Assembly: GCF_019550795.1 (NCBI RefSeq)
Contig: NZ_CP080545.1
Coordinates: 949,501 to 1,013,500, forward strand
DNA from: Paenibacillus sp. sptzw28
Lineage (GTDB): Bacteria; Bacillota; Bacilli; Paenibacillales; Paenibacillaceae
Direction: 5' to 3'
Length of the DNA stretch: 64,000 nucleotides
Part shown: positions 1 through 64,000 of the stretch, one piece after another
Numbering within the stretch: position 1 is the stretch's first letter
Layout of the letters: each line of letters begins with the position of its first letter
The notes under the pieces: generated by a model
Database searches by the model: none
Told to the model about the DNA's origin: nothing
Seen by the model: the letters and a program-made list of their open reading frames with translations, nothing else
Made by a program: the position numbers and the translations under genes

Positions 1-2
1 CG

Positions 3-962
3 GCCGAAGAATCAGGAGTGACACTTATCGATCTTAATTCGGAGAGCGTAAAATTTTATAACGAGATCGGAGTGGAAGCGACGACAGCCACCGTCATGTC
101 CATTGAAGCGGGAGAAACTCCCGGCATGACGACTCGAGGAAGTTACGCCAACGGTCATCCGTTAAAGGTGATTGACGGGACTCACTATAAAGAAGCTTTA
201 GCCAAACAATTCGCCCGAATCATTGTGACCGAACTCGTGAAAACAGGGGAAGCCGGCGATTCTACAGCAGCTGCGCTTGCTTCTTATCTTAAAGCGGGTA
301 TCAGGCATGCTGCCGCAACAGGTGACTGGTCAAAGGTTTTCCCCGAAATGGCCGGCGATACAACAACCGGTGAAGGTGCTTATTACCGCAATCAGATTGA
401 GAAGTTGATTCAGTTGGGAGTTATGAGCAAGGACCGTCACGGAAACTTTAATCCGGATGCGGAGATGACCGCCCACGAATTCATTCAATCTATTTCCAAG
501 CTGATGAATTTGGAAGAATCGACATTCGCCGGCTACCCGGACGGGAAGCTTACTCGGGAAATAATGGGCGCTATTCTGGATGACGCGTATCATGCGAAGT
601 TCACCAGTAAGCCGAAATACATGACCGACTATAACGGAACAGCCGTGGTACCCGATGACCCGGATTATGATCCGTATATGGACCCGGGTGCCAGAGGCGC
701 GATGTACTATCCTCTTGTTTCCTGGCAGCAGTTGATGGATACGGCGCAAATCGCACCTCACTTGGCTTCTAAAGTGAAGGAAGCATATGATCTGGGCCTT
801 ATCCGTTCCGAGAAAGGAATTGCCAGGGGACAAATGGTTAACGGCACAGAGCTTGAACCGAAATTGACAGTAACCCGAGAGAAAGCTGCTAAAGCCCTGT
901 ACTTCATGTGGGTTCTCCAGCAGGCTGTAAATGTTGAGAACGACGTCTCATCGCTAAAATAG
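3..962 (+). CDS. Rhamnogalacturonan acetylesterase-like SGNH hydrolase with SLH-like tail (5' truncated by window)
   Basis: The reading frame is open from the window edge, so the N-terminus is missing. The first 80 residues look like the end of a GDSL/SGNH esterase of the rhamnogalacturonan acetylesterase group: a segment ending in LIDLN, then the Asp-x-x-His catalytic block (IDGTHYKEAL, Asp codon at 174, His codon at 183). After about nt 330 come SLH-like stretches (a repeat with YRNQIEKLIQLGVMS and GNFNPDAEMTAHEF), suggesting attachment to the cell wall. In the family, the enzyme removes acetyl groups from the pectin backbone. The next gene encodes pectin methylesterase plus pectate lyase, which fits a joint role. 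The esterase call rests on the last catalytic block only; the SLH tail is degenerate. Confidence 0.66.
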   Translation, partial: AEESGVTLIDLNSESVKFYNEIGVEATTATVMSIEAGETPGMTTRGSYANGHPLKVIDGTHYKEALAKQFARIIVTELVKTGEAGDSTAAALASYLKAGIRHAAATGDWSKVFPEMAGDTTTGEGAYYRNQIEKLIQLGVMSKDRHGNFNPDAEMTAHEFIQSISKLMNLEESTFAGYPDGKLTREIMGAILDDAYHAKFTSKPKYMTDYNGTAVVPDDPDYDPYMDPGARGAMYYPLVSWQQLMDTAQIAPHLASKVKEAYDLGLIRSEKGIARGQMVNGTELEPKLTVTREKAAKALYFMWVLQQAVNVENDVSSLK

Positions 963-971
963 GCAAACAAA

Positions 972-985
972 TAAAAGCGCTTACA
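972..985. promoter_or_regulatory. cre-like site (CcpA catabolite repression)
   Basis: TAAAAGCGCTTACA matches the cre consensus TGWNANCGNTNWCA at all but one fixed position and lies 24 bases before the pectinase gene start. Glucose repression of the pectinase gene through CcpA is inferred. Confidence 0.5.
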
Positions 986-1009
986 ACTCAGAAAGCAAAG
1001 GAGCAGCTT

Positions 1010-4000
1010 ATGAAAAAAGGAATACTGGTAATGGTCTTTTTGCTCGTGTTCTCATTGATTCAGTTAGGAAGTCCCTTGACTGCGACTAAGGTGTCTGCGG
1101 AATTGGCGGACACGATTGTTCCGAGTCCGCCGGGCGCACCGGTTGAGCTTGCGGCCATACCCAGGAACAGCCAGGCGGATGTAAGCTGGGCACCGCCCGG
1201 ATTCGGCCACGGCAGATCGATTCTATACGTCGGAACCGGTACAGATTCTGACAGTATTGCGATGGAACACTTTACATCCTTGGGATTCACCGTAACGTTC
1301 GCGGAGGATCGGACCGTCACTTCCGCCGATGCAGGGAGCAACGATCTGGTGTTTGTTAGTGAATCCTCCAGTTCGTCTTATATTGCTGACAAATTCAAAT
1401 ATTCGACGGTGCCCGTCGTCTATTCCGAGCCGTATGTGCTGGACGACGCAGGTCTCAGTAAGGCGAATGAAGGAGACTTTGGCAATATCGCGGGCCAAAC
1501 CTCGGTTGTCATTAAGGACAGTGCTCATCCGCTTGCTGCCGGATTAAGCGGAATAGTTGACGTCTATACGCAGGCGGGAGAAATCAATTACGGAACGCCG
1601 GGCGAGTCGGCGGTTATTATTGCAACTGCTGCAGGCAATGAGAGTCAGGCGGTTATTTTCGGTTATGAGAAAGGCGCGAGCAACGTTAACGGAGAGCCGA
1701 TCCTCGCACGGCAAGTTTCCACCTTTCTGTTCGCCGGTCAGGAAGCCGTGATGACGGCTGAGGGCTGGACGCTTATCGATGCCGCGGTCAAATGGGCGAT
1801 CGGGCTGGAGGGCAGCTCCGAAACTTCGATGGATGCGAATAAGGTCAATTCGTATAAAATTTACCGAAGCACCAATCCGGAAGGTCCTTATACGATGGTT
1901 GCCGAGGTAGCGGATACCAAGTACCGTGATTTCGGACTGGATAACGGTCTGACTTATTATTATAAGGTCACTTCTGTCAGTGCAGGCGGGGAAAGTGTGC
2001 CATCTGCGACGGTTAGTGTCATGCCGATGGCGCCGTTGAACGCCCCGACCGGCTTGACCTCCGAAAGTGGTGACGGCCAGACGACGATTCGTTGGAACCC
2101 GGTCGCCGGAGCTGAATCCTATGTTGTGAAGCGCAGTACAGAGAATGGCATAAACTATGAGATGGTTGCCGGCGGTGTAACGGGAACCGAATTCACAGAT
2201 GCTACGGTCAGTAACGGGGTTAGGTATTACTATGTCGTATCTGCCGCAAGTCCGGTGACTGCAAGCGCCAATTCTGCCTCCGTTCAAGTTGTCCCTGCAC
2301 CCGGTAACGGAGCGCCTGCGATTCCGCAAGGTATAGAAGCGATTGCCGGAGACGCCCAAGTGATCTTGACTTGGCAAGAGACGAGCGGAGCAATATCTTA
2401 TACCATCAAACGCGGAGCCTTCAACAGCGGTCAATATGAGACCGTCGCCTCCAATATCTATGGTACAAGCTACCAGGATGCGGGGTTGGACAATGGCACA
2501 ACGTACGATTATGTGATTTCGGCGGAGAACGATCAGGGAGAAAGTTATTCCTCCGAACCGATCGCGGTTACGCCGGCGGATGTCGTGGTTGTCGCGAAAG
2601 ACGGGACGGGTGATTTCACAACGGTGCAGGCGGCATTGGACGCGGCTCCGAACTACAGTACGAAACGCCATGTTATTTATATCAAAAACGGCGTATACCG
2701 CGAGAAGCTGAAAGTTCCGAGCACCAAGACTAATCTCAGTTTCGTAGGCGAGAGCCGGGAGGGCACGGTATTGGTCTATAACGACAACGCCAGCACGCCC
2801 GGTCCTGATGGAACTCCGCTGGGTACGTCCCAAAGCTCGAGTCTCTTTATTTATCCTACCGATTTTATTGCGAAAAATCTAACAATCCAGAATGATTCCG
2901 GCATGAATACGGGTCAAGCTGTTGCTGCTTATATCAGGGGCGATCGCGCTTACTTCGACCATGTCCGTTTCCTCGGTTACCAGGATACGCTGTTCACCAA
3001 TAATGGCAGACATTATTATAGTAACTGCTTTGTTGAAGGGGATGTCGATTTTATATTCGGGCAATCTACGGCGGTGTTCGACCGTTGCCAAATCCACAGC
3101 AAACGCAATGGAGGAATGTTGACGGCCGCAAGTACGACGGAGGATACACCGTACGGGTACGTGTTCCTGAATTCGGAGATTACCTCTGATGCAGGGATCA
3201 AGAACGTTTATTTCGGAAGACCTTGGCGTCCGTACGCTGCAGTTGCATTTATCGATACGATGATCGATTCGTCGATCGCACCGTACGGCTGGAACAATTG
3301 GGGTAAAGTGGAAAATGAGAAAACAGCCAGATACTCAGAGTATAACAGCCGAGGTCCGGGGGCAAATCCCAAAGCGCGGGCTGGCTGGTCGAAGCAACTT
3401 ACACCGGAGGAAGCAAGTCAGTACACGGTACAAAATGTGTTAAAGGGCAATGATAACTGGAACCCGCTGCGGATTGGCATCATTCCGTTAAGCGATGTAT
3501 CCGCCCCTGTATTAACACTCGATCCTTTGGATACTCACGTGAACAATCCCACATTCACCGTATCGGGACGAGTGGACAAGCAAGCAGCCGTGACGATGAA
3601 CGGCCGGCATATCGAGGTGGCTTCCGATCTTACCTTCCGCACAACGGTGGAACTGGAGCTGGGAGACAATATTATTGCCGTTCAAGCTACAGATCCTTCA
3701 AGCAACATGACGGTTGCCGTTTCATTGCGGGTCGTCTATGACAATACCGCTCCTGTCATTATGTTGGATAACCCGGAAGGAGAGAAAGTCGACAATAGCT
3801 ATAATGCGTCTTCCAATCCTTATCCGGTTTCAGGCCGATTAAGCGAAGCGGGCACGGTATGGGTCAATGGCCAGGAAATTAGAGTGTCCGGAGATTTGGC
3901 TTTCACAACGAAAGTCAGTTTGCAACAAGGGAAAAATACAATCACGGTATCCGCCAAGGACTTGGCCGGCAATGCTGCCGAACCGGTTACGTATAATGTC

Positions 4001-5377
4001 ACTCTGAAAAAGAGCAGCGTGCCGGGAGGGCCTGTGCAAATGGTTGGAGCGGCAGCAACGGATGCCCATACCATTGAAGTGACCTTTAACAGCAAACTCA
4101 ATAACTTTGACGCAGCCGATTTTCAATTGCTTTCGGCGATGGGAAGCTGGGAGTCTCTCAGTCCCGGTCTTACTCCAAATCTGACAGTCAACGAAGTCAG
4201 CACCCGGGTGAACAAAAGCGGACAGACGGTTGCCGTCTTTCGTATACAAGAAGCATTGAACCCGGATGCTACATTCCAGCGGGAGATCGCAGAGAATCCG
4301 CATAATATTCCATTTCTGACAGCGTCCTACTATTCCAGCGATGCGGCGAAAAACATTCAGCAAGCCGATTATCTTCTGAGCTGGCAGTTGGACAACGGTG
4401 CCTGGTTTAAAAATATGCAGGCAAAGTATAGCAGGGCCTGGGACGGCCAGGAAGCGAAGTCCGACTGGTATTCCAGTGAGCATGGCTATATAGGCACCAT
4501 CGACAATAACGCTACGACCAATGAAATTCTTTTTCTTGCCGTTATGTACAAAGAGACAGGGGATGAACGGTACAAGGCTTCCGTGCTCAGGGGACTTGAA
4601 TATTTGCTGGAAGCGCAGTATCCGAGCGGAGGGTGGCCGCAGGCTTATCCGGCCAGAGGCAACTATTCCGATTATGTCACTTTTAACGACAACGCCATGA
4701 TTCGGGTTATGAATGTGTTAACGATGGTATCCAAGAAGCAATATCCGTTTAATACCGATTTGGCGTCGGACGCGCTTATTGTGCGGATTCATGAAGCTTT
4801 GGGTGTGGGTTTGGGTTATATTTTGAAATCCCAGATCAAGGTTGACGGCAATCTGACCGCCTGGTGCGCGCAGCATGATCCGGTCACTTATGTACCCATG
4901 GGAGCCCGTTCTTACGAGCATCCGTCAATTTCGGGCTCGGAGTCTGTAGGTGTTATAAAATATTTGATGGCTTTGCCGAACCCGTCTCCCGAGGTGCAGG
5001 CAGCTGTTGACGGCGCCTTGCAGTGGCTTGATCAGGTCAAGCTGGAAGGCATAAAATATGTAGCCGGCGATCCGCAAGGACAATACTTTTATGAAGATCC
5101 GTTAAGCACGACATGGTACCGGTTTTACCAAATCGGCACCAATCTTCCGATATTCTCGGGGCGTGATGGCGTGATCAAACATAATATTCTCGAAATTGAG
5201 CAAGAAAGAAGAGACGGTTACCGCTGGGCGGGCGAATGGCCGAAAAAACTGCTGGAGGTAGCCCGTACGACCGGTTACTACGAAAATCGTGTTTACATTA
5301 AAGTAGTTGGCAACAAGTCAAGCAACTTAGCCGGTGAAACATTGGAAATCGGCCAATTGATCAGGGTCGAAGCATAG
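1010..5377 (+). CDS. Secreted pectin methylesterase (CE8) / pectate lyase (PL10) fusion with FN3 and Ig-like linkers
   Basis: This 1455-residue exported enzyme should de-esterify pectin and then cleave it. A signal peptide covers residues 1-31. An FN3 domain begins near 36, is interrupted at about 66-277 by an alpha/beta domain starting GRSILYVGTG, and resumes at NSYKIYRS. Two more FN3 domains follow (about 341-430 and 434-523). The CE8 domain (about 524-822) has GYQDTL, DVDFIFGQ and GRPWRPYA, the family's catalytic motifs. Two glucodextranase-B/Ig-like repeats follow (about 830-1000), then a linker and the PL10 lyase (about 1090-1425) with TIDNNATTNE and GGWPQAYP. An AAGGAG ribosome site precedes ATG 1010. 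It follows an acetylesterase-like gene and a cre-like site and is closed by a strong terminator. Both catalytic domains look complete; the function of the inserted domain is unknown. Confidence 0.92.
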   Translation: MKKGILVMVFLLVFSLIQLGSPLTATKVSAELADTIVPSPPGAPVELAAIPRNSQADVSWAPPGFGHGRSILYVGTGTDSDSIAMEHFTSLGFTVTFAEDRTVTSADAGSNDLVFVSESSSSSYIADKFKYSTVPVVYSEPYVLDDAGLSKANEGDFGNIAGQTSVVIKDSAHPLAAGLSGIVDVYTQAGEINYGTPGESAVIIATAAGNESQAVIFGYEKGASNVNGEPILARQVSTFLFAGQEAVMTAEGWTLIDAAVKWAIGLEGSSETSMDANKVNSYKIYRSTNPEGPYTMVAEVADTKYRDFGLDNGLTYYYKVTSVSAGGESVPSATVSVMPMAPLNAPTGLTSESGDGQTTIRWNPVAGAESYVVKRSTENGINYEMVAGGVTGTEFTDATVSNGVRYYYVVSAASPVTASANSASVQVVPAPGNGAPAIPQGIEAIAGDAQVILTWQETSGAISYTIKRGAFNSGQYETVASNIYGTSYQDAGLDNGTTYDYVISAENDQGESYSSEPIAVTPADVVVVAKDGTGDFTTVQAALDAAPNYSTKRHVIYIKNGVYREKLKVPSTKTNLSFVGESREGTVLVYNDNASTPGPDGTPLGTSQSSSLFIYPTDFIAKNLTIQNDSGMNTGQAVAAYIRGDRAYFDHVRFLGYQDTLFTNNGRHYYSNCFVEGDVDFIFGQSTAVFDRCQIHSKRNGGMLTAASTTEDTPYGYVFLNSEITSDAGIKNVYFGRPWRPYAAVAFIDTMIDSSIAPYGWNNWGKVENEKTARYSEYNSRGPGANPKARAGWSKQLTPEEASQYTVQNVLKGNDNWNPLRIGIIPLSDVSAPVLTLDPLDTHVNNPTFTVSGRVDKQAAVTMNGRHIEVASDLTFRTTVELELGDNIIAVQATDPSSNMTVAVSLRVVYDNTAPVIMLDNPEGEKVDNSYNASSNPYPVSGRLSEAGTVWVNGQEIRVSGDLAFTTKVSLQQGKNTITVSAKDLAGNAAEPVTYNVTLKKSSVPGGPVQMVGAAATDAHTIEVTFNSKLNNFDAADFQLLSAMGSWESLSPGLTPNLTVNEVSTRVNKSGQTVAVFRIQEALNPDATFQREIAENPHNIPFLTASYYSSDAAKNIQQADYLLSWQLDNGAWFKNMQAKYSRAWDGQEAKSDWYSSEHGYIGTIDNNATTNEILFLAVMYKETGDERYKASVLRGLEYLLEAQYPSGGWPQAYPARGNYSDYVTFNDNAMIRVMNVLTMVSKKQYPFNTDLASDALIVRIHEALGVGLGYILKSQIKVDGNLTAWCAQHDPVTYVPMGARSYEHPSISGSESVGVIKYLMALPNPSPEVQAAVDGALQWLDQVKLEGIKYVAGDPQGQYFYEDPLSTTWYRFYQIGTNLPIFSGRDGVIKHNILEIEQERRDGYRWAGEWPKKLLEVARTTGYYENRVYIKVVGNKSSNLAGETLEIGQLIRVEA

Positions 5378-5410
5378 GAGAGAGGGAGAAGCGCAGCAGG
5401 CGTTGAACGA

Positions 5411-5460
5411 AAAGGAAGTAAAATCCGACGTTGCGGAGGATTTTTACTTCCTTTTCCTTT
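5411..5460 (+). terminator. Rho-independent terminator after the pectinase gene
   Basis: A 16-bp stem (AAAGGAAGTAAAATCC at 5411-5426 with its near-perfect complement at 5438-5454, one bulged T) is followed by a pyrimidine-rich T tract. Confidence 0.85.
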
Positions 5461-5575
5461 TTATCAGATTTCGCTGATCGTCGGATATTTTCCGACTGGC
5501 AGCAGGTGCTTGTTGGAAACTTTCGTCAGCGGGTACAGTCGGGATCTGTATGACCGTTTGCGTCTGACCGGGAGC

Positions 5576-6730
5576 TTAGGCCCTGACCGCCAATTCCGCT
5601 AGGCGGGGAATAAGCTCTGCAGGAGGAATCTGCTTTTCATTCTCCCCCTTGACTTCTTGAGCCGCCTGGGTGAAGGACGGATCATCGAGAAGTTTAAACA
5701 GGCTCCATTGCAGCGTCTCAACATCCGTTTCCTCCGGTAGATACGTAAGCCCGATCCCTCGCTTCTCTACGGCGGCAGCGTTAATATGCTGGTCCGCCAT
5801 ATGCGGAAACACGAGCTGCGGAACGCCGGCCACCACAGCATTCATCGTCGTCCCCGCTCCCCCGTGATGTACGATGGCGGAACAGGTCGGCACCAGCGCG
5901 CTTAACGGAATCCAGCCGGTTGTGCGAACATTCGGCGGCAAAGCTCCGAGCACGGAAGGGTCTGTCTCCCCGAGCGCCAAAACAACCTCCGCATCGAGAT
6001 TGCGCACCGCCTCAATGACTCCGCTTATCCCGCTGACACCGGCCGTATGAGGGAGCACGGTGCCGAGCGTGACGCAGATGCGCGGACGCGCCTTCGGTTC
6101 CAGCAGCCATTCGGGCAGTGCGCCGCCTCCATTGTACGGGACGTAGCGGACGAACCATGCGGATGGTCGATCCAGCTCACGCATACTGGGCGGACATGTA
6201 TCAATGATCGCGTTCGGGCGCAGCCGCTCCCCTGTTACGCCGTACCGCTCGCATACCGGGCGCAATTCCTCATAAATGAGATCGGTCATATTCGACATTT
6301 TGCCCGCCGATAGAATGCCAAAGCCGTGAATAACAGTAGGTATCGAGAGAAGAGAAGCTGCCAGCGATCCGGCGACGTCAAACGGCGTTTGCACGATCAC
6401 ATCCGGCTTCCATGAACGGGTGACTTCCACCGTACGATCCGCCGTATGTTTGCTGACCTGAGCCATCATACTAGCGACACTCTGCATATTTTCACTCGAG
6501 AAAGGATCACGGATGCCCTTGACCGAGCTCCCGCCTTTAAGGAGCTTCCCCATGATATCCACATCCGGCGAAGCTTCTACTGTCGGAAGTCCCGCACGGC
6601 CGCTTGCATCAACAGCCGGGCCGGTCGTGACCACGAGTACCTCATGTCCGGCCGCTCGGGCCGCCCACACAAAAGGAACGATAGGCAGAAAGAAACCTAA
6701 TCCGGGAAAACTGGTGAATAGAATCTTCAT
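5576..6730 (-). CDS. MGT-type glycosyltransferase (GT1, macrolide/antibiotic glycosyltransferase family)
   Basis: A 384-residue GT-B fold enzyme of family GT1. The N-terminal Rossmann start (MKILFTSFPGLGFFLPIVPF) and the C-terminal donor-binding signature (HHGGAGTTMNAVVAGVPQLV, with DQHINAAAVEKRGIG after it) are those of the macrolide glycosyltransferase/DesVII group, which transfers a sugar from a nucleotide-sugar to small hydrophobic acceptors and often inactivates antibiotics. The length is normal for the family. It lies 127 bases downstream of a TetR gene on the same strand, so it is probably controlled by that repressor. Acceptor and sugar cannot be told from sequence; resistance or tailoring are both possible. 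Confidence 0.85.
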   Translation of the reverse strand: MKILFTSFPGLGFFLPIVPFVWAARAAGHEVLVVTTGPAVDASGRAGLPTVEASPDVDIMGKLLKGGSSVKGIRDPFSSENMQSVASMMAQVSKHTADRTVEVTRSWKPDVIVQTPFDVAGSLAASLLSIPTVIHGFGILSAGKMSNMTDLIYEELRPVCERYGVTGERLRPNAIIDTCPPSMRELDRPSAWFVRYVPYNGGGALPEWLLEPKARPRICVTLGTVLPHTAGVSGISGVIEAVRNLDAEVVLALGETDPSVLGALPPNVRTTGWIPLSALVPTCSAIVHHGGAGTTMNAVVAGVPQLVFPHMADQHINAAAVEKRGIGLTYLPEETDVETLQWSLFKLLDDPSFTQAAQEVKGENEKQIPPAELIPRLAELAVRA

Positions 6731-6857
6731 CTTAAGAGTTCGCCTCCCAATTTATATTGCCGTGACGACAACAATAGAGTAGACCTTTCTCATCGGGCTG
6801 CCGTGGAACCACCCCCTTTCCTGAAATTACGGTGACTCCGAATACTGTCGACCTTGC

Positions 6858-7499
6858 TCAAACTCCTTTATCGTTGTGCTCCAACGCCTTCAAGTACAGA
6901 CTTACGATTGCTTCAATGTCTTGGGGGTCAGGCTGCTCGGGCGGACGGTCGGTGATTAGAAGACCGTCGAGCAGAATATAAGTCAGCAGCGGTCCGACAA
7001 ACATGCGTACGGCCCCATTGACGTCCGTTATTTTCACTAATCCCTTAACATTCGACTGCTCCAAAATAGCCGAAACGCTCTTCACGACCTGTTCCGGGAC
7101 GGTCGAACGAAAAAGCTTGCCAAGCTGCGGGAACCGGGGACTTTCGGCAATAATCACACGAACCAACGCCAGATAGCTGGATTGCATCAAAGTCGAAATG
7201 AATTGATGTGCCAAGGCGTTTAACGCCTGCCGAAGCTCGTCGCGGCTGTTTATCACCATGCTTCCGAGCGAGAACAAGTTATCGGTTAAGCCGTGAATCA
7301 CCTGTTTTAATACGTCGACCAGTAGGTCCTCTTTGCTCGGATAGTAGGTGTATATGGTTTGTTTCGAGACACCCGCTTCCGCCGTTATGGCGTCCATGCT
7401 CGTGGCTGCAAATCCGTTCTTAAGAAATAATCGTTCGGCCGCCGACCGGATTTGAGCCTGTTTGGCCTGTGCTCGGGATGAAAGTTCTCTGGAATTCAA
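6858..7499 (-). CDS. TetR-family transcriptional repressor
   Basis: A TetR-type regulator: HTH near the N-terminus (RLFLKNGFAATSMDAITAEA, then GVSKQTIYTYYPSKEDLL) and an all-helical ligand domain behind it. I chose TTG 7499 because AAAGGAGG lies 7 bases upstream; an in-frame ATG at 7529 would sit inside the operator-like palindrome and has no ribosome site. The gene stands upstream of the glycosyltransferase on the same strand. A promoter with a 15-bp palindrome just downstream of its -10 box precedes it, which suggests autorepression and control of the glycosyltransferase by a small ligand, perhaps the enzyme's substrate. The ligand is unknown. Confidence 0.88.
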   Translation of the reverse strand: MNSRELSSRAQAKQAQIRSAAERLFLKNGFAATSMDAITAEAGVSKQTIYTYYPSKEDLLVDVLKQVIHGLTDNLFSLGSMVINSRDELRQALNALAHQFISTLMQSSYLALVRVIIAESPRFPQLGKLFRSTVPEQVVKSVSAILEQSNVKGLVKITDVNGAVRMFVGPLLTYILLDGLLITDRPPEQPDPQDIEAIVSLYLKALEHNDKGV

Positions 7500-7529
7500 G
7501 TAGCTGCCTCCTTTGGTGCGAAAAATCAT

Positions 7530-7576
7530 ACTGTACCGTACAGTTTGATTTTATATCCATTTAGTGGAAATGTCAA
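7530..7576 (-). promoter_or_regulatory. Promoter and palindromic operator of the TetR/glycosyltransferase unit
   Basis: On the minus strand TTGACA (7571-7576), a 17-base spacer and TAAAAT (7548-7553) form a near-ideal sigma-A promoter. ACTGTACGGTACAGT (7530-7544), a perfect 15-bp palindrome, lies where transcription should start; its place and symmetry fit a TetR operator. Confidence 0.75.
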
Positions 7577-7642
7577 CCCTTATGAAAAATCAGGCGAATT
7601 GATCTACCGCATGATATGCCCCTTTTGAAAGGAGGAATCGCC

Positions 7643-7930
7643 GTGGATTGGCTTCAACGTATGAACCATGCTATTGACTATATTGAAGACAACTTAGAAA
7701 ATAATATTGATTATGAACAGATTGCCGAAATAAGCTTTGCAAATAAAACTTCGATTGTTTTAGTAAAGTCGGATGAGCTTAATGAGTATACGCACATCCC
7801 ATTCAACCTAGAGTCTCATAACATGATTAAATCACGCTCAAGGTTAATAGAGAAAGGGGTCAGCGTATCTAAGTCATCTATTTCCGACGGTTTTTATTGT
7901 TTGGATTTTTTTGATCCCGACGGGGAGGAT
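7643..7930 (+). pseudogene. Remnant: AraC-family N-terminus joined to a VOC (glyoxalase-fold) C-terminal piece
   Basis: A good ribosome site (AAAGGAGG, 7628-7635) precedes GTG 7643. The first 30 or so residues (start VDWLQRMNHAIDYIEDNLEN) are the typical beginning of an AraC regulator with an effector-binding domain, but the sequence stops in the first HTH helix. It then runs in frame into a segment resembling the end of a VOC/glyoxalase-like protein (IEKGVSVSKSS, FFDPDGE). Neither domain is complete. The frame then continues only as antisense of the MerR gene, whose 3' end lies at 7935, so I end the remnant near 7930. Best explained as a deletion that fused two genes. Confidence 0.6.
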
Positions 7931-7934
7931 AGCT

Positions 7935-8639
7935 CTACTTTGCAAAATTGTCTATGTATCTCATCATTTCCGATATGCCCTTCAATTGATTTGCCAATTG
8001 CTCATTTAGCTTCTGCAGAGTTACCTGGAAAGAGTGTTCAATAGCAGTTAAATCTTGTGTCTCTAAGGCTTCAAGTAACGGTTTCATTCTCTCAATAGAA
8101 TAGACTGTTTTCCTTAAACTGCTGATGATAATAATTTTTTTTAATTCTCGCTGTGTAAAGACCCTGTATCCGTTTTCCGGATTCCTCTCAGAGCGTATTA
8201 GCCTCTCCTTTTCCCAATGTCGAATAGCGGATGTATTAACACCAGCTATAGCGGCAACCTCCCCGATACTCATCTCTTCCGTTATCAGTATGTTTCTATA
8301 TCTAGAGAAATCGGTTTTTCGAATCAGTCCTATGACCTCTCGGATTCGTTGCTTTTCTGTTTGAATGTTGTATTGCTGTAGATTGACTACCCATAGAGCC
8401 TGTTCTATGTGGCCTTTCTTTAATAACCTCATGACATCGTAGACGACAGGAATATCGTATCCCTTAATTAAAGCACGTAAGGCAACGAATGCTTGAACAT
8501 GGAACGATGTGTAACATCTTCTTTTACTTGCTGTTCGAGGTACGTCGGGTACCAAGTCGAGTTCTTCATATCGTCGCAAGGTGGTCGTGCTAACGCTAAG
8601 TCTCTTGGCAATCTGCTTCGGCGTATAACTGATTTCCAT
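7935..8639 (-). CDS. MerR-family regulator with two MerR-type HTH domains
   Basis: 234 residues. The first HTH (start MEISYTPKQIAKRLSVSTTT, then LRRYEELDLVP) is a MerR-type winged helix. A second MerR-like HTH begins near residue 121 (MSIGEVAAIAGVNTSAIRHW, then EKERLI, NGYRVF). The C-terminus is helical, as in MerR dimerisation coils. Two HTH domains in one chain are uncommon in the family, where one HTH plus an effector domain is usual. ATG 8639 is preceded by AAAGGAAAGGTGATC. An inverted repeat just upstream is a likely autoregulatory operator. No linked target gene is evident; the neighbours are a pseudogene and an RCC1 protein. Confidence 0.82.
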   Translation of the reverse strand: MEISYTPKQIAKRLSVSTTTLRRYEELDLVPDVPRTASKRRCYTSFHVQAFVALRALIKGYDIPVVYDVMRLLKKGHIEQALWVVNLQQYNIQTEKQRIREVIGLIRKTDFSRYRNILITEEMSIGEVAAIAGVNTSAIRHWEKERLIRSERNPENGYRVFTQRELKKIIIISSLRKTVYSIERMKPLLEALETQDLTAIEHSFQVTLQKLNEQLANQLKGISEMMRYIDNFAK

Positions 8640-8654
8640 TGTTGATCACCTTTC

Positions 8655-8674
8655 CTTTAAGTTAAACCTTAAAG
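8655..8674. promoter_or_regulatory. Inverted repeat upstream of the MerR gene (candidate operator)
   Basis: CTTTAAG-6-CTTAAAG, a perfect 7-bp inverted repeat, lies 15 bases upstream of the MerR start codon. MerR proteins bind such dyads; the role here is inferred. Confidence 0.5.
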
Positions 8675-8805
8675 TTCTACAACAATATTAAACGAAATAT
8701 TGGGTTGGTGCGCAAGGGTTCAAGGAATATGAAACGAAATCTTGCATGAATGTTGTATGATCAAATATGAGCGGATGGAAAGAAAAGGATGCGAGGAGGA
8801 ATGAT

Positions 8806-9657
8806 ATGGTGCCAAGGTGGCCTATAAATACCATAGCGGCGGGATATCGTCATACCGTCGGGCTTAAATTGGACGGCACGGTGACAGCTGCGGGTGATAA
8901 TAAATATGGCCAATGTGATGTAAGCGGCTGGCGCGATATTGTGGCGGTTGCGGCGGGTAATGCTCATACGGGTAACGCTCATACAATCGGGCTTAAATCG
9001 GACGGCATGGTGGCGGCTGTAGGTTGGAATAAGCATGACCAATGCGATGTAAGCGGCTGGCGCGATATTGTGGCGGTTGCGGCGGGGTGGCGTCGTACCG
9101 TCGGGCTTAAAGCGGATGGCACGGTGGTGGCTGTGGGTCGAAATAATGAAGGCCAATGCAATGTAAGCGGCTGGCGTGATATGGTGGCGGTAGCGGCGGG
9201 TGACTGGCATACCGTCGGGCTTAAATCGGACGGCACGGTGGCGGCTGTGGGTAATAATCGGTATGGCCAATGTAAGGTAAGCGGCTGGCGCGGCATAGTG
9301 GCGGCAGCGGCGGGTTACCTTCATACCGTCGGGCTTAAATCGGACGGCACGGCGACGGCTGCGGGTTGGAATAAGCGTGACCAATGCGATGTAAGCGGCT
9401 GGCGCGGTATTGTGGCGATAGCGGCGGGTAGTAGTCATACCATCGGCCTTAAATCGGACGGCACGGTGGCGGCTGTGGGTTGGAATGAGCATGGCCAATG
9501 CAATGTAAGTGGCTGGCGCGATATTGTGGCGGTTGCGGCGGGTTGCGCTCATACTCTCGGCCTTAAATCGAACGGCACGGTGGTTGCTGTGGGTGATAAT
9601 GACTATGGCCAATGCTATGTAAGCGGCTGGCACGGCATCAAACTGCCCGACAATTAG
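8806..9657 (+). CDS. RCC1-repeat (beta-propeller) protein
   Basis: The protein is built almost wholly of seven 38-residue repeats with the pattern VAAGxxHTxGLKSDGT, AVGxN, QCxVSGWRD, the bacterial RCC1/BLIP-II-like propeller blade. Seven blades match a closed seven-bladed propeller. Blade 2 carries an extra GNAHT from a 15-bp tandem duplication. No signal peptide or membrane segment is visible. I chose ATG 8806 because GAGGAGG lies 6 bases upstream; an in-frame ATG at 8767 has no ribosome site. RCC1 propellers bind other proteins; the partner is unknown. The repeat DNA is very similar between blades, which suggests recent expansion or gene conversion. A terminator follows. Confidence 0.85.
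   Translation: MVPRWPINTIAAGYRHTVGLKLDGTVTAAGDNKYGQCDVSGWRDIVAVAAGNAHTGNAHTIGLKSDGMVAAVGWNKHDQCDVSGWRDIVAVAAGWRRTVGLKADGTVVAVGRNNEGQCNVSGWRDMVAVAAGDWHTVGLKSDGTVAAVGNNRYGQCKVSGWRGIVAAAAGYLHTVGLKSDGTATAAGWNKRDQCDVSGWRGIVAIAAGSSHTIGLKSDGTVAAVGWNEHGQCNVSGWRDIVAVAAGCAHTLGLKSNGTVVAVGDNDYGQCYVSGWHGIKLPDN
8827..9641 (+). repeat. Seven tandem 114-bp coding repeats
   Basis: Seven copies of a 114-bp unit (one extended by 15 bp) share long identical stretches such as GTAAGCGGCTGGCGCG and GGGCTTAAATCGGACGGCAC. They encode the RCC1 blades. Confidence 0.9.
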
Positions 9658-9686
9658 TTTTTAATATTATTAATACATATAATGAT

Positions 9687-9730
9687 AGCCATGCGCCGAT
9701 TTCACTCGCATGGCTTATATTTTGTATTTT
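9687..9730 (+). terminator. Terminator after the RCC1 gene
   Basis: AGCCATGCG (9687-9695) pairs with CGCATGGCT (9707-9715), followed by an AT-rich stretch with a T run (9716-9732). Confidence 0.7.
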
Positions 9731-9756
9731 TTCAGTCCTATTCTTGTAACATAGTT

Positions 9757-9782
9757 CGTAAGCGTCAAATGGCCCCCACCTT
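9757..9782 (+). mobile_element. IS66-family-like terminal repeat (end 1)
   Basis: The sequence begins CGTAAGCGTCAAA and ends CCCACCTT. It matches, inverted, 21 of 26 bases of a copy at 12563-12588. IS66-family elements begin with GTAAGCG-like ends, and a tnpA fragment of that family lies beside the second copy. No complete element is present. Confidence 0.5.
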
Positions 9783-9890
9783 GTTCATATGGCTGGAACT
9801 GCGCTATATAGGACGAAAATTGATATGGGGTCGATTTCCCTCTAATACATGAGGAATAACTTCAAAAGAATATTATTGAAATCGAGTAAT

Positions 9891-9911
9891 AGACCCTTCG
9901 GGTCTTTTTTG
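9891..9911 (+). terminator. Small UUCG-loop terminator hairpin
   Basis: AGACCC-TTCG-GGTCT followed by TTTTT. No gene ends immediately before it, so it may be left over from a lost gene. Confidence 0.7.
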
Positions 9912-10015
9912 TCTTGACGATTATAAAAGCGAAACACATTAGTAAACGAGAGATTCCTTATCACCATAGTATTAAAGACATCTCAACAAGTGGATTAATG
10001 TTCCGTCGTATTCGT

Positions 10016-10108
10016 CCCCTAAAAAGCCAAGCGACTCACCGGTTCTAAGCCAGGCAAAAAGCAGCCTGACTAAGAACCCGGTAGATTCCATTGGCTTTCT
10101 TTACGGGG
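10016..10108 (+). ncRNA. Strongly structured intergenic element (candidate RNA or palindromic repeat)
   Basis: An outer stem pairs CCCCTAAAAAGCCAA (10016-10030) with 10091-10108. An inner hairpin pairs 10039-10055 (CCGGTTCTAAGCCAGGC) with 10064-10081 with few mismatches. No coding frame covers it and there is no long T tract, so a plain terminator is unlikely. It could be a structured RNA, a leader fragment or a miniature palindromic element. I do not recognise a known riboswitch consensus. Confidence 0.4.
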
Positions 10109-10569
10109 ATTACAGGGAAGCACTTGTTTTACTGCAGCTCAAGGGACCATTATTTTCGGGATTCTTTCAGACATGAACGCCTCCTATTCATGCAATGTCA
10201 ATCGAGTTGAGGGTTAAGGCACTAAAAATATCCGTATAAGATAACACTAGAAAGTATAAAAAAGACAACTAGTATAGAAAGATTCTTATAGTTTCGTGAA
10301 ATAATCGATTCTATAATTGAAAGTAGAAAATAACCGGAGTTTTCAAATTAAGTTTGCAACAGTCCGTGAAACTATTCATATAGAAGGGTTCTACACTTTA
10401 TATTCCAAAGGATCTAAGTTAATCTTTCTTTACCTTCCACCATCCAGATCGTCCCCATCTAATAAATAAAACACTTTAAGAGAGGGGGAAGATATAAATT
10501 TATTAGATTCCCCATTCCAGATGATACAAATTGTATTAAAAAGTAAAAAAATGATTCGGGAGGTTTCTC
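10109..10569. other. Intergenic region before the Calx-beta gene
   Basis: AT-rich and without a convincing reading frame. A weak ribosome site (GGGAGG) precedes ATG 10570. I see no clear promoter. Confidence 0.5.
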
Positions 10570-12075
10570 ATGCAAGAGATCAGATCCACAAGACAACGAC
10601 CGTGTAAATGGAAAAAGATCGCCTCGCTGCTAGTGATGTTCGTCCTTGTCCTGCTGCCGTTCGGCGCTTTGGCGCACGCGGAAGAGGCTGTCGGCGAAAT
10701 CTCAATTTCTGCTGATGATTATGTGACGCCGGAAGATCGTGGCGGTTTCCTATTAAACATTAAACGCACCGGCGGATCATCAGGATTTGCGAGTGTCTCA
10801 TTTACCATTGGCGGCTCGGCCAAAATAAACGAAGATTACGAAGCGTATGAAGCGCCTTCGGAAGACAGAATCCTGTATTTCGAGGAAGGGGTGACATTAA
10901 TTCAGTTCATATATATAACACACAGCGATTCCCTGGCCGAGGGAGATGAGAATATCACCTTCACGCTTAGCGATCCGTATGGAGCGACGCTTGGCAACTC
11001 TATCGCGAACGTATTGATTGCGGATGAGGATTACCGGAATCCGGCTGCGGGCGAGATTAGCCTGAGTGCGGGCTCCTATTCAGCCGGTGAGGGTGACGGA
11101 TATGCAAACCTGACCGTGAACCGCACGAACGGAGCGGAAGGCGCAGTGGCGGTTGACTACAGGTATGAGGGGTGCTACTACTGGCCGTGCAGCGCAAACG
11201 AAGGTGAGGATTATCTCGGTCATTATGGTTATATTATCCTTGCGGATGGCGAAACGTCGAAGACGATTCAGGTACCGTTAATCGATGACAGCGTGTATGA
11301 AGGCGACGAAAATTTTCATTTAGTCCTGCAGTCCGTGTCAGGCGGCGCGACCATCGGCAGCTTGAATAGTGCGGACGTGACGATTCTGGAAAATGAACCC
11401 CATCCGATGGTGACGCTGGAGAGCGGCACCTACACGATAACGGAGACCGGCTACAAGCTCAGCCTCAACGTGCTGCGCGAGAACAATTTGGATGCGGTTA
11501 CAACCGTCGATTATATGACGGCGTCCGGCACGGCCGAAGCCGGCAGCGACTTTATTGCAAAGAGCGGCACCCTGACTTTCAATAAAGGCCAATCTTCGGC
11601 TCTAATTGAAATCGAAGTGCGTGACGACACAGTCTATGAAGGTGATGAGACCTTCACCGTAACGCTCAGCAACCCTACCATGGGCAAGCTCGGACAGAAT
11701 GCAAGTGGGCAGGTGACCATTTTTGAGAACGATCCACCGCCAAGCGAAGTTGAATTTAGCGCTCTTCACTACTACGGCTTGGAAAAATCCGGTCAGGTTA
11801 CGGTCGTCGTAACCCGTACGGGGTATACGGGAGGACCGGCAACCGTGGATTATGCGACGGGTTCGGGTACAGCCATAGCCGGGGAAGACTTTGTTTCCGC
11901 ATCGGGCACGTTGACCTTTGCGCCGGGCGAAAGCAGCAAGACGATCCCTATTACGCTAATCGACGATAAGATGAAAGAGTCATTCGAAACATTCAGCGTA
12001 CAGCTGGCTAAACCGACCGGGGGCGCCTTCATCGGCAATCAGGGGAAGGTGGCTGTCACGATTTACGAGAAGTAG
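10570..12075 (+). CDS. Secreted Calx-beta repeat protein
   Basis: A 501-residue exported protein. The N-terminus has basic residues, a hydrophobic core (LLVMFVLVLLPFGALAHA) and an AxA cleavage site near residue 37. Four Calx-beta domains of about 110 residues follow (roughly 40-155, 160-275, 280-385, 390-500), each with the family pattern of DYxxxSGTLTF and DDxxxEGDETFxxxL. Calx-beta domains are calcium-binding beta sandwiches found in adhesins and matrix proteins. There is no LPXTG or SLH anchor, so it may be released or bound through a partner. The gene lies alone between IS66-like end sequences, and a strong terminator follows. A role in surface adhesion is inferred. Confidence 0.85.
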   Translation: MQEIRSTRQRPCKWKKIASLLVMFVLVLLPFGALAHAEEAVGEISISADDYVTPEDRGGFLLNIKRTGGSSGFASVSFTIGGSAKINEDYEAYEAPSEDRILYFEEGVTLIQFIYITHSDSLAEGDENITFTLSDPYGATLGNSIANVLIADEDYRNPAAGEISLSAGSYSAGEGDGYANLTVNRTNGAEGAVAVDYRYEGCYYWPCSANEGEDYLGHYGYIILADGETSKTIQVPLIDDSVYEGDENFHLVLQSVSGGATIGSLNSADVTILENEPHPMVTLESGTYTITETGYKLSLNVLRENNLDAVTTVDYMTASGTAEAGSDFIAKSGTLTFNKGQSSALIEIEVRDDTVYEGDETFTVTLSNPTMGKLGQNASGQVTIFENDPPPSEVEFSALHYYGLEKSGQVTVVVTRTGYTGGPATVDYATGSGTAIAGEDFVSASGTLTFAPGESSKTIPITLIDDKMKESFETFSVQLAKPTGGAFIGNQGKVAVTIYEK

Positions 12076-12101
12076 TTTGTGAGTATGCAAGCAAGTTTCG
12101 G

Positions 12102-12131
12102 CCCCTCCGATCGGAGGGGTCCTTCTTTTTG
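12102..12131 (+). terminator. Terminator after the Calx-beta gene
   Basis: The palindrome CCCCTCCGATCGGAGGGG (12102-12119) is followed by TCCTTCTTTTT. Confidence 0.88.
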
Positions 12132-12255
12132 GGGGTAGTACCACATAGCCATCAAGTTAAGAGAATTTAAACATCCTCCCAAACAGGAAAAAATCAAATT
12201 TTCTTCCTTTTGGGGGTGCAATATATCCTTAGCTTGATCGGCATGTGTCTCTACC
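12131..12255. mobile_element. Inverted pair resembling insertion-sequence debris
   Basis: GGGGGTAGTACCACATAG at about 12131 begins a segment ending CATCAAGTTAAG. A related sequence (CTTAGCTTGATCGGCATGTG near 12229) occurs in the opposite orientation. About 16 of 21 bases match when inverted. No transposase is present. The family was not identified. Confidence 0.3.
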
Positions 12256-12300
12256 CCAGAACCTGACTTACATGTCAGATCACCTTTGGCCGCTTCTTCG

Positions 12301-12408
12301 TTAAGAAGGAATTAGACTCCGGACGACCGGAAACAGGGCAACGGCCAATGCTCCTAATGCTACGGCAGCCGTTAGGAGCGTGATCGCACGCACCCGGCGT
12401 TCGGCGTA
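12301..12408 (-). pseudogene. C-terminal tail of a membrane protein (fragment)
   Basis: On the minus strand a 35-residue frame (start YAERRVRAIT, then LLTAAVALGALAVALFPVV) ends at TAA 12301-12303. It is a single hydrophobic helix with a basic start, like the last transmembrane segment of a larger protein. It has no start codon and directly abuts an IS66 tnpA fragment, so it is debris at a deletion junction. Confidence 0.45.
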
Positions 12409-12419
12409 AGCGTCACATA

Positions 12420-12506
12420 GCACCAAGCTTTCATCGTGAGGCCACTTGTCCGATAGGCTGCGATGCGTGCCTGCCAATCTTGTCTGTGTTGTTCTTTGGT
12501 ATTCAT
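12420..12506 (-). pseudogene. IS66-family accessory protein TnpA, N-terminal fragment
   Basis: From ATG 12506 on the minus strand the frame begins MNTKEQHRQDWQARIAAYRT and then SGLTMKAWC, the characteristic start of the IS66 tnpA/orf1 HTH protein. It leaves this family pattern after the Cys and stops soon after. An IS66-like terminal repeat lies upstream at 12563-12588, in the position expected for the left end. The tnpB and tnpC genes are absent. Confidence 0.6.
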
Positions 12507-12562
12507 GAGATACCCTCTGTATTCAGGTTAATCTCATGATCTGATAGCTAGCCGAGTGGTTG

Positions 12563-12588
12563 AAGGTGGGAAGAGTTTGACGCTTACG
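12563..12588 (-). mobile_element. IS66-family-like terminal repeat (end 2)
   Basis: The reverse complement reads CGTAAGCGTCAAA, 5 bases, CCCACCTT, the same layout as at 9757-9782 but inverted. The 8 bases outside the two ends differ, so this is not one intact transposon with a target duplication. Confidence 0.5.
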
Positions 12589-12674
12589 CGGCTCACAATT
12601 TCCTGAGGCTCTATTACTTTAGAGGTTTTGACTCCAGCGAATAAGCCAATCTAAGAGCAAGACGCTAAAATCAA

Positions 12675-12706
12675 ACAGCCGCCGGCTCTTATAGCCAGGC
12701 GGCTGT
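12675..12706 (-). terminator. Terminator of the ArsR/SRPBCC pair
   Basis: On the minus strand ACAGCCGCC and GGCGGCTGT form a 9-bp stem followed by TTTGATTTT. Confidence 0.85.
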
Positions 12707-12717
12707 CCAGTATTTCC

Positions 12718-13233
12718 TTACTTAAACTCGTTCAGGCGCTCTTCCAGACGGTCCCAAGTTTGGGTGATGCCCTCAAGCATGCCCATGTCCATGACGGTCT
12801 TCAGGGCCTCCGCAGACACATATTCTGCACGGTTGACGAGCTTCGTCTTGCCGCCCAGATCGATAAATTCCAATCTAACAGCGGTCGCCGGCATGGCCTC
12901 GTTGGAATTGCCCTCGGCATCCGAGAAGTAATCGGTATAGATGATCGTCTCCGGTTCGGCAATTTCCTTATAAACGCCTTTACCCCAAGATTCCATGCCG
13001 TAAAATTGGCCTTGGTTCTGATCGACGCACTTCATGCAGTAGTGCCAAACGCCCCCGGGCCGGAAATCGATGTTGCAGACCGGCAGCTCCCAGCCTCTCG
13101 GGCCCCACCAGTGCTTGAGATGCTCAGGCTCTTTAAACATCTTGAACACGAGCTCGCGCGGCGCGTTGAAAACGCGCTCCAGCACCAGCACCCGATCGTT
13201 CTCTACCCTCGAAATCATAGCGTTGTTTGACAT
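12718..13233 (-). CDS. SRPBCC (AHSA1-like) domain protein
   Basis: A 171-residue protein of the SRPBCC/START superfamily, AHSA1-like branch: VFNAPRELVFKMFKEPEHL, then KHWWGP near the N-terminus, a beta-rich centre, and a long C-terminal helix (GITQTWDRLEERLNEF). Such proteins bind hydrophobic ligands in a helix-grip fold. ATG 13233 has a good AGGAGG site. It lies 30 bases downstream of an ArsR-type gene on the same strand, a common regulator/ligand-binding pair in Bacillota. The ligand is unknown. A separate gene at 17366 has the same two domains fused in one chain. Confidence 0.85.
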   Translation of the reverse strand: MSNNAMISRVENDRVLVLERVFNAPRELVFKMFKEPEHLKHWWGPRGWELPVCNIDFRPGGVWHYCMKCVDQNQGQFYGMESWGKGVYKEIAEPETIIYTDYFSDAEGNSNEAMPATAVRLEFIDLGGKTKLVNRAEYVSAEALKTVMDMGMLEGITQTWDRLEERLNEFK

Positions 13234-13263
13234 TGTATTTCCTCCTTATTCTTATAAATGGTA

Positions 13264-13608
13264 TTATGACTTTTCCTTTTCTTGAAGTTCCCGCAAGTAG
13301 TCTTCCAGATTGTCGAATCTGTCTTCCATGATGCGCCGGAAGGACTTTACCCAAGAATCCAGTTCTTGGAAGGGCTCGGGCCGGAGCTTGTAGATCCGGC
13401 GATTGGCTTCGGCCTTTACTTCCAGAATCCCGCTGTCGCTTAGCACCTTCAAATGCTTCGAGGCTTGGGGCTGCCGAAGTCCCAGCCGGTCGGCGATTTC
13501 CCCCACCGTCAGCGGACCGTCGCGCAGAAGTTCGACGATATTCCTACGGTTCGGTTCCGCCAAAGCGCTTAGCATCGTCATGTCCATGCCCGGATTCTTC
13601 CCTGACAT
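13264..13608 (-). CDS. ArsR-family winged-helix repressor
   Basis: A short ArsR/SmtB-type regulator: MLSALAEPNRRNIVELLRDG, then LTVGEIADRLGLRQPQASKH with LKVLSDSGIL form the winged helix. No cysteine pair for metal binding is visible, so it is of the non-metal type usually linked to SRPBCC proteins. I chose ATG 13608 because GAGGTGAG lies 5 bases upstream; an in-frame ATG at 13662 is possible. Transcribed with the SRPBCC gene from a promoter that overlaps GGAAT/ATTCC repeats, which suggests autorepression. Confidence 0.88.
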   Translation of the reverse strand: MSGKNPGMDMTMLSALAEPNRRNIVELLRDGPLTVGEIADRLGLRQPQASKHLKVLSDSGILEVKAEANRRIYKLRPEPFQELDSWVKSFRRIMEDRFDNLEDYLRELQEKEKS

Positions 13609-13686
13609 GTCGCTCACCTCGTTAATGATAGCCTCTTGGTATAACCTCATCTCCTTCATCATTATGGTTATCTTCTTGTTGAATTA

Positions 13687-13716
13687 AATATACACTATCA
13701 GGAATATTCCTGTCAA
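13687..13716 (-). promoter_or_regulatory. Promoter and operator of the ArsR/SRPBCC pair
   Basis: On the minus strand TTGACA (13711-13716), 18 bases, TATATT (13687-13692). The palindrome AGGAATATTCCT (13700-13711) lies inside the spacer and further ATTCC/GGAAT copies flank it, fitting repression by the ArsR protein. Confidence 0.65.
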
Positions 13717-13799
13717 GGAATGTTTATAAAAAATAAAAATGGCACCGGTTCAATTCCGATTCCATTCTATTTTCAGGGCGTTTACTTAAGTGAAGGTCT

Positions 13800-14714
13800 T
13801 CACGTCACTCTATTTTTTTCAGCCCACCCTGTCAATTTTTCAGATGTTCTTCCGATGACTTTGCGGATAGAGGCTGCAACCCGGTCGGGACGATCCTCTT
13901 GCACGTAGTGAGAGGCATCATCGAGAGTCTCGGTTTCGTTCATTTTGAGGTATCCCTGCCATCTAGCCATCTCTGTGAGCGGAAAACCGGCGCTATCTTT
14001 GGCACCCCACAGAATTTGCGCAGGTAAATCAGACAGCACGTGCAGTTTAGATTCAATTTCCGCGAGCCACGAGCGAGCCTTCCGAATCTGCCTTGGAAAT
14101 ACCCATGTCGGTTTCCTTGATTTTGGAGTTGGGAAAGGATCGGTATAGGCCTTTCTCAAACCTTCCGTCACTTTTTCAGTTTGGAAAATCCCGTGCGGAA
14201 CAATTTTTTTGGCGAAGAAGTTCCGCCGTGTCTGAAGCCAGTATCCGAGGGGCCATCCCCCCATGGCCAAAGAAAACATCTTCATTGCGGGGAGAGTCGC
14301 CGGCCAGGCCCATGTATTCATCACGACGATTCCACGCAGATTTTCCGGGTGGCGGACCGCGTAATTTAAACCGATCGGTCCACCCCAATCCTGAACGACC
14401 AGAACAAAATTCTTGAGGTCCATGCGACGAATAAAATCGATGACTGCATCAGATTGCTCTTGTGGCGTAAATCCATACCGGGATGGCGCCTTTGACATGC
14501 CCATTCCAGGGTAGTCCAACGCGATAAGACGAAATTCGCCGCGCAGTTCCTTAATGACATTCCGATAGAGATATGACCATGTGGGGTTCCCGTGAAGGAG
14601 AAGAATCGTCGGTCCCTGTCCTTCGTCAATGTAATGAATGAATCCGTCACGATAGGGCATCCAGTGGTCTTTGAAAGGGTACTCCATCGAATCCACTTCA
14701 AATTCTCTTTTCAT
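13800..14714 (-). CDS. Alpha/beta hydrolase, haloalkane dehalogenase-like
   Basis: 304 residues from ATG 14714, chosen because AAGGAG lies 8 bases upstream. Family marks of haloalkane dehalogenases are present: oxyanion/halide segment HGNPTW (41-46, Asn43), nucleophile elbow VVQDWGG (Asp109 followed by halide-binding Trp110), an acid in WGAKDSAG and the base His in DASHYVQED. These enzymes hydrolyse carbon-halogen bonds, but close relatives act on epoxides or esters. The gene is divergent from an HxlR regulator 132 bases away, which probably controls it. The substrate cannot be told from sequence. Confidence 0.8.
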   Translation of the reverse strand: MKREFEVDSMEYPFKDHWMPYRDGFIHYIDEGQGPTILLLHGNPTWSYLYRNVIKELRGEFRLIALDYPGMGMSKAPSRYGFTPQEQSDAVIDFIRRMDLKNFVLVVQDWGGPIGLNYAVRHPENLRGIVVMNTWAWPATLPAMKMFSLAMGGWPLGYWLQTRRNFFAKKIVPHGIFQTEKVTEGLRKAYTDPFPTPKSRKPTWVFPRQIRKARSWLAEIESKLHVLSDLPAQILWGAKDSAGFPLTEMARWQGYLKMNETETLDDASHYVQEDRPDRVAASIRKVIGRTSEKLTGWAEKNRVT

Positions 14715-14846
14715 ATGTCTGTTCTCCTTTTTATCTTCAATTATTTTTCCCTCTTTATTCACAATGGTAGCGATCTGTGATACATTTGAAAAGTAGTTAC
14801 ATTAAGGTGCTATAGTTTCATAAAATGAACTATGGAGGGATCACCG

Positions 14847-15212
14847 ATGATCAGTCCGTCATGTCCGGGGCAAATTGAACCGATCTTAAAGGTTTTAGAC
14901 GGCAAGTGGAATCTGCTGCTATTGCGTGAATTGTTTAACGGCACCAAGCGTTTCGGGGAACTGCGACGTTCGCTTCATCCGATCAGTCCGAAAACTTTGA
15001 CCGATCGTTTGCGCATGTTGGAGGAGGAAAAAATCGTGACACGCACTCTATACCCTGGGGTGCCTTTACATGTTGAATACGAGCTTACCGAACGCGGACA
15101 GCGTCTGCAGCCTATTTTTGCTGCCATGTGGGTGTGGGTGCAGGAGAATGGCGCGTGTCCAGGGAAAGAGTCGGACAATTGGAGTGAAGGTACGGAAGCC
15201 ATGATGCCATGA
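14847..15212 (+). CDS. HxlR-family transcriptional regulator
   Basis: About 121 residues. HxlR winged helix: CPGQIEPILKVLDGKWNLLL, then RELFNGTKRFGELRRSL and ISPKTLTDRLRMLEEE. The early Cys is typical of the family and may serve redox or electrophile sensing. Start ATG 14847 has GGAGGG 7 bases upstream; ATG 14832 in frame lacks one. It is divergent from the dehalogenase-like gene. The intergenic sequence contains an imperfect dyad (ATAGTTTCAT / ATGAACTAT, about 14811-14832), a candidate operator. Confidence 0.87.
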   Translation: MISPSCPGQIEPILKVLDGKWNLLLLRELFNGTKRFGELRRSLHPISPKTLTDRLRMLEEEKIVTRTLYPGVPLHVEYELTERGQRLQPIFAAMWVWVQENGACPGKESDNWSEGTEAMMP

Positions 15213-15411
15213 TGTAATTGTCCTGCGGAGCGGGTGAAATAGGAGCGACAATCGATTAGACGGGACTATATTTCGATAAAACAGCGGAAGTTCGGATTTA
15301 TTTTCAATATCGAAACAATATACGGAACGGTTGGCAGGCCGGAACGAAAGTACACCTGGGACAAGACCCGGTCTTAGGCGCTTCCGGGGGTGAATGCTGT
15401 AGAAAAAACGG

Positions 15412-15477
15412 GTTGACCTTTGTTAAATCTTGTAGTAAATTATACGTGTATAATACAAATGATGCATAACACATCAT
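15412..15477 (+). promoter_or_regulatory. Promoter and two inverted repeats before the MarR operon
   Basis: TTGACC (15412-15417) with TAAATT 17 bases later is a plausible promoter. TTATAC-GT-GTATAA (15440-15453) and ATGATG-7-CATCAT (15459-15477) are dyads of the kind MarR dimers bind, so autoregulation is likely. Confidence 0.55.
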
Positions 15478-15495
15478 TGTGGGGAGGTATTTGAA

Positions 15496-15975
15496 GTGCA
15501 AAGAGAAAATGTCCTGCAGCTAAGGGATGTTATGCAGCAATTTATTCGATCATTTGGTCTTTTGGAGCAAACAAAAACACCCTGCGGTTTTTCTTTGTCT
15601 TTATCCCAAGTATTTGCGCTGCAAGAGCTGGAAAAACAAACGCTCACTATAACGGAGCTGGCTGAAAAGCTTCAACTGGAAAGAAGTTCGGTCAGCAGAC
15701 TCATTGATGTACTGGTTAAAGGGGATTTTGTTTCAAGAGAACTGAACGAAAATAACCGTAGAGAAGTCATACTGGCTTTAACTGAAAAAGGGATACGTTC
15801 AATACAAAGGCTGCGCGATCAGTCCGTTGAATTTTATAATTCCATACTAAGCAAAATGTCAGAATCGGAACAATTTCAGTTTTCGGAAAGCTTTAAAGCA
15901 TTTACTCAATCACTGCTTGAAGTCAGGAAGGATTCTGCATTAAGAGTTTACAGTCACGGGGAGAGAGAACAATGA
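15496..15975 (+). CDS. MarR-family transcriptional regulator
   Basis: 159 residues from GTG 15496, with GGGGAGG 8 bases upstream. The winged helix (LTITELAEKLQLERSSVSRL, then IDVLVKGDFVSRELNENNRR with the wing Asn-Arg-Arg) and flanking dimerisation helices are typical. It overlaps the next gene by four bases (ATGA), so both form one operon. Two dyads in the promoter point to autorepression. The inducer is unknown. Confidence 0.88.
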   Translation: MQRENVLQLRDVMQQFIRSFGLLEQTKTPCGFSLSLSQVFALQELEKQTLTITELAEKLQLERSSVSRLIDVLVKGDFVSRELNENNRREVILALTEKGIRSIQRLRDQSVEFYNSILSKMSESEQFQFSESFKAFTQSLLEVRKDSALRVYSHGEREQ

Positions 15976-16307
15976 AACATCGGTACAATCATAAGGAAGA
16001 GGCCGCTTCAACATTAGCAGCCTCGGTATCAACCGTTATTTTCTCGATTATTGCTTCTTCGCATCATTGGCTTCATATGGGGATTCTTCTTGTGCTTGGC
16101 GGTTCAACGAACGCAATGGGAGCGATGACAGGTGTGGTATGGATCAGAAGAGTAATGATCTTTGCAACGCTGTTTACAACTGTATTTGCTGTTTATCGTA
16201 TGGTTAAGCGAAAGCATATGCCTTTGTGGATGAAAGGTCTTACTTCCTTCTCAATAATAGTGTCGATTGGTTTTACAGGGTATACATTTGTCCAATTCGG
16301 TTGGTAA
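15972..16307 (+). CDS. Small integral membrane protein, unknown function
   Basis: 111 residues with about four hydrophobic segments (around 14-32, 34-52, 55-74 and 86-107) and His-rich patches (SSHHWLH). I do not recognise a family. The start codon overlaps the stop of the MarR gene, so translation is coupled. Proteins in such MarR operons are often transporters or their small partners, but this one is too short to assign. Confidence 0.7.
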   Translation: MKHRYNHKEEAASTLAASVSTVIFSIIASSHHWLHMGILLVLGGSTNAMGAMTGVVWIRRVMIFATLFTTVFAVYRMVKRKHMPLWMKGLTSFSIIVSIGFTGYTFVQFGW

Positions 16308-16330
16308 GACGAGGTATGGAATTGTTAAGA

Positions 16331-16738
16331 TCATCTTTGTTTACCCCGAATTTGGTGCCACATGGTCACCATATCGATCCAGCCGCGATGTTCGGCAATC
16401 TTGCCGTCCTCGACACGATATTGACGGTACAGCGTGACATCAATTGCATTGTTAGTCGGCGCTGTTCCAAAGAACATTCCTTGGTGCGTGCCTCTCACAG
16501 TCATTCTTACGAGTACCTTCTCCCCTTGGCCTATGATCTCTTCGACGGTGTACTGTTTATCCGGAAAGGCTTCCAATATCCTCGCGGCGAATTGTTTCAG
16601 GCCCTCTTTGGATTGGTAGGAGAGCTCTTGATAATCGGCAGATAGAAACCGGTCCACGCAATCCAATTCGCTTCGATTCCAAAAAGCCTCGATAAACGCC
16701 GTTACTGTTTCAATATTGTTCTGTTCTATCGTTTTCAT
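16331..16738 (-). CDS. SnoaL-like (NTF2-fold) protein
   Basis: 135 residues with the SnoaL/NTF2-like pattern: an N-terminal helix (IETVTAFIEAFWNRSELDCV), DRFLSADYQEL, a central beta sheet (VLVRMTVRGTHQG) and the closing strand VEDGKIAEHRGWIDM. The fold serves polyketide cyclases, isomerases and many uncharacterised small enzymes. It ends 23 bases from the convergent membrane gene and lies downstream of a close paralogue on the same strand (16771-17124), from which it differs by an intact central region. Substrate unknown. Confidence 0.78.
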   Translation of the reverse strand: MKTIEQNNIETVTAFIEAFWNRSELDCVDRFLSADYQELSYQSKEGLKQFAARILEAFPDKQYTVEEIIGQGEKVLVRMTVRGTHQGMFFGTAPTNNAIDVTLYRQYRVEDGKIAEHRGWIDMVTMWHQIRGKQR

Positions 16739-16770
16739 CTCAACACATCTCCTATTTGTCAGTTCTTTGG

Positions 16771-17124
16771 TTAAATTGACGGAGCCTGAATCTGGGGCAA
16801 AAGTGTACCTGTATCGAACCAGCCGTGATGTTCGGCAATTTTACCGTCGACTACTCGAAATTCACGAAACTGCGTCGCCTTCACTGTTATGCCCGTGGGT
16901 TCATTTCCTGCAAAAATACCTTTATGTGTACCTTCCATCAAGATTCTTGCGATTACCTTCTCTCTTTGGACGAGGATATCGTCTATGATGTAGCGTCGAT
17001 CCGTGAAGGCCTCCACCATTTGCCCTGCAAAGAACTGATCTGTCCTATCCAATGCGCTCTGGTTCGAAATGTCCTCGATAAACGCGGTCACCGTTTCAAC
17101 ATTCTTCTGTTCTACCGTACTCAT
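16771..17124 (-). CDS. SnoaL-like protein, internally shortened paralogue
   Basis: 117 residues, clearly homologous to the next gene (start MSTVEQKNVETVTAFIED against MKTIEQNNIETVTAFIEA; end VVDGKIAEHHGWFDTGTLL). About 18 residues that form the early pocket helix in the paralogue are missing between TDQFFAG and QMVEAFTDRR, with no frame loss. The NTF2-fold pocket would be damaged, so this may be a non-functional duplicate or one with altered function. It faces the divergent ArsR-SRPBCC gene, and two dyads lie between them. Confidence 0.65.
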   Translation of the reverse strand: MSTVEQKNVETVTAFIEDISNQSALDRTDQFFAGQMVEAFTDRRYIIDDILVQREKVIARILMEGTHKGIFAGNEPTGITVKATQFREFRVVDGKIAEHHGWFDTGTLLPQIQAPSI

Positions 17125-17260
17125 AACAAATCATCTCCTTTTGTTGGCTGCTGCAACCGGCTGCCGGACCGCTTATTATTTCATATGCTTAAACCTGTTC
17201 GCCGTCTGCCGTATTCACCGCTTAGATATTACTGACAAGCAGATCTGTTTGTGTTAACAT

Positions 17261-17313
17261 GTGACTATACAGTCACTTTTGTTGTTTTTAATATACGTTA
17301 CCATACGGTAACG
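17261..17313. promoter_or_regulatory. Two perfect inverted repeats between divergent genes (candidate ArsR operators)
   Basis: GTGACT-4-AGTCAC (17261-17276) and CGTTACC-4-GGTAACG (17296-17313) lie between the SnoaL-like gene and the ArsR-SRPBCC gene. The spacing and symmetry suit a winged-helix dimer that could control both. Confidence 0.6.
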
Positions 17314-17365
17314 TGTCAAGAGGCGCAAAGTAATTTATTCAGACTGCCGGAAGGAGGCGTTCCTG

Positions 17366-18130
17366 TTGAACAACGAAATATTCAAGGCGCTCGCTGATCC
17401 CAGCCGCCGCATGCTTCTGGATCTGCTTCACAAGTCGGACGGACGAACGCTGAATGACCTCTGCGCCCCGCTCGACATGTCAAGATTCGGTGTCATGAAG
17501 CATTTGAATATACTGGAGGAAGCCGGACTCATCACTACGAGGAAGGTCGGCCGGGAAAAGCTTCATTACTTGAACGCGGTCCCCATACGTCAAATTTACG
17601 AGCGATGGGTGAGTAAATACACTGAATCATGGGCGATCGGATTAACATCCCTTCAAAACGAATTGGAGCGTGGAAGGAATATGGAAAACAAACCCCGTCA
17701 TGTAAACCGGATCGCGATTAAAGCAAGCCCGGAACATGTTTGGCAAGCTCTCACGGATCCTGCCAAGACGTCGAAGTTTTGGTTCAATTGCGCTCTCCGG
17801 TCCACCTGGGAAATCGACTCTCCGTTCGAACTTTGGAATGGGGAGGAGAAGAAAGCGGAAGGGATTATTCTTGCCATCGATCCTCCAAGCAAGCTTGTGA
17901 TGAGCTGGCGCTTTCTCTCGCTACCGGGCACGGCCGGCGACAGTCCGTCACGCATCACGTGGGAGATCGAATCGCATGCTGAGCTTGAGGGAGTGACCCT
18001 CGTAACCGTAGTGCACGATGAATTCGAACAGGCTGCAAGCACGGCGAAGATCCTTGAAAATGGTTTGCCGATAGTGCTTTCGGGCATGAAGACATTGCTG
18101 GAAACCGGGTCGACGCTGGCTGGAAGTTAA
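17366..18130 (+). CDS. ArsR-type repressor fused to SRPBCC (AHSA1-like) domain
   Basis: 254 residues. Residues 1-90 are an ArsR winged helix (FKALADPSRRMLLDLLHKSD, then MSRFGVMKHLNILEEAGL); residues 105-250 are an AHSA1-like SRPBCC domain (RIAIKASPEHVWQALTDPAK, then LVMSWRF). The start is TTG 17366 with GGAGG 8 bases upstream. One chain thus has a DNA-binding part and a hydrophobic ligand pocket, suggesting a one-component sensor. The same two domains occur as separate neighbouring genes at 12718-13608. Two dyads upstream are likely operators. Confidence 0.86.
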   Translation: MNNEIFKALADPSRRMLLDLLHKSDGRTLNDLCAPLDMSRFGVMKHLNILEEAGLITTRKVGREKLHYLNAVPIRQIYERWVSKYTESWAIGLTSLQNELERGRNMENKPRHVNRIAIKASPEHVWQALTDPAKTSKFWFNCALRSTWEIDSPFELWNGEEKKAEGIILAIDPPSKLVMSWRFLSLPGTAGDSPSRITWEIESHAELEGVTLVTVVHDEFEQAASTAKILENGLPIVLSGMKTLLETGSTLAGS

Positions 18131-18195
18131 ACGGAATATGTCGAATGACAAACGGCGCCGCTTTGCATAGACTTAACGGAAGGAGAGTATAACTT

Positions 18196-18555
18196 ATGCG
18201 CGAAACCTGTGTTCCGACTGGCGTGGAGTTAAAAGACACTGGTTTTGGATATACGTTGTCCTTAATAGGCGGTAAGTATAAAATGATCATTATGTATTGG
18301 CTGACTGAAAATAAGGTTATGCGGTTTAATGAGCTCAAGAGATGCATCGGTACCATTTCCTATAAAACGCTAAGCATCATGTTAAAGGAGCTGGAGGCTG
18401 ATGGCCTTATCATACGCAAGGAATTTCCACAAATACCGCCAAAGGTTGAATATTCATTATCTGAACGTGGTCTTTCTCTCATCCCAGTGTTAAATATGAT
18501 GTGCGAGTGGGGAGAGAAAAACGGCTTGCCGGCTCCTGAGGCTGTAAAGCGGTAG
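18196..18555 (+). CDS. HxlR-family transcriptional regulator
   Basis: 119 residues with the HxlR pattern: an early Cys (RETCVPTG), LSLIGGKYKMIIMYWL, a winged helix with MRFNELKRCIGTISYKTLSI and a C-terminal dimerisation helix. GGAAGGAG precedes ATG 18196. It is convergent with a flavodoxin-fold quinone reductase, the usual partner of HxlR/YodB-type sensors that respond to quinones or other electrophiles. A shared two-way terminator separates the two genes. The sensor role is inferred from family and context. Confidence 0.87.
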   Translation: MRETCVPTGVELKDTGFGYTLSLIGGKYKMIIMYWLTENKVMRFNELKRCIGTISYKTLSIMLKELEADGLIIRKEFPQIPPKVEYSLSERGLSLIPVLNMMCEWGEKNGLPAPEAVKR

Positions 18556-18575
18556 CCATAGCTGTTGTATATATC

Positions 18576-18612
18576 AAAAGAAGTATTTCCTCAGCAAGGA
18601 AATACTTCTTTT
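18576..18612. terminator. Bidirectional terminator
   Basis: AAAAGAAGTATTTCC (18576-18590) pairs perfectly with GGAAATACTTCTTTT (18598-18612); A and T runs at the two ends serve both converging genes. Confidence 0.9.
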
Positions 18613-18627
18613 AATAATTAGATAAAG

Positions 18628-19188
18628 TTAAAGACTATCAACAAAATTCAAATAATCTTGAGCGCTTTTTTCCAATCTGCTTGCAGCAGGCACATTTTCT
18701 GCACCGGGATCAATTTCCCCAGGCTCATTTTCTGTGCCGTAATACGCAAAAAACGAACGATAATCTGCATTGCAATAGAGGAAGGACGTTTCAAACGGAG
18801 CTAATAATTGTTCAAGTGTATACCGGTATCTTCCGTTCTCACTATAATCTTCTTTTTTGATTCCTGCAGTTACGCCTAAAGCAACTTTACGATTCTTTAA
18901 TTTATCTCCACTTGAACCATATGCCCACCCGTACGCTAATACATCGTCAAACCACTTTTTAAGAAGCGGCGGGCAGTTGAACCAATATATTGGAAACTGG
19001 AAAATGAGATTGCCATGCGATTCAACCAATTTTTGTTCTTTTGCCACGTCTATGTTTCCATCAGGGTAAGCCTTGGATAATTCATGAACGGTATACTTCT
19101 CCGGATATTTTCTTAGTTCTTCCACCCATCGCTTATTAATGGCGGATGTTTCTAAGCTTGGGTGTGTTACGACAACAAGAGTTTTCAA
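18628..19188 (-). CDS. NAD(P)H:quinone oxidoreductase (flavodoxin-like fold, MdaB/KefF type)
   Basis: 186 residues. VVVTHPSLETSAINKRW is the FMN phosphate loop of the NQO family; FQFPIYWFNCPPLLKKWFDD and WAYGSSGDKL are the isoalloxazine-binding segments. The enzymes reduce quinones by two electrons and protect against electrophile stress in the cytoplasm. The start is TTG 19188 with AAGGAGG 8 bases upstream. The neighbouring HxlR regulator is the natural candidate for control. Confidence 0.87.
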   Translation of the reverse strand: MKTLVVVTHPSLETSAINKRWVEELRKYPEKYTVHELSKAYPDGNIDVAKEQKLVESHGNLIFQFPIYWFNCPPLLKKWFDDVLAYGWAYGSSGDKLKNRKVALGVTAGIKKEDYSENGRYRYTLEQLLAPFETSFLYCNADYRSFFAYYGTENEPGEIDPGAENVPAASRLEKSAQDYLNFVDSL

Positions 19189-19410
19189 CGATATGTCCTC
19201 CTTAATTATTGTTATTCTTGAGTATAAAGTTCACACTGTAAAAATGTAAGTATGCACTTTTACTACAGGTACTTTCGTAAAGGTGAGTGTATATGCTACA
19301 GAGCGCAATCCCGCGGGTTACGATTATTTGAAGGACATACAGAGCTTTGGCAATGTGGTTCTTGAATTGTGTGTAACGGCTGGGGATTGAGTGCGGAATC
19401 AGAAACTATC

Positions 19411-19439
19411 TTGACTTTGGAAACAAGGTTCAGTATTAT
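19411..19439 (+). promoter_or_regulatory. Promoter of the T-box/metS unit
   Basis: TTGACT (19411-19416), a 17-base spacer and TATTAT (19434-19439) lie just before the T-box leader; the start would fall near 19446. Confidence 0.7.
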
Positions 19440-19445
19440 TTCCAA

Positions 19446-19745
19446 TAACATGAATATTCTGAAAAAAGCTGTGAAGAGAAAGAGTACCATAGGCGATGTC
19501 TTTCTGCAGAGAGCTCCGGCAGCTGAAAAGGAGTAAAGAACAGCCTTGGGAACATGGTCTTGGAGCTGCGCATCGAAAACCTTGACGGGTCGTAGGCTGC
19601 GCCGGATCCCGCACCCGTTACTGTGCTAGGGTATAAACGCGGGCAGCGTCGTACCTGAAGAGGTGAATGCCGCAAGGCATTGATGAAATTGGGTGGTACC
19701 GCGTGAGCATAGCTCTCGTCCCTTTGGGATGAGGGTTTTTTTGTG
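19446..19745 (+). ncRNA. T-box leader RNA (tRNA-Met responsive)
   Basis: The conserved T-box sequence GGGTGGTACCGCG is at 19691-19703, with UGGU ready to pair with the ACCA end of uncharged tRNA. An intrinsic terminator follows (CTCGTCC / GGATGAG, then seven T, 19714-19741). Stem I elements (GAAGAG near 19470, AGAGAGCTCCGG near 19508) lie upstream. The specifier loop holds ATG at 19554-19556 (GAACATGGTCTTGGAGCTG), a methionine codon, in agreement with the gene downstream. Uncharged tRNA-Met should therefore allow read-through into metS. Confidence 0.92.
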
Positions 19746-19770
19746 CTTCAACAAAAAGGAGGACGTCTGG

Positions 19771-21408
19771 ATGGCGAATATTTTTATTGGCGGAGCATGG
19801 CCTTATGCGAACGGTTCACTGCACTTGGGACGTTTGGCGAGTTTATTACCCGGGGATGTACTTGCGCGCTATTATCGCTTAAAGGGAGAGAAGGTGCTCT
19901 ATGTATCGGGCAGCGATAGCCACGGCACGCCTGTCGCCGTTCAAGCCGCTCAGGAGGGGGTATCTCCCGGGGAGATCGCGGGCCGGTTCCATCTGGAATT
20001 CGAAGAGTGCTTTAAGCGATTGGGCTTTACGTTTGACTTGTATACCCGTACTGACCAGGATTATCATCACCGCGTCGTGCAGGAGATGTTCCTGAAGCTG
20101 CTCGAAAATGGGTATTTATATGCAAAAACAGTCGAGCAGACTTACTGCGAAACGGACGGGCGTTTTCTGCCCGACAGATATGTGGAAGGTACGTGCCCTG
20201 TTTGCGGAAACCGAGCTCGGGGCGATCAATGCGATTATTGTTCCACCCTGCTTGATCCGGCAGACTTGACGGATAAGACTTGCAAGATTTGCGGTAATAC
20301 TCCTGTGGAGCGTATGGCAGAGCATTATTACCTCTCGCTCTCCGCGTTCCAGAATCAATTGGCCGAGTATGCGGAACAAGCGAAGGGCTGGCGAGAAAAT
20401 GCGGTGCATTTAACGAAGCGGTATCTCGAAGAAGGGCTTAAGGACCGCGCTGCAACCCGGGATTTAACATGGGGGGTCGACGTACCCCTTACCGGCTTCG
20501 AAGATAAAAAAATATACGTTTGGGTTGAAGCGGTGTGCGGTTATCTATCTGCAAGCAAGCAGTGGGCGGTTGAGACTGGCGGGGATTGGGAGTCATTCTG
20601 GCTCGGGACAGGGGAGCCGATAACCTCTTATTATGTGCATGGCAAAGACAATGTACCCTTCCATACGTTAATTTGGCCGGCACTGCTGCTAGGAGCGGGG
20701 GGCCTTCATTTGCCGGACCGAATTATTTCATGTGAATATATGACCCTGGAAGGGAAGAAATTTTCTACAAGCCGCAACTGGGCGGTTTGGCTGCCGGACA
20801 TCATGAGCCGGTATCAACCCGATTCCATTCGGTATTTTCTTATTGCAAACGGTCCTGAGAAACGGGACACCGACTTCTCATGGAGAGAGTTTATCTACAG
20901 CCATAACGGAGAGCTTCTTGGCGCCTTTGGAAACTTTGTCAACCGTACGTTGGCTTTTATTGAGAAAGCTTTTGGGGGACGTATACCTGAAGGTGACCTT
21001 AGTGAAGATTGGAGAGGGGAATTGGAGGTTTTGTACCGAGACTCCGGGGTTCTTATTGAAGCGGGGCATCTGAAGGAGGCCATTGAATTAATCTTTGCCT
21101 GTATCCGCCGGGGAAACAAATACTTTGATGATCAAAAACCATGGGTGCAGGTTAAGGAAAGCAGGGAAGCGTGCGGGGAAACGCTCTATACGTGCGTACA
21201 AATTATAGCGAATCTGGCGAATTTGCTCCATCCTTTCATCCCCTTCTCCTGTGAGAAAATAAGAACGTTTCTAACACTGGAGCAGCCGGTTTGGCAGTTG
21301 GCCTCAGTGCCGGCAGGCCGGCGGATTCAGAACCTGGCGCTGTTATTCGAGCGTATTGATATCAGCCGGATCGAGGAGGAAGCGGGGTTATTGGAGAAAC
21401 AAAAATAA
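19771..21408 (+). CDS. metS: Methionyl-tRNA synthetase (short, zinc-binding form)
   Basis: 545 residues from ATG 19771, chosen for AAAGGAGG upstream and the conserved start [18 protein letters not shown]. Class I synthetase that charges tRNA-Met. The connective domain has three Cys pairs (142/145, 154/157, 171/174), the multi-Cys zinc type. The KMSKS-equivalent is KFSTS (330-334). The HIGH-equivalent reads HLGR (18-21), an unusual Arg in place of the last His. There is no C-terminal tRNA-binding (Trbp111-like) domain. Control is by the T-box leader. Whether it is the only metS or a second, drug-tolerant copy cannot be decided from this window. Confidence 0.9.
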
Positions 21409-21521
21409 GGCTTAGCGGGCATGGAAGCATAGTTTAACAGCATAGCTAAACATTAACGCATTTAAAGTTTAACGCTGCGTATAAGTTAAGCCGAAGTGAA
21501 GACTTGTATCGGTTTCGCGGC

Positions 21522-21582
21522 CAAAGCAAAAGAGCATCGTTAGACCTTGACGCATCAAGAGTCTAACGATGCTCCTGCTTTG
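21522..21582 (-). terminator. Terminator of the sugar ABC operon (minus strand)
   Basis: GAGCATCGTTAGAC (21532-21545) pairs perfectly with 21561-21574, extended by CAAAGCA / TGCTTTG. The T-rich side (TTTTGCTTT) is on the minus strand, after the binding-protein gene. Confidence 0.8.
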
Positions 21583-21639
21583 TTAAAGTACCTGCAGCCT
21601 CGTTGCTGCATTTGCTTAAATCTTCGAATCGTCCGTGTA

Positions 21640-23241
21640 TTACTTGCCTCCGTTATCGAGGTACGTTTGAATTTGCTTCTTCAGCTCGCCGCGAAGCTTA
21701 TCCATGCCGAGAGTAACCAGCTCACCCTTGAGCTTGGTCACCTGCGTTTCCCAGTCTTTAATCTGGCCAGCCTTGAGCAGCTGAATGAAAGGATCGGTTT
21801 TGGATGAGATGTTAGCGAATTCCGCTTTGAAGCTGCTGCTGTCGAATGCGAAATTACCGAGCGGCGCAGTATAGTACGTGTCCGCTTTCGCCGAATATTC
21901 AAAGTACTTCCTCGCAGTTTCGTCCAGATCGCTGCTGAGCCGGATCATCGACGGATTCCAGGTGAATTCATAGCCAGGGAAATTGTAATTTTTCGATTCA
22001 TCGAGATATTTGATTTGATTCTCGCCTACCGGCTCCCAATGCTTGCCGGGAACGCCGTATTCGAACAGATCGTGATTGTCCCTGCTGCTGAAGAGCCAGT
22101 CAAAGAACTTCATCGTTCTTTCGATATTCTTCGAGCTGGCCGGTATAGCAATGGAGTTGTTGGCCCGATAGTTGGTGCTGATGGCGTGCGGCTTCATCTT
22201 CCGGGCTTTCGTTCTGAGCACGAAGAATTCCAGATCCGCTCCGGGGATTGTGTCCTGCAGTTTTTGCCTGTCTTTGGCGAAGGAGTATAAGGTCCCATAA
22301 TAGGATGCGGCTTTGCCGGACATGAAATAGGCTCCGCTGTCTTTCTGGCTGATGACGTCCTTCTCCAGATATTTGCTCCACTCCGCCCACTTGTCGTATT
22401 GCGGGAAGGCGGTCTTCATCGCATTGTAAGGAGCCGGCAGCTTGGCCCACTCCGATGCCGGATCGCCTTGCTCGACAATGTCAACAACCTTCTTCATATC
22501 GTCCGACAGGTGGACCATGAACGGGATTCCCGCGACCTGAACTTGCCGAACGGTGGGCAAATCCTTATTTTCTCCCTGCCAAATCTCCTGGAACCCGGAG
22601 CCTCCCCGTAATGCAAGCGGCGTAATGCCCTTCTCGTTCTCCAGCACCTTGTCGTAAAATTTCTGCAGTTCGTCATAGCTGTTGATGGGCTGGAATCCGT
22701 ATTTCTCACGCAGGTCTTTGCGAATGTAGATGACGGGAAGATCATAGTAATATTGCGTGAATGGAATCGTGTACAAATGTCCGTCATACCGCTTGTTCGC
22801 CTCTACATATTCCGGAGGAAACGCTTGCTTGAGGCCCGGGTATGCGTCGTTGTTGAAGTATTTGTCAAGCTGGGCATAAGCGCCCTCCGGCACAAGCTCC
22901 TTCAGGTTCAAAAAATCGGCATCGAAGACGAAATCGACATCTTCGCCCGCGGCCATCATAAGCTTGACCTTCTGTTTATGATCGCCGATCGGGTTCCATT
23001 GAATGTTGATCGTCGTGTTCAAGGTATCTTTCGTCCGTTTCTCGAATTCACCGAGCACCGCCTGCATGTCCTTTGGCTGATCGCCGAACAGCATTCCCTT
23101 TAACGTTACAGGCGCCAGAGCCGACTGCTTCCCGGATGCGCCGGCGTCGGGGCTTGCTGATTCCGGTTTGCTGCTGCATGCAACCGTCGATCCGAGAATG
23201 GTCAAGGCCAGCAGAGCGGATGCGATTGTTTTCGATTTCAT
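21640..23241 (-). CDS. ABC sugar transporter, substrate-binding lipoprotein
   Basis: 533 residues from ATG 23241 (GGGAGG 7 bases upstream). The N-terminus is a lipoprotein signal with lipobox TVAC (lipid-modified Cys22). The rest is a family 1 extracellular solute-binding protein of the large LipO/YtcQ type found beside Lpl-type permeases in Paenibacillaceae. It should present an oligosaccharide to the two permeases encoded upstream in the same operon. No ATPase gene is present; such importers usually share an MsmX-type ATPase. The substrate is unknown; pectin fragments are possible given the enzymes at the window start, but that is only a guess. Confidence 0.88.
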   Translation of the reverse strand: MKSKTIASALLALTILGSTVACSSKPESASPDAGASGKQSALAPVTLKGMLFGDQPKDMQAVLGEFEKRTKDTLNTTINIQWNPIGDHKQKVKLMMAAGEDVDFVFDADFLNLKELVPEGAYAQLDKYFNNDAYPGLKQAFPPEYVEANKRYDGHLYTIPFTQYYYDLPVIYIRKDLREKYGFQPINSYDELQKFYDKVLENEKGITPLALRGGSGFQEIWQGENKDLPTVRQVQVAGIPFMVHLSDDMKKVVDIVEQGDPASEWAKLPAPYNAMKTAFPQYDKWAEWSKYLEKDVISQKDSGAYFMSGKAASYYGTLYSFAKDRQKLQDTIPGADLEFFVLRTKARKMKPHAISTNYRANNSIAIPASSKNIERTMKFFDWLFSSRDNHDLFEYGVPGKHWEPVGENQIKYLDESKNYNFPGYEFTWNPSMIRLSSDLDETARKYFEYSAKADTYYTAPLGNFAFDSSSFKAEFANISSKTDPFIQLLKAGQIKDWETQVTKLKGELVTLGMDKLRGELKKQIQTYLDNGGK

Positions 23242-23299
23242 TGTTTGCCTCCCTTTTTGATTATCGTTCATCAATACTAAACCGCTGAACTGAGCGGAT

Positions 23300-24181
23300 T
23301 CAGCCTTTAACGGCGCCAACCATCAAACCTTTTACAAAATATTTCTGCAGAAACGGATAAAGGAAAATGATCGGACCGATCGTCATGATTGTCGTCGCAA
23401 GCCTTACCGTAATAGCCGGCGCAATGAAATTCGGAACGTTAACACTCGCAGCCACCTGGTTGACATAGTCCAAATTGTTCATAATTCGCTGAATCAAATA
23501 TTGCAGTGGAAACTTATTCGGATCGTTAATGAAGAGAAGCGCATTGAACCAACTGTTCCAATACCCCAGCGCATAGAAAAGTCCTATCGTAGCGAGAGCG
23601 GGAAGCGATAACGGTAGAATGATGCGAAACAGGATATAAGCATCGTTAGCGCCGTCGATTTTGGCGGATTCCGCCAGCGATTCGTCGATGGTGGCGAAGA
23701 AATTCCGCAGCAGAAACATGTTCCACGCGCTGATCATGCTGGGGAGGATGAGCACCCAAATCGAATCCTTCATACCTAGATATTTGGAAATAAGCAGGTA
23801 GGATGCGACCAAGCCGCCATGAAACAGCATTGTGAAGTATACGTAGAAAGCAATCCCGTTTCGGTACTTCACGGTTTTCACCGAGATTGCATAGGACAAA
23901 GCGCTGGTGAAGAGCATGGACAATATGGTTCCTGCGAAGGTTACTAACATCGTCACGCCATAAGCCCTATAGATTGTGCTATCCTGGAAAATCAGCTTAT
24001 AGGCTTCCAGACTGAATTCCTTGGGAAATATCATATACCCGTTTCTCAATATTTCGGCTTCCGAAGTGAAGGAGCTTGCAAGTACGGCCAAGAACGGAAT
24101 GAAACAGTAAACCGCGAATAAAACGATGATGAAGTAAAAAACAAGTTTGAGCAGCTTGTCCGATAAACTCTCCTTGATCAT
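23300..24181 (-). CDS. ABC sugar transporter permease (LplC/MalG type)
   Basis: 293 residues with six hydrophobic segments. The ATPase-contact EAA loop reads ESLAESAKIDGANDAYILFR, then IILPLSLPALA. The C-terminus (QKYFVKGLMVGAVKG) is typical of the LplC/CUT1 permease group. It lies between the second permease (16-base gap) and the binding protein in one operon, and forms the inner-membrane channel with LplB. Confidence 0.92.
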   Translation of the reverse strand: MIKESLSDKLLKLVFYFIIVLFAVYCFIPFLAVLASSFTSEAEILRNGYMIFPKEFSLEAYKLIFQDSTIYRAYGVTMLVTFAGTILSMLFTSALSYAISVKTVKYRNGIAFYVYFTMLFHGGLVASYLLISKYLGMKDSIWVLILPSMISAWNMFLLRNFFATIDESLAESAKIDGANDAYILFRIILPLSLPALATIGLFYALGYWNSWFNALLFINDPNKFPLQYLIQRIMNNLDYVNQVAASVNVPNFIAPAITVRLATTIMTIGPIIFLYPFLQKYFVKGLMVGAVKG

Positions 24182-24197
24182 TCGATATTCTCCTTTC

Positions 24198-25187
24198 CTA
24201 GAAGATGGCGGAATCCGGCGCCGTTTTCTTGGCGATATAGTTTACGGCTACGACAAGTACAAAGCCGACGAACGATTGCAAAAAGCCTACGGCGGCGGAC
24301 ATACCCATGTCTCCGAGGTCCATCAATGCCCGGAAGACGTACGTGTCGATAACGTCCGTCGTCGGATAGAGCGCGGGATTGCGGCCGACAATCGCATAAA
24401 TCAAGCCGAAATCACCGTTGAATATGCCGCCTACGGCCAGTATCGTCAGCAGTATGATCGTCGGTTTCAATAGCGGCAAAGTGATGAAGCGAATCTTCTG
24501 CCAGCGGCTCGCGCCGTCCATCGAAGCCGATTCGTAAATCTCCGGATTAATGCCGGCAATCGAGGCCATGTAGACGATCGAACCGAAGCCGGCTCCATGC
24601 CAGATTTTGAGCAGCACCAATATCGCGGGCCAATATTGCGGGGAGGATAAGAAGACAACCGGCGGAATTCCGAAGGCGCCGAGAATTTGGTTGAGGAATC
24701 CTCCCTCGGTCGCAACGAATGCGGTCATAATCATGGCTACAACCGTCCATGAAAGAAAGTGCGGAAAGATCATAACCGACTGTGATATCTTTTTGAACGC
24801 TTTGCCCCTGATTTCAGTCACCATGACCGCAATAGCGACCGCAGCTATCGTTCCAAAACCAATAAACAATACATTGAGAAACACTGTGTTGGTCACGATC
24901 TTGATCCAATCGTTCGAACGAAAGAAAAAGTCGAAGTTTTTCAGTCCGATGAACTCGCTGCCCGCAATCCCTTTGACCGCTTTGAAATCCTGGAAGGCAA
25001 TGACAATACCGCCCATCGGAAAATAAGCGAAAACAAAGAACCACAACATGCCGGGAAGGGCTAAAGCATACATAAATTTGTTGCTTCGGAGTTCGTAAAA
25101 GATGCTCCCGACCGCTCCGCGTTTTTTCTTCATTCGGGTGCCTGCATATTCAGGCTCTGGGCGCAGTGCCGTTACCGACTTGCTCAT
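24198..25187 (-). CDS. ABC sugar transporter permease (LplB/MalF type)
   Basis: 330 residues from ATG 25187, chosen because AAGGAGG lies 6 bases upstream; the frame is open further upstream but without a ribosome site. Six membrane segments; the EAA loop is ESASMDGASRWQKIRFITLP. The start after a basic tail (LPGMLWFFVFAYFPMGGIVI) matches LplB proteins. It is the first gene of the permease/permease/binding-protein operon, with the membrane-bound AraC regulator upstream on the same strand. Confidence 0.92.
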   Translation of the reverse strand: MSKSVTALRPEPEYAGTRMKKKRGAVGSIFYELRSNKFMYALALPGMLWFFVFAYFPMGGIVIAFQDFKAVKGIAGSEFIGLKNFDFFFRSNDWIKIVTNTVFLNVLFIGFGTIAAVAIAVMVTEIRGKAFKKISQSVMIFPHFLSWTVVAMIMTAFVATEGGFLNQILGAFGIPPVVFLSSPQYWPAILVLLKIWHGAGFGSIVYMASIAGINPEIYESASMDGASRWQKIRFITLPLLKPTIILLTILAVGGIFNGDFGLIYAIVGRNPALYPTTDVIDTYVFRALMDLGDMGMSAAVGFLQSFVGFVLVVAVNYIAKKTAPDSAIF

Positions 25188-25259
25188 CCGGCTCCTCCTT
25201 TTCCATATCTCCAGCAATAATCTAACTTTATGCCCGCCACCTGCTCCGCGAAAGTTTGG

Positions 25260-25289
25260 ATTATGGCCAAAATCTTTATTTTCCGTCAA
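25260..25289 (-). promoter_or_regulatory. Likely promoter of the ABC operon
   Basis: On the minus strand TTGACG (25284-25289), 18 bases, CATAAT (25260-25265), about 75 bases before the first permease start. It lies between the AraC regulator gene and its presumed target operon. Confidence 0.5.
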
Positions 25290-25366
25290 ATTCGGGGTGT
25301 GAAATCTTACTATTTTGGTTGAATGGTACCGATATGAGGCCTCATGAATAAAATTTCTCAAATTCA

Positions 25367-27691
25367 TTAAACGCTGCTTATGCTCTCATCCAAAACATTG
25401 AATTTCGGCTGTTTTCGGAAGTGATCCGGCGTTTTGCCGCAATGCTTCTTAAACGAGACATAGAAATAATTTGTATTCTCGAACCCGACCAACTCGCCGA
25501 TCCTGTTCGCAGGCAAATCCGTTTGAATCAACAGCTCCTTTGCTTTCGCGAACCGATACTCCGTCAAATAGACCGATATCGATTGCCCGACGGCATCTTT
25601 AAATACTTTGCGCATGTAATTGGTTGACAAGCCGCCGACCTCCACAAGCGTATCTACGGTCAAGCCCGGGCTGCTGTAGTTCTCATGAATATACCGCAGC
25701 ACCTTATCCACAATCCATTTGTTCTTCTGCTGCGATTGCCGGTCCCTCATATTGATCGAATGCTCGCAAAGCTCCATGTACCACTGCTCGATCTCTTCCA
25801 TGGACTCCTTTAAATGAAGCTGCTGGCTAAGATAGCCGATATCCATTCGCATCACTTCCTGGCCGGCCGAACCCATCGCCTTGGCGATCCGGACGACCGC
25901 GATTAGCAGCTGGGCAAACACCAGCATCATTTCGTCGAATGGGGCCTTCCGGGCATAAGCGATAAATTCGCCGAGAGCCTCTCTCGTTTTCTCAAGATCT
26001 CCCAGCTTCATGCGGTCCGTCACTTGCTTCTCCAGGTGTGCGATATGACCTTCCTGCAGCGCTTCTCTCGTTTCCGGAAAATCGCGGTTTATTAAACAGC
26101 CCGCTCCGAGCACGATTCTGTATCGCGAAGCATCATAGGCGGAGCTCCATGAATGCCGGATTTGTGCCAGTCCGTCAACAAGCGTACCCAATGCGGCGGA
26201 TACCGAGAGCTTCAGAAATTTGCCGACATTCGTTTGAATCTGCTCAAGCGCAGCAGCGATCTCCTGATCTTCACCCGCCGCCTCGCGCGGAATATTGACG
26301 ATGAGCGCAATCGAATCTTCCCTGCAATCGAAGCAGACCGGCTGGTATGTGCCCGGACTAAGCTCTACGGCAATATTGGCGATCGCATATTTGAATAAAG
26401 AAATATCCGTTTGCTTATAGGCGTCCTGAAGGCTGCGAAACGAATCGATTCGAAGCAGACATACGAGAAAATGAGGGTGTTCGAATACAATGCCTGCTTG
26501 CTTTAGCTTGCGCACCATTTCGGCGTCGCCGGTCCAGCCGCCGGTTTTCAATAGTTGAAGCACTTCATGGCGTTTGGCGGACTGATAGTCGACGATGCTT
26601 GTTTGCAAATCCTGAATTTTATTCTCCAAATAAGCGAATGTGCCTCCAAGCAAATCCAGCTCGGACACGGGCTGCCGCTCTCTCGAACCGAAGGAGGCGT
26701 CTCGCACGCTTCGGGTCAAACGATGAATCGGACCGTAAATGATTCGGGTGAAGAATCCGGCAAGCGCGAGCATGCTCAAAAGCAGCACGACCGTAGCCGA
26801 TAAAATAAACCGTTTCATTTCCTCAACGTTCCGGAGTACATTGTCATAGTCGATGACCCCGATGAAGGTCCATCCCAAACTATCGGACTTTATGTACGTG
26901 ATGCGGAACTTCCGTCCCTCCATAGTCAGCTCCATGGTGCCTTTTGGTTCGCTTGATGCTCCGATTCTTTTCACATAGCTCTGATCCGACAGGTTTCTGT
27001 TAATTATGGCGCTGTCCGTATGAGAAATGACCGTTCCTTGCTTGTTAAGAATTATCGATTGAAAGGAGCTGCTGCCGGTCCCGCTCATAACCATCCGCTG
27101 CAGCGTTTGCTGATCCAGATTTACAACCATGGCACCGTTCGTGACTCGGCCGATGGAACTTAAATATACAAGGGAGATCAGATTGCTGTCGTATGGTTTC
27201 CCATCGATGTCGTACCGGATATGACGTGAAAAAAAGATGCCGGACCGGTTTGGCTGGATATTATCCAGCAGCTTAAGCATCCCGGAATCATAGAAATCAT
27301 CGAATGTTCGCACGGTGGAAAGCGAGGAAAAGACGAGCCGCTTCTGATAATTGAATAAATAAAGCGAGTGCACCAGCGGGTTCGTACTGCCGAGCTCGTA
27401 AAGCTTGCTGCCGATTCTCCCCAATGCGCTCGTATCGAAATCCTCATTGTAGAAGCCGTTCTGGATATTGGCGTCCCCGAAAGCGCTTGCATAATTTTCG
27501 TATGTGGAAGTGAGCAAAATGTTTGCCGTATTATACGACTGTTCAACAGCGCGATCTGTGGAACGATTGATTTCCAGCGTCAAATTCCGGGATACCCTGG
27601 AGGTAATTACGAACGTCAAGACCGCAATGATGAGCAGGCCGACAAGAACATATGACGATACGATACGGATAAGCATGTTTTTGTTGCGCAT
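25367..27691 (-). CDS. Membrane-bound AraC-family regulator (YesS type)
   Basis: 774 residues. One membrane helix near 8-30, an extracellular sensor region (about 31-290, Cache-like), a second helix near 290-312 (ATVVLLLSMLALAGFF), a cytoplasmic linker, and an AraC HTH pair at about 665-765 (VDTLVEVGGLSTNYMRKVFK and RIGELVGFENTNYFYVSFKK, then HCGKTPDHFR). This layout is that of YesS-type regulators in Paenibacillaceae, which sense a sugar outside and activate the adjoining importer. The Lpl-type operon starts 180 bases downstream on the same strand, so it is the likely target. Confidence 0.87.
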   Translation of the reverse strand: MRNKNMLIRIVSSYVLVGLLIIAVLTFVITSRVSRNLTLEINRSTDRAVEQSYNTANILLTSTYENYASAFGDANIQNGFYNEDFDTSALGRIGSKLYELGSTNPLVHSLYLFNYQKRLVFSSLSTVRTFDDFYDSGMLKLLDNIQPNRSGIFFSRHIRYDIDGKPYDSNLISLVYLSSIGRVTNGAMVVNLDQQTLQRMVMSGTGSSSFQSIILNKQGTVISHTDSAIINRNLSDQSYVKRIGASSEPKGTMELTMEGRKFRITYIKSDSLGWTFIGVIDYDNVLRNVEEMKRFILSATVVLLLSMLALAGFFTRIIYGPIHRLTRSVRDASFGSRERQPVSELDLLGGTFAYLENKIQDLQTSIVDYQSAKRHEVLQLLKTGGWTGDAEMVRKLKQAGIVFEHPHFLVCLLRIDSFRSLQDAYKQTDISLFKYAIANIAVELSPGTYQPVCFDCREDSIALIVNIPREAAGEDQEIAAALEQIQTNVGKFLKLSVSAALGTLVDGLAQIRHSWSSAYDASRYRIVLGAGCLINRDFPETREALQEGHIAHLEKQVTDRMKLGDLEKTREALGEFIAYARKAPFDEMMLVFAQLLIAVVRIAKAMGSAGQEVMRMDIGYLSQQLHLKESMEEIEQWYMELCEHSINMRDRQSQQKNKWIVDKVLRYIHENYSSPGLTVDTLVEVGGLSTNYMRKVFKDAVGQSISVYLTEYRFAKAKELLIQTDLPANRIGELVGFENTNYFYVSFKKHCGKTPDHFRKQPKFNVLDESISSV

Positions 27692-27943
27692 GAATGACCT
27701 GACGAATTCGATGAAGATCCCCCCGCTTTCAGCAAAAGCATGTGCCTCATTTTAACAGTATCAGAATTAGTGCTGAAAAGGGCTCCAGTTTTTTAAGATG
27801 TAAGTCAATTTTCTTAAGGACTTGTATCTGGACGAGTGAAAAAGGGGCGGCAAATCGGCAGCAAATGAAATAAATACCACTTGCATGACGAACATATATT
27901 CGGTATATAATAAGACCATACGTTCGCATTGGAGGGGCTGCAA

Positions 27944-28129
27944 ATGTCACTTGAAAAATATATTGGCCGTCTCGTTACAATCATGTACATTGACCGGAAC
28001 AACCGTATAACTAAGCGGACAATTCAGATCCACTCGGTGCGTAATGGCGTCATTCGAGCATATTGCATGACTTCCGGCGGCCCTCGAATATTTCATGTTT
28101 GCAATGTTCTGGCCGCAGAAGCGGCATAA
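27944..28129 (+). CDS. Small WYL-like protein
   Basis: 61 residues from ATG 27944 with GGAGGGG upstream. The pattern IGRLVTIMYIDRNNRITKR, RNGVIRAYC and PRIFHVCNVLA resembles the ligand-binding half of a WYL domain without the HTH. It lies 63 bases upstream of the interrupted DNA ligase gene on the same strand and probably was co-transcribed with it. WYL modules bind nucleic acids or nucleotides and are frequent near repair and defence genes; the actual role here is unknown. Confidence 0.6.
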   Translation: MSLEKYIGRLVTIMYIDRNNRITKRTIQIHSVRNGVIRAYCMTSGGPRIFHVCNVLAAEAA

Positions 28130-28192
28130 ATCCAAAATATACCGCCTCTATACCTGCAGCCGCGCGCTTATAATTGGAATAGAGGTGTTTCT

Positions 28193-28279
28193 ATGTTTAT
28201 TGAACCGATGCAGCTCGAGAAGCGGGAATCCCCGTTCGACGACAGCCGCTACGTATTTGAACCGAAAGTATCTCTATAA
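28193..28279 (+). pseudogene. ATP-dependent DNA ligase, N-terminal 25 codons (interrupted gene, 5' part)
   Basis: ATG 28193 with GAGGTG upstream starts MFIEPMQLEKRESPFDDSRY, then VFEPK. The intact paralogue at 41860 starts in the same way (PFDDKRYVFQPKIDG). The homology ends exactly at Pro-Lys; the frame then reads VSL and stops at TAA 28277. The next conserved residues (KIDGHR, the ligase adenylation motif) appear at 42056. The gene has thus been split by about 13.8 kb of inserted DNA. Confidence 0.88.
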
Positions 28280-28374
28280 ACCAGCATGTACATTATGAAA
28301 AAAACAATCCCATTCCTTTTGTATCATGCATTATTAGCATAAATTATAGTTGTACATAAATATCAAACTGTACA
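28262..28374 (+). mobile_element. Left end of the 13.8-kb insertion in the ligase gene
   Basis: CCGAA (28262-28266) recurs at the right junction (42053-42057). The insert begins AGTATCTCTAT; the right end, inverted, begins ATATCTCCAT. Within 110 bases there are three TGTACA hexamers (28287, 28351, 28369), two in a context similar to repeats at the right end. No dedicated transposase was found inside. Confidence 0.55.
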
Positions 28375-28387
28375 AAATGGCGGGAGT

Positions 28388-28399
28388 GCTAACGGGCAG
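28388..28399 (+). repeat. Cassette-type site 1 (right arm only)
   Basis: GCTAACGGGCAG, 121 bases inside the left end of the insertion and before the first cassette gene. Confidence 0.65.
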
Positions 28400-28501
28400 T
28401 AATGCGAAGAAAATAATTCAATAATCATCATCGACTTTCGAAGATAAGAAGCTATAATTATAATGGTTAAGAATACCAAATTAAAACAGGTGGTGGTAAA
28501 A

Positions 28502-28879
28502 ATGGGCGAGCATATTACAGACAACATTCCGTTCAAACAAAAGATTGGAAATTGTTATGTTCATGTTTTTGATTTTGAAAGGGCATATGATTTTTATACC
28601 AACATATTAGGCTTAAAGCCTGCCTGGACCAGCAACGATAATAATAAACCACTTGCCGGGTTTAACATGGAGAATGGAACTGGATTCATCATTGTAGGGA
28701 TGCCAAGCAAAGTTACACCATTACCTTACGCGGCATTTCATTTTCAATGTACGGATGTAGCAGAGGCACATCGGTATTTAAAAGAAAAAGGAATACAAGT
28801 AACGGAAATATCAGATAGTGGTGATGGATTTGAATTTTGGGATACCGAAGGCAATAAGTTACACACAATGGCGATATAA
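28502..28879 (+). CDS. VOC (glyoxalase/bleomycin resistance) family protein
   Basis: 125 residues from ATG 28502 (AGGTGGTGG upstream). One VOC module pair: NCYVHVFDFERAYDFYTNIL and LKPAW in the first half, FHFQCTDVAEAHRYLKEKGI and DGFEFWDTEGNKLHTMAI in the second. The fold binds a metal in glyoxalases, dioxygenases and antibiotic-binding proteins; the activity cannot be assigned. It is the first single-gene cassette, between sites 1 and 2, on the plus strand. Confidence 0.82.
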   Translation: MGEHITDNIPFKQKIGNCYVHVFDFERAYDFYTNILGLKPAWTSNDNNKPLAGFNMENGTGFIIVGMPSKVTPLPYAAFHFQCTDVAEAHRYLKEKGIQVTEISDSGDGFEFWDTEGNKLHTMAI

Positions 28880-28887
28880 ATTGCTAA

Positions 28888-28970
28888 ACTAACGGAACAC
28901 GATAGTTCCAAAACCCACACCGAGAGGCTGCCGCGAAAACGGTCGGCAGCCTCGTTAAGCTAACTGGCAG
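28888..28970 (+). repeat. Cassette-type site 2 (complete)
   Basis: Left arm ACTAACGGAACACGATAG (28888-28905), hairpin GAGGCTGCCG / CGGCAGCCTC (28924-28953), right arm GCTAACTGGCAG (28959-28970). The best-preserved copy. Confidence 0.8.
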
Positions 28971-29148
28971 TTTAACAGAGCGATGACTACTGTTTTGAGA
29001 AAATAACAGCATCCATTTTACAACTTCTATCCATGAGCATGCGTCTAATTCTTTGTGACTCGATATAATTACAATCAAAAGAAAAAGGCGGATTTTGAAT
29101 GACAAGCTTCACTGCCTAAAGTCTACCTGACGGAGAGGTGTCGATGAG

Positions 29149-30693
29149 ATGAAAATGAAACGGATTTATATGTTCGGCCTGGCGGCACTGCTCGCTGTCG
29201 GAGTTCCCGCCGGGACGGCCGGAACCGCGCAGGCGGCTGAGGCGGCAGCGCCAACGGCAGCCAATGTGCCGACAGCAGCCGAAGATGAAACCATGGCCGT
29301 GCCGGTGTCATCGGCCATTCAAGCGTCTGCGGTCCAGCGGGTCCAAATGGGGCGGTCCGATATGGCGTATGTGCCACTGTTTGGCTCGCGCGCAGCGGAC
29401 CAAGACGCTATTGCGAAAACGGTGACCATCGCGAACCGGCTGCTTAAGAACGCAAAGCCGACGACGGAGCAACTGGTCGGAGAGGATGTCTATTTCGCCA
29501 CCAGTGTCGATATCAAGCTAACCGATGGCACCGATATCTACTTACAATTCAATGATTCACAGCAGGTCTACATCCTTGTCGGCGAAGATAAATATATCGC
29601 CCAGGATGCTACGGCCATCAATGAGTTTTACGCCTTGCTGGCGGTACCTCCGCAGAGAGATATCAGCACACTCAAGCCGGCCATCGGACAGACGGTTGGT
29701 GTTACGGGCAGTGACGCGGGTAACTATAAAGGAACGGTTCGGATCTTCGTCGAGACCCCCGGCTCATCCGGTGGCTATATGACAGCAAAGGGCGTGGGTT
29801 ATCCGTCCAAAAGAGCACTGCTTGTCTTTACCGCACCTTACATCGAAGCACGTTACAATTTTCAATTCACGATGCCGGCCTACGGCGAAGCGATCGACGG
29901 CACCTTTAAGCCGATCACACCTGGCATTTATGACCTCTACATCGACACCGGCTGGAGTAGAACCTCCCAGCGCGTTATGATCGCTCCTCCAGCCGCTCCT
30001 GCGCTGGCCATCAATGGTGTCGCGGTGAACGATTCGGCGCTTGCACCAGTCGTCTCGAACGGTGTCATGCTGCTACCGATGCGCGCGCTTGCGGAATCGT
30101 TTGGCTGGTACGTGAGATGGGACGCAGCGCATAAAGCCGCATTCGTTTCAACGCAGCCTGATACGCAGGAAATCAACCAAGGTAGCAGCGCAACGCTGTC
30201 GCTATGGGTGAACGGCAAGCAGCTTACCGGCGTGAACGCCAAGCCGGTTATCAAGAAGGGACGCGTCTATTTGCCGCTGCGCGCGACGTCGGAAGCGTTC
30301 GGCTTTCAGCTGACGTGGACGCCAAGCGTGCGCGGGACGCTACTCGTCTTCAAGCCGCAGCTGCTCGATGAAGGCGCGTACGCAGGAGAAGCGAAGAAGT
30401 TGGCCGCCACGAAGTTGCTGAACGGCTATGTAAACGCCATGAACAGTCGCGATGCTGTTGCGCTCGGCCGAATGTTTGTGAAGAACGGTACACCGGCGCA
30501 GTTGTTCGAGATCATTGGCCAGCGGCTCATTACGGGCATCCGCTCTGTGACGTTCGAAGACCGTCCCGGCGGCGCACTGCTGGCGTATGTGACGTTCAGC
30601 TATCTGTTCGATCCGTACGGAAATAAGTCGGGCACTCCAGGAATCGTGTTCATGCAGGAAAATGGCACGTGGAAGATCTCGGACGTCGACTGA
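29149..30693 (+). CDS. Secreted protein with copper amine oxidase N-terminal-like (stalk) domains
   Basis: 514 residues. Signal peptide 1-27 (FGLAALLAVGVPAGTAGTAQ then AA). A beta-rich N-terminal half of unknown type is followed by two copper amine oxidase N-terminal-like domains (about 280-400: PAPALAINGVAVNDSALAPV with VMLLPMRALAESFGWYVRWD, and RVYLPLRATSEAFGFQLTW) and a C-terminal domain of about 90 residues resembling an NTF2-like fold. Such domains are common on Paenibacillus surface proteins and do not imply oxidase activity. It is visibly GC-richer than the small genes around it, so it may have come separately. Terminator at 30723. Confidence 0.78.
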   Translation: MKMKRIYMFGLAALLAVGVPAGTAGTAQAAEAAAPTAANVPTAAEDETMAVPVSSAIQASAVQRVQMGRSDMAYVPLFGSRAADQDAIAKTVTIANRLLKNAKPTTEQLVGEDVYFATSVDIKLTDGTDIYLQFNDSQQVYILVGEDKYIAQDATAINEFYALLAVPPQRDISTLKPAIGQTVGVTGSDAGNYKGTVRIFVETPGSSGGYMTAKGVGYPSKRALLVFTAPYIEARYNFQFTMPAYGEAIDGTFKPITPGIYDLYIDTGWSRTSQRVMIAPPAAPALAINGVAVNDSALAPVVSNGVMLLPMRALAESFGWYVRWDAAHKAAFVSTQPDTQEINQGSSATLSLWVNGKQLTGVNAKPVIKKGRVYLPLRATSEAFGFQLTWTPSVRGTLLVFKPQLLDEGAYAGEAKKLAATKLLNGYVNAMNSRDAVALGRMFVKNGTPAQLFEIIGQRLITGIRSVTFEDRPGGALLAYVTFSYLFDPYGNKSGTPGIVFMQENGTWKISDVD

Positions 30694-30722
30694 ATGGCTG
30701 ATTAACACAGAAATGAGGGAAG

Positions 30723-30760
30723 TGGCAGTCTCGGACGTTGCGTCCAGGACTGTCGCTTTG
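30723..30760 (+). terminator. Terminator-like hairpin after the 514-residue protein
   Basis: GGCAGTCTCGGACG and CGTCCAGGACTGTC form a stem with small mismatches, followed by GCTTTGTTTG. Confidence 0.6.
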
Positions 30761-30798
30761 TTTGCGCTTTACCAATTAAATTCGGACTCTCCGTTCTT

Positions 30799-30890
30799 TA
30801 AACGGGCACAATAGCTAAATAAATAGAATCGATCTGAAAGGGCATCACCGCTGAATAAACCCAACCAGCGTTACGCTAACGAGGAACGAG
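30799..30890 (+). repeat. Cassette-type site 3 (degenerate)
   Basis: TTAAACGGGCACAATAG (30798-30814) resembles a left arm, and GCTAACGAGGAACGAGAG (30875-30892) a right arm. No clear hairpin lies between them. Confidence 0.4.
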
Positions 30891-30929
30891 AGTTCAATAA
30901 ATTATAGAAGTAAAGGAGATAAGGATTAA

Positions 30930-31181
30930 TTGGAAATAAGCCATTGGCACTTGGGTTATTACAAGGATGGTAATGACATAGAAGCTGTATGTTTTTTTGA
31001 AGAAGACAGTTGGGTTGTTTACTACGATGATAGTAACGATAGTGGATTATTTGTTAAGTCTCAGCCAAGACATGAATTGTTTGGTGTTGTGATTTTTAAG
31101 GTTCGTGACTACGTAGAAGCAGAAAATAGATTTTATGAATGGGTAGAACGCAGTCTACTTCCATATAGAAAAAAATGCTAG
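30930..31181 (+). CDS. Small hypothetical cassette protein (83 aa)
   Basis: Starts at TTG 30930 with AAAGGAG about 10 bases upstream. The acidic, aromatic-rich sequence (EISHWHLGYYKDGNDIEAVC, then FFEEDSWVVYYDD) shows no signal, membrane segment or family that I recognise. Plus strand, one gene between two cassette-type sites. Confidence 0.6.
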   Translation: MEISHWHLGYYKDGNDIEAVCFFEEDSWVVYYDDSNDSGLFVKSQPRHELFGVVIFKVRDYVEAENRFYEWVERSLLPYRKKC

Positions 31182-31193
31182 TCCTTTTGTTAC

Positions 31194-31268
31194 GCTAACG
31201 GGTACGATAGTGGAGCAAACTGCTGCGGTGCAGATGCTCCATTTTTTCGTTCTTAGGCAAGATAACAG
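31194..31268 (+). repeat. Cassette-type site 4
   Basis: Left arm GCTAACGGGTACGATAG (31194-31210), hairpin GGAGCA...TGCTCC (31212-31240) followed by a T run, degenerate right arm CTTAGGCAAGATAACAG. Confidence 0.65.
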
Positions 31269-31339
31269 AGAAACATTATCCGTGCAGGAGGCGTCTAATC
31301 TTAGACAGGCGATAGAACTCACTGGAGGATGATACACAG

Positions 31340-31558
31340 ATGGAATTAGCACTTGGAATGATTTTAATATCCTGCTTAGTCGTATTTACGATTTGGAAGA
31401 GTGTAATTTGGATCCACAAGGGGATAAAATATAAGCAAACAGCTGAGATATTAAAAGGAATACTTGCCTTTTGCATACTCGCCTTATGCACTGGCATAAA
31501 CTACTGGTTCGGATCAATCGTCTATGATATCTTCAAGATGTCTGAATCGATATCTTAA
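31340..31558 (+). CDS. Small membrane protein (72 aa), unknown
   Basis: ATG 31340 with GGAGG about 10 bases upstream. Two hydrophobic helices (about 2-22 and 40-62) joined by a basic loop (IHKGIKYKQTAEILKG). No family recognised. A single-gene cassette whose downstream site has been split by an IS110-type element. Confidence 0.6.
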   Translation: MELALGMILISCLVVFTIWKSVIWIHKGIKYKQTAEILKGILAFCILALCTGINYWFGSIVYDIFKMSESIS

Positions 31559-31566
31559 AAAAACTT

Positions 31567-31597
31567 TGCCGCGGAATCAATCGGCAGGTTCGCTCAG
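31567..31597 (+). repeat. Cassette-type site 5, left part (right part at 33380)
   Basis: Hairpin TGCCGCGGAATCAATCGGCA (31567-31586), then GGTTCGCTCAG; the right arm TAACGGGCAG resumes at 33380 after the inserted element. Confidence 0.6.
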
Positions 31598-31689
31598 CTC
31601 CCTCAGAGAATAAGGTTTTTCTCACGAATGCTCGCTCATTCGCAGAATTTCACATTCATGTCTAAATAGGAGTTTAAAGGATTACATGA

Positions 31690-31960
31690 GATGGGCTAAG
31701 CAGTTCCGTTTGAGGGCATGCGGGAATAGAAGGTGCTGGTCTAATTACAACATCTTCCATATAAAGATTTACTGCACGTCTCTCTCCACAAGGTCCTTGG
31801 GATTCACTCTCCCAAATCTCAACGGGTCTATGCCCTCACATTCCTTCGTCCTATCTATCCAAGGTGTGGAGTCCGATCAACGTTAACGGAACGGGTCTAT
31901 GCCCTAAAGCCTAAAAATCTCGGTACTCCGTGCTTTCTTTGTGAAATCCTGCGAAACGAG
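31690..31960 (-). ncRNA. Candidate bridge RNA region of IS copy 1
   Basis: Conserved among the three copies. On the minus strand a segment GACCC-GTTCCGTTAACGTTGATCGG (31872-31896) sits where the copies differ, and its CCGTTAAC matches the element's own 5' junction. Further along, GGAATGT (31838-31844) is complementary to the element start ACATTCC. By analogy with IS621 these would be target and donor guides. Boundaries are approximate. Confidence 0.55.
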
Positions 31961-31993
31961 CTAATCTACGTGTCTGGGTTGCGAATTTAGTTG

Positions 31994-33271
31994 TTAAGCT
32001 GCTAGTGGCGGTTGAGTCTTATCCGCGGAGAAAGTTTGTCCTTCTCTCGCCATGGCTACAAGCATTCGAGCCAATTTACCAATCAACTTCATCATGGATT
32101 GCATTTTCGTCATTCGTTTTACTTCAATGTTGTGTGCATGCAGGGCTTGGAATGCACGATTGTGAGATAAGAGGTGAAACACCGAGAAGTACAAATGCTT
32201 CCGTAGTAATGAGTTTCCTCGTTTGGTTAGCTTAATGTGCCCCTTATACTTGCCAGAACTACGTTCCGCTAAGTTTAATCCAGCCTTTCGCAATAACTGA
32301 TTCCCGTGAGACAGCTTACGTAAGTCCCCGCCAAATGCGAATATGGCAGCCGTTGCAGGAACGGAAACACCGGCGGATCGAACGAGATCAGAACAGGGGA
32401 TTTCGGGCAATAGCTTTTCAATGATCTCGTCCGCTTCATCAATGATGTGGCAGATTCGTTCATATTCTTCGATGAGGTGCCTAAGTTCCCATTTGTCTTC
32501 TTCAAGGGCAGTAGCGTCTCCAACGCTATGTCTAGCGAGTGTTTGGAGCTGAGTCGCCTTGTTCCTGCCTCGCACACCGCCAGGTCTAGCCATATACACT
32601 CCCCAGGTTTGCACCATCTGCTCCGGAGTTAACTGCAATACGTCAGATGGGGCTGGAAAACGACGCAAAGTAGCTAATGAACGAGGGCTAAAAATATCTT
32701 CGAACGCTTGTCTGTATTCTGGAAAACGGATATCCAGCCAACGGTGGATTCTGTTCTTAATCCGTCCGGATTTAACAACCCAATGCTCTCTGTTTGTGAC
32801 AATAACCCGTAAGCGGCGGAAGGCTTCTTCCTTTGGAGAGAAGGGCGTGTAGAACCCGCGACTCACTGCATCTGCAATGACCAAAGCGTCCTTTGGGTCA
32901 TTCTTTGAGGGGGAGTTGTCTCTGTTTTCCTTATTGCGCTTGGTCGTCATTGGATTAACAAGAACAACTGAAACACCTTGTTTCATTAACCAATTGGCGA
33001 TATTGAACCAGTAGTGACCGGTGCTTTCCATTCCCACAACGACGTCATTCAAGTTGTGCATTTTCTGTAATTTACGAATGTTGCTTATTAAATGCTCAAA
33101 GCCCACATGGTCGTTCGAAAACATAATTGAGCGATTGGTGAGGACAATACCTCGAAAGTTAATAGCTTGAGCAGCATGTTTCTCCTTGGCAATGTCGATG
33201 CCTATGACAAGGGTGGAAGTAGAAATACGTTCTACACGTTGATTTTGAGCTTTAATTAATCTAGACTTCAT
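31994..33271 (-). CDS. IS110-family transposase (DEDD recombinase), copy 1
   Basis: 425 residues from ATG 33271 (GGAGG 7 bases upstream). N-terminal RuvC-like DEDD domain: STLVIGIDIAKEKH (Asp26), VVVGMESTGHYW and DPKDALVIAD; C-terminal transposase_20 domain with GLNLAERSSGKYKGHIKLTK, then RGNSLLRKHLY carrying the conserved Ser. Full family length, no frame break, so it may be active. Together with an element-encoded RNA it should excise and insert the element. Confidence 0.9.
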   Translation of the reverse strand: MKSRLIKAQNQRVERISTSTLVIGIDIAKEKHAAQAINFRGIVLTNRSIMFSNDHVGFEHLISNIRKLQKMHNLNDVVVGMESTGHYWFNIANWLMKQGVSVVLVNPMTTKRNKENRDNSPSKNDPKDALVIADAVSRGFYTPFSPKEEAFRRLRVIVTNREHWVVKSGRIKNRIHRWLDIRFPEYRQAFEDIFSPRSLATLRRFPAPSDVLQLTPEQMVQTWGVYMARPGGVRGRNKATQLQTLARHSVGDATALEEDKWELRHLIEEYERICHIIDEADEIIEKLLPEIPCSDLVRSAGVSVPATAAIFAFGGDLRKLSHGNQLLRKAGLNLAERSSGKYKGHIKLTKRGNSLLRKHLYFSVFHLLSHNRAFQALHAHNIEVKRMTKMQSMMKLIGKLARMLVAMAREGQTFSADKTQPPLAA

Positions 33272-33379
33272 AATAACGCCTCCTAAGGTGAGTTCTGAGG
33301 GCTGCAACCCAGTACATACTCATCCTAGCGGGGCGTTCGTTTTTCTGCAAATTGAATCTACTAACACCTACAGGAATGT

Positions 33380-33391
33380 TAACGGGCAGTT
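33380..33391 (+). repeat. Cassette-type site 5, right arm
   Basis: TAACGGGCAG follows the element end at 33379. Rejoined with 31587-31597 it gives GGTTCGCTCAGCTAACGGGC. Confidence 0.6.
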
Positions 33392-33479
33392 TTGTAAAAT
33401 GAGTTTATAGATTACATTCGCACTTATGTGCGTTAGAATAGAGTGTGTGTATGGAAATAATGTGGAGAGAAGTGGTTAA

Positions 33480-33971
33480 ATGTTCAAATATACTTTATGT
33501 TTCGTGAAACAAAATAACAATTTGCTTTTGTTAAATAGAGATTTTGCTCCAACAAAGGGACTCTGGAACGGTGTAGGAGGTAAAATTGAAGAAAACGAAA
33601 CACCGTTAGAATGTGCAGTACGTGAAACATTTGAAGAAACTGGAATTGAACTATTGAATATTCAGTATAAAGGAATCGTTACGTGGGATGTCGATGGAAG
33701 CTATTCAGGAGGCATGTATGCATTTTTAGCGGAACTACCACACGAATATGTCTATTTGACTCCTTCAAAAGTAGATGAAGGTATTCTAGACTGGAAACCA
33801 ATAGACTGGATTTTATCTGAGGGTAACTTTGGTGTTGGAGAAATGATTCCTCAATTCTTGCCAACAATATTGAACAATGAAGGGTGTTATGAACATAAAT
33901 GCACCTTATACAATAATAAGTTAACCAGCTATACTGCAATACCTATTACTCATGAACTTGTGTTGAACTAA
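33480..33971 (+). CDS. NUDIX hydrolase (8-oxo-dGTP diphosphatase-like)
   Basis: 163 residues from ATG 33480. The complete Nudix box is visible: GGKIEENETPLECAVRETFE, then ETGIEL (G-x5-E-x7-RE-x2-EE-x-G). The family hydrolyses nucleoside diphosphate derivatives; LWNGVGGK and the early strand order resemble MutT/8-oxo-dGTPases. Its stop codon TAA lies inside the left arm of site 6. A single-gene cassette on the plus strand. Confidence 0.85.
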   Translation: MFKYTLCFVKQNNNLLLLNRDFAPTKGLWNGVGGKIEENETPLECAVRETFEETGIELLNIQYKGIVTWDVDGSYSGGMYAFLAELPHEYVYLTPSKVDEGILDWKPIDWILSEGNFGVGEMIPQFLPTILNNEGCYEHKCTLYNNKLTSYTAIPITHELVLN

Positions 33972-34049
33972 CGGACACAAGACTTTAATATAACAACACC
34001 ACGAGGTTGCCGCGGGATCGTTCGGCAGCCTCGCTCTGCTAACTGGCAG
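33966..34049 (+). repeat. Cassette-type site 6 (complete)
   Basis: Left arm AACTAACGGACACAAGACT (33966-33984), hairpin GAGGTTGCCG / CGGCAGCCTC (34003-34032), right arm GCTAACTGGCAG (34038-34049). Confidence 0.78.
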
Positions 34050-34078
34050 TTTTGTCCAATACATGGGAGGTGTTTGAA

Positions 34079-34864
34079 ATTAAAGGATACACATGTAGTT
34101 GCTGTGGTGATTACCATGATGAACTCCCGACGAGCTTCGGGAACCCAGCACCTGTTTATTACGACATTGCCTCGCCCGAGGATCAGGATAAGAGGTTTGA
34201 TCTAGGAGAAGACTTATGTATTATGGATAATGAGTATTTTTTTATCCGTTGCTGCATTGAGATTCCTATTATCGATACCGATGAACACCTGATTTGGGGA
34301 GTCTGGGTTTCTCTGAGCGAGGCTAATTTCAATAAAACAAAAGAGCTCTGGGACAACCAGGAATTACTTGAGCCAATGTATAGTTGGCTTTCTACTTCTT
34401 TGCCTTGTTATCCCGACACAGTAAACTTAAAAGCATTTGTACACCATAGAGGAAATGGACTAAGACCTTACATCGAACTGGAACCTACAGACCATCCTTT
34501 AGCGGTAGAATCTAAAATTGGAGTTACATATGAACGTGTTCAACAGATAGCTGAAGAACTATGTTCAAATAACGAACGAACAATGACAAACTGGCCATTT
34601 GAAGATCGACAAAGTACGGCTGTAATTACAACATATGGGGTGATGATGAAGAAACGCTTCATTTTATATGTATCACATGATGAAGATGATGGAATCTGGC
34701 AATTTCTTGAGGGCGCAACAGTCGCTGAAGAAGAAGCAAGAATGATAACTCTAAAAGAAATAGTTGAATTAGACCCCAGCCTAATTGAACTATCTGACTT
34801 AACCTTGGGGTGGATAGCCTGGAGGGAATCAGTTAACGACCAGTGGCACAAGGTGAAGAAATAA
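34079..34864 (+). CDS. DUF2199 domain protein with DUF2185-like C-terminal domain
   Basis: About 261 residues. The N-terminal part (KGYTCSCCGDYHDELPTSFG, DLCIMDNEYFFIRCCIEIP, WGVWVSLSEANF, LELEPTDHPLAVE-like) is DUF2199, a Cys-rich family of unknown function. The end (LYVSHDEDDGIWQFLEGATV, then GWIAWRES) resembles DUF2185/immunity-type domains. The family start falls at 34079, where an ATT codon is preceded at 8 bases by GGGAGG; an in-frame TTG at 34052 is the nearest usual start but lies in the repeat arm. Start is therefore uncertain. Confidence 0.72.
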   Translation: MKGYTCSCCGDYHDELPTSFGNPAPVYYDIASPEDQDKRFDLGEDLCIMDNEYFFIRCCIEIPIIDTDEHLIWGVWVSLSEANFNKTKELWDNQELLEPMYSWLSTSLPCYPDTVNLKAFVHHRGNGLRPYIELEPTDHPLAVESKIGVTYERVQQIAEELCSNNERTMTNWPFEDRQSTAVITTYGVMMKKRFILYVSHDEDDGIWQFLEGATVAEEEARMITLKEIVELDPSLIELSDLTLGWIAWRESVNDQWHKVKK

Positions 34865-34881
34865 TTGGGCAAAGCAATTGC

Positions 34882-34901
34882 GCTAACGGGCACGATATTC
34901 C
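34882..34901 (+). repeat. Cassette-type site 7 (left arm only)
   Basis: GCTAACGGGCACGATATTCC; no hairpin or right arm follows before the next small gene. Confidence 0.6.
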
Positions 34902-34945
34902 TAATAGAAAGTGACAACAAATTTCTTGAGAAAAGGTGAGTTCAA

Positions 34946-35119
34946 TTGACTTTAGGTTACTTCTTACTTTCAGTTGTGATTTCAATTATTCTCTTTTATA
35001 TTGTTGGTATTACGATTCAACCAAACAACAATGATGGAGGAATGATTGCTATTATTGGAATTGTTATTTCAATACAGCTCTCATTTATAACTGCAATTTT
35101 ATTAAATAAAAAAACGTAA
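34946..35119 (+). CDS. Small membrane protein (57 aa), unknown
   Basis: TTG 34946 with AAAAGGTGAG 5 bases upstream. The reading frame (start TLGYFLLSVVISIILFYIVG, later MIAIIGIVISIQLSFITAIL) has two membrane helices linked by a short polar loop (QPNNNDGG) and ends at TAA 35117. No family recognised. It fits the one-gene-per-site pattern. Confidence 0.6.
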   Translation: MTLGYFLLSVVISIILFYIVGITIQPNNNDGGMIAIIGIVISIQLSFITAILLNKKT

Positions 35120-35180
35120 GGGACAGTAAAACTAATTTAAAAACAACAGGGTGTATTTTAAATGTAACTCTGAGTTTTAT

Positions 35181-35262
35181 GCTAAAGGAAACGATAGCGT
35201 AATGATTATGTCTGGAGCAGGCGCCGCGGCAATCTTTTCCTGATCGTTGAAGTAACTGGCTC
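35181..35262 (+). repeat. Cassette-type site 8 (degenerate)
   Basis: Left arm GCTAAAGGAAACGATAGCG (35181-35199), a GC-rich stretch near 35218-35230, right arm AGTAACTGGCTC (35251-35262). Confidence 0.5.
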
Positions 35263-35339
35263 GGAACAATCATACTCAAATTGGGGCAGTAGAGCAGTTT
35301 TTGGATGCATGCTCGACAGAATGGAGGAGGGGGGAGTTC

Positions 35340-35627
35340 ATGTTTTTTTTGAGGAGAATGGCCTTTTGGTTCTCAGTATTTAGCATCATTATTTGTTTTA
35401 AAGACTACTGGGAAACTCTTCATGATCCCATGATTCTCATGATTGGACTCGGACCTTTTGAACCATTTCATCATTGGATGCTTGATTTTGATCCTTTTAA
35501 GCCACCAAATACTGCCGATATCAGAGAAAAGTTTCCTGGTTATATAGCACATTTTATTTTTTTCTTTTTAATTGGAACAATTCTTGATAAATTTGCTCGA
35601 TCATTTAAACGTAAGCGAAGGAACTAA
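35340..35627 (+). CDS. Small membrane protein (95 aa), unknown
   Basis: ATG 35340 follows GGGGGAG. Two hydrophobic segments (about 5-20: AFWFSVFSIIICF; about 66-84: AHFIFFFLIGTIL) with a proline/aromatic-rich middle (GPFEPFHHWMLDFDPF) and a basic tail. No family recognised. The stop codon lies within the left arm of site 9. Confidence 0.62.
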   Translation: MFFLRRMAFWFSVFSIIICFKDYWETLHDPMILMIGLGPFEPFHHWMLDFDPFKPPNTADIREKFPGYIAHFIFFFLIGTILDKFARSFKRKRRN

Positions 35628-35661
35628 TGGACATAGAGACTGCCTCGCAATCAATCGGCAG
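35622..35661 (+). repeat. Cassette-type site 9 (left arm and hairpin)
   Basis: AACTAATGGACATAGAG (35622-35638) and hairpin CTGCC...GGCAG (35640-35661). A right arm is not recognisable before the next element. Confidence 0.55.
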
Positions 35662-35799
35662 CCACTCCGAAGGGTCACTATAATCCTTAACCATTTATAC
35701 CCTCCACAAATATGGTAATATCGTTGAACTCCCTCGGTACGAATTAGTTTTCTCACGAATGCTCGCTTATTCGCAGGATTTCGCCCCTTTTATGAGGGA

Positions 35800-36090
35800 T
35801 GAAAGTTAGGAAGAGCGACCCCGTTATAGACGTTGGCAACATGAAGGCGTAGGGGATAGAGGGGGAGGTTGTCGCCCCAGACATTTCCAGATACTGCACG
35901 CATTCTCCACGCCACCCTCGGAGGTTTTCACTCCCATGTCTCAACGGGTCTTTGCCCTCTCATTCCTTCGTTACACCTGTCCAAGGGGTGGAGGCCGGTC
36001 TTGCTAACGGTACGGGTCGGTGCCCTTTGGTTCAATGTATCCGGTACTCCGTGCTTTCTTTGAAATCCCGCGAATAAGCCAATCTACGTG
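35800..36090 (-). ncRNA. Candidate bridge RNA region of IS copy 2
   Basis: Counterpart of the copy 1 region. The variable segment on the minus strand is GACCC-GTACCGTTAGCAAGACCGG (36017 to 35995); CCGTTAGCA is identical to this copy's own 5' junction. GGAATG (35961-35966) matches the complement of the element start. Boundaries approximate. Confidence 0.55.
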
Positions 36091-36112
36091 CAACGCAACG
36101 GTATGACTTGGT

Positions 36113-37384
36113 TTAAGCAGCTTGCTGAAGAGGGCGTGTCTTCTGTGGGATGTAAGCTTGACCCGTACGTGCCATGCCGACCAGGATCCGAGCCAGTTTG
36201 CCGCATAGCTTCATGATCGGCCTCATTTTCTTCATCTTCTTCACGTTCACATTGTATGCATGCATTGCTTGAAACTCGGGATTATTCATCACGAGACTCA
36301 TCGTCATCATGAAGATAAAGCGTCGAAGGCGAGATCGCCCGCGCTTGCTGATCTTCATCTGTCCGGTCCATTTACCTGAACTTGCTTCGGCAAGATTGAG
36401 ACCCGCATGACGCAGCAGGGCATTTCCGTGAACAAAGCCGCTTAAATCGCCGGCCTCACCAAGAATACCGGCTAGCGAGATGGCACTAATCCCCTTAACG
36501 GCCAGCATGGACTTCGCGAAGGGAATGCGTTCTAATACGGAAACGATCTCACGCTCTACGTCCTTCAACTGTGCACAAGCCAAGTCATACTCTGCGAGCA
36601 GCTGCTTCAAATGAAGCTTGTAGGCCTGCTCTGCTTGTCTGGAACCGACAGAGCGTCCAGCCAGTGCGATTAAGGCGCGGGCCTTCCGCTCACCGCAGTG
36701 CCGCTTCATAAGAGACTTCCATCGCTGAATCAGATCTTGTGGTTGTAACTCGCTGAGTTCCGCTGGCGTTGGAAACAGACGAAGCGTAGCTAACGAACCA
36801 ACGCCTATGAGGTTCCGGAATACCTGCCGCAGCTTAGGAAAAACCACGTCAACCCAGCGATGAATTTGGTTTTTGGCGCTTACGACTCGCTTCACTACAA
36901 AGTCCCGGTTGGAGAGTAAGACGCGGAGCTCTGTAAAGGCTTCAGGTGTGGTGCGTGCGATGGAGTAATACCCGTTCTTCACCATGTCGGCAATGACAAG
37001 CGCATCCTTTTTATCGCTCTTTGAGGGCGTATTGTCGCGGTTTTCTTTGTTCTTTTTCACAAGATGCGGATTTACGAGAACGACTTCAAACTGGCGTTCT
37101 GCAAGCCACCGGGATACATTGAGCCAGTAGTGTCCGGTCGGTTCCATTCCCACAATTGCTGTCGTTAAGTGATGGGCGGTCTGCAGACGCTGGATCCATT
37201 GAAGAAGGTTGAGAAATCCATCCTCGTCGTTGGAAAAGGATAAAGGATTGCCGATCACGATACCGCGAAAATTTACGGCGCGTGCGACATGCGTTTGCTG
37301 GGCGATGTCGATCCCGACGACGAGATGCTGGGCGGTAATTTTTTCAATGAGTTGATTTTGCCGGGCTTGGGATTTAAACTTCAT
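36113..37384 (-). CDS. IS110-family transposase (DEDD recombinase), copy 2
   Basis: 423 residues, full length. DEDD motifs HLVVGIDIAQQTH, VGMEPTGHYW and DKKDALVIAD; C-terminal Ser domain with GLNLAEASSGKWTGQMKISK, then RGRSRLRRFIF. It is homologous to but clearly diverged from copy 1 (many substitutions along the chain), so the elements are related family members rather than recent duplicates. AGGAGG precedes ATG 37384. Confidence 0.9.
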   Translation of the reverse strand: MKFKSQARQNQLIEKITAQHLVVGIDIAQQTHVARAVNFRGIVIGNPLSFSNDEDGFLNLLQWIQRLQTAHHLTTAIVGMEPTGHYWLNVSRWLAERQFEVVLVNPHLVKKNKENRDNTPSKSDKKDALVIADMVKNGYYSIARTTPEAFTELRVLLSNRDFVVKRVVSAKNQIHRWVDVVFPKLRQVFRNLIGVGSLATLRLFPTPAELSELQPQDLIQRWKSLMKRHCGERKARALIALAGRSVGSRQAEQAYKLHLKQLLAEYDLACAQLKDVEREIVSVLERIPFAKSMLAVKGISAISLAGILGEAGDLSGFVHGNALLRHAGLNLAEASSGKWTGQMKISKRGRSRLRRFIFMMTMSLVMNNPEFQAMHAYNVNVKKMKKMRPIMKLCGKLARILVGMARTGQAYIPQKTRPLQQAA

Positions 37385-37498
37385 AGTAGAGCGTCCTCCT
37401 GGATGATGGGATTTTTAGGGCTATGACCCGTTGTGTACTCCCATCGTACCGAGGCGCTCGTTTTTTTGCAAAGCGGAAATTTAACGCTCTACAGGAAT

Positions 37499-37566
37499 GC
37501 TAACGGAGCGATAGTACAGAAAAAAGCGATGGAGACGATCCATCGCTTCGTTGTGCTAACTGGCAG
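37499..37566 (+). repeat. Cassette-type site 10 (left arm interrupted by IS copy 2)
   Basis: Left arm GCTAACGGAGCGATAG (37499-37514), hairpin AAGCGATGGA / TCCATCGCTT (37524-37548), right arm GCTAACTGGCAG (37555-37566). Confidence 0.78.
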
Positions 37567-37660
37567 GATAATGCAACAAAACTCGCTAAATGAACGTCTA
37601 AGCATTGGAAGTATTAGGGATTTCAATGGGAATTGCATTCAAGGTAAGGAGGGGGTTAAT

Positions 37661-37750
37661 ATCAAGCGTACCTTAATGATATTGGTGTTCCTTATATCCG
37701 CGACAGCAAATGGCGTTTCAATATACAATCGGATACAAACCTTTTATTAA
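37661..37750 (+). CDS. Putative 29-residue membrane peptide with non-AUG start
   Basis: AAGGAGGGGG (37645-37655) is followed after five bases by ATC, then a frame reading KRTLMILVFLISATANGVSI, then YNRIQTFY. One hydrophobic helix with a basic start. An in-frame ATG lies much further upstream without a ribosome site. Either translation begins at ATC or the gene lost its ATG. It is 37 bases upstream of the VanZ-like gene. Confidence 0.35.
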   Translation: MKRTLMILVFLISATANGVSIYNRIQTFY

Positions 37751-37787
37751 GGTTTGTTCTTGACTTTTTAGCAGAGGAGACCTATTT

Positions 37788-38336
37788 ATGAGATTTGTTA
37801 TTGATATGCTTTCATTCGCAATTCCCATAACGCTGATTTACTTTATTGTTAGAATTTGTTTATTGAAAGTGTTTAGAATCACGTGGGTTCGAGAAGTTCT
37901 TAATATATCTTTTGTTTTATATATTTCTTCATTAGTATTTATTGTTTGGCTTTATTATGCCACTCAGACTGACTATGTTCTATATAATCTTATCCCTTTT
38001 AAAACTATCATAGAATACGTTCAAGAATTCCCTTCTAGCACGGCTATTAAAAATATTGTGGGTAATCTCGCAATTTGCATGCCGTTTGGTTTTTACTATT
38101 ATTTCAATCTCAGGATCATACCCAAAATCAACATAGCAGTTTATGCTGTTATTATTCCGGTGATTATTGAATCCATACAGTTGTTGATGTATTTCATTAA
38201 TCTAGGAATGAGGGCTGTAGATATTGATGACGTTATCTTAAATTGTTCCGGCATTATAATAGCGTACTACATGACGAAAAGTCTTTTTCAGAAGAAGCGG
38301 AATCCCGCTAAATTGCGACGCACGGTCGGTTACTAA
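37788..38336 (+). CDS. VanZ-like family membrane protein
   Basis: 182 residues from ATG 37788 with GAGGAG upstream. Four to five membrane helices with the VanZ pattern: a paired start, YNLIPFKTI, then NIVGNLAICMPFGFYYYF, and a closing helix with VDIDDVILNCSGIIIAYY. VanZ proteins give low-level teicoplanin tolerance in one vancomycin cluster, but most members have no known role. Single gene in the cassette array. Confidence 0.82.
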   Translation: MRFVIDMLSFAIPITLIYFIVRICLLKVFRITWVREVLNISFVLYISSLVFIVWLYYATQTDYVLYNLIPFKTIIEYVQEFPSSTAIKNIVGNLAICMPFGFYYYFNLRIIPKINIAVYAVIIPVIIESIQLLMYFINLGMRAVDIDDVILNCSGIIIAYYMTKSLFQKKRNPAKLRRTVGY

Positions 38337-38384
38337 GTTTAAGTCGACTTCTGTGAATTCGCAAAATCTTCTCGATAAATGATT

Positions 38385-38391
38385 AAGCTAA
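38385..38391 (+). repeat. Cassette-type site 11, left end (continues at 39953)
   Basis: AAGCTAA precedes the element start; CGGAGTACGATAG follows its end at 39953. Rejoined they read GCTAACGGAGTACGATAG. Confidence 0.65.
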
Positions 38392-38500
38392 ACATTCCTG
38401 TTAGTCCTAAGAAATGGACTTTGTCAAAAAAGGAGCGCCTCGGTATGATGGGTTTGTCCACGGGCTCGAAACCCAACACCATCAAGGAGGCGCTCTTACT

Positions 38501-39568
38501 ATGAAGTTTAAGCAATCGGACGGGCAAAATCAACGTATTGAACGAATTACCACCTCTCATCTTGTTGTGGGAATTGACATGGCAAAGGAAACCCATGTTG
38601 CACAAGCCACGAATTTCCGCGGAATAGTCCTTTCCAATCGGCATCTTTCGTTTAAGAACACACATGAAGGATTTGAAAAATTACAACGGTGGCTGGATGC
38701 CTTACAGCAGAAACACAGATTAAAAAGTCTCATCATCGGCATGGAACCGACAGGACACTATTGGACAAACTTGGCCAATTGGCTTGCTCAGAAAGGAGTA
38801 AACGTTGTTTTGGTGAATCCAGCAACGACGAAACGGAACAAGGAAAACCGTGACAACTGTCCCTCCAAGAGCGATCCGAAGGACGCACTTGTGATCGCAG
38901 ATGTTGTGAGCCGTGGCTATTACTATGATTACACTCGTCAAGCGACTCACTTTCAAAGGTTACGCACCATTATGAGCGATCGAGAATTTTGGGTTGCGAA
39001 TAGTGTTCGATTGCAGAATCGTATTGTTCGGTGGCTGGATATTCGTTTCCCTGAGTATGCTTCCGTTTTTAAACGGTTGTTAGAGGAGTATCAGCGCATT
39101 GCCAATATCTTAGAACAGATCGAAAAAGAACTTGTAACTTTACTAGGTGATATACCTCTAGTCAGCCAACTTCGCTCCGTAAAAGGTCTTGGAACGATTT
39201 ACATTGCAGCGATTCTGTCTGGTGCAGGTGACTTGAAACAGTACGCCCATGGGCGTCAGTTACTGAGGAAAGCCGGTTTAAACTTAGCCGAAAGCATGTC
39301 AGGAAAACGCAAGGGAGAGATCGTGATCTCCAAACGAGGAGATGCCAAACTGCGAAAATATATGTATCTCGCTACGCTTACACTGGTAGGAACCAACCCA
39401 GTCTTTCGGCAGTTGCATGAAAATAATGTTCAGGTCAAGCATATGAGCAAGCAACAATCGGTGTTTAAGCTGCTTGGGAAACTGGCTCGAATCCTAATCG
39501 GTATGGTTCAAAGCGGAGAGAAATTCACTCCTGAAAAAACAGTCCACTCGTACGCTCAAGCAGCATAA
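38501..39568 (+). CDS. IS110-family transposase, internally deleted copy 3
   Basis: 355 residues from ATG 38501 (AAGGAGG upstream). The DEDD half (HLVVGIDMAKETH, GMEPTGHYW, DPKDALVIAD) and the C-terminal Ser domain (GLNLAESMSGKRKGEIVISK) are present. Compared with copy 1, about 72 residues between FPEYASVFK and LLEEYQRIANIL are missing in frame; copies 1 and 2 have there the SPRSLATLRRFP-type segment that joins the two halves. Probably inactive, although its substrate ends and RNA region remain. Confidence 0.85.
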   Translation: MKFKQSDGQNQRIERITTSHLVVGIDMAKETHVAQATNFRGIVLSNRHLSFKNTHEGFEKLQRWLDALQQKHRLKSLIIGMEPTGHYWTNLANWLAQKGVNVVLVNPATTKRNKENRDNCPSKSDPKDALVIADVVSRGYYYDYTRQATHFQRLRTIMSDREFWVANSVRLQNRIVRWLDIRFPEYASVFKRLLEEYQRIANILEQIEKELVTLLGDIPLVSQLRSVKGLGTIYIAAILSGAGDLKQYAHGRQLLRKAGLNLAESMSGKRKGEIVISKRGDAKLRKYMYLATLTLVGTNPVFRQLHENNVQVKHMSKQQSVFKLLGKLARILIGMVQSGEKFTPEKTVHSYAQAA

Positions 39569-39589
39569 AACGTGATAGAAACCACGTAA

Positions 39590-39940
39590 ATTGACTCATT
39601 CGCAGGATTTCGACTAAAGAAAGCACGGAGGACCGAGTACGTCTCCGATAAGGGCGCAGACCCATCAGCTAAACGCTATCGGTCTCCACACCTTGGATAG
39701 GTGTAACGAAGGAATGTAAGGGCATAGACCCGTCGAGCCGTGGGATGGTAAACCTTCAGGGATTTGTGGAGTATGCGTGCAGTAGAAAAGGCCTTTGGGG
39801 AAATGTTCCAGACGTTTCTTCTATTTCCGCATGCCCTAATCCTAGACGGAAAAGTACATGTGGCTTACATTCCCCCCAACCGTTACAATACAAGGTGATG
39901 AAATCCTGCGAAGGAGTGAGCATACGTGAGATAAACCTTT
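39590..39940 (+). ncRNA. Candidate bridge RNA region of IS copy 3
   Basis: Plus strand. The variable segment GACCC-ATCAGCTAAACGCTATCGG (39659-39682) contains AGCTAAAC, identical to this copy's own 5' junction (AAGCTAA|AC). GGAATGT at 39711-39717 is complementary to the element start ACATTCC. Flanking GGGC..AGACCC and CTCCACACC blocks are shared with the other copies. Confidence 0.58.
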
Positions 39941-39952
39941 AAAACCGAGGGA

Positions 39953-40014
39953 CGGAGTACGATAGTTCAACCATTACACAGCGGCAGCCGGCCAAACGAT
40001 CGGCTACTTTTTTA
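39953..40014 (+). repeat. Cassette-type site 11, remaining part
   Basis: CGGAGTACGATAGTTCAACC (39953-39972), then hairpin GCAGCCG / CGGCTAC (39984-40007) and a T run. The right arm is not clear. Confidence 0.6.
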
Positions 40015-40111
40015 AGTTTTGACACCCTGGCACACATGTGACCCCGCACGCCAACGGTCATTTTGCCAAAATGTGAATATAGTGTGTTAACCAGTTAAAG
40101 GGGGTTTTGCC

Positions 40112-40561
40112 ATGGGTGCGAGGGTTAAGTATAGGTCGTCTGACGTTGATTTGTTGGCGCGGCTTATGAGGGGCGAGGCACAGGCGGAAGGCGAAAAGGG
40201 TATGTTAACGGTTGGCGCTGTCGTGATTAATCGGGCCGTAGTCAGGTGTTCGGACTTCAAGAACGTCAACAATATTAATGATGTTATTTATCATTATATG
40301 AATGACGATGCCATGTTCGATGCCATATTAGAACCCGATTTTTATCTGAAGTCACGGGAACGAGAGCGGCGGCTAGCTGAACAGACCATAAAAGGCTGGC
40401 GAGAATGGCCTTCAAAATACTCGCTGTGGTATTTCAACCCGTGGGGGCCAACATCTCAAGCTTGTCCCGCAATGTGGTACGGTCAACCGCTCGCGGGTGC
40501 TTGGAAAAATCATTGTTTTTACCAACCTACAAGCACGGAATGCGCGGAAATTTACCGATAA
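40112..40561 (+). CDS. Cell wall hydrolase, SleB/CwlJ type (Hydrolase_2)
   Basis: 149 residues from ATG 40112. Catalytic domain of the spore-cortex lytic family: DVDLLARLMRGEAQAEGEKG with the key Glu, VGAVVINRAV, then WGPTSQACPAMWYGQPLAG. There is no signal peptide and no peptidoglycan-binding domain, as in CwlJ rather than SleB. In the family it cleaves cortex peptidoglycan on germination. It sits in the array between sites 11 and 12 on the plus strand. Confidence 0.85.
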   Translation: MGARVKYRSSDVDLLARLMRGEAQAEGEKGMLTVGAVVINRAVVRCSDFKNVNNINDVIYHYMNDDAMFDAILEPDFYLKSRERERRLAEQTIKGWREWPSKYSLWYFNPWGPTSQACPAMWYGQPLAGAWKNHCFYQPTSTECAEIYR

Positions 40562-40777
40562 AAAGCTTTATAAGGGCGAATGCCATAAGGCATTCAATGC
40601 CTGGTATGCCATCGACTACGAAAAGTTGCCTTAAAAGAAGCACAGCCTCTTCTTGATAAGAGTCCTCACCTGACTGTGAAAAAATAGGTGATCAATTAAA
40701 AGTAGTTACAAATCCAAACTTTAAATAATCAAGGGTGAGCTTTTGCCAAATTTCAAGTAGTATCGGAAGAAGATTAA
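40562..40777. other. Intergenic stretch with a possible peptide tail
   Basis: A short frame ending at 40634 (GECHKAFNAWYAIDYEKLP before its stop) looks like the C-terminus of a lost protein, without a start. The rest is AT-rich without signals. Confidence 0.3.
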
Positions 40778-40859
40778 GCTAACGGAGACGATAGCACGGC
40801 AATGGAACCGATCCATCGTCTGTATTAGTGTTAGTGCAATGAGTACAGCGGCAGTTTAG
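40778..40859 (+). repeat. Cassette-type site 12
   Basis: Left arm GCTAACGGAGACGATAG (40778-40794), hairpin with ATGGA / TCCAT (40802-40816), right arm remnant CGGCAGTTTAG (40849-40859). Confidence 0.65.
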
Positions 40860-40996
40860 ACTTTATTTGTTCGGTCCTAGTCCGCCGCTGTTTCATTTTC
40901 AGAGCCAGTCTAATTCATAAACCCCGTAACATCAAGGAGCTCAGTCTAACACTGTATTTTCTAAAGACACTAACCGCGAGTAACAAGCAAACCTGG

Positions 40997-41860
40997 TTAT
41001 ACTATAAATTCCACGAAACTGGGCGCTCGCAGCATGCCTGCCTTGGTCCAATTCCGCATCCTTACGCGCGCCCTAATCCTTGGTTCCACGTAGACATTGG
41101 TGTTATCCTCGCCTGTAATTAACTGCCCAACAACGCCTCTAAACGCTTTCTTCGCAACCGGGGGTACGCCGAGTTCTATTACGCCGGCAGGGCGCAATGT
41201 ACCAGCATCGCTGTGCACCGCAGCCAGCCATCCGAACTGCTGCTTACGCCATCCTGTTATATAAACGTCAACATACGTCCAGTTAATGATTTTTAGCCAA
41301 TTTGGGCTGCGCTCACTAACATACACAGACTCTTTCCGCTTAGCTACGATACCCTCCATATTTCGCTCCTTAATCACGTCAAACAGTCCCTTACCCGTGC
41401 CCTCTATTGTAAGTACGGATCTGAACGCCTTCGAGCCACCATACACGTCCGCCAGGATCCGTTGGCGTTCGTATAGCGGCAGCTTGCGTAAATCCCGCCC
41501 ATTCAGATCCAAGATATCGAAAGCGTAGAATGTAACGGGATTATGGCGCATAGCAGCAGCTATTTTATCGGTGTTCTTAACGGCAAATCGCGTCTGCATC
41601 CGCTCGAAATCGATTGCGCCGTCCTCGTCATGGCACGCGATTTCACCGTCTAAAACGACGTCTTCAATCACTGGTACGTCCCATAGCTCCGGATAGAGGC
41701 GCGTGACTTCGTTATCGTGGCGTGTGAATATGTGTGTCTCGCCGTTGTGGCGAGTAATGATAGCGCGATGACCGTCTATTTTTGGTTGGAATACGTAACG
41801 CTTGTCGTCGAACGGGTCGGGCGCTGTCTCCAGTAACATCGGATATATGAAATTGTACAT
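40997..41860 (-). CDS. ATP-dependent DNA ligase (stand-alone catalytic core), intact copy inside the insertion
   Basis: 287 residues from ATG 41860 with GAGGTG upstream. Motif I KIDGHR (Lys27, the adenylated residue), DGEIA, FYAFDILDLNGRDL, EGIVAKRKES and NWLKIINW are the motifs of the LigD/Lig-type ATP-dependent ligases; the C-terminal part (VEPRIRARVRMRNWTKAGML) closes an OB-like domain. It seals nicks in duplex DNA; family members often act in non-homologous end joining or spore DNA repair. It is a paralogue of the interrupted gene around it and has a similar leader (TATAATTG...AGAGGTG). Confidence 0.88.
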   Translation of the reverse strand: MYNFIYPMLLETAPDPFDDKRYVFQPKIDGHRAIITRHNGETHIFTRHDNEVTRLYPELWDVPVIEDVVLDGEIACHDEDGAIDFERMQTRFAVKNTDKIAAAMRHNPVTFYAFDILDLNGRDLRKLPLYERQRILADVYGGSKAFRSVLTIEGTGKGLFDVIKERNMEGIVAKRKESVYVSERSPNWLKIINWTYVDVYITGWRKQQFGWLAAVHSDAGTLRPAGVIELGVPPVAKKAFRGVVGQLITGEDNTNVYVEPRIRARVRMRNWTKAGMLRAPSFVEFIV

Positions 41861-41880
41861 AAAAACACCTCTAACGCAAT

Positions 41881-41898
41881 TATAGCGTGCTTGCTATA
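41881..41898. promoter_or_regulatory. Inverted repeat in the ligase leader
   Basis: TATAGC-6-GCTATA lies about 20 bases upstream of the intact ligase; its minus-strand half includes the TATAAT box. Role not known. Confidence 0.35.
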
Positions 41899-41943
41899 GA
41901 GATAGAGGTGGTAAGTTATGGGGGGAGGAGATATGATTCTGTC

Positions 41944-42057
41944 TATTTTTGTGCAATGGTATTTTTTATGAAACCTCTTAAAATCCGGTACTAATAAGAT
42001 CTAATCTAATTATTATTGTACATATTATTTTTGTGCAATTTAATGGAGATATCCGAA
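41944..42057 (-). mobile_element. Right end of the 13.8-kb insertion in the ligase gene
   Basis: Two exact copies of TATTTTTGTGCAAT (41944-41957 and 42026-42039), 82 bases apart, and one TGTACA (42017-42022). The insert ends GGAGATAT at 42052, followed by CCGAA (42053-42057), the same five bases as at the left junction. Confidence 0.55.
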
Positions 42058-42831
42058 GATCGACGGCCACCGTCTGATCCTTTCCCTCACTAATGGCCAA
42101 GTTCATTTGTATACGCGGCACAATAACGAAGTTACGCGCCAGTACCCTGAGCTGCACAGCGTGCCGGTGGAGCCGGGCTGCAGCGTTGTTCTCGACGGCG
42201 AGGTGGCACGTATGGACGAGAGCGGCTGGATCGATTTCGAAGCGGTTATGGAACGATTCAAGCTGACGAGAACGACAAAGATACGCGAGGCCGCATTAAC
42301 GAAACCCGTCCATTACTATGTGTTCGACGTGCTGCATTACAACGGAACGGATGTCCGCAGTTGGCCTCTCTTAGAACGAAAAGCGCTGCTTATGCGAATC
42401 CTTACCGCTAATGCGTTCTACTCACCTGTTTTTGCCGTAGAGGGCGCCGGTACCGCCTTATTCGATTCCATTAGAGCGCGCAATTTGGAGGGGATCGTGG
42501 CGAAGCGCAGAGATAGCCTGTATGTTGGCCGGCGCAGTGATAATTGGCTGAAGATTATCAATTACCAGTACACCGATGTCTATATAGCGGGCTATCGAAA
42601 GGATCAATTCGGATGGTTGGCGCATATGAACGGCAGTTCGGCAGGCATTATCGAATTATCGGTACCAAGCGCGCACAAGAAAGCCTTCTATGGTGTGGGA
42701 ATACGATAGTTACCGGTGAAGACCGGGATTATGTGTATGTGCAGCCGCGTATCAAGGCCCGCGTGAGATTTCGCAACAGGACGAAGAACGGGATGCTGCG
42801 CTCGCCGGAGTTTGTCGAATTTATGCTTTAA
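42053..42831 (+). pseudogene. ATP-dependent DNA ligase, remaining part (interrupted gene, 3' part, frameshifted)
   Basis: From PKIDGHR (Lys codon 42056) the frame carries all ligase motifs: LDGEVA, YYVFDVLHYNGTDV, EGIVAKRRDS, NWLKIINYQY. Near 42698-42700 one base appears to be missing (after HKKAFYGV), and the conserved end (GNTIVTGEDRDYVYVQPRIK, then SPEFVEFML) continues in the next frame to TAA 42829-42831. The piece lacks its first 24 codons, which are at 28193. No start codon with ribosome site is present. It is inactive as it stands. Confidence 0.9.
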
Positions 42832-42843
42832 TTCAGCTGAATA

Positions 42844-42890
42844 AACGAACGTATTATTGCGAGCAGGCAGAGCCTGTTCGTTATTTTTTT
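42844..42890 (+). terminator. Terminator of the interrupted ligase gene
   Basis: AACGAAC (42844-42850) pairs with GTTCGTT (42876-42882), with an inner GCAGGC/GCCTGT stem, followed by ATTTTTTT. Confidence 0.82.
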
Positions 42891-43119
42891 GATATAAGAG
42901 GGAAGCCTGCGGCTTCGTGTTTTTAATGGACTCAGCGCAAGCGGATGCCGGTTATGTGCCAACGACCGTAATTTGATTAAATTGTAAAGGATTTCAAGTG
43001 AATTATGTCGAATATATTGGTACGATTTTCCGGGCTCATCGAAGCATCGGACACATAAGTCAGAATCGATGCGGTGATGAAGCCCGGTTAATCGAGGTTG
43101 ATCAAAAAGGAGTGATATG

Positions 43120-45576
43120 ATGAGAGTCAAATCGATTTTTGCGTGTGTGGTTATTGTTATTGCTTTATTCACCGGAGCGTTTTCCGCGGCAGGTGCGGAA
43201 ACGGCACCCCGACAGGCGGTTGTGGATCCGCTGCTGATCCAAGCGCTGCAGGCCGCCCCCGGAACGCCTGTTGAAGCGATCGTAACCTTCAGAGGGAATG
43301 ATGCCCCGACAGTATCCGATATCGAGCTTTTGAGAACGATTGGCATTAGCCAAGGAGCAGCGCTTCAATCCCTTCCGATGGCCGGCGTTGTGGTTACTTC
43401 GGATCAGGTTAATGCGCTTGCCGCAAGTTCGGCAGTCCGTTCTATCTTTTTCAATAAAAAGCTGGAATATTTCAACTACGACAGCACTGCTCTAACCGGA
43501 GTGGATAAGGTGCGTGGCGATGCCGGTATGTCCGTAGAGAACGGGGGTCTCCCTGTCTCCGGCAAAGGAGTGACCGTAGTCGTGAATGACAGCGGAGTCG
43601 ACGGAACCAATAAAGACATCGAATTCGGAAGACATCTGGTGCAGAACGTAAGCGGCGCGACGAACCTTCACGCTCTCAGCGATTTGCTTCCCGTCACTTA
43701 CTCGGAAAATATACCGAATACCGATACCAACTCCGGACACGGCACTCACGTGGCCGGTACGGTTGGCGGGACCGGCGCGATGTCAAACGGCAAATACGAA
43801 GGAGTGGCTCCGGGTGCCGACCTGGTAGGATACGGATCGGGGGCGGCTCTCTTCATACTGGATGCGCTGGGAGGCCTCGATTATTCTTTAACCCATCAGT
43901 ATGAATATGGTATTCGAATCATTACCAACTCTTGGGGTTCCTCCGGCGATTTCGACCCTGAAGACCCTATCAATATCGCAACCAAGAAAGCGTATGACAG
44001 AGGAATCGTCGTCACTTTCGCCGCTGGAAATGAGGGTCCGGGAGAAGATACTCACAATCCTTATGCAAAAGCTCCTTGGGTCATCTCGGTTGCGGCAGGG
44101 GATAAACAAGGCAAGCTTGCGGATTTCTCGTCGCGCGGAGTCAAAGGGAAAAAAGGTACGTTCATGATAGACGGTCAAACATGGACATGGGAAGACAGGC
44201 CGACCGTAACGGCTCCAGGTGTCGATATCATCTCGACCCGGACCCTGGCTCCCGTTTCTTCCCTCGCGGCGGCTGATGACGCGGCTGCCATCGAACCGGC
44301 ATATCTGCCGTATTATACGATGATGAGCGGAACATCGATGGCTACTCCGCATGTGGCAGGAATAGTCGCATTAATGCTTGATGCGAACCCGGCCTTGTCC
44401 CCGGCGGAAGTCAAACAAATTCTTCAGCTCACCGCGACCAATATCCCCGGGACTGAATCGTGGGAAACCGGAGCAGGCTATGTCAATGCATATGCGGCCG
44501 TCGATTATGCTTTCAAGGCTAAAAATTACGGAAAAACGGTAAACCTGTTCCGTCGATTCAACAGCAATGCCGACATCACTGCCGCCCGGACGCCTTTCAT
44601 GGTTGACTATAACCCGGCGACAGGCAGTTCGAACCGTTTCAGCTTCTCTGTGGAGGCCGGTAAGACGGAACTGGTTGTCAGGATTAATGCATATGGAATT
44701 GACGAAACGACAGGCAATCCGATGAATCTGGTGCTGATCTCGCCGGGCGGAACCGAATACAGTTCGGGTGTCTACGTATTGTTTCCGCTCTATACGGACC
44801 GGACGGTATCGGTATCGACTCCGGAAGCGGGTACCTGGACGGTTGAACTTAGAGGGGTGAGAAACACGGCAGCACTGCCGGAAGAAGTAAAAGGGACGGT
44901 CACGTTAAAAACAGCGAGCGGATTTACCGGTCTGAGCGATATTGCGGGAAACCCGGCAGAAGCTGCGATCAAAACAGCGGTAAGCGAACGCTTGGCGGAC
45001 GGTTATGCAGATGGAAGCTTCAAACCGAATCAAACGCTGATACGTAAAGAGCTGGCGAATTATTTGACGATGGGTGCGGAAATCAGACAGTCGCTTCCAT
45101 CCACCGCATCTTTTACAGACGTGAATGCCGCCGATTTACCCTTCGTCGAGGCGGTAACTGCCAAAGGAGCCGCATTTAGAGATCGTCTGCAGCAGCAAAA
45201 CGGAGTCTTGCTTCCTGTCTCGGCAGGAAAATTTGCTCCGGGTGCAGCCGTACTCCGCGCCGATCTGGCTTACTCGCTTATACAAAGCATGGGGCTGCAG
45301 GAACAGGCTTCCGCGCTTAGCGGTCTGGATGTTACCGTTCAGTACGGAGACCAGAGAATCCCCATCGAGGATGCGGCCGACATCCCTGAGGCCCTCAGAG
45401 GGTACGTTCAGCTTGCTTTGGATTTGAACATTTTAAACGCTTATTTCACGGTGACGCAAAGCCCTTATGATATGGCCCCTACCGTCCATGCCGTTTTTAA
45501 GCCCGGGGCAAAAGTAACCCGAGGGGATTTTGCTGTTGCGATTACCCGCTTTTACAACGCTTATTTAGCCGGTTAA
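43120..45576 (+). CDS. Secreted subtilisin-like serine protease (S8) with SLH-like repeats
   Basis: About 818 residues. ATG 43120 has AAAGGAG 7 bases upstream; ATG 43117 is directly before it. Signal peptide (about 1-26), I9-like propeptide (about 30-120), then the S8 domain with triad Asp157 (VNDSGVDG), His207 (SGHGTHVAG) and Ser406 (SGTSMATPHVAG) and NSWG. A beta-rich P/pre-peptidase-type domain follows (about 490-605), then about three SLH-like repeats (ERLADGYADGSFKPNQTLIR and others), suggesting cell-wall attachment. It acts outside the cell on proteins. The DSG in place of the usual DTG is a mild variation. A terminator follows. Confidence 0.9.
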   Translation: MRVKSIFACVVIVIALFTGAFSAAGAETAPRQAVVDPLLIQALQAAPGTPVEAIVTFRGNDAPTVSDIELLRTIGISQGAALQSLPMAGVVVTSDQVNALAASSAVRSIFFNKKLEYFNYDSTALTGVDKVRGDAGMSVENGGLPVSGKGVTVVVNDSGVDGTNKDIEFGRHLVQNVSGATNLHALSDLLPVTYSENIPNTDTNSGHGTHVAGTVGGTGAMSNGKYEGVAPGADLVGYGSGAALFILDALGGLDYSLTHQYEYGIRIITNSWGSSGDFDPEDPINIATKKAYDRGIVVTFAAGNEGPGEDTHNPYAKAPWVISVAAGDKQGKLADFSSRGVKGKKGTFMIDGQTWTWEDRPTVTAPGVDIISTRTLAPVSSLAAADDAAAIEPAYLPYYTMMSGTSMATPHVAGIVALMLDANPALSPAEVKQILQLTATNIPGTESWETGAGYVNAYAAVDYAFKAKNYGKTVNLFRRFNSNADITAARTPFMVDYNPATGSSNRFSFSVEAGKTELVVRINAYGIDETTGNPMNLVLISPGGTEYSSGVYVLFPLYTDRTVSVSTPEAGTWTVELRGVRNTAALPEEVKGTVTLKTASGFTGLSDIAGNPAEAAIKTAVSERLADGYADGSFKPNQTLIRKELANYLTMGAEIRQSLPSTASFTDVNAADLPFVEAVTAKGAAFRDRLQQQNGVLLPVSAGKFAPGAAVLRADLAYSLIQSMGLQEQASALSGLDVTVQYGDQRIPIEDAADIPEALRGYVQLALDLNILNAYFTVTQSPYDMAPTVHAVFKPGAKVTRGDFAVAITRFYNAYLAG

Positions 45577-45624
45577 CTATCGAAAGTGTTTGATCAAACG
45601 AATACTTATTTGTCAGTCTGGGCA

Positions 45625-45652
45625 GGGCTGCCGTTTGGCAGCCCTTTGTTGA
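45625..45652 (+). terminator. Terminator after the subtilase gene
   Basis: GGGCTGCC-GTTT-GGCAGCCC (45625-45644) followed by TTTGTTG. Confidence 0.82.
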
Positions 45653-45689
45653 TCTTGGAAGTGTGTGAGATTGGATAAAAATTAAGAGG

Positions 45690-46090
45690 TGAAGAAACAA
45701 ATTTTTTTGATTTGAATGGTGCGCTTCTTGATTTTAAAGGTGCGGGATTTCAGGCCGTGTATGCTTTCTATGAGAAGTATAAACCCATGCTCAAATAAAT
45801 ATGAGCGCTGAACAATTTTATCAAGAATGGTGTAGAACCGGTAAAAAACACTACACAAGATTTTTAGAAGGACAATTGTCATTTGAGCGGTCCGAAAATC
45901 GAAAGAGTAAAGAGATGATGAAGACAAGTACTGGTGAATGGTTGTCCCACGGCAGGAATAGTGGTCATCTTTTCAATCGATTGCAGGCTTGGCACCGTAA
46001 TTCCGGCCATGACGGTAACAAACGCAAAAGGAAAATCTACCTCAACTTACAGATCATTTAGAACTGATAGCCAAACCGGATGCAAAATTG
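45690..46090 (+). pseudogene. Gene debris of unknown origin
   Basis: Several short frames in different phases: an open tail without start ending AVYAFYEKYKPMLK at 45798, then ATG 45801 (MSAEQFYQEWCRTGKKHYTR) that soon loses character, then another frame with VIPAMTVTNAKGKSTSTYRS. None forms a complete gene. They look like the remains of one or two cassette genes, ending at site 13. Confidence 0.35.
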
Positions 46091-46093
46091 CAA

Positions 46094-46160
46094 CCGTTAC
46101 GGCGATATACGATAGTGGAAAACGGTTGCTTCGGCAGCCGTTTTTTTAGCTTAGGCTCTG
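46094..46160 (+). repeat. Cassette-type site 13 (degenerate)
   Basis: GTTACGGCGATATACGATAG (46096-46115), hairpin AACGGTTGC / GGCAGCCGTT (46121-46142) with a T run, right arm remnant AGCTTAGGCTC. Confidence 0.5.
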
Positions 46161-46237
46161 TGAAGTGTGTTATTGATTTTTTATTGAGATAGACTACTGT
46201 GTTAAAATTAACAAAAACAGAACGGTGGTGTTAATTT

Positions 46238-46789
46238 ATGAAGTTTGAATATAACTTTGTTGCCCGTTGGGTTGTGGATGGATTTATTGAAATAAATTCT
46301 CAGAGGTCATCATTTAATGTCACTTATGTATCTGACTGTTTAGGTGATTTACTTTCCGCACTTTTGTTAATAAATTCAAACTGCGTTTCAAAGGACGATG
46401 GGTTAAGAACAGTCACGAGTTGTCATTGGAACAGTGAACCTTGTATTACAACTTGGAATTTTACATTAAAATCAAATGGAATATTACATGTCATAGTCAA
46501 AAATAACGCCATGGAAGGGGATGGAAATAAAACAGACATCGATACAGAGTGTCCTTATGATACTTTATTGGAATTAATCATTTTGAAAGTTGATTCTTTA
46601 ATTAAAGAACATGGAATTGTGGGATACAAAGAAAATTGGGACCATGAGTTCCCAATGAGTACATTCCTAAAATTAAAAAACTATTTGCTTAATAATAAAA
46701 CCTATTCATTAAAAGAAATTGGAGATGAATATGGCGAAATAAAGAAAAGTGATTTACGTAACGATATTGCGATATTGTACGCTGATTAA
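46238..46789 (+). CDS. Hypothetical cassette protein (183 aa)
   Basis: ATG 46238 with GGTGGTG upstream. No signal or membrane segment. The N-terminal half is beta-rich (KFEYNFVARWVVDGFIEINS; LSALLLINSNCVS); the C-terminal part has TFLKLKNYLLNNKTYSLKEI. I recognise no family. Single plus-strand gene between sites 13 and 14; the stop codon abuts the site 14 left arm. AT-rich like most cassette genes. Confidence 0.65.
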   Translation: MKFEYNFVARWVVDGFIEINSQRSSFNVTYVSDCLGDLLSALLLINSNCVSKDDGLRTVTSCHWNSEPCITTWNFTLKSNGILHVIVKNNAMEGDGNKTDIDTECPYDTLLELIILKVDSLIKEHGIVGYKENWDHEFPMSTFLKLKNYLLNNKTYSLKEIGDEYGEIKKSDLRNDIAILYAD

Positions 46790-46864
46790 GCTAACGAACA
46801 CAAGAGCTCAACTCCGAAGGGGCTGCAGAATCAGTGGCTGCCCCTTCGCTCACCTAACGGGCAG
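46790..46864 (+). repeat. Cassette-type site 14 (complete)
   Basis: Left arm GCTAACGAACACAAGAGCT (46790-46808), hairpin CGAAGGGGC / GCCCCTTCG (46815-46848), right arm ACCTAACGGGCAG (46852-46864). Confidence 0.72.
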
Positions 46865-47009
46865 ACGGATGTAAGAAACTTTTGACTATTTACTCCGTCT
46901 AATGATTATATACCTATTGGTCGAGGCTTTTCTCGGATGAAACGACGAATTATAGTTGTAGCTTTGTTGTTACTTAGAGAAACATCGTTGAATGAGAGGA
47001 GTGGTGAAC

Positions 47010-47474
47010 ATAAAGCGTTTACTCGGAATTATATTGTTATGTACGAGTGTACTTAGCGGGTGTCAAGAGAATAGCAATATTTACTCGGGTATTGAGAAAA
47101 CTGATATTGAAGATATTTCTAATGCCAAAAATTTAGAGTTTGTTTATGAATACAAAGGGTATACCGATCATTGGGCAGCAGCTTATTACGTATACAAAAT
47201 GATAGATAATGATGAACACGCTTCTAAACTTGTTTTAAAGTATGTTGGAAAGCAGCCAGAACCGACAGGCGAATTAAGGTATGCATATGATACTGAAGGT
47301 GGTGGAGCTGGAAGTGGTACTTTGCCAAGTGACCATTCAAAGGATGGAATTTATTATCTAGGTTCTTCTGGAGGTAATGGCGCCATTGCAGCCCGAAATT
47401 CCTTAGTTAAGATGCAGGTCAAATGGAATGGGAATACAGAAACTTTTGAACTAAAACCCGAGATTAATCGTTAA
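47010..47474 (+). CDS. Small lipoprotein of unknown function
   Basis: A lipoprotein signal KRLLGIILLCTSVLSGC (lipobox LSGC) begins right after ATA 47010, which has GAGAGGAG 8 bases upstream. GTG codons at 47001 and 47004 and ATG 46992 are in frame but too close to, or without, a ribosome site. The mature part (about 137 residues) has no family I recognise; GGGAGSGTLPSDHSKDGIYY is a marked Gly/Ser loop. It is a single-gene cassette. A lipid-anchored role outside the membrane is inferred. Confidence 0.68.
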   Translation: MKRLLGIILLCTSVLSGCQENSNIYSGIEKTDIEDISNAKNLEFVYEYKGYTDHWAAAYYVYKMIDNDEHASKLVLKYVGKQPEPTGELRYAYDTEGGGAGSGTLPSDHSKDGIYYLGSSGGNGAIAARNSLVKMQVKWNGNTETFELKPEINR

Positions 47475-47550
47475 GAGCTCAATAAACATCAGCGAAGGCT
47501 GTCGGGCAGTTAGATCGGCAGCCTTTGCTCAACTAGCGGGCAGGATAACG
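47471..47550 (+). repeat. Cassette-type site 15
   Basis: Left arm reduced to TTAAGAGCTCAATAA, hairpin AAGGCTG / CGGCAGCCTT (47495-47525), right arm ACTAGCGGGCAGGATAACG (47532-47550). Confidence 0.62.
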
Positions 47551-47606
47551 TGATAGTAACCTTAAATTCATTGGGAGAAAATAATTTAAATTGTGAGGTA
47601 AGTGTA

Positions 47607-48362
47607 ATGATCATTGAGTATCGGATTCCTACGCTGCTTCAACAAATAATGCGTTGGGAACGAGAGTTTTCCAGAGAAGTAGAGTATTTGGAGACTCCTA
47701 CAGGGCTTTTCTTAGGCATTGATTTTAATGAGAAGGAAGGGTATTTCTGCACACCAGTGGATTCTTTTCCGTTTGCACGTACCGGAGGAGACGGTATACA
47801 TTACGCGTTGTTAACTGATTTTGGTCTTGTCAAAGACTTGGATGAAGCGCCAGTGATAAGAGTCTCACCAATGGATTCAGATCGCGTACGGCTTGTTGCT
47901 CGAAATCTGCATGACTTTTTTTCGTTACACTTATTTGACGAACTGGCATTACTTAATGAATACCCGAGTGAAGAGGCGTATCTCGAGAGTGTACGTAAGG
48001 AAGAGGCTCGAGATCTGAATTCAGAATGGTTTGATCATGATCGATGGAAACGAGAGAAACAGAAGGTGTTGAACGAAGTCCAGGAAAGGTTTAACCTGAC
48101 ACCTATTCCGAATCCAGTCCAATACCTGCAAGAGATTCGGTTTGAACGGAGTTTACAGATAACAACTTTGACGGAAGATTCCCTGGGAATATTGGCTCCG
48201 CTCTTAGGAGCACAAGGGAAAGAAACATTCCTTGCTTCGATTCGGAACTTGCAACATACATCCTCTTCTAACAGGGTTATAATTGAGCGCCATGCGAATG
48301 AACTTCTTAAAATGGGAATGACCCATGAGGCAGAGTCGTTACTCGCTCGATTGTTACGCTAA
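47607..48362 (+). CDS. Hypothetical cassette protein (251 aa)
   Basis: ATG 47607 with GTGAGG upstream; the frame is open further upstream but only this start has a ribosome site. Segments such as GYFCTPVDSFPFARTGGDGI, HYALLTDFGLV and VIRVSPMDSDRVRLVARNLH resemble SUKH/SMI1-like immunity proteins in their order, but I cannot confirm this. The C-terminal 120 residues are helical. The TAA stop lies inside the left arm of site 16. Confidence 0.6.
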   Translation: MIIEYRIPTLLQQIMRWEREFSREVEYLETPTGLFLGIDFNEKEGYFCTPVDSFPFARTGGDGIHYALLTDFGLVKDLDEAPVIRVSPMDSDRVRLVARNLHDFFSLHLFDELALLNEYPSEEAYLESVRKEEARDLNSEWFDHDRWKREKQKVLNEVQERFNLTPIPNPVQYLQEIRFERSLQITTLTEDSLGILAPLLGAQGKETFLASIRNLQHTSSSNRVIIERHANELLKMGMTHEAESLLARLLR

Positions 48363-48406
48363 CACGACACGATAGTTGAGAATGAACCGCCACATTGGCG
48401 GTTTTT
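48358..48406 (+). repeat. Cassette-type site 16 (left arm and terminator hairpin)
   Basis: GCTAACACGACACGATAG (48358-48375), then AACCGCCA / TGGCGGTT (48385-48403) followed by TTTC. Last recognisable copy. Confidence 0.65.
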
Positions 48407-48592
48407 CTTTTGGTCAAAAATCAACAATCAAGGATACAAAACCTTAGCTTAATAAGAAAATCAAACAGATAACATAGCCATTCTTTTATGACAAAACTGT
48501 AAGCTGCAAACAGGTTAATGTAAGACAAAATCAATGATTCGTGATTTATGATTTATATGATGATTACTGTGAGGGAAAGAGGCTGAGAACAA

Positions 48593-49330
48593 ATGTCCAA
48601 AGTTAAACAAGAAGAAAATTTTAAAGCGAATATTGATTTCCCGGGCCGTTGGCTTGGCGGGGTCACGTTAATCCTGGGACCGCTGCTTCTATTACTGGGT
48701 GTGGCGCTCCGGTACCCGTTTGATTTCTTCTTTCCGGAACAGCTTGCAGCATTTAGTGAACACCCAACCTTGATGACCGCATCATACAGCATATTCGCCG
48801 CCGGCAATATTCTTATGTGGCCGGCCATCATCACATTAGCGGGGAGGATAAGCGGAAGGAGGCCCGGTTGGGCATTATGGGGTGCAGCGTTCACAATCTT
48901 CGGATTATTTGCCCGTACATTTCATGCCGGTATTGATCATCTTGCCGTCCAGCTCGTTCATGAACAAAGTGTCGAACTTGCCGCCAGCGTAATCGCCGGT
49001 TCATACGGAGCATTTCATATTTTCAAAACGTTTAATCTCTGTATTATGTCAGGATGGGTCATCCTTGCAATCGGTTCATATCGCGCCGGCGCATTGAAAT
49101 TATATCAATGTGTGTCATTAGCGCTTATGGCATCACTGCCACTGGGCGTCCTGAAAGGCAGCACATTATTTTCATTAATCGCAACGGTCGGGCTATGCAT
49201 CGCACTGATACCTTTAGGGATCAAGGTGCTTGCAGAAGGCTCGAGACCTTCGGCAGTAATCGTCATAAGCAGGGCAGTTATGACAATAGTACTGATAGGT
49301 TTATTTTTCTTATTTGGTCAAGCAGGTTAA
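48593..49330 (+). CDS. Multi-pass membrane protein, unknown function
   Basis: 245 residues with about seven hydrophobic helices (first: LGGVTLILGPLLLLLGVAL). The start has a GAGG-type site near 48570-48580. I recognise no family; DUF4386-like membrane proteins have similar size. The gene stands alone between the cassette region and the HAD gene. Confidence 0.7.
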   Translation: MSKVKQEENFKANIDFPGRWLGGVTLILGPLLLLLGVALRYPFDFFFPEQLAAFSEHPTLMTASYSIFAAGNILMWPAIITLAGRISGRRPGWALWGAAFTIFGLFARTFHAGIDHLAVQLVHEQSVELAASVIAGSYGAFHIFKTFNLCIMSGWVILAIGSYRAGALKLYQCVSLALMASLPLGVLKGSTLFSLIATVGLCIALIPLGIKVLAEGSRPSAVIVISRAVMTIVLIGLFFLFGQAG

Positions 49331-49397
49331 CAGGTTTACAAAAACACCTAAATACTTTAGTTTATTAGTGAGATAACGCATTAAATGGGGTGGGTGA

Positions 49398-50087
49398 ATG
49401 ATTGAAGCGGTAGTATTTGATTTTGACGGGTTGATCAGAGACAGTGAAACGTTCGAGTTCTACTCATTCCAAGAACTGCTTACTGAGTACGGTATTGAAC
49501 TGCCGTTGGAATTGTACAGCGCCAGAATCGGTGGACATTATAATTCCTTTGATCCGTATGAACATCTACAACAAAGTTTAGGAAAGGTACTTGATCGGGA
49601 GTTACTTAGAAAACAGCGAAGAGACAAGTATGACAAGTTGATCATCAATCAGAAGGCTCGTCCCGGGGTTCAACAATACTTGGAAGATGCCGAGAATTTA
49701 GGATTGAAAATAGGTCTGGCATCGAGCGCTCCGCGTGAGTGGGTCCTCACCAACTTGGAGGAATTGGAGCTTATGAGCTACTTTGCTTGTATCCGAACCC
49801 ACGAAGATGCCATAAAGGTTAAGCCCGACCCCGAGCTCTACTTGCAGGTTTTAGATTACTTTGGAGTTAAACCGGTAAACGCAATCGGTTTTGAGGATTC
49901 GCCCAATGGAGCAAAGGCAGCGAAAGACGCCGGTATGCTTTGTGTCATAGTGCCAAATGAACTTACAAAGAATTTGCCATTTGATAATTATGACCTGCGA
50001 TTAAACTCCATGCTGGAAATGAATTTATCAAGCGTCATCAGTTTGTTATCTCAAGATTCGTCCTTACGGGGCCTCACAACAACATAG
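49398..50087 (+). CDS. HAD-superfamily hydrolase (beta-phosphoglucomutase/YhcW-like)
   Basis: 229 residues. HAD motif I AVVFDFDGLIRDSE (Asp8, Asp10), motif II LASSAPREW, motif III with KVKPDPELY (Lys) and motif IV GFEDSPNGAKAAKDAG. A helical cap lies between motifs I and II, as in subfamily IA. Such enzymes dephosphorylate or isomerise sugar phosphates; B. subtilis YhcW is a likely relative. Substrate not predictable. Confidence 0.87.
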   Translation: MIEAVVFDFDGLIRDSETFEFYSFQELLTEYGIELPLELYSARIGGHYNSFDPYEHLQQSLGKVLDRELLRKQRRDKYDKLIINQKARPGVQQYLEDAENLGLKIGLASSAPREWVLTNLEELELMSYFACIRTHEDAIKVKPDPELYLQVLDYFGVKPVNAIGFEDSPNGAKAAKDAGMLCVIVPNELTKNLPFDNYDLRLNSMLEMNLSSVISLLSQDSSLRGLTTT

Positions 50088-50196
50088 GGTTATTCGGGGG
50101 TTATTGAACAGGTTGAAGCGGTGATAATTCTCATCGCCCCTCGCTTCTGTATCATGTACAATAGATGCAAATAACTCCTCCGCCAAGAGGTGAAGA

Positions 50197-51840
50197 ATGA
50201 GAATGGAACCAAAACATATATTCAACGGCTTTGACCTTTCGGCTATTGAAGAAAACATGAGGAAAACGTTTGTATATTCTCTCCTTGGGAACAGTGCGTC
50301 CTTACAAGCACTCTTGAGTGAAGATCCGGGAGCAGCAAATTTCGTTCTGGGATATTTCACGCCAATACATTTTGCCGTCAGATCGGGGCATTCCGACTCA
50401 GTCCGGCTGCTGCTTAAGTATGGAGCGGATATTACCGGTAACCCTATCGGATGGTCGGACGACCCGCTGACAAAGGCTAACGATCGGGGATACAGAGAAA
50501 TCGCAGAGATTTTAAAGCAGCACCTTGACAGCAATTTTAGAGTCTCACCCACTGGAAGCAAGCTTGCAAATTTGATAAAAGAGGGGCGTATAGATGAGGC
50601 CCTGAGGGAATTGGATAATTCCCCGGGAATGATTAATGCTGGCGATGAGCGCGGAAATACGCCGATTCACTGGGCAGTTCTTACCCGGGACCTGAGGCTT
50701 ATCGACAGCTTGATTCAGCGGGGCGCGGATCTTCGCGCCAAGAGAGCGGATGGGGCTACCCCTTTGCAGGTCTCCATTGAAGGGGATTATTGGTTCAGGA
50801 ATGGTCGGGATTTAAGTGTGAAGGCTTTGCGTAACGAGTGGTTCCTCGCCGGGTACCTGATAGCACGCGGGGCGGAATATGATATTTGGACCGCCGCTTC
50901 AGTCGGTGACTCCAGGCAGGTTGCTTCCTTTCTCCAAGAGGATCCGTCGCTGGTTAATACAAAAAATTCTGTAGGTAAAAGACCCCTAAGCTATGCCGCC
51001 AAATATGGGAATGCCGTTATGGTCAAACTCTTACTCGAATACGGTGCCGATCCGAATGCGGAAGAGAGAAATGCCCCGAATGGAAGTGCGCTTTGGGCAG
51101 CGGTTAAGGATAACTGCGAGGAATGTGTTCAATTACTGCTGGAGCATGGGGCGGATCCGAATGCCGTAGTGGAATCGGGGGGGAATTGTTTATTCATAGC
51201 CATGAGGAAGGGGCACCATTCATTGGCGAAGCTGCTCTACACCTATGGGGCATCCATGAGTCTCGACGCGGCATGTTCCTTGGGGAGAATCGATTTGGCA
51301 GGTGAAATCATAGCAGCGAACCCATCGTCGGTTAACTTTGGCGGCGATTACGGACCACTGTGCATGGCTGTGGCTAACGGGGACATGGATATCGTAAAAT
51401 TGCTGATGCGAAACGGCGCCGATTTAAACGCGCCTTGGTATGCCAATAATTACATGGGGTATGCCGTTGATCAGGGTCCGGAAATGCTCAGGTTTCTTCT
51501 GGAGTCGGGAGCCGACCCGAATAACGCAAACTGGCTCGGTATTACCTATCTTCATAAGGCAGCCTGGCTGGGCAGCCTGGAATTTGCGCGGCTGCTTATC
51601 GAGTTCGGAGCAGACCTGAATGCTGTGGACGAAGAATACCATTCTACTCCCCTCGGCTGGGCAGCGAAATATGGGCAGAGCGGAATGGTCCGGTATCTGC
51701 TGGACAAGGGGGCAGACCCCAGGCTCCCGGTAGACCAACCGTGGGCGCAGCCGATCTCCTGGGCAAGACGGAAAGGATACTCGGAAATTGCCGATATACT
51801 GGCAGTTGCATCTACTGACACAGATGCAACTGTTAATTGA
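50197..51840 (+). CDS. Ankyrin-repeat protein
   Basis: 547 residues, almost entirely ankyrin repeats (about 12). Typical units: TPIHFAVRSGHSDSVRLLLK, then YGAD; NTPIHWAVLTRDLRLIDSLI; RPLSYAAKYGNAVMVKLLLE. No signal peptide, membrane segment or enzymatic domain. ATG 50197 has AGAGGTG 5 bases upstream. Ankyrin arrays bind partner proteins; in bacteria they serve as inhibitors, effectors or immunity factors. The partner is unknown; the next gene is a phosphotransferase 49-100 bases downstream, possibly co-transcribed. Confidence 0.9.
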   Translation: MRMEPKHIFNGFDLSAIEENMRKTFVYSLLGNSASLQALLSEDPGAANFVLGYFTPIHFAVRSGHSDSVRLLLKYGADITGNPIGWSDDPLTKANDRGYREIAEILKQHLDSNFRVSPTGSKLANLIKEGRIDEALRELDNSPGMINAGDERGNTPIHWAVLTRDLRLIDSLIQRGADLRAKRADGATPLQVSIEGDYWFRNGRDLSVKALRNEWFLAGYLIARGAEYDIWTAASVGDSRQVASFLQEDPSLVNTKNSVGKRPLSYAAKYGNAVMVKLLLEYGADPNAEERNAPNGSALWAAVKDNCEECVQLLLEHGADPNAVVESGGNCLFIAMRKGHHSLAKLLYTYGASMSLDAACSLGRIDLAGEIIAANPSSVNFGGDYGPLCMAVANGDMDIVKLLMRNGADLNAPWYANNYMGYAVDQGPEMLRFLLESGADPNNANWLGITYLHKAAWLGSLEFARLLIEFGADLNAVDEEYHSTPLGWAAKYGQSGMVRYLLDKGADPRLPVDQPWAQPISWARRKGYSEIADILAVASTDTDATVN

Positions 51841-51940
51841 ACAAGCCCCGATTAAAAACCCTTGTCCAGTTTAACAAAGGGGCATAAATATGTACCGGGG
51901 AGATGAACTAACGTTGATGGATACTCAGAGTGGAGAAGAT

Positions 51941-52990
51941 ATGCGAAACACTGTATCGGACAATGCAGGCGGCGGTTTACGTGGTGTGCGCGCGCAACCC
52001 TCGGCAGAGTTGTCCCAGGCAGTGCATGATTCTTATGGGATTAATAGCTTCACCAACAGCATTGACCTGGGTGGATCTTCAAGCCTTAACCTTCTTGTTA
52101 TTGATGATCGGCGCCGCTATGTAATTAGGGTGTACCGTCCGTACGTTACTGAAGCCAGGCTTGCGGATATCCAGCTGGCCCGCTGGGAGCTGAACGTCCA
52201 CGGTGTGCCATCATCTGAAGTACTCCCGACACTGGATGGGAGGCAGTGGATCACATTCGAAGGCAGACTCGTGGAGGTTGAGAAATATGTAGAAAGTGAT
52301 GCCAACATGGATTCATGGGAACACCTTATGATGGGTCTTCCAATACTGGGCCGGGTTCATACCATTCTTCGGGGGATACCATTTAGTACAGAAGGAAGGA
52401 ACCCGCTCTTCGCAAATCACATTGAGCCTCAGAAAGCTATTGGCATGACAATGCAAGGCACTGAGCGCATACGAGGATGGGGACCGTCAGCGGATTCTCT
52501 GAAGCTGGCGGATGCCGCAGAGGAATTGGCGCACTTAGTCTCCGCAGGTGAACGAGAGTTGGTCCCGATGCTTCCTCGGCAGGTGGTGCACGGTGATTAC
52601 TGGCATAACAACGTGTTCTTTCTGGACGGCCGCGTGGCACTAATCAGTGACTTCGACTTCATGGGCGAGCGTGCCCGCATTGATGATCTCGCTCTTACGC
52701 TCTACTATTTTGCTTGTTCCGGAGAACCTGTATCGGAACAACAGCTCGGCAAACTTCGGAATCTTATCGACGCTTACGATCAAGGGTTGGACGAGCGCTT
52801 GACGAGCGCGGAACGCTCAGCCCTTCCGCTGGCGATCGCAAGGCAACCATTGTGGTCAATCGGCGGGTGGATCGCCTTGCTGGATGACGAGGAGGCTGCG
52901 CGGCGGCACGCGGCGGGAATGCTTGGTGAGGTGGAATGGGCGTTATGCATCGTACGCGAGCTGGATAGATGGCAGAAAGCGTTCACGTAG
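51941..52990 (+). CDS. Phosphotransferase (APH / choline-kinase-like fold)
   Basis: About 349 residues. Brenner motif HGDYWHNNVFF and metal-binding ISDFDFMGERARIDDLALTL place it in the aminoglycoside phosphotransferase superfamily; RYVIRVYRP holds the ATP-binding Lys position as Arg-rich. Relatives include homoserine kinase-like and spore-coat (CotS) proteins. ATG 51941 has GTGGAG upstream; in-frame ATG codons at 51890 and 51917 are alternatives. Substrate unknown. Confidence 0.8.
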   Translation: MRNTVSDNAGGGLRGVRAQPSAELSQAVHDSYGINSFTNSIDLGGSSSLNLLVIDDRRRYVIRVYRPYVTEARLADIQLARWELNVHGVPSSEVLPTLDGRQWITFEGRLVEVEKYVESDANMDSWEHLMMGLPILGRVHTILRGIPFSTEGRNPLFANHIEPQKAIGMTMQGTERIRGWGPSADSLKLADAAEELAHLVSAGERELVPMLPRQVVHGDYWHNNVFFLDGRVALISDFDFMGERARIDDLALTLYYFACSGEPVSEQQLGKLRNLIDAYDQGLDERLTSAERSALPLAIARQPLWSIGGWIALLDDEEAARRHAAGMLGEVEWALCIVRELDRWQKAFT

Positions 52991-53142
52991 GCATGCCGGA
53001 CGTTGTGTTCCTGATTGGGGATTGCAGAATTCGCCTCATACTGAGGGAGAAAAGATAGGCAGACAGCAAGAAAGAAGGCTGCCTCGATTTAATATCGTGA
53101 CAGCCCTCTACAGTAAGCTGAAGCAGGTCGAGCGTTTTCTGA

Positions 53143-54237
53143 TTAAAGGGGTTCCGTCTGCTCAGGCAAGTAGCGGATCAATGATTCTTGGCCAAGGGTC
53201 TGATATTCGCCCTCATGGGCTACCACAGAAGCTTCCTCGATCCAGCCGAATGCCCAGTTGGAACGGTCGACGTCGGGAAAATGCTGAATGACCTTCGTTT
53301 CGCCATCAACCAGTGGACCTCTCGACAATCCGATATCGATCAGCTTGGCCGCCTCATCGCGCCGGAGAAACCGGTTCGGTTCGAATGTGGTCGTTTGACC
53401 ATCCACCATGTGGAGCGATTTGGCTGTTCCCACCGCATCTTTAGCCCAGCTGCCCTCAAGATCGCTGAATGAAGTCAGCGGAATGGGATGGATCCCGCGC
53501 AGCCGAAGTATGAGGGCGACCATTTCAGCCCGCGTTATTGGCTCGTCAGGCCGGAATTTGCCGTCACTTCCTTCCATGTAGCCTTCCTGCGTAACTTTCA
53601 CAATATACGTGTGAGCCCAATGGCTGTCGGGTACATCCGAGTAATGTACCGGCTGACCGGGATTCACCTCGAGATTTTTTATTCTGGCTATAACGGCCGC
53701 CGCCTCCGCGCGGGTCAGGTCCGATTCCGGGTGGAATTTGCGGTCGGGATAACCCTTGAAGAAAGGCTGATCTGTCTGAGTTCCTGGCTTCAGCTGAACG
53801 CCGGTAATCTTAATCGACAAACCGGCATCCGAAGCAGCCGCTCCGACGATCTCGAGGGGCGTCCCCACCTGTACATCGGCCCCCATCCGCAGATTGAAAT
53901 CGAATGCTGCGGTGCCGCCCGCTGGTATGTTCTTTAGATTCCACTGCAGCTGCCTCAATTCCGCCTTCCATTCCGCCGACCCCGCCGCGCTGATTTCAAG
54001 ACCGGGAGGAAGAACGAGGTCGATGTTTACATTAGAGAGCGGCTCGGTGCCGTTGTTATAAACGAGCAAATGAAGCGATGCTTCTCCGCCCGGGCTCACT
54101 GTCGTCTGGTCTGCGACAAGCTGGATGTCCAGTCCTGTTGGTGTTTCCGCGAATACCGTGAAAGGGCAGATCAGCAAGACAAGCATACATAACCCGAGTA
54201 TGCGGGAACAAAAGGCCGACACCTGTTTATTGTTCAT
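53143..54237 (-). CDS. Secreted protein with CARDB/DUF11-like domain and three SLH domains
   Basis: 364 residues from ATG 54237 (GGAGGG upstream). Signal peptide 1-30 (LGLCMLVLLICPFTVFAE). Residues about 35-145 are a DUF11/CARDB-type beta sandwich (VYNNGTEPLSNVNIDLVLPP). Residues about 155-350 hold three SLH domains (GYPDRKFHPESDLTRAEAAA; GSDGKFRPDEPITRAEM; FEPNRFLRRDEAAKL), which bind pyruvylated cell-wall polymer. It acts on the cell surface; the specific role is unknown. Confidence 0.88.
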   Translation of the reverse strand: MNNKQVSAFCSRILGLCMLVLLICPFTVFAETPTGLDIQLVADQTTVSPGGEASLHLLVYNNGTEPLSNVNIDLVLPPGLEISAAGSAEWKAELRQLQWNLKNIPAGGTAAFDFNLRMGADVQVGTPLEIVGAAASDAGLSIKITGVQLKPGTQTDQPFFKGYPDRKFHPESDLTRAEAAAVIARIKNLEVNPGQPVHYSDVPDSHWAHTYIVKVTQEGYMEGSDGKFRPDEPITRAEMVALILRLRGIHPIPLTSFSDLEGSWAKDAVGTAKSLHMVDGQTTTFEPNRFLRRDEAAKLIDIGLSRGPLVDGETKVIQHFPDVDRSNWAFGWIEEASVVAHEGEYQTLGQESLIRYLPEQTEPL

Positions 54238-54339
54238 ACGTTAGACCCTCCTCTAATTAATCCGTTGTTCCTATATATTTTCGGAGAATGGACTTGTTTT
54301 GGGACTGCCGCGCTGATATCTGTATAAGAAACCGCCAGT

Positions 54340-55254
54340 TCATTCACCGGTTCGATTGCCTCTTGTCTCATTGCGAAAATAGTCCGTTAAGTGAGATTTG
54401 AACAATTTTCCCGGATAGCTGAGCTCCCTGTCTTTGTGGACAATAAGACCATGCACGGAGAGGATCTCCGGAAATGGCAGAAGTTTAAATAGACCAGCCT
54501 CAAGGTCGTCTTTCACGGCCACTTCGGGAATTAAGGCAAAGCCGATACCAAGCTTCACCGTTTGCTTGATCATTTCAAGACTTGGAAGCTCGAGCGCATT
54601 GCTTGCATTTACTCCGGATTCCTGCAGGACCTTATTCGCTTGCGTGGTATACAAACAACTGGTTCCGAAGCTGATAACGGCTTCTTCGTTTAAAATCCCC
54701 AAACCTTTCCTTTCAACTTCCGCCGCCAACGCGGTTGGCGCAATGAAGATCAGCTTCTCCTGGGCCAGAGGATAGAAGAGAATGTCGTGGCGCCCGGGGT
54801 CGTGAGGCACAATCCCGAAATCAACAGCGTGATCGAGCACTTGATTCAAAATATCCTGATGGAATCCCGTTTCGATTCTTAATTTCACTTGAGAATATTC
54901 TTTCATAAATTCACTGACAAATCCGGATACGCGCGTCAAGAAAAAAGCTTCCTGCATTCGGATGGACACGGTCCCGCGGGGGTGATCGAGCTCATTCATA
55001 TTTTCCTCGATAGAATGGCCTAAATGAATATATTGATAGGCGAACTTCGCAAGTCTGACCCCGGCTTCCGTAGGTTTTACTCCCCTGGATAAACGATGAA
55101 ACAGCTTTTGCTTACAAACTTGTTCCAGAAGTTGAATATGGGTGGTTACCGTTGATTGGACATACCCTAATTTTTCCGCAGCCCTGCTAAAGCTTTTTTC
55201 CTCCAGGACGGTGACAAAAGTTTTAAAAAAACGCCCTTCCAGTAATTCAATCAC
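54340..55254 (-). CDS. LysR-family transcriptional regulator
   Basis: 304 residues. N-terminal LysR HTH (FFKTFVTVLEEKSFSRAAEK, then LGYVQSTVTTHIQLLE) and a C-terminal two-lobed substrate-binding domain (DFGIVPHD; IKQTVKLGIGFALIPEVAV). It is divergent from the DJ-1/PfpI gene 150 bases away, the usual LysR target arrangement. The AT-rich gap probably holds a shared operator. The co-inducer is unknown. Confidence 0.9.
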   Translation of the reverse strand: MIELLEGRFFKTFVTVLEEKSFSRAAEKLGYVQSTVTTHIQLLEQVCKQKLFHRLSRGVKPTEAGVRLAKFAYQYIHLGHSIEENMNELDHPRGTVSIRMQEAFFLTRVSGFVSEFMKEYSQVKLRIETGFHQDILNQVLDHAVDFGIVPHDPGRHDILFYPLAQEKLIFIAPTALAAEVERKGLGILNEEAVISFGTSCLYTTQANKVLQESGVNASNALELPSLEMIKQTVKLGIGFALIPEVAVKDDLEAGLFKLLPFPEILSVHGLIVHKDRELSYPGKLFKSHLTDYFRNETRGNRTGE

Positions 55255-55404
55255 CGGTTCACAGCTCCTTGGTATCGCGATTCGAAATGCTACGGATCAT
55301 TTATTCTCATAAGTAAAATAGCTAAAGATAAGATATCATAAACTCATGCAAATAAGAATAGCGGCAGTTGATAGATTTTCAATGCCGCAAGGGAGGAAAA
55401 GAGA

Positions 55405-56067
55405 GTGAATAAGATACAAGGATTCAGATTAGGGATTTATGTGTTCAAGGACGCGGAAATAATTGATTATGCAGCCCCATACGGTGTGTTTTCGGTTGCG
55501 AGGAGACTTGATCCGGAGCTGGAAGCTTTTCTCATAGCTGACGCCATGAGGCCGGTTCAGACTCAAGCCGGTTTTACAGTTCACCCGAATTACAGCTTTA
55601 ATGATATGCCTGATATGGATGCCTTTCTAATCCCCGGCGGATTCGGTACGCGGCAGGAATTGAATAATAAACGACTGCATCAATATATTCGATCGCTCCC
55701 CGAAAACACTTTACTTACAAGTGTTTGTACGGGTTCATGGATTTATGGCAGAATGGGTCTCCTCGATGGTATCCCTGCAACCAATCGTAAAGAACCAGAT
55801 CGCCTGGAGGCTTCCAATATGGGGAAAGTACCTATTGACCGCTTGGCTGAGATCGCTCCTGCTTGTAAAATTAGCAGGGCGAGAGTAGTCGACAGCGGCA
55901 GAATTATTACTGCCGGCGGTATTGCATCCGGAATGGAAATGGGGTTTCATCTATTAAGGCGGGCCGGTTATGACGAGACCTTCATCAGCGACGTAGCCCG
56001 TGTAATGGAGTACCACGAAGCATATGAAAGCTATAGGAATGATATCGAATATTTTAACCGGCAGTAA
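55405..56067 (+). CDS. DJ-1/PfpI family protein (isonitrile hydratase-like)
   Basis: 220 residues from GTG 55405 (GGGAGG upstream). Class I amidotransferase-like fold with nucleophile Cys in LLTSVCTGSWIYG, FLIPGGFGTRQEL before it and AGGIASGMEMGFHLL after it. These motifs match the isonitrile hydratase/transcriptional-regulator N-domain branch (GATase1_PfpI). There is no AraC HTH, so it is an enzyme or stress protein. Probably controlled by the divergent LysR gene. Confidence 0.87.
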   Translation: MNKIQGFRLGIYVFKDAEIIDYAAPYGVFSVARRLDPELEAFLIADAMRPVQTQAGFTVHPNYSFNDMPDMDAFLIPGGFGTRQELNNKRLHQYIRSLPENTLLTSVCTGSWIYGRMGLLDGIPATNRKEPDRLEASNMGKVPIDRLAEIAPACKISRARVVDSGRIITAGGIASGMEMGFHLLRRAGYDETFISDVARVMEYHEAYESYRNDIEYFNRQ

Positions 56068-56096
56068 GGCTCTGGTAATGCCCAACAAAATACAAA

Positions 56097-56142
56097 AGGC
56101 GATAACCGGTTTAGCCCATGCGGCTAAACGGTTATCGCCATT
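56097..56142. terminator. Bidirectional terminator
   Basis: GGCGATAACCGGTTTAGCC pairs with GGCTAAACGGTTATCGCC, with flanking A- and T-rich sequence, between the converging PfpI and YjzC genes. Confidence 0.82.
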
Positions 56143-56177
56143 CTTGTTTTAAGCCCCGATGGTATCGCTTAAGCGGC

Positions 56178-56342
56178 TTACCCCTTGGCGTCGCATTTCT
56201 TCCAGTTAACGTTGTCGCCTGTATTGGGACAAGCCTGAAACAGTTCGCCGTTTTTATATTTCATTTTCCGTCCGGTGACGGTTTCAAATTCACCGTCGAA
56301 CGGCACGATTTCCCCTGTTTTATAGGTTCTGTGTTGACTCAT
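56178..56342 (-). CDS. YjzC-family small protein
   Basis: 54 residues on the minus strand from ATG 56342, with GGAGGAG 8 bases upstream. The sequence (start MSQHRTYKTGEIVPFDGEFE, with KYKNGELFQACPNTGDNV) is the YjzC family, short Bacillota proteins of unknown function with a TG-x-I-V-P start motif. The length is normal. It is a single-gene unit ended by the terminator at 56097. Confidence 0.82.
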   Translation of the reverse strand: MSQHRTYKTGEIVPFDGEFETVTGRKMKYKNGELFQACPNTGDNVNWKKCDAKG

Positions 56343-56607
56343 GCGGACTCCTCCTCATAAAGGGCTTCTTCCAAATGATACCACGCTTATTATGCGCTCG
56401 ATCTTTTGTTTTATTCATTTGTCACAGTTATAGAGCTCTGCCGAAATAGGTCGCCCCAAAATTCATTAAGAGAACGGTATGCCTGAATTTGGAATACCTT
56501 ACCTGACGGCCGGTAGCGACGGCGAGGCGGACCGAACACGCAGCAAGCTTGTCTGCCATGAATCGATCGGGTATAGTTAGTATCAAAACATTTTCAGTGA
56601 GGTATGT

Positions 56608-57585
56608 ATGGCAACAATTCATGATGTGGCGTCGAGAGCGGGCCTTTCGGTAACTACAGTATCCCGTGTACTTAATAACCGAGGCTATATCAGCGAGGCA
56701 ACGCGGAAGAAAGTGTTCGAGATAATGGATGAAATAGGCTACCAGCCTAACGAGATCGCCCGCTCTCTGCTGCGCAAGCAGTCCAATATCATTGGTTTAA
56801 TCATTCCCAATGTGTCCCATCCTTTCTTCGGGGAACTTGCGGATCATGTGGAAGATTTCGCTTATCAAAGCGGGTATAAAATATTGCTCTGCAATTCCCA
56901 AATGGATCCGGTCAAGGAAAAAGACTATATTGAGATGTTGAAACGAAACCGGGTTGCCGGCATCATCATGGGAAGCCATACGCTGGATGTGGACTTCTAC
57001 CGTAATCTTCATTCACCGATTGTGACGATCGACCGCCAGATCGATAATGAAATACCCTTTATCGCTTCGGATAATTATCTTGGCGGCCAGCTTGCGACTG
57101 AGCTGCTCATCCGGAGCGGCTGCCGGAAAATCGCCCACGTTTGCGGCAATTTGGAGCTGGATCTACTTGCCAATAAACGAAGTGACGCATTTGCAGACAT
57201 AGTGGAAAAATTCGGTATTCAGCATATAACCATCCAAACGGATATGAATGTATTCGATCAGCTGCAGTACAAGGGCATCATCGATAGGCTGTTGGAAGAG
57301 CACCCTGATGTAGACGGCATATTTGCTACGAGTGATATTATTGCCGCCTTTGCCGTGAAAGGATGTCATCGGGCCGGGAAACGGGTGCCGGAAGATGTTC
57401 GCATCGTAGGGTACGACGATGTTAATGCCGCTTCATGGATGATTCCGGAGATCACCTCAGTGAAGCAGCCGATTGCAGAAATTGGGAGGCTGGCGGTGGA
57501 GCTGATTCGCAAACAAATCGACGGGGAACCGTTTACGGCGGCTAACGTGCTGCCAGTCGAATTGAAAGAAAGGTCGACTTCCTGA
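56608..57585 (+). CDS. LacI-family transcriptional repressor of the sucrose/fructan operon
   Basis: 325 residues. LacI HTH at the N-terminus (TIHDVASRAGLSVTTVSRVL) with hinge NEIARSLL, then a periplasmic-binding-like sugar domain (IGLIIPNVSHPFFGELADHV; VDGIFATSDIIAAFAVKG; VRIVGYDDVNAASWM). ATG 56608 follows GTGAGG. A terminator separates it from the operon, whose promoter contains CAAACGTTTG, a typical LacI/ScrR half-symmetric operator. With a GH32 enzyme in the operon the inducer is probably sucrose, fructose or a fructo-oligosaccharide. Confidence 0.88.
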   Translation: MATIHDVASRAGLSVTTVSRVLNNRGYISEATRKKVFEIMDEIGYQPNEIARSLLRKQSNIIGLIIPNVSHPFFGELADHVEDFAYQSGYKILLCNSQMDPVKEKDYIEMLKRNRVAGIIMGSHTLDVDFYRNLHSPIVTIDRQIDNEIPFIASDNYLGGQLATELLIRSGCRKIAHVCGNLELDLLANKRSDAFADIVEKFGIQHITIQTDMNVFDQLQYKGIIDRLLEEHPDVDGIFATSDIIAAFAVKGCHRAGKRVPEDVRIVGYDDVNAASWMIPEITSVKQPIAEIGRLAVELIRKQIDGEPFTAANVLPVELKERSTS

Positions 57586-57604
57586 CCGTGGGCTAATATA
57601 ACGG

Positions 57605-57643
57605 AAATCCAATCTCTGTCTCTCCGGGGTTGGATTTTTTTCT
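57605..57643 (+). terminator. Terminator after the LacI gene
   Basis: AAATCCAA (57605-57612) pairs with TTGGATTT (57630-57637), followed by a T run. Confidence 0.85.
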
Positions 57644-57679
57644 ATTCAAAATATATCAAAGGATTGACATGTTAAAGGA

Positions 57680-57729
57680 TTGACATAAGACAAACGTTTG
57701 ACATATAATCGGAAATGTAAGCGGTTTAA
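57680..57729 (+). promoter_or_regulatory. Promoter, LacI operator and cre-like site of the sugar operon
   Basis: TTGACA (57680-57685), 18 bases, TATAAT (57704-57709). The palindrome CAAACGTTTG (57691-57700) lies inside the spacer, a position where a LacI repressor blocks polymerase. TGTAAGCGGTTTAA (57716-57729) matches cre with one mismatch, suggesting CcpA repression as well. Confidence 0.8.
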
Positions 57730-57766
57730 TACTTTCATAATACCAATCATAAATGGGGGAAGAAAC

Positions 57767-59110
57767 ATGAAGCGTTTTAAAGGATTTCAAGGACTTATTC
57801 TTGCGCTGCTGTCAATCATGGTCCTCTCGGCGTGCGGAAACTCATCGAACAGCGGGACGAGCGGCGGGGCCGCAGCAGAGACCGCGGGCAATGCAGGTAC
57901 TTCGGGCGGACAGGTAAAAATTACGCTTCTTAACTCCAAGGGGGAAATCCAGCAACAACTGGAGGATGCGGCGAAAGCGTTTCATGAAGATAATCCGAAC
58001 ATAACGCTGGAAATCCAATCGGTACCGGCCGGCTCATCGCCTTTCGAAAAAGCGTCCACATTATATGCATCCGGAAATCCACCGACGATGCTCATGCTGG
58101 ATACCGGCGACGTGGAGAAGTTCAAAGACCGTATTCTTGACCTGAGCGGTGAGAAGTGGATGGCAGATACGGTAGCGCATGCGACCGACCTTACGACATA
58201 CGACGGCAAGAACTATGCGTTTCCGCTGGCGATCGAAGGCTATGGCTTTATTTATAATAAAGCCGTTGTTGACAAAGCGGTAGGCGGAAGCTTCGATCCA
58301 TCCACAATCAACACAACGAGCAGCCTGGAGAATCTGTTCAAGCAGATCGAAGCATCCGGCAAAAAAGCGCTCGTCATTTCACCGATGGATTGGTCGCTTG
58401 GCGCACACTATCTCCCGCTTGCCTATGCCGGACAGAATAAAAATGTGGCGGATGTGAACAAATTCATCGATTCGCTGAAAGCCGGAACGGCTTCTCTTTC
58501 GACAAACAAAGTGTTTAATGGGCTCATGGATACGTTCGACGTTATGATGAAATATAATATCGACCAGAAATCCCCGCTTTCCGGCGCCTATGAACGCGGT
58601 CCTGAGCTGCTCGGCAAAGGCGAAGTCGGCATCTGGTTCATGGGGAACTGGGCATGGCCGCAAATCAGTGGATTCGACACGGCTAATAAACAGTATGGTT
58701 TCCTCCCGGTGCCGATCAGCAACAATCCGGACGATTACGGGAATCAGGAAATATCGTCTGCCGTTTCCAAACGAATCGTTATCGATAAGCAGCAAAGCAC
58801 TCCCGAGCAGCAAGAAGCGGCGAAGAAATTCCTGAATTGGATCGTGTATGAGCAAAAAGGCCAGGACTTCCTGGTGAACAAAGCAAGCATTATACCGGCG
58901 TTCAAGAACATCACGCTTCCGGCGGCAGACCCGCTTGGAAAATCGATTCAGGATTACATTGCAAGAGACAAATCCGAGCAGTCAATGAGCACATTGCCGG
59001 CCGACCACTGGTCGAAAGTCGGCGCTTCCATGCAGAAGTATTTGGCGAAAGCGGGAGACCGGGCTACGCTCGCTAAGGAAATCGAAGACTATTGGAAAAG
59101 CGTGAAATAA
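57767..59110 (+). CDS. ABC sugar transporter, substrate-binding lipoprotein
   Basis: 447 residues from ATG 57767 (GGGGGAAG upstream). Lipoprotein signal with lipobox LSAC (Cys23), Gly/Ser-rich linker, then a family 1 (MalE/UgpB-like) solute-binding protein (VKITLLNSKGEIQQQLEDAA; GKGEVGIWFMGNWAWPQIS). It delivers the sugar to the two permeases downstream. With the GH32 gene as last member, sucrose or fructo-oligosaccharides are the likely ligand. No ATPase is encoded; an MsmX-like ATPase elsewhere is expected. Confidence 0.9.
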   Translation: MKRFKGFQGLILALLSIMVLSACGNSSNSGTSGGAAAETAGNAGTSGGQVKITLLNSKGEIQQQLEDAAKAFHEDNPNITLEIQSVPAGSSPFEKASTLYASGNPPTMLMLDTGDVEKFKDRILDLSGEKWMADTVAHATDLTTYDGKNYAFPLAIEGYGFIYNKAVVDKAVGGSFDPSTINTTSSLENLFKQIEASGKKALVISPMDWSLGAHYLPLAYAGQNKNVADVNKFIDSLKAGTASLSTNKVFNGLMDTFDVMMKYNIDQKSPLSGAYERGPELLGKGEVGIWFMGNWAWPQISGFDTANKQYGFLPVPISNNPDDYGNQEISSAVSKRIVIDKQQSTPEQQEAAKKFLNWIVYEQKGQDFLVNKASIIPAFKNITLPAADPLGKSIQDYIARDKSEQSMSTLPADHWSKVGASMQKYLAKAGDRATLAKEIEDYWKSVK

Positions 59111-59228
59111 GGTTTCAAGACTATAATTTAGGGAGGGCGATGGATAAGGCCGCATTCGTTTGCGTCTCGTCCATTGCCTTCTTACTGAACATGGACTCCC
59201 CGACATTAAACAAGAGAGAGGGATCGTT

Positions 59229-60113
59229 ATGATTTCGGAAAAGGGAGTGTGGAATCGCCTGCGCAGCAGGCTGCTTTTCACCGGACCGACATTGTTTGCG
59301 TTTCTCACGGTAATGATCGTACCGTTTGCTTACGGGATTTATTTAACCTTTACGAATTGGGACGGTATATCCACGACACATACGCTGGTCGGTTTCCAAA
59401 ACTACGGCGAAGTGTTTAAAGACGAAGTCTTCTGGCAATCGTTCGGGCTAACGCTCAAATATGTATTTTTTTCTGTCCTGCTTACTAACGTTATCGCATT
59501 TCTGCTCGCATATATGCTGACAAAGGGCCTGAAGGGGCAAAGCATTTTCAGGGCGGGTTTTTTCCTTCCGAACCTCGTCGGCGGTATAGTGCTCGGTTTC
59601 ATTTGGCAGTTTATCTTCTCCAACGTTCTTGTGTATTTCGGCGCAAAGACGGGAATTTCGATCTTCAGCGGATCCTGGCTGGCAGAACCGGATAAGGCAT
59701 TCTGGTCCTTGGTCATCGTAACGGTCTGGCAGTATGCCGGCTACATGATGGTCATTTATGTCGCCGGACTGATGAGCGTACCTAATGATATTCAGGAAGC
59801 GGCAAGCATTGACGGCGCTAACGGCTGGATGAAAATGCGGAAGATGATCCTGCCGCTGATGATTCCATCCTTTATCGTCTGCATTTTTCTATCCTTGCAG
59901 CGCTGCTTCATGGTCTATGACGTGAACCTCTCTTTGACGAAGGGCGGGCCTTTCAAGAGTACCGAATTTGTATCGATGCATGTATACGAAAAGGCATTCC
60001 TTTCCCGGGATTACGGGGTCGGCCAGGCGGAGGCGCTCGTGCTGTTCCTGCTTGTCGCCGCCATTACGCTGCTTCAGGTTTATTTCAGTAAAAAACTGGA
60101 GGTGGAGGCATAA
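59229..60113 (+). CDS. ABC sugar transporter permease (MalF type)
   Basis: 294 residues from ATG 59229; the frame is open upstream, but this start has a GAGAGAGGG site and the usual short cytoplasmic lead. Six membrane segments; EAA loop EAASIDGANGWMKMRKMILP. The stop TAA overlaps the start of the next permease by one base, indicating translational coupling. Confidence 0.92.
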   Translation: MISEKGVWNRLRSRLLFTGPTLFAFLTVMIVPFAYGIYLTFTNWDGISTTHTLVGFQNYGEVFKDEVFWQSFGLTLKYVFFSVLLTNVIAFLLAYMLTKGLKGQSIFRAGFFLPNLVGGIVLGFIWQFIFSNVLVYFGAKTGISIFSGSWLAEPDKAFWSLVIVTVWQYAGYMMVIYVAGLMSVPNDIQEAASIDGANGWMKMRKMILPLMIPSFIVCIFLSLQRCFMVYDVNLSLTKGGPFKSTEFVSMHVYEKAFLSRDYGVGQAEALVLFLLVAAITLLQVYFSKKLEVEA

Positions 60114-60940
60114 TGGCAGGCAGCAAACCCTCCTCATCCTTGGTGAAGTCACTCGGCCTTGCCATCTTTCTGATTCTGTTCATTGTTCCGTTTATAATTC
60201 TGCTGCTTAATTCGTTCAAAGAAAGTAATGCCATAACATCCAATCCTTTGTCGCTTCCAGGCAGCTTCGACTTAACCAATTATAGGGATGCATTTGATAA
60301 AATGGGCTACATTGCCGCATTTTCGAACACGCTGGTCATTACGCTGGCGAGTGTGCTCATTATTTCGCTCACAGCTGCGATGACTGCCCATTATTTTGTG
60401 CGAAATAATACCAGGGCCAATCAATATACGTTTCTTTTGATGGTCGCTTCGATGATCATACCGTTCCAGGCGATCATGATCCCGCTTGTGAAAATTTACG
60501 GTTCTTTAGGTATGCTGAACAACAAATGGTCGCTCATCTATATGTATCTCGGTTTTGGCAGTTCGCTGGCCGTGTTCATCTATCATGGTTTCGTGAAAAG
60601 TATTCCGAAAGAGCTCGAAGAGGCGGCCATGATTGACGGCTGTACGAAGACGCAAACATTCTTCCGGATCGTCTTCCCGGTGCTTACCCCGACTACGGCC
60701 ACAATATCGATCTTGAACGTGCTGTGGATCTGGAACGACTTCCTTCTGCCGTCACTTATTTTGGTCAATCCGGAGCAGCGCACTCTTCCGCTCTCGACAT
60801 ACAACTTCTATGGAACGTACACGGTGGACTACGGCCCGCTGATGGCCGGCCTAGTTCTGACTATTCTTCCGATTATCATCGTGTATCTGTTTGCCCAGAA
60901 ATATATCATTCAGGGTGTTATGCAGGGCTCCATTAAATAA
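60113..60940 (+). CDS. ABC sugar transporter permease (MalG type)
   Basis: 275 residues. Six membrane segments with EAA loop EEAAMIDGCTKTQTFFRIVF and the family end (AQKYIIQGVMQGSIK). ATG 60113 overlaps the preceding stop. With the MalF-type protein it forms the importer channel of the sucrose/fructan operon; the GH32 gene follows 13 bases downstream. Confidence 0.93.
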   Translation: MAGSKPSSSLVKSLGLAIFLILFIVPFIILLLNSFKESNAITSNPLSLPGSFDLTNYRDAFDKMGYIAAFSNTLVITLASVLIISLTAAMTAHYFVRNNTRANQYTFLLMVASMIIPFQAIMIPLVKIYGSLGMLNNKWSLIYMYLGFGSSLAVFIYHGFVKSIPKELEEAAMIDGCTKTQTFFRIVFPVLTPTTATISILNVLWIWNDFLLPSLILVNPEQRTLPLSTYNFYGTYTVDYGPLMAGLVLTILPIIIVYLFAQKYIIQGVMQGSIK

Positions 60941-60953
60941 ACGTAAGGGTTGG

Positions 60954-62430
60954 ATGGCTTATCAAAGAATCGACAGAATATACAAGAGAAAATGCCGATC
61001 GCTTTATTAGGGAGTCCAAGCATCTGGTTCGTCCGGATTACAGGCTGAACTATCATCTGATGGCGGAGTACGGCTGGATGAACGATCCTAACGGTTTCGT
61101 GCAATATAAGGGACAGTATCACCTGTTTTATCAGCATTATCCGTACAAGCCGGCTTGGGGGCCTATGCATTGGGGTCACGCAATAACTCACGACCTCATC
61201 AAGTGGGAGTACATGCCGGTAGCCTTGGCGCCGGGCGGTGAATTCGACCGTGACGGCTGCTTTTCCGGAAGTGCTATAGAGAAAGACGGCAAACTTGTGC
61301 TGATGTATACCGGCCACTTCATGACTGGGCCTGACAAGGACCGCGATTACAAGCAGGCCCAGGGTATCGCGGTATCGGAGGACGGCTTAACGTTTGCGAA
61401 ATGGGACGGCAACCCTGTCATCGGCTATGACGGAATCCCTGACGGCATCAGCCAAAAGGATTTCCGTGATCCGAAAGTGTTCATGCTGGGCGGCCGGTAT
61501 TATGCCGTTCTAGGTTCCAATGACGGACAAGGGAACGGACTTGTTCTGCTGTATCGCTCTGACGATTTGCTGCAATGGACGTATGTAAATGTGCTGGCTG
61601 CGAGTGATGGCAGCTTCGGTGACAACTGGGAATGTCCGGATCTGTTCCGATTGGGTGTCAAGGACGTGTTCATGCTGTCGCCGCAAAGGATGCCCTCGCA
61701 GGGCGAGGCCTACCGCAACCTTCATTCCACCATGTACGTGGTCGGCAAGTTCGATCCGGCGGAAGGGAGATTTCATTTCGAACGTTATGCACCTGTCGAT
61801 CACGGCTTCGACTTCTATGCGCCGCAGTCGACAATCGATGATAAAGGACGCCGAATTGTGATCGGCTGGATGGACATGTGGGAGACGGAGATGCCGACTC
61901 AGAATGACCACCACTGGGCGGGAGCGATGAGCCTGCCTCGAGAGGCTGTTCTGGACAGAGAGCGGGTGCTGTTCCGCCCGGTTCAAGAAATCGAGGCCTA
62001 TCGATATAATCCGTTTGAGCTGCAGGATCTTACGCTTGAGGGAGAGCGAGACATCGAGAGCGGCGGCGACAGCTATGAGCTTCAGATCGTGTTCGAAGCA
62101 GGAAATGCGGAGGAATTCGGGGTTAAGCTGCGTGTCGGCGGAGAAGAGGAAACGGTGCTGTCCTACCGCCCTGATGACGGTTTGTTCCGTTTCAACCGTG
62201 AGCGGGCAGGCATCGGACCGGGCGGTGAGCGGCGGGTACAGGTCGGACTGGCGGAAGGCAGGTTGTCGCTGCGCATTTTCGTAGACAAATCCTCTGTCGA
62301 GGCATTTATTGGAGACGGCGAGTATGTCGTCACCGGCCGCATCTATCCAAGGCCGCAGTCGCTCGGCATCAAGGTGTTTGCCAAGGGGCTTTGCAAGCTG
62401 GAATCATTTCGGAAATGGGATATTCGCTAG
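60954..62430 (+). CDS. GH32 beta-fructosidase (sucrose-6-phosphate hydrolase/levanase-like); start unclear
   Basis: The GH32 domain carries nucleophile motif WMNDPNG, FRDPK and acid/base motif WECPDL, then a C-terminal beta sandwich (VDKSSVEAFIGDGEYV). No signal peptide, so it cleaves imported sucrose or fructo-oligosaccharides in the cytoplasm. The conserved frame is open from 60961 (KESTEYTRENADRFIRESKH) but has no ATG before 61060, which is already inside the domain. ATG 60954 with AGGG upstream lies in another frame and would need a one-base shift near 60980. Either a frameshift, a sequencing error or a non-AUG start (ATC 60961) is involved. Confidence 0.85.
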
Positions 62431-62612
62431 CTGGGGCCGTTTCTTGCAGATTTTTTCAAATGACGGATTGTAATATGAGGTGCGACTGCTAAAAAACAAG
62501 TCGTCCATGAATAGATTCGTGTAAAATGGAAGTTACTACTTCTGTTCAAAGAAAATAAAGTACTATATAGACTTATTGGATCACGTCAAAGAAATTATAC
62601 ATTTATAAATAC

Positions 62613-62648
62613 AAAGGAACACAGATCAAATATGAACTGTGTTCCTTT
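62613..62648. terminator. Bidirectional terminator
   Basis: AAAGGAACACAG (62613-62624) pairs with CTGTGTTCCTTT (62637-62648), between the converging GH32 and TetR genes. Confidence 0.85.
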
Positions 62649-62651
62649 CAT

Positions 62652-63263
62652 TTATTCTGCCACTTCAGGTTCCGTACGTGGGGGCGCTGTGAGTAACGAC
62701 AGCGCTGAGTCGATGCAATTATCGATCCATTCCCGATTAGGATTGGATTTCTTCAATACGGTTAATCCGATGAAAGCTACCACAAGGGACTGAGCTATTG
62801 CCCGGCAGTTAACCGATCCATCGATCTCTCCGGAGGTTACACCCCGTTCAAGCTTATCTTCAAATATCACCGCCAAATATTGTTGATGCTCTCGTGTCAA
62901 AATTTCAAACTTCGCGTCGTGCGGAGCCAGCTCCGCCATTGTATTAATGCAGAAGCAGCCATTCCGCTCATGCGTTCCGTTAGGGAACGCCCCTTCCAGA
63001 AACAGAAGCCTGAAAGCAGTCTTGACATTCGTAATTTTGTTTAGCTTCAAGCGGACGGATTTAGCATGTAATTGGTTATAATTTCGAAGAGCCGATTCAA
63101 ACAAAGACAATTTGTCGCCGTATGCAGCATATAAACTAGGTTTCTGAATCCCCATGCGAGATGTTAAATCACTTAGTGAAGCAGCCTCGTACCCTTTTTC
63201 CCAAAAAACATGCATAGCCGCTGTTAATGCCTTTTGTTCATCGAATTCGCGAATTCTAGCCAT
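62652..63263 (-). CDS. TetR-family transcriptional repressor
   Basis: 203 residues from ATG 63263, chosen for GGGAGG just upstream. TetR HTH (REFDEQKALTAAMHVFWEKG, then LSDLT and GIQKPSLYAAYGDKL) of the AcrR/YxaF-like branch, with Cys residues in the ligand domain (ERNGCFCIN). It is divergent from an MFS transporter gene and most likely represses it through the palindrome at 63381. The inducer is probably the transporter's substrate. Confidence 0.88.
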   Translation of the reverse strand: MARIREFDEQKALTAAMHVFWEKGYEAASLSDLTSRMGIQKPSLYAAYGDKLSLFESALRNYNQLHAKSVRLKLNKITNVKTAFRLLFLEGAFPNGTHERNGCFCINTMAELAPHDAKFEILTREHQQYLAVIFEDKLERGVTSGEIDGSVNCRAIAQSLVVAFIGLTVLKKSNPNREWIDNCIDSALSLLTAPPRTEPEVAE

Positions 63264-63380
63264 AACGCCTCCCGATAAAATACCTTTTAGTACATAAATA
63301 TGATATCGAAACATTTCATACAGGTCAATGTTTTGTTGACATTCCTGATTTATTATGAGTAAATTGGATTCATAATAATA

Positions 63381-63392
63381 TACCGATCGGTA
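63381..63392. promoter_or_regulatory. Palindromic operator between TetR and MFS genes
   Basis: TACCGATCGGTA, a perfect 12-bp palindrome, lies 20 bases before the MFS start. Its form is typical of TetR operators. TTGACA occurs at 63335-63340 upstream. Confidence 0.68.
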
Positions 63393-63412
63393 CAATTAAG
63401 GGAGGTTTTTCA

Positions 63413-64000
63413 ATGTCAAGTTTCCCGGAGCTCCGTCCGAATTACATGGAGTCACAAGCTCAACTTTCGAGCGCAGCGGTTTTACTATATGCGGTCATCT
63501 GCGGCTCGGCAGTAGCCACGGTTTATTTTTCTCAACCTTTGCTTGATGCGATCGCTATAGAATTTGGAATCAATAGCTCTGTCATCGGCACGGTAGTAAC
63601 AGCGACACAGATGTGTTATGCGTTGGGATTATTTTTTCTGGTCCCGCTAGGGGATTTGCTCGACCCGCGTCGACTTGTAACCGGAATGATGGTGTTTATA
63701 GCGATCGCATTAAGTATTGTTGCGTTAGCTTCGAATACTTTATTTCTATTCCTCGGCATGGGGATGGTTGGTTTCCAGGCTGTAGTTGCACAAGTCCTTG
63801 TTGCACTTGCCGCTGATCGAGCGCCGCAGCACAGTCGTGGCCGGACCATTGGAGTCGTTACGAGTGGTATCGTAATAGGAATTCTACTGGCCCGTGCCTT
63901 CTCGGGTACCTTAGCGGATATGGCTGGATGGCGATCCGTTTATATAGTCACGGCAGTAATCACGATCTGCATGGCTTATCTATTCCTAGCCGTTACACCC
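63413..64000 (+). CDS. MFS transporter (3' end outside the window)
   Basis: The frame is open from ATG 63413 (AAGGGAGG 7 bases upstream) to the window end, 196 codons. Six membrane helices are visible, with the MFS loop motif GDLLDPRRLV between helices 2 and 3 and the family start (CGSAVATVYFSQPLLDAIAI). This resembles the YnfM/AraJ drug-efflux type. Divergent from the TetR gene, so probably a regulated efflux pump; the substrate is unknown. Confidence 0.87.
   Translation, partial: MSSFPELRPNYMESQAQLSSAAVLLYAVICGSAVATVYFSQPLLDAIAIEFGINSSVIGTVVTATQMCYALGLFFLVPLGDLLDPRRLVTGMMVFIAIALSIVALASNTLFLFLGMGMVGFQAVVAQVLVALAADRAPQHSRGRTIGVVTSGIVIGILLARAFSGTLADMAGWRSVYIVTAVITICMAYLFLAVTP

Follow-up and report, generated by a model that had tools for sequence, protein, structure and literature searches.

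Three IS110-type insertion sequences with a predicted bridge RNA behind the transposase gene in Paenibacillus sp. sptzw28, and their relatives

Three related elements in one window

This locus raises the question of what directs three related insertion sequences to their sites, and whether the noncoding region behind their transposase genes takes part. We analysed a stretch of 64,000 nucleotides from Paenibacillus sp. sptzw28 (the window), which holds three IS110-type elements, each with a predicted bridge RNA 3' of the transposase gene. The sequence evidence makes it very likely that all three belong to the IS110 type and that a bispecific bridge RNA is encoded in their 3' noncoding region. 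An earlier note on this DNA had proposed such an RNA at 31690..39717. The loops, conserved blocks and junctions that it quoted are present in the sequence at that place, but the elements run further, as follows.

31599..33377, minus strand: element copy 1, ATTCC to GGGA, 1,779 bp, ends by family comparison
31997..33268, minus strand: copy 1 transposase, IS110 type, 424 aa from ATG; PF01548 and PF02371, NF033542 over cut-off
35730..37498, minus strand: element copy 2, ATTCC to GGGA, 1,769 bp, ends by family comparison
36116..37384, minus strand: copy 2 transposase, IS110 type, 423 aa; PF01548 and PF02371, NF033542 over cut-off; model and fold match ISCro4 and IS621
38394..39952, plus strand: element copy 3, ATTCC to GGGA, 1,559 bp, transposase gene shortened
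38414..39568, plus strand: copy 3 transposase frame, 384 aa

All three window proteins contain PF01548 (DEDD/RuvC N-terminal) and PF02371 (Transposase_20 C-terminal). They also pass the cut-off of NF033542, “IS110 family RNA-guided transposase”, as does the protein of the related locus L014. The copy 3 protein matches the full-length protein in two separate stretches, so this transposase lacks an inner part. The predicted structure of the copy 2 transposase has a mean pLDDT of 85.6, and its best 11 Foldseek matches are all chains of ISCro4 and IS621, with TM values for these of 0.59-0.62 by query and 0.78-0.83 by target. In this model, the transposase fold is that of known bridge recombinases (ISCro4 and IS621 in complex with bridge RNA).

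A conserved, predicted two-armed RNA

Folding and aligning the 3' regions with further family members, a check proposed in the earlier note, gave a conserved two-armed fold with compensatory changes. The loop is part of this predicted RNA, which is about 159 nt long in the alignment.

31774..31933, minus strand: copy 1 bridge RNA (predicted), member of alignment A2
35896..36054, minus strand: copy 2 bridge RNA (predicted), alignment A2, compensatory changes
39623..39780, plus strand: copy 3 bridge RNA (predicted), alignment A2

Arm 1 carries the right target guide followed by the left target guide, and arm 2 the right donor guide followed by the left donor guide. A small GGGC..GACCC hairpin caps each of the two internal loops. 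In terms of structure support, 97.5% of 1158 cells are paired and 12 of 30 pairs show change on both sides, a level reached by none of 500 shuffles. On the fold, G-U cells number 42 and A-C cells 16. The folding energy of a single sequence is unremarkable (z -0.21, with 77 of 200 shuffles equally good) and is uninformative. A search of window positions 31000-40500 against Rfam returned nothing with E of 1 or below.

The earlier note had seen a GGAATG block complementary to the element start. It fits the CATTCC end and is kept in 142 of 154 distinct RNAs; TGGGAG, which fits GGGAG, is found in 144 of the 154. Both are nearly invariant.

31837..31845, minus strand: copy 1 right donor guide (AGGAATG..)
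31807..31814, minus strand: copy 1 left donor guide (TGGGAG..)
35959..35967, minus strand: copy 2 right donor guide
35929..35936, minus strand: copy 2 left donor guide
39710..39718, plus strand: copy 3 right donor guide
39741..39748, plus strand: copy 3 left donor guide position (TGGGATGG)

Target guides of the window copies

As for the left target guide, the match between each loop and its own left junction is real, with longest contiguous stretches of 8 bases in copy 1 (CCGTTAAC), 9 in copy 2 (CCGTTAGCA) and 8 in copy 3 (AGCTAAAC). The last one or two bases before ATTCC, along with the A of ATTCC, nevertheless belong to the element, which leaves a host share of about 5 to 7 bases. Set against the junction of another copy, a loop matches at most 7 bases, the maximum being the copy 1 loop on the copy 2 junction; these two copies sit at the same kind of target. 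Between copy 3 and copies 1 or 2, the foreign match is 3 to 4 bases.

31881..31889, minus strand: copy 1 left target guide (CCGTTAACG)
36003..36010, minus strand: copy 2 left target guide (CCGTTAGC)
39668..39675, plus strand: copy 3 left target guide (GCTAAACG)

No matching right-hand guide had been evident in the earlier note. One does exist, before the first GGGC..GACCC hairpin; copy 2 shows it clearly and copy 3 in part, and copy 1 lacks it.

31909..31917, minus strand: copy 1 right target guide position (TTTTTAGGC), 3 of 8 on its own flank, no match
36030..36036, minus strand: copy 2 right target guide (ATTGAAC), complement of the right flank GTTCAA
39640..39647, plus strand: copy 3 right target guide (CGTCTCCG), complement of CGGAGACG

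In copy 2, 7 of the 8 scored positions are complementary to the element's own right flank, and in copy 3, 5 of 8. The copy 3 guide is moreover the exact complement of CGGAGACG in an uninterrupted repeat at window position 40779. This guide, both putative donor guides and the two-armed fold agree with what the bridge RNA reading predicts. Taken over the family, the candidate noncoding RNA is structured, and the two sides of its target loop match the left and the right target.

We rejected an integron reading of the repeat array: around a hairpin, its GCTAAC half sites stand in direct rather than inverted orientation. TIGR02249 has no match over cut-off in the organism's own genome; matches below cut-off occur in 14 of 14 control genomes, so such weak matches carry no meaning.

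Guides and flanks change together in relatives

The covariance model of the RNA found matches in 170 of 394 genomes drawn from the family, 187 of 392 from the order and 73 of 398 from the class, these draws overlapping. At the level of sequence, the analysis of these relatives demonstrates the compensatory changes of the fold, the covariation of guides with flanks, the element ends and, for two relatives, precise empty sites. The guides change along with the insertion site while the scaffold of the fold is kept.

Among 163 unique left junctions, the guide matches a mean of 8.21 of 9 positions, compared with 6.09 when shuffled, and 158 of them reach at least 7. For 197 unique right junctions the mean is 5.65 of 8 versus 4.05. 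We also fixed the register without use of the guide and scored host bases alone. Here 29 guide types matched 4.66 of 6 bases, versus 1.85 for guides dealt anew; the highest of 5000 shuffles gave 2.86, and none was as high as observed. Within a single target class, the left guide outscores each of 1000 shuffles where the class is large (two classes, of 12 and 10 types); in the three small classes, of 3, 2 and 2 types, it is not separable from them. For the right guide, three of five classes lie above all 1000 shuffles. The earlier note had made its reading depend on covariation between loop and target in a larger alignment, and this covariation is present at left and right junctions alike. In 16 of 167 elements, of the sort represented by copies 1 and 3, the guide agrees with the left junction (AA) and not with the core at the right junction. 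This speaks against the bridge RNA reading, as do the poorly matching right guides of copies 1 and 3, the ordinary folding energy and the result for the small target classes.

In the protein family comparison, 87 of 272 entries were left out for lack of a long enough frame. The end branches reached the limit in a tree that included two distant outgroup proteins, and this tree was not used for rooting. L075 and L110 have an element inserted in their donor loop, of which no full copy is assembled in that genome.

The matching stretches might instead act as DNA: the transposase would bind a target-like double-stranded site in the element without the help of a guide RNA. The evidence gathered here is all DNA sequence, and guides and flanks would covary likewise under that explanation. 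We nevertheless hold it to be very improbable, given that the two target stretches lie in opposite senses within one internal loop of a conserved fold, that compensatory changes and G-U pairs occur on one strand, and that RNA guides have been reported from experiments on relatives. Slightly less credible still is the idea that the conserved region serves the transposase messenger as an attenuator or a structured 3' untranslated region, its likeness to the flanks being due to common ancestry of element ends and target. The region does fold and lies directly behind the gene, but the scaffold is constant while just two loop sides vary with the flanks, and this joint change holds at unrelated targets (L093, L088, L308 and the AGGAG branch described below).

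Under the bridge RNA reading, the target guides precede the donor guides in the RNA, the right one coming first in each pair. AGGAATG and TGGGAG in the donor loop would read the element's own ends (CATTCCT, GGGAG). The complex of transposase and RNA would then join the donor circle to the target at a core that is AG in most members, with no net gain or loss of host bases. Transcription, RNA binding, a circular intermediate and strand exchange are inferred by analogy with the work on IS621 and IS1111.

Relation to known IS110 and IS1111 elements

The elements resemble IS621/ISCro4 of the IS110 group, as far as Durrant et al. 2024 (PMC11208160) and the PDB structures 8wt6-8wt9 and 9t56 describe them, in the recombinase fold, in target and donor internal loops with two guides per loop on opposite strands, and in a dinucleotide core common to both ends. 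By the same descriptions, they differ in that the RNA lies 3' of the gene rather than 5', the right guide precedes the left in each loop, the protein is about 100 residues longer and the small GGGC..GACCC hairpin is present in both loops. A noncoding region upstream of the gene, as in the narrow-sense IS110 group, was not found in the window or in the loci read, where the RNA is behind the gene.

The 3' position had been likened to the IS1111 group. Position and guide order do agree: in the seekRNA elements ISEc11, ISPa11 and ISKpn4, the RNA is reported downstream of the gene (Siddiquee et al. 2024, PMC11187229), with the top-strand complement first and then the other-strand match, and some members target repeats (REP for ISPa11). 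That these are true IS1111 members, and not IS110-type elements with a downstream RNA, seems unlikely to us all the same. Transposases are 423 and 424 aa in the intact window copies and roughly 390-440 aa in the family, against the 330-350 aa reported for IS1111 in that paper. The plasmid matches have generic names, so the trees hold no named IS1111 or IS110 references. Putative donor guides are visible here, in contrast to the IS1111 description. Clear subterminal inverted repeats (11-13 bp in IS1111) are missing from the window copies, where the longest reach 5, 5 and 7 bp with up to one mismatch. Repeats of at least 10 bp occur in 1 of 62 end pairs of the CGTTAG class and 1 of 8 of the GGGCAGC class; the 10 of 26 in the AGGAG class speak for IS1111, as does a mean longest repeat of 7.18 over 109 end pairs versus 6.37 for shuffled letters.

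IS110-type members with a downstream noncoding region have been noted as a group (Siddiquee et al. 2024, PMC11187229). Compared by description alone, they share the IS110-type transposase and the long noncoding region behind the gene; the group is described there without guides. The elements reported here would add a natural bridge RNA layout, with a long IS110-type recombinase, the RNA downstream and the right guide before the left in both loops. With more than a hundred different guide/flank pairs from nature, and by a good margin, the layout makes it possible to test how guide order and core are read.

A branch probably aimed at Shine-Dalgarno sequences

One branch, with an AGGAG guide, appears to insert inside Shine-Dalgarno sequences in front of host genes. 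A start codon and open frame at the right spacing follow 48 of 78 junctions of this branch, versus 6 of 120 elsewhere. The insertions at GAAGGAG before pyrF in Geobacillus, as described in PMC8024623, are DDE-type elements with target duplications, not IS110, and were set aside.

We think it probable that this downstream-guided IS110 branch, found in several Bacilli families, has its target guide fixed on the Shine-Dalgarno sequence and enters downstream of AGGAG and ahead of the start codon, oriented like the gene. The GGGAG at its right end, followed by a host G, would rebuild GGAGG. The host gene would then retain a ribosome-binding site, and the host promoter would drive the element. Sister branches would use the same scaffold for intergenic repeats on either strand. 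Within one transposase clade, one RNA scaffold appears turned to ribosome-binding sites as well as to opposite-strand repeats. Should the ribosome-binding-site reading be true, this mobile element would be guided by RNA to a feature common to most bacterial genes, with a possible built-in means of sparing the gene that it invades.

Elements and their insertion junctions

Counted from ATTCC at the left end to GGGA at the right end, the three IS110-type elements of the window are:

31599-33377, minus strand, element copy 1
35730-37498, minus strand, element copy 2
38394-39952, plus strand, element copy 3

All three proteins exceed the cut-off of the NCBIfam model "IS110 family RNA-guided transposase", the frame of copy 3 being without an inner part. 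The transposases are 423 and 424 aa long in the window and roughly 390-440 aa across the family. The predicted structure of the copy 2 transposase (mean pLDDT 85.6) has the ISCro4 and IS621 recombinases as best matches. In its own genome (6.1 Mb, one contig) the copy 2 protein has 29 matching stretches, many of them pieces. Matches in another genome of its GTDB genus (G003) fall at the same positions as those in Paenibacillus baekrokdamisoli, which places the host close to that species.

The loop 3' of each transposase gene has in common with its own left junction CCGTTAAC in copy 1, CCGTTAGCA in copy 2 and AGCTAAAC in copy 3, versus at most 7 bases with the junctions of the other copies. This bears out the earlier note, which had proposed a bridge RNA guide from such matches. 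The last one or two matched bases before ATTCC, and the A of ATTCC, are owned by the element and not the host. The arrangement was seen again in named relatives (best 80 of 556 confirmed places).

Target and donor guides

In arm 1, the target loop repeats the left flank on its 3' side and is complementary to the right flank on its 5' side. A right-hand guide had been noted as not evident; one is clear in copy 2 and partial in copy 3, and copy 1 has none that matches. In arm 2, the donor loop carries AGGAATG, which is complementary to CATTCCT at the element start, as had been claimed for the GGAATG block, and TGGGAG, which is similar to GGGAG at the element end. From 5' to 3' the guides are ordered right target, left target, right donor and left donor.

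Covariation of loop and flank was found in a larger set, with 163 left and 197 right junctions after removal of duplicates. These derive from 281 RNA instances at all loci, with one place shown by several loci in some cases; 272 were parsed (33 had no usable left end and 16 no usable right end), and the 9 unparsed include one chance match in the window. Guide scores are the best of a few registers, and the shuffles were given the same choice.

The left guide matched a mean of 8.21 of 9 bases against 6.09 when shuffled (200 shuffles, highest 6.36). At least 7 bases matched in 158 of the 163 junctions; the five poor ones were retained, and in some of these the left end was probably miscalled. 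Match rates at bases 4 to 11 after the hairpin are 71, 82, 90, 96, 97, 99, 98 and 96%. For the right guide the score was 5.65 of 8 against 4.05 (197 junctions, 500 shuffles, highest 4.29), with matches of 91, 77, 65, 63, 68, 61 and 52% at positions 1-7 of the commonest register. Counted by type, the left guide reached 6.58 of 8 versus 3.91 (33 types) and the right guide 5.32 of 7 versus 3.64 (89 types), and none of 1000 shuffles was as high in either case. A host-base test, anchored without the guide on the six bases before the AG or AA adjoining the element (160 of 163 junctions), gave 4.66 of 6 over 29 types versus 1.85 (5000 shuffles, highest 2.86).

Within target classes, the left-guide score was equalled or exceeded by 0 of 1000 shuffles in CGTTAG (12 types) and AGGAG (10), and in the small classes by 315 in GCTAAAC (3), 502 in CGTTAAC (2) and 491 in GGGCAGC (2). 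For the right guide the counts were 0 in CGTTAG (31), 0 in AGGAG (19), 0 in GCTAAAC (7), 10 in CGTTAAC (5) and 60 in GGGCAGC (12); the AGGAG and GGGCAGC classes therefore have a weakly matched right guide.

At three loci (L008, L302 and L358) ATTCCTG of another element directly follows the right end, reflecting either tandem insertions or donor-site recombination. At four others (L081, L082, L128 and L309) the small donor-loop hairpin is longer (L081: GGGCTTATTTTATAAGACCC), in part with an extending stem. In Paenibacillus sp. 1_12, the same left end CATTCCTGTAGAGCG.. of another element appears after 3822 in L075 and after 3812 in L110. The insertion point is identical in these two different relatives and lies within the conserved right donor guide (ACGAAG|CATTCC), as if one element had targeted the RNA gene of its kin; the assembly does not contain this element's own RNA.

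RNA structure and distribution

A 3' end could be recognised in 90 RNA instances, of which 41 distinct ones were kept; 9 more had no 3' end by the pattern used. The alignment comprises 39 of the 41; the two omitted are an RNA with a duplication and a near-copy that has lost a few bases in a small deletion. Folding the 3' regions in this way with RNAalifold gave two arms and an outer stem, GCAC/GTGC. Four weak pairs were taken out, leaving 30 for the covariation test. Over these, 97.5% of 1158 cells are paired and 12 pairs change on both sides, with neither value equalled in 500 shuffles; the number of further pair types was equalled by 57 of 500. The strand given is favoured, since G-U cells exceed A-C cells by 42 to 16. 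The folding energy of a single RNA sequence is ordinary, and Rfam gave no match within 31000-40500 of the window with an E-value of 1 or less.

With an E-value threshold of 1e-5, the covariance model has matches in 170 of the 394 genomes sampled in the family, in 187 of 392 sampled in the order and in 73 of 398 sampled in the class; the class matches are spread over 48 of 146 genera. The samples share genomes, and no more than 7 candidates were scored per genome, so that copy numbers are lower bounds.

A branch probably targeting Shine-Dalgarno sequences

Guides of the AGGAG branch are such as GTAAAGGAGCAAG, and the left flanks mostly end in AGGAG. We searched distinct right junctions for ATG, GTG or TTG 4-16 bases after GGGA, opening a frame of at least 50 codons. 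Such a start was present in 48 of 78 junctions of this branch, compared with 6 of 120 outside it; at 32 shifted positions of the branch's own sequences the mean was 12.5 and the highest value 17 of 78. At two loci, L283 and L276, the joined flanks match uninterrupted sites in sister species, with a match spanning the junction in 6 and 13 genomes, respectively, of which 5 and 10 were aligned. AGGAGG and a start codon are present in 15 of 15 aligned genomes, and the core shows no gain or loss of host bases. Insertion direction is set by the target.

After insertion, the element's GGGAG adjoins a host G, giving GGAGG, which might restore translation. This right end may be inherited rather than selected, because it is also common outside the branch. 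In a quick tree built from 68 of 106 distinct proteins, 5 changes account for the six target classes, which is the minimum possible. The AGGAG class alone needs 3, and other classes therefore lie within or between its members.

In the AGGAG class, from L246 onwards, the element start 3' of the host AGGAG has an ATG that is followed two codons later by a stop (L246: ATGAATTAA); this ATG might capture ribosomes coming from the split site.

Relation to known systems

Target and donor loops are defined in Durrant et al. 2024 (PMC11208160), where most IS110 and IS1111 members are predicted to have bridge RNAs. Siddiquee et al. 2024 (PMC11187229) describe IS1111 as having its RNA downstream, 11-13 bp subterminal repeats, a transposase of 330-350 aa and the top-strand match first, and IS110 as having a mostly upstream RNA and 315-450 aa, some IS110 members having a downstream region.

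Against these descriptions, the RNA place, which the earlier note had likened to IS1111, is indeed IS1111-like, as is the guide order. However, transposase length is like that of IS110 and not IS1111, and clear subterminal repeats are missing from the window copies (5, 5 and 7 bp). With one mismatch allowed, repeats measure 10 bp or more in 10 of the 26 AGGAG-class end pairs, in 1 of 62 in the CGTTAG class and in 1 of 8 in the GGGCAGC class. Over all end pairs there is a small excess of repeat length compared with shuffled letters. Judged by sequence, the window elements are IS110 superfamily members that would work like bridge RNA elements; we do not file them as IS1111.

Bridge RNAs, downstream ones included, are already known. 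Among open-licence papers in PubMed Central, our searches gave no description of this four-guide RNA family in Bacilli and none of IS110 elements directed at Shine-Dalgarno sequences.

Repeat targets and the core dinucleotide

Copies 2 and 3 are inserted, on opposite strands, into one repeat family. The dispersed repeat consists of CTAACGGnnACGATAG, a GC-rich hairpin and GCTAACTGGCAGTTT, and its copies are placed between small reading frames, resembling a cassette array; no integron integrase exceeded the cut-off in the genome. Its positions in the window are:

28889-28975, dispersed repeat
33968-34060, dispersed repeat
37500-37575, dispersed repeat
31195, 34883 and 40779, repeat half sites

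Genome-wide, the sites cluster at ~0.98-1.17, 3.19-3.25 and 4.59 Mb.

As for the core, 143 of 167 elements carry AG in the guide, at the left junction and at the right junction. Another 16, all of the GCTAAAC or CGTTAAC class, have AA in the guide and left junction and AC or AG at the right junction, and 8 vary otherwise. Copies 1 and 3 belong to the AA kind. In this genome 22 repeat sites differ from GCTAACGGNNACGATAG by no more than one base, and most of them read GCTAACGG, at least 2 of the 22 being junctions of other element copies; allowing two mismatches gave 54 sites versus 26 for the reversed pattern. Since the free repeat mostly reads GCTAACGG, the element probably brings the second A with it. 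The guide of the AA kind then probably equals the junction and not the free target, and we infer that an AA donor core meets an AC or AG target core.

A lone divergent element (L330-L333, genome G275) with guide CTACCTAAAGC is basal in the AA-core clade; its left flanks GAAAAGGAACGAAAGC are conserved over ~16 bases.
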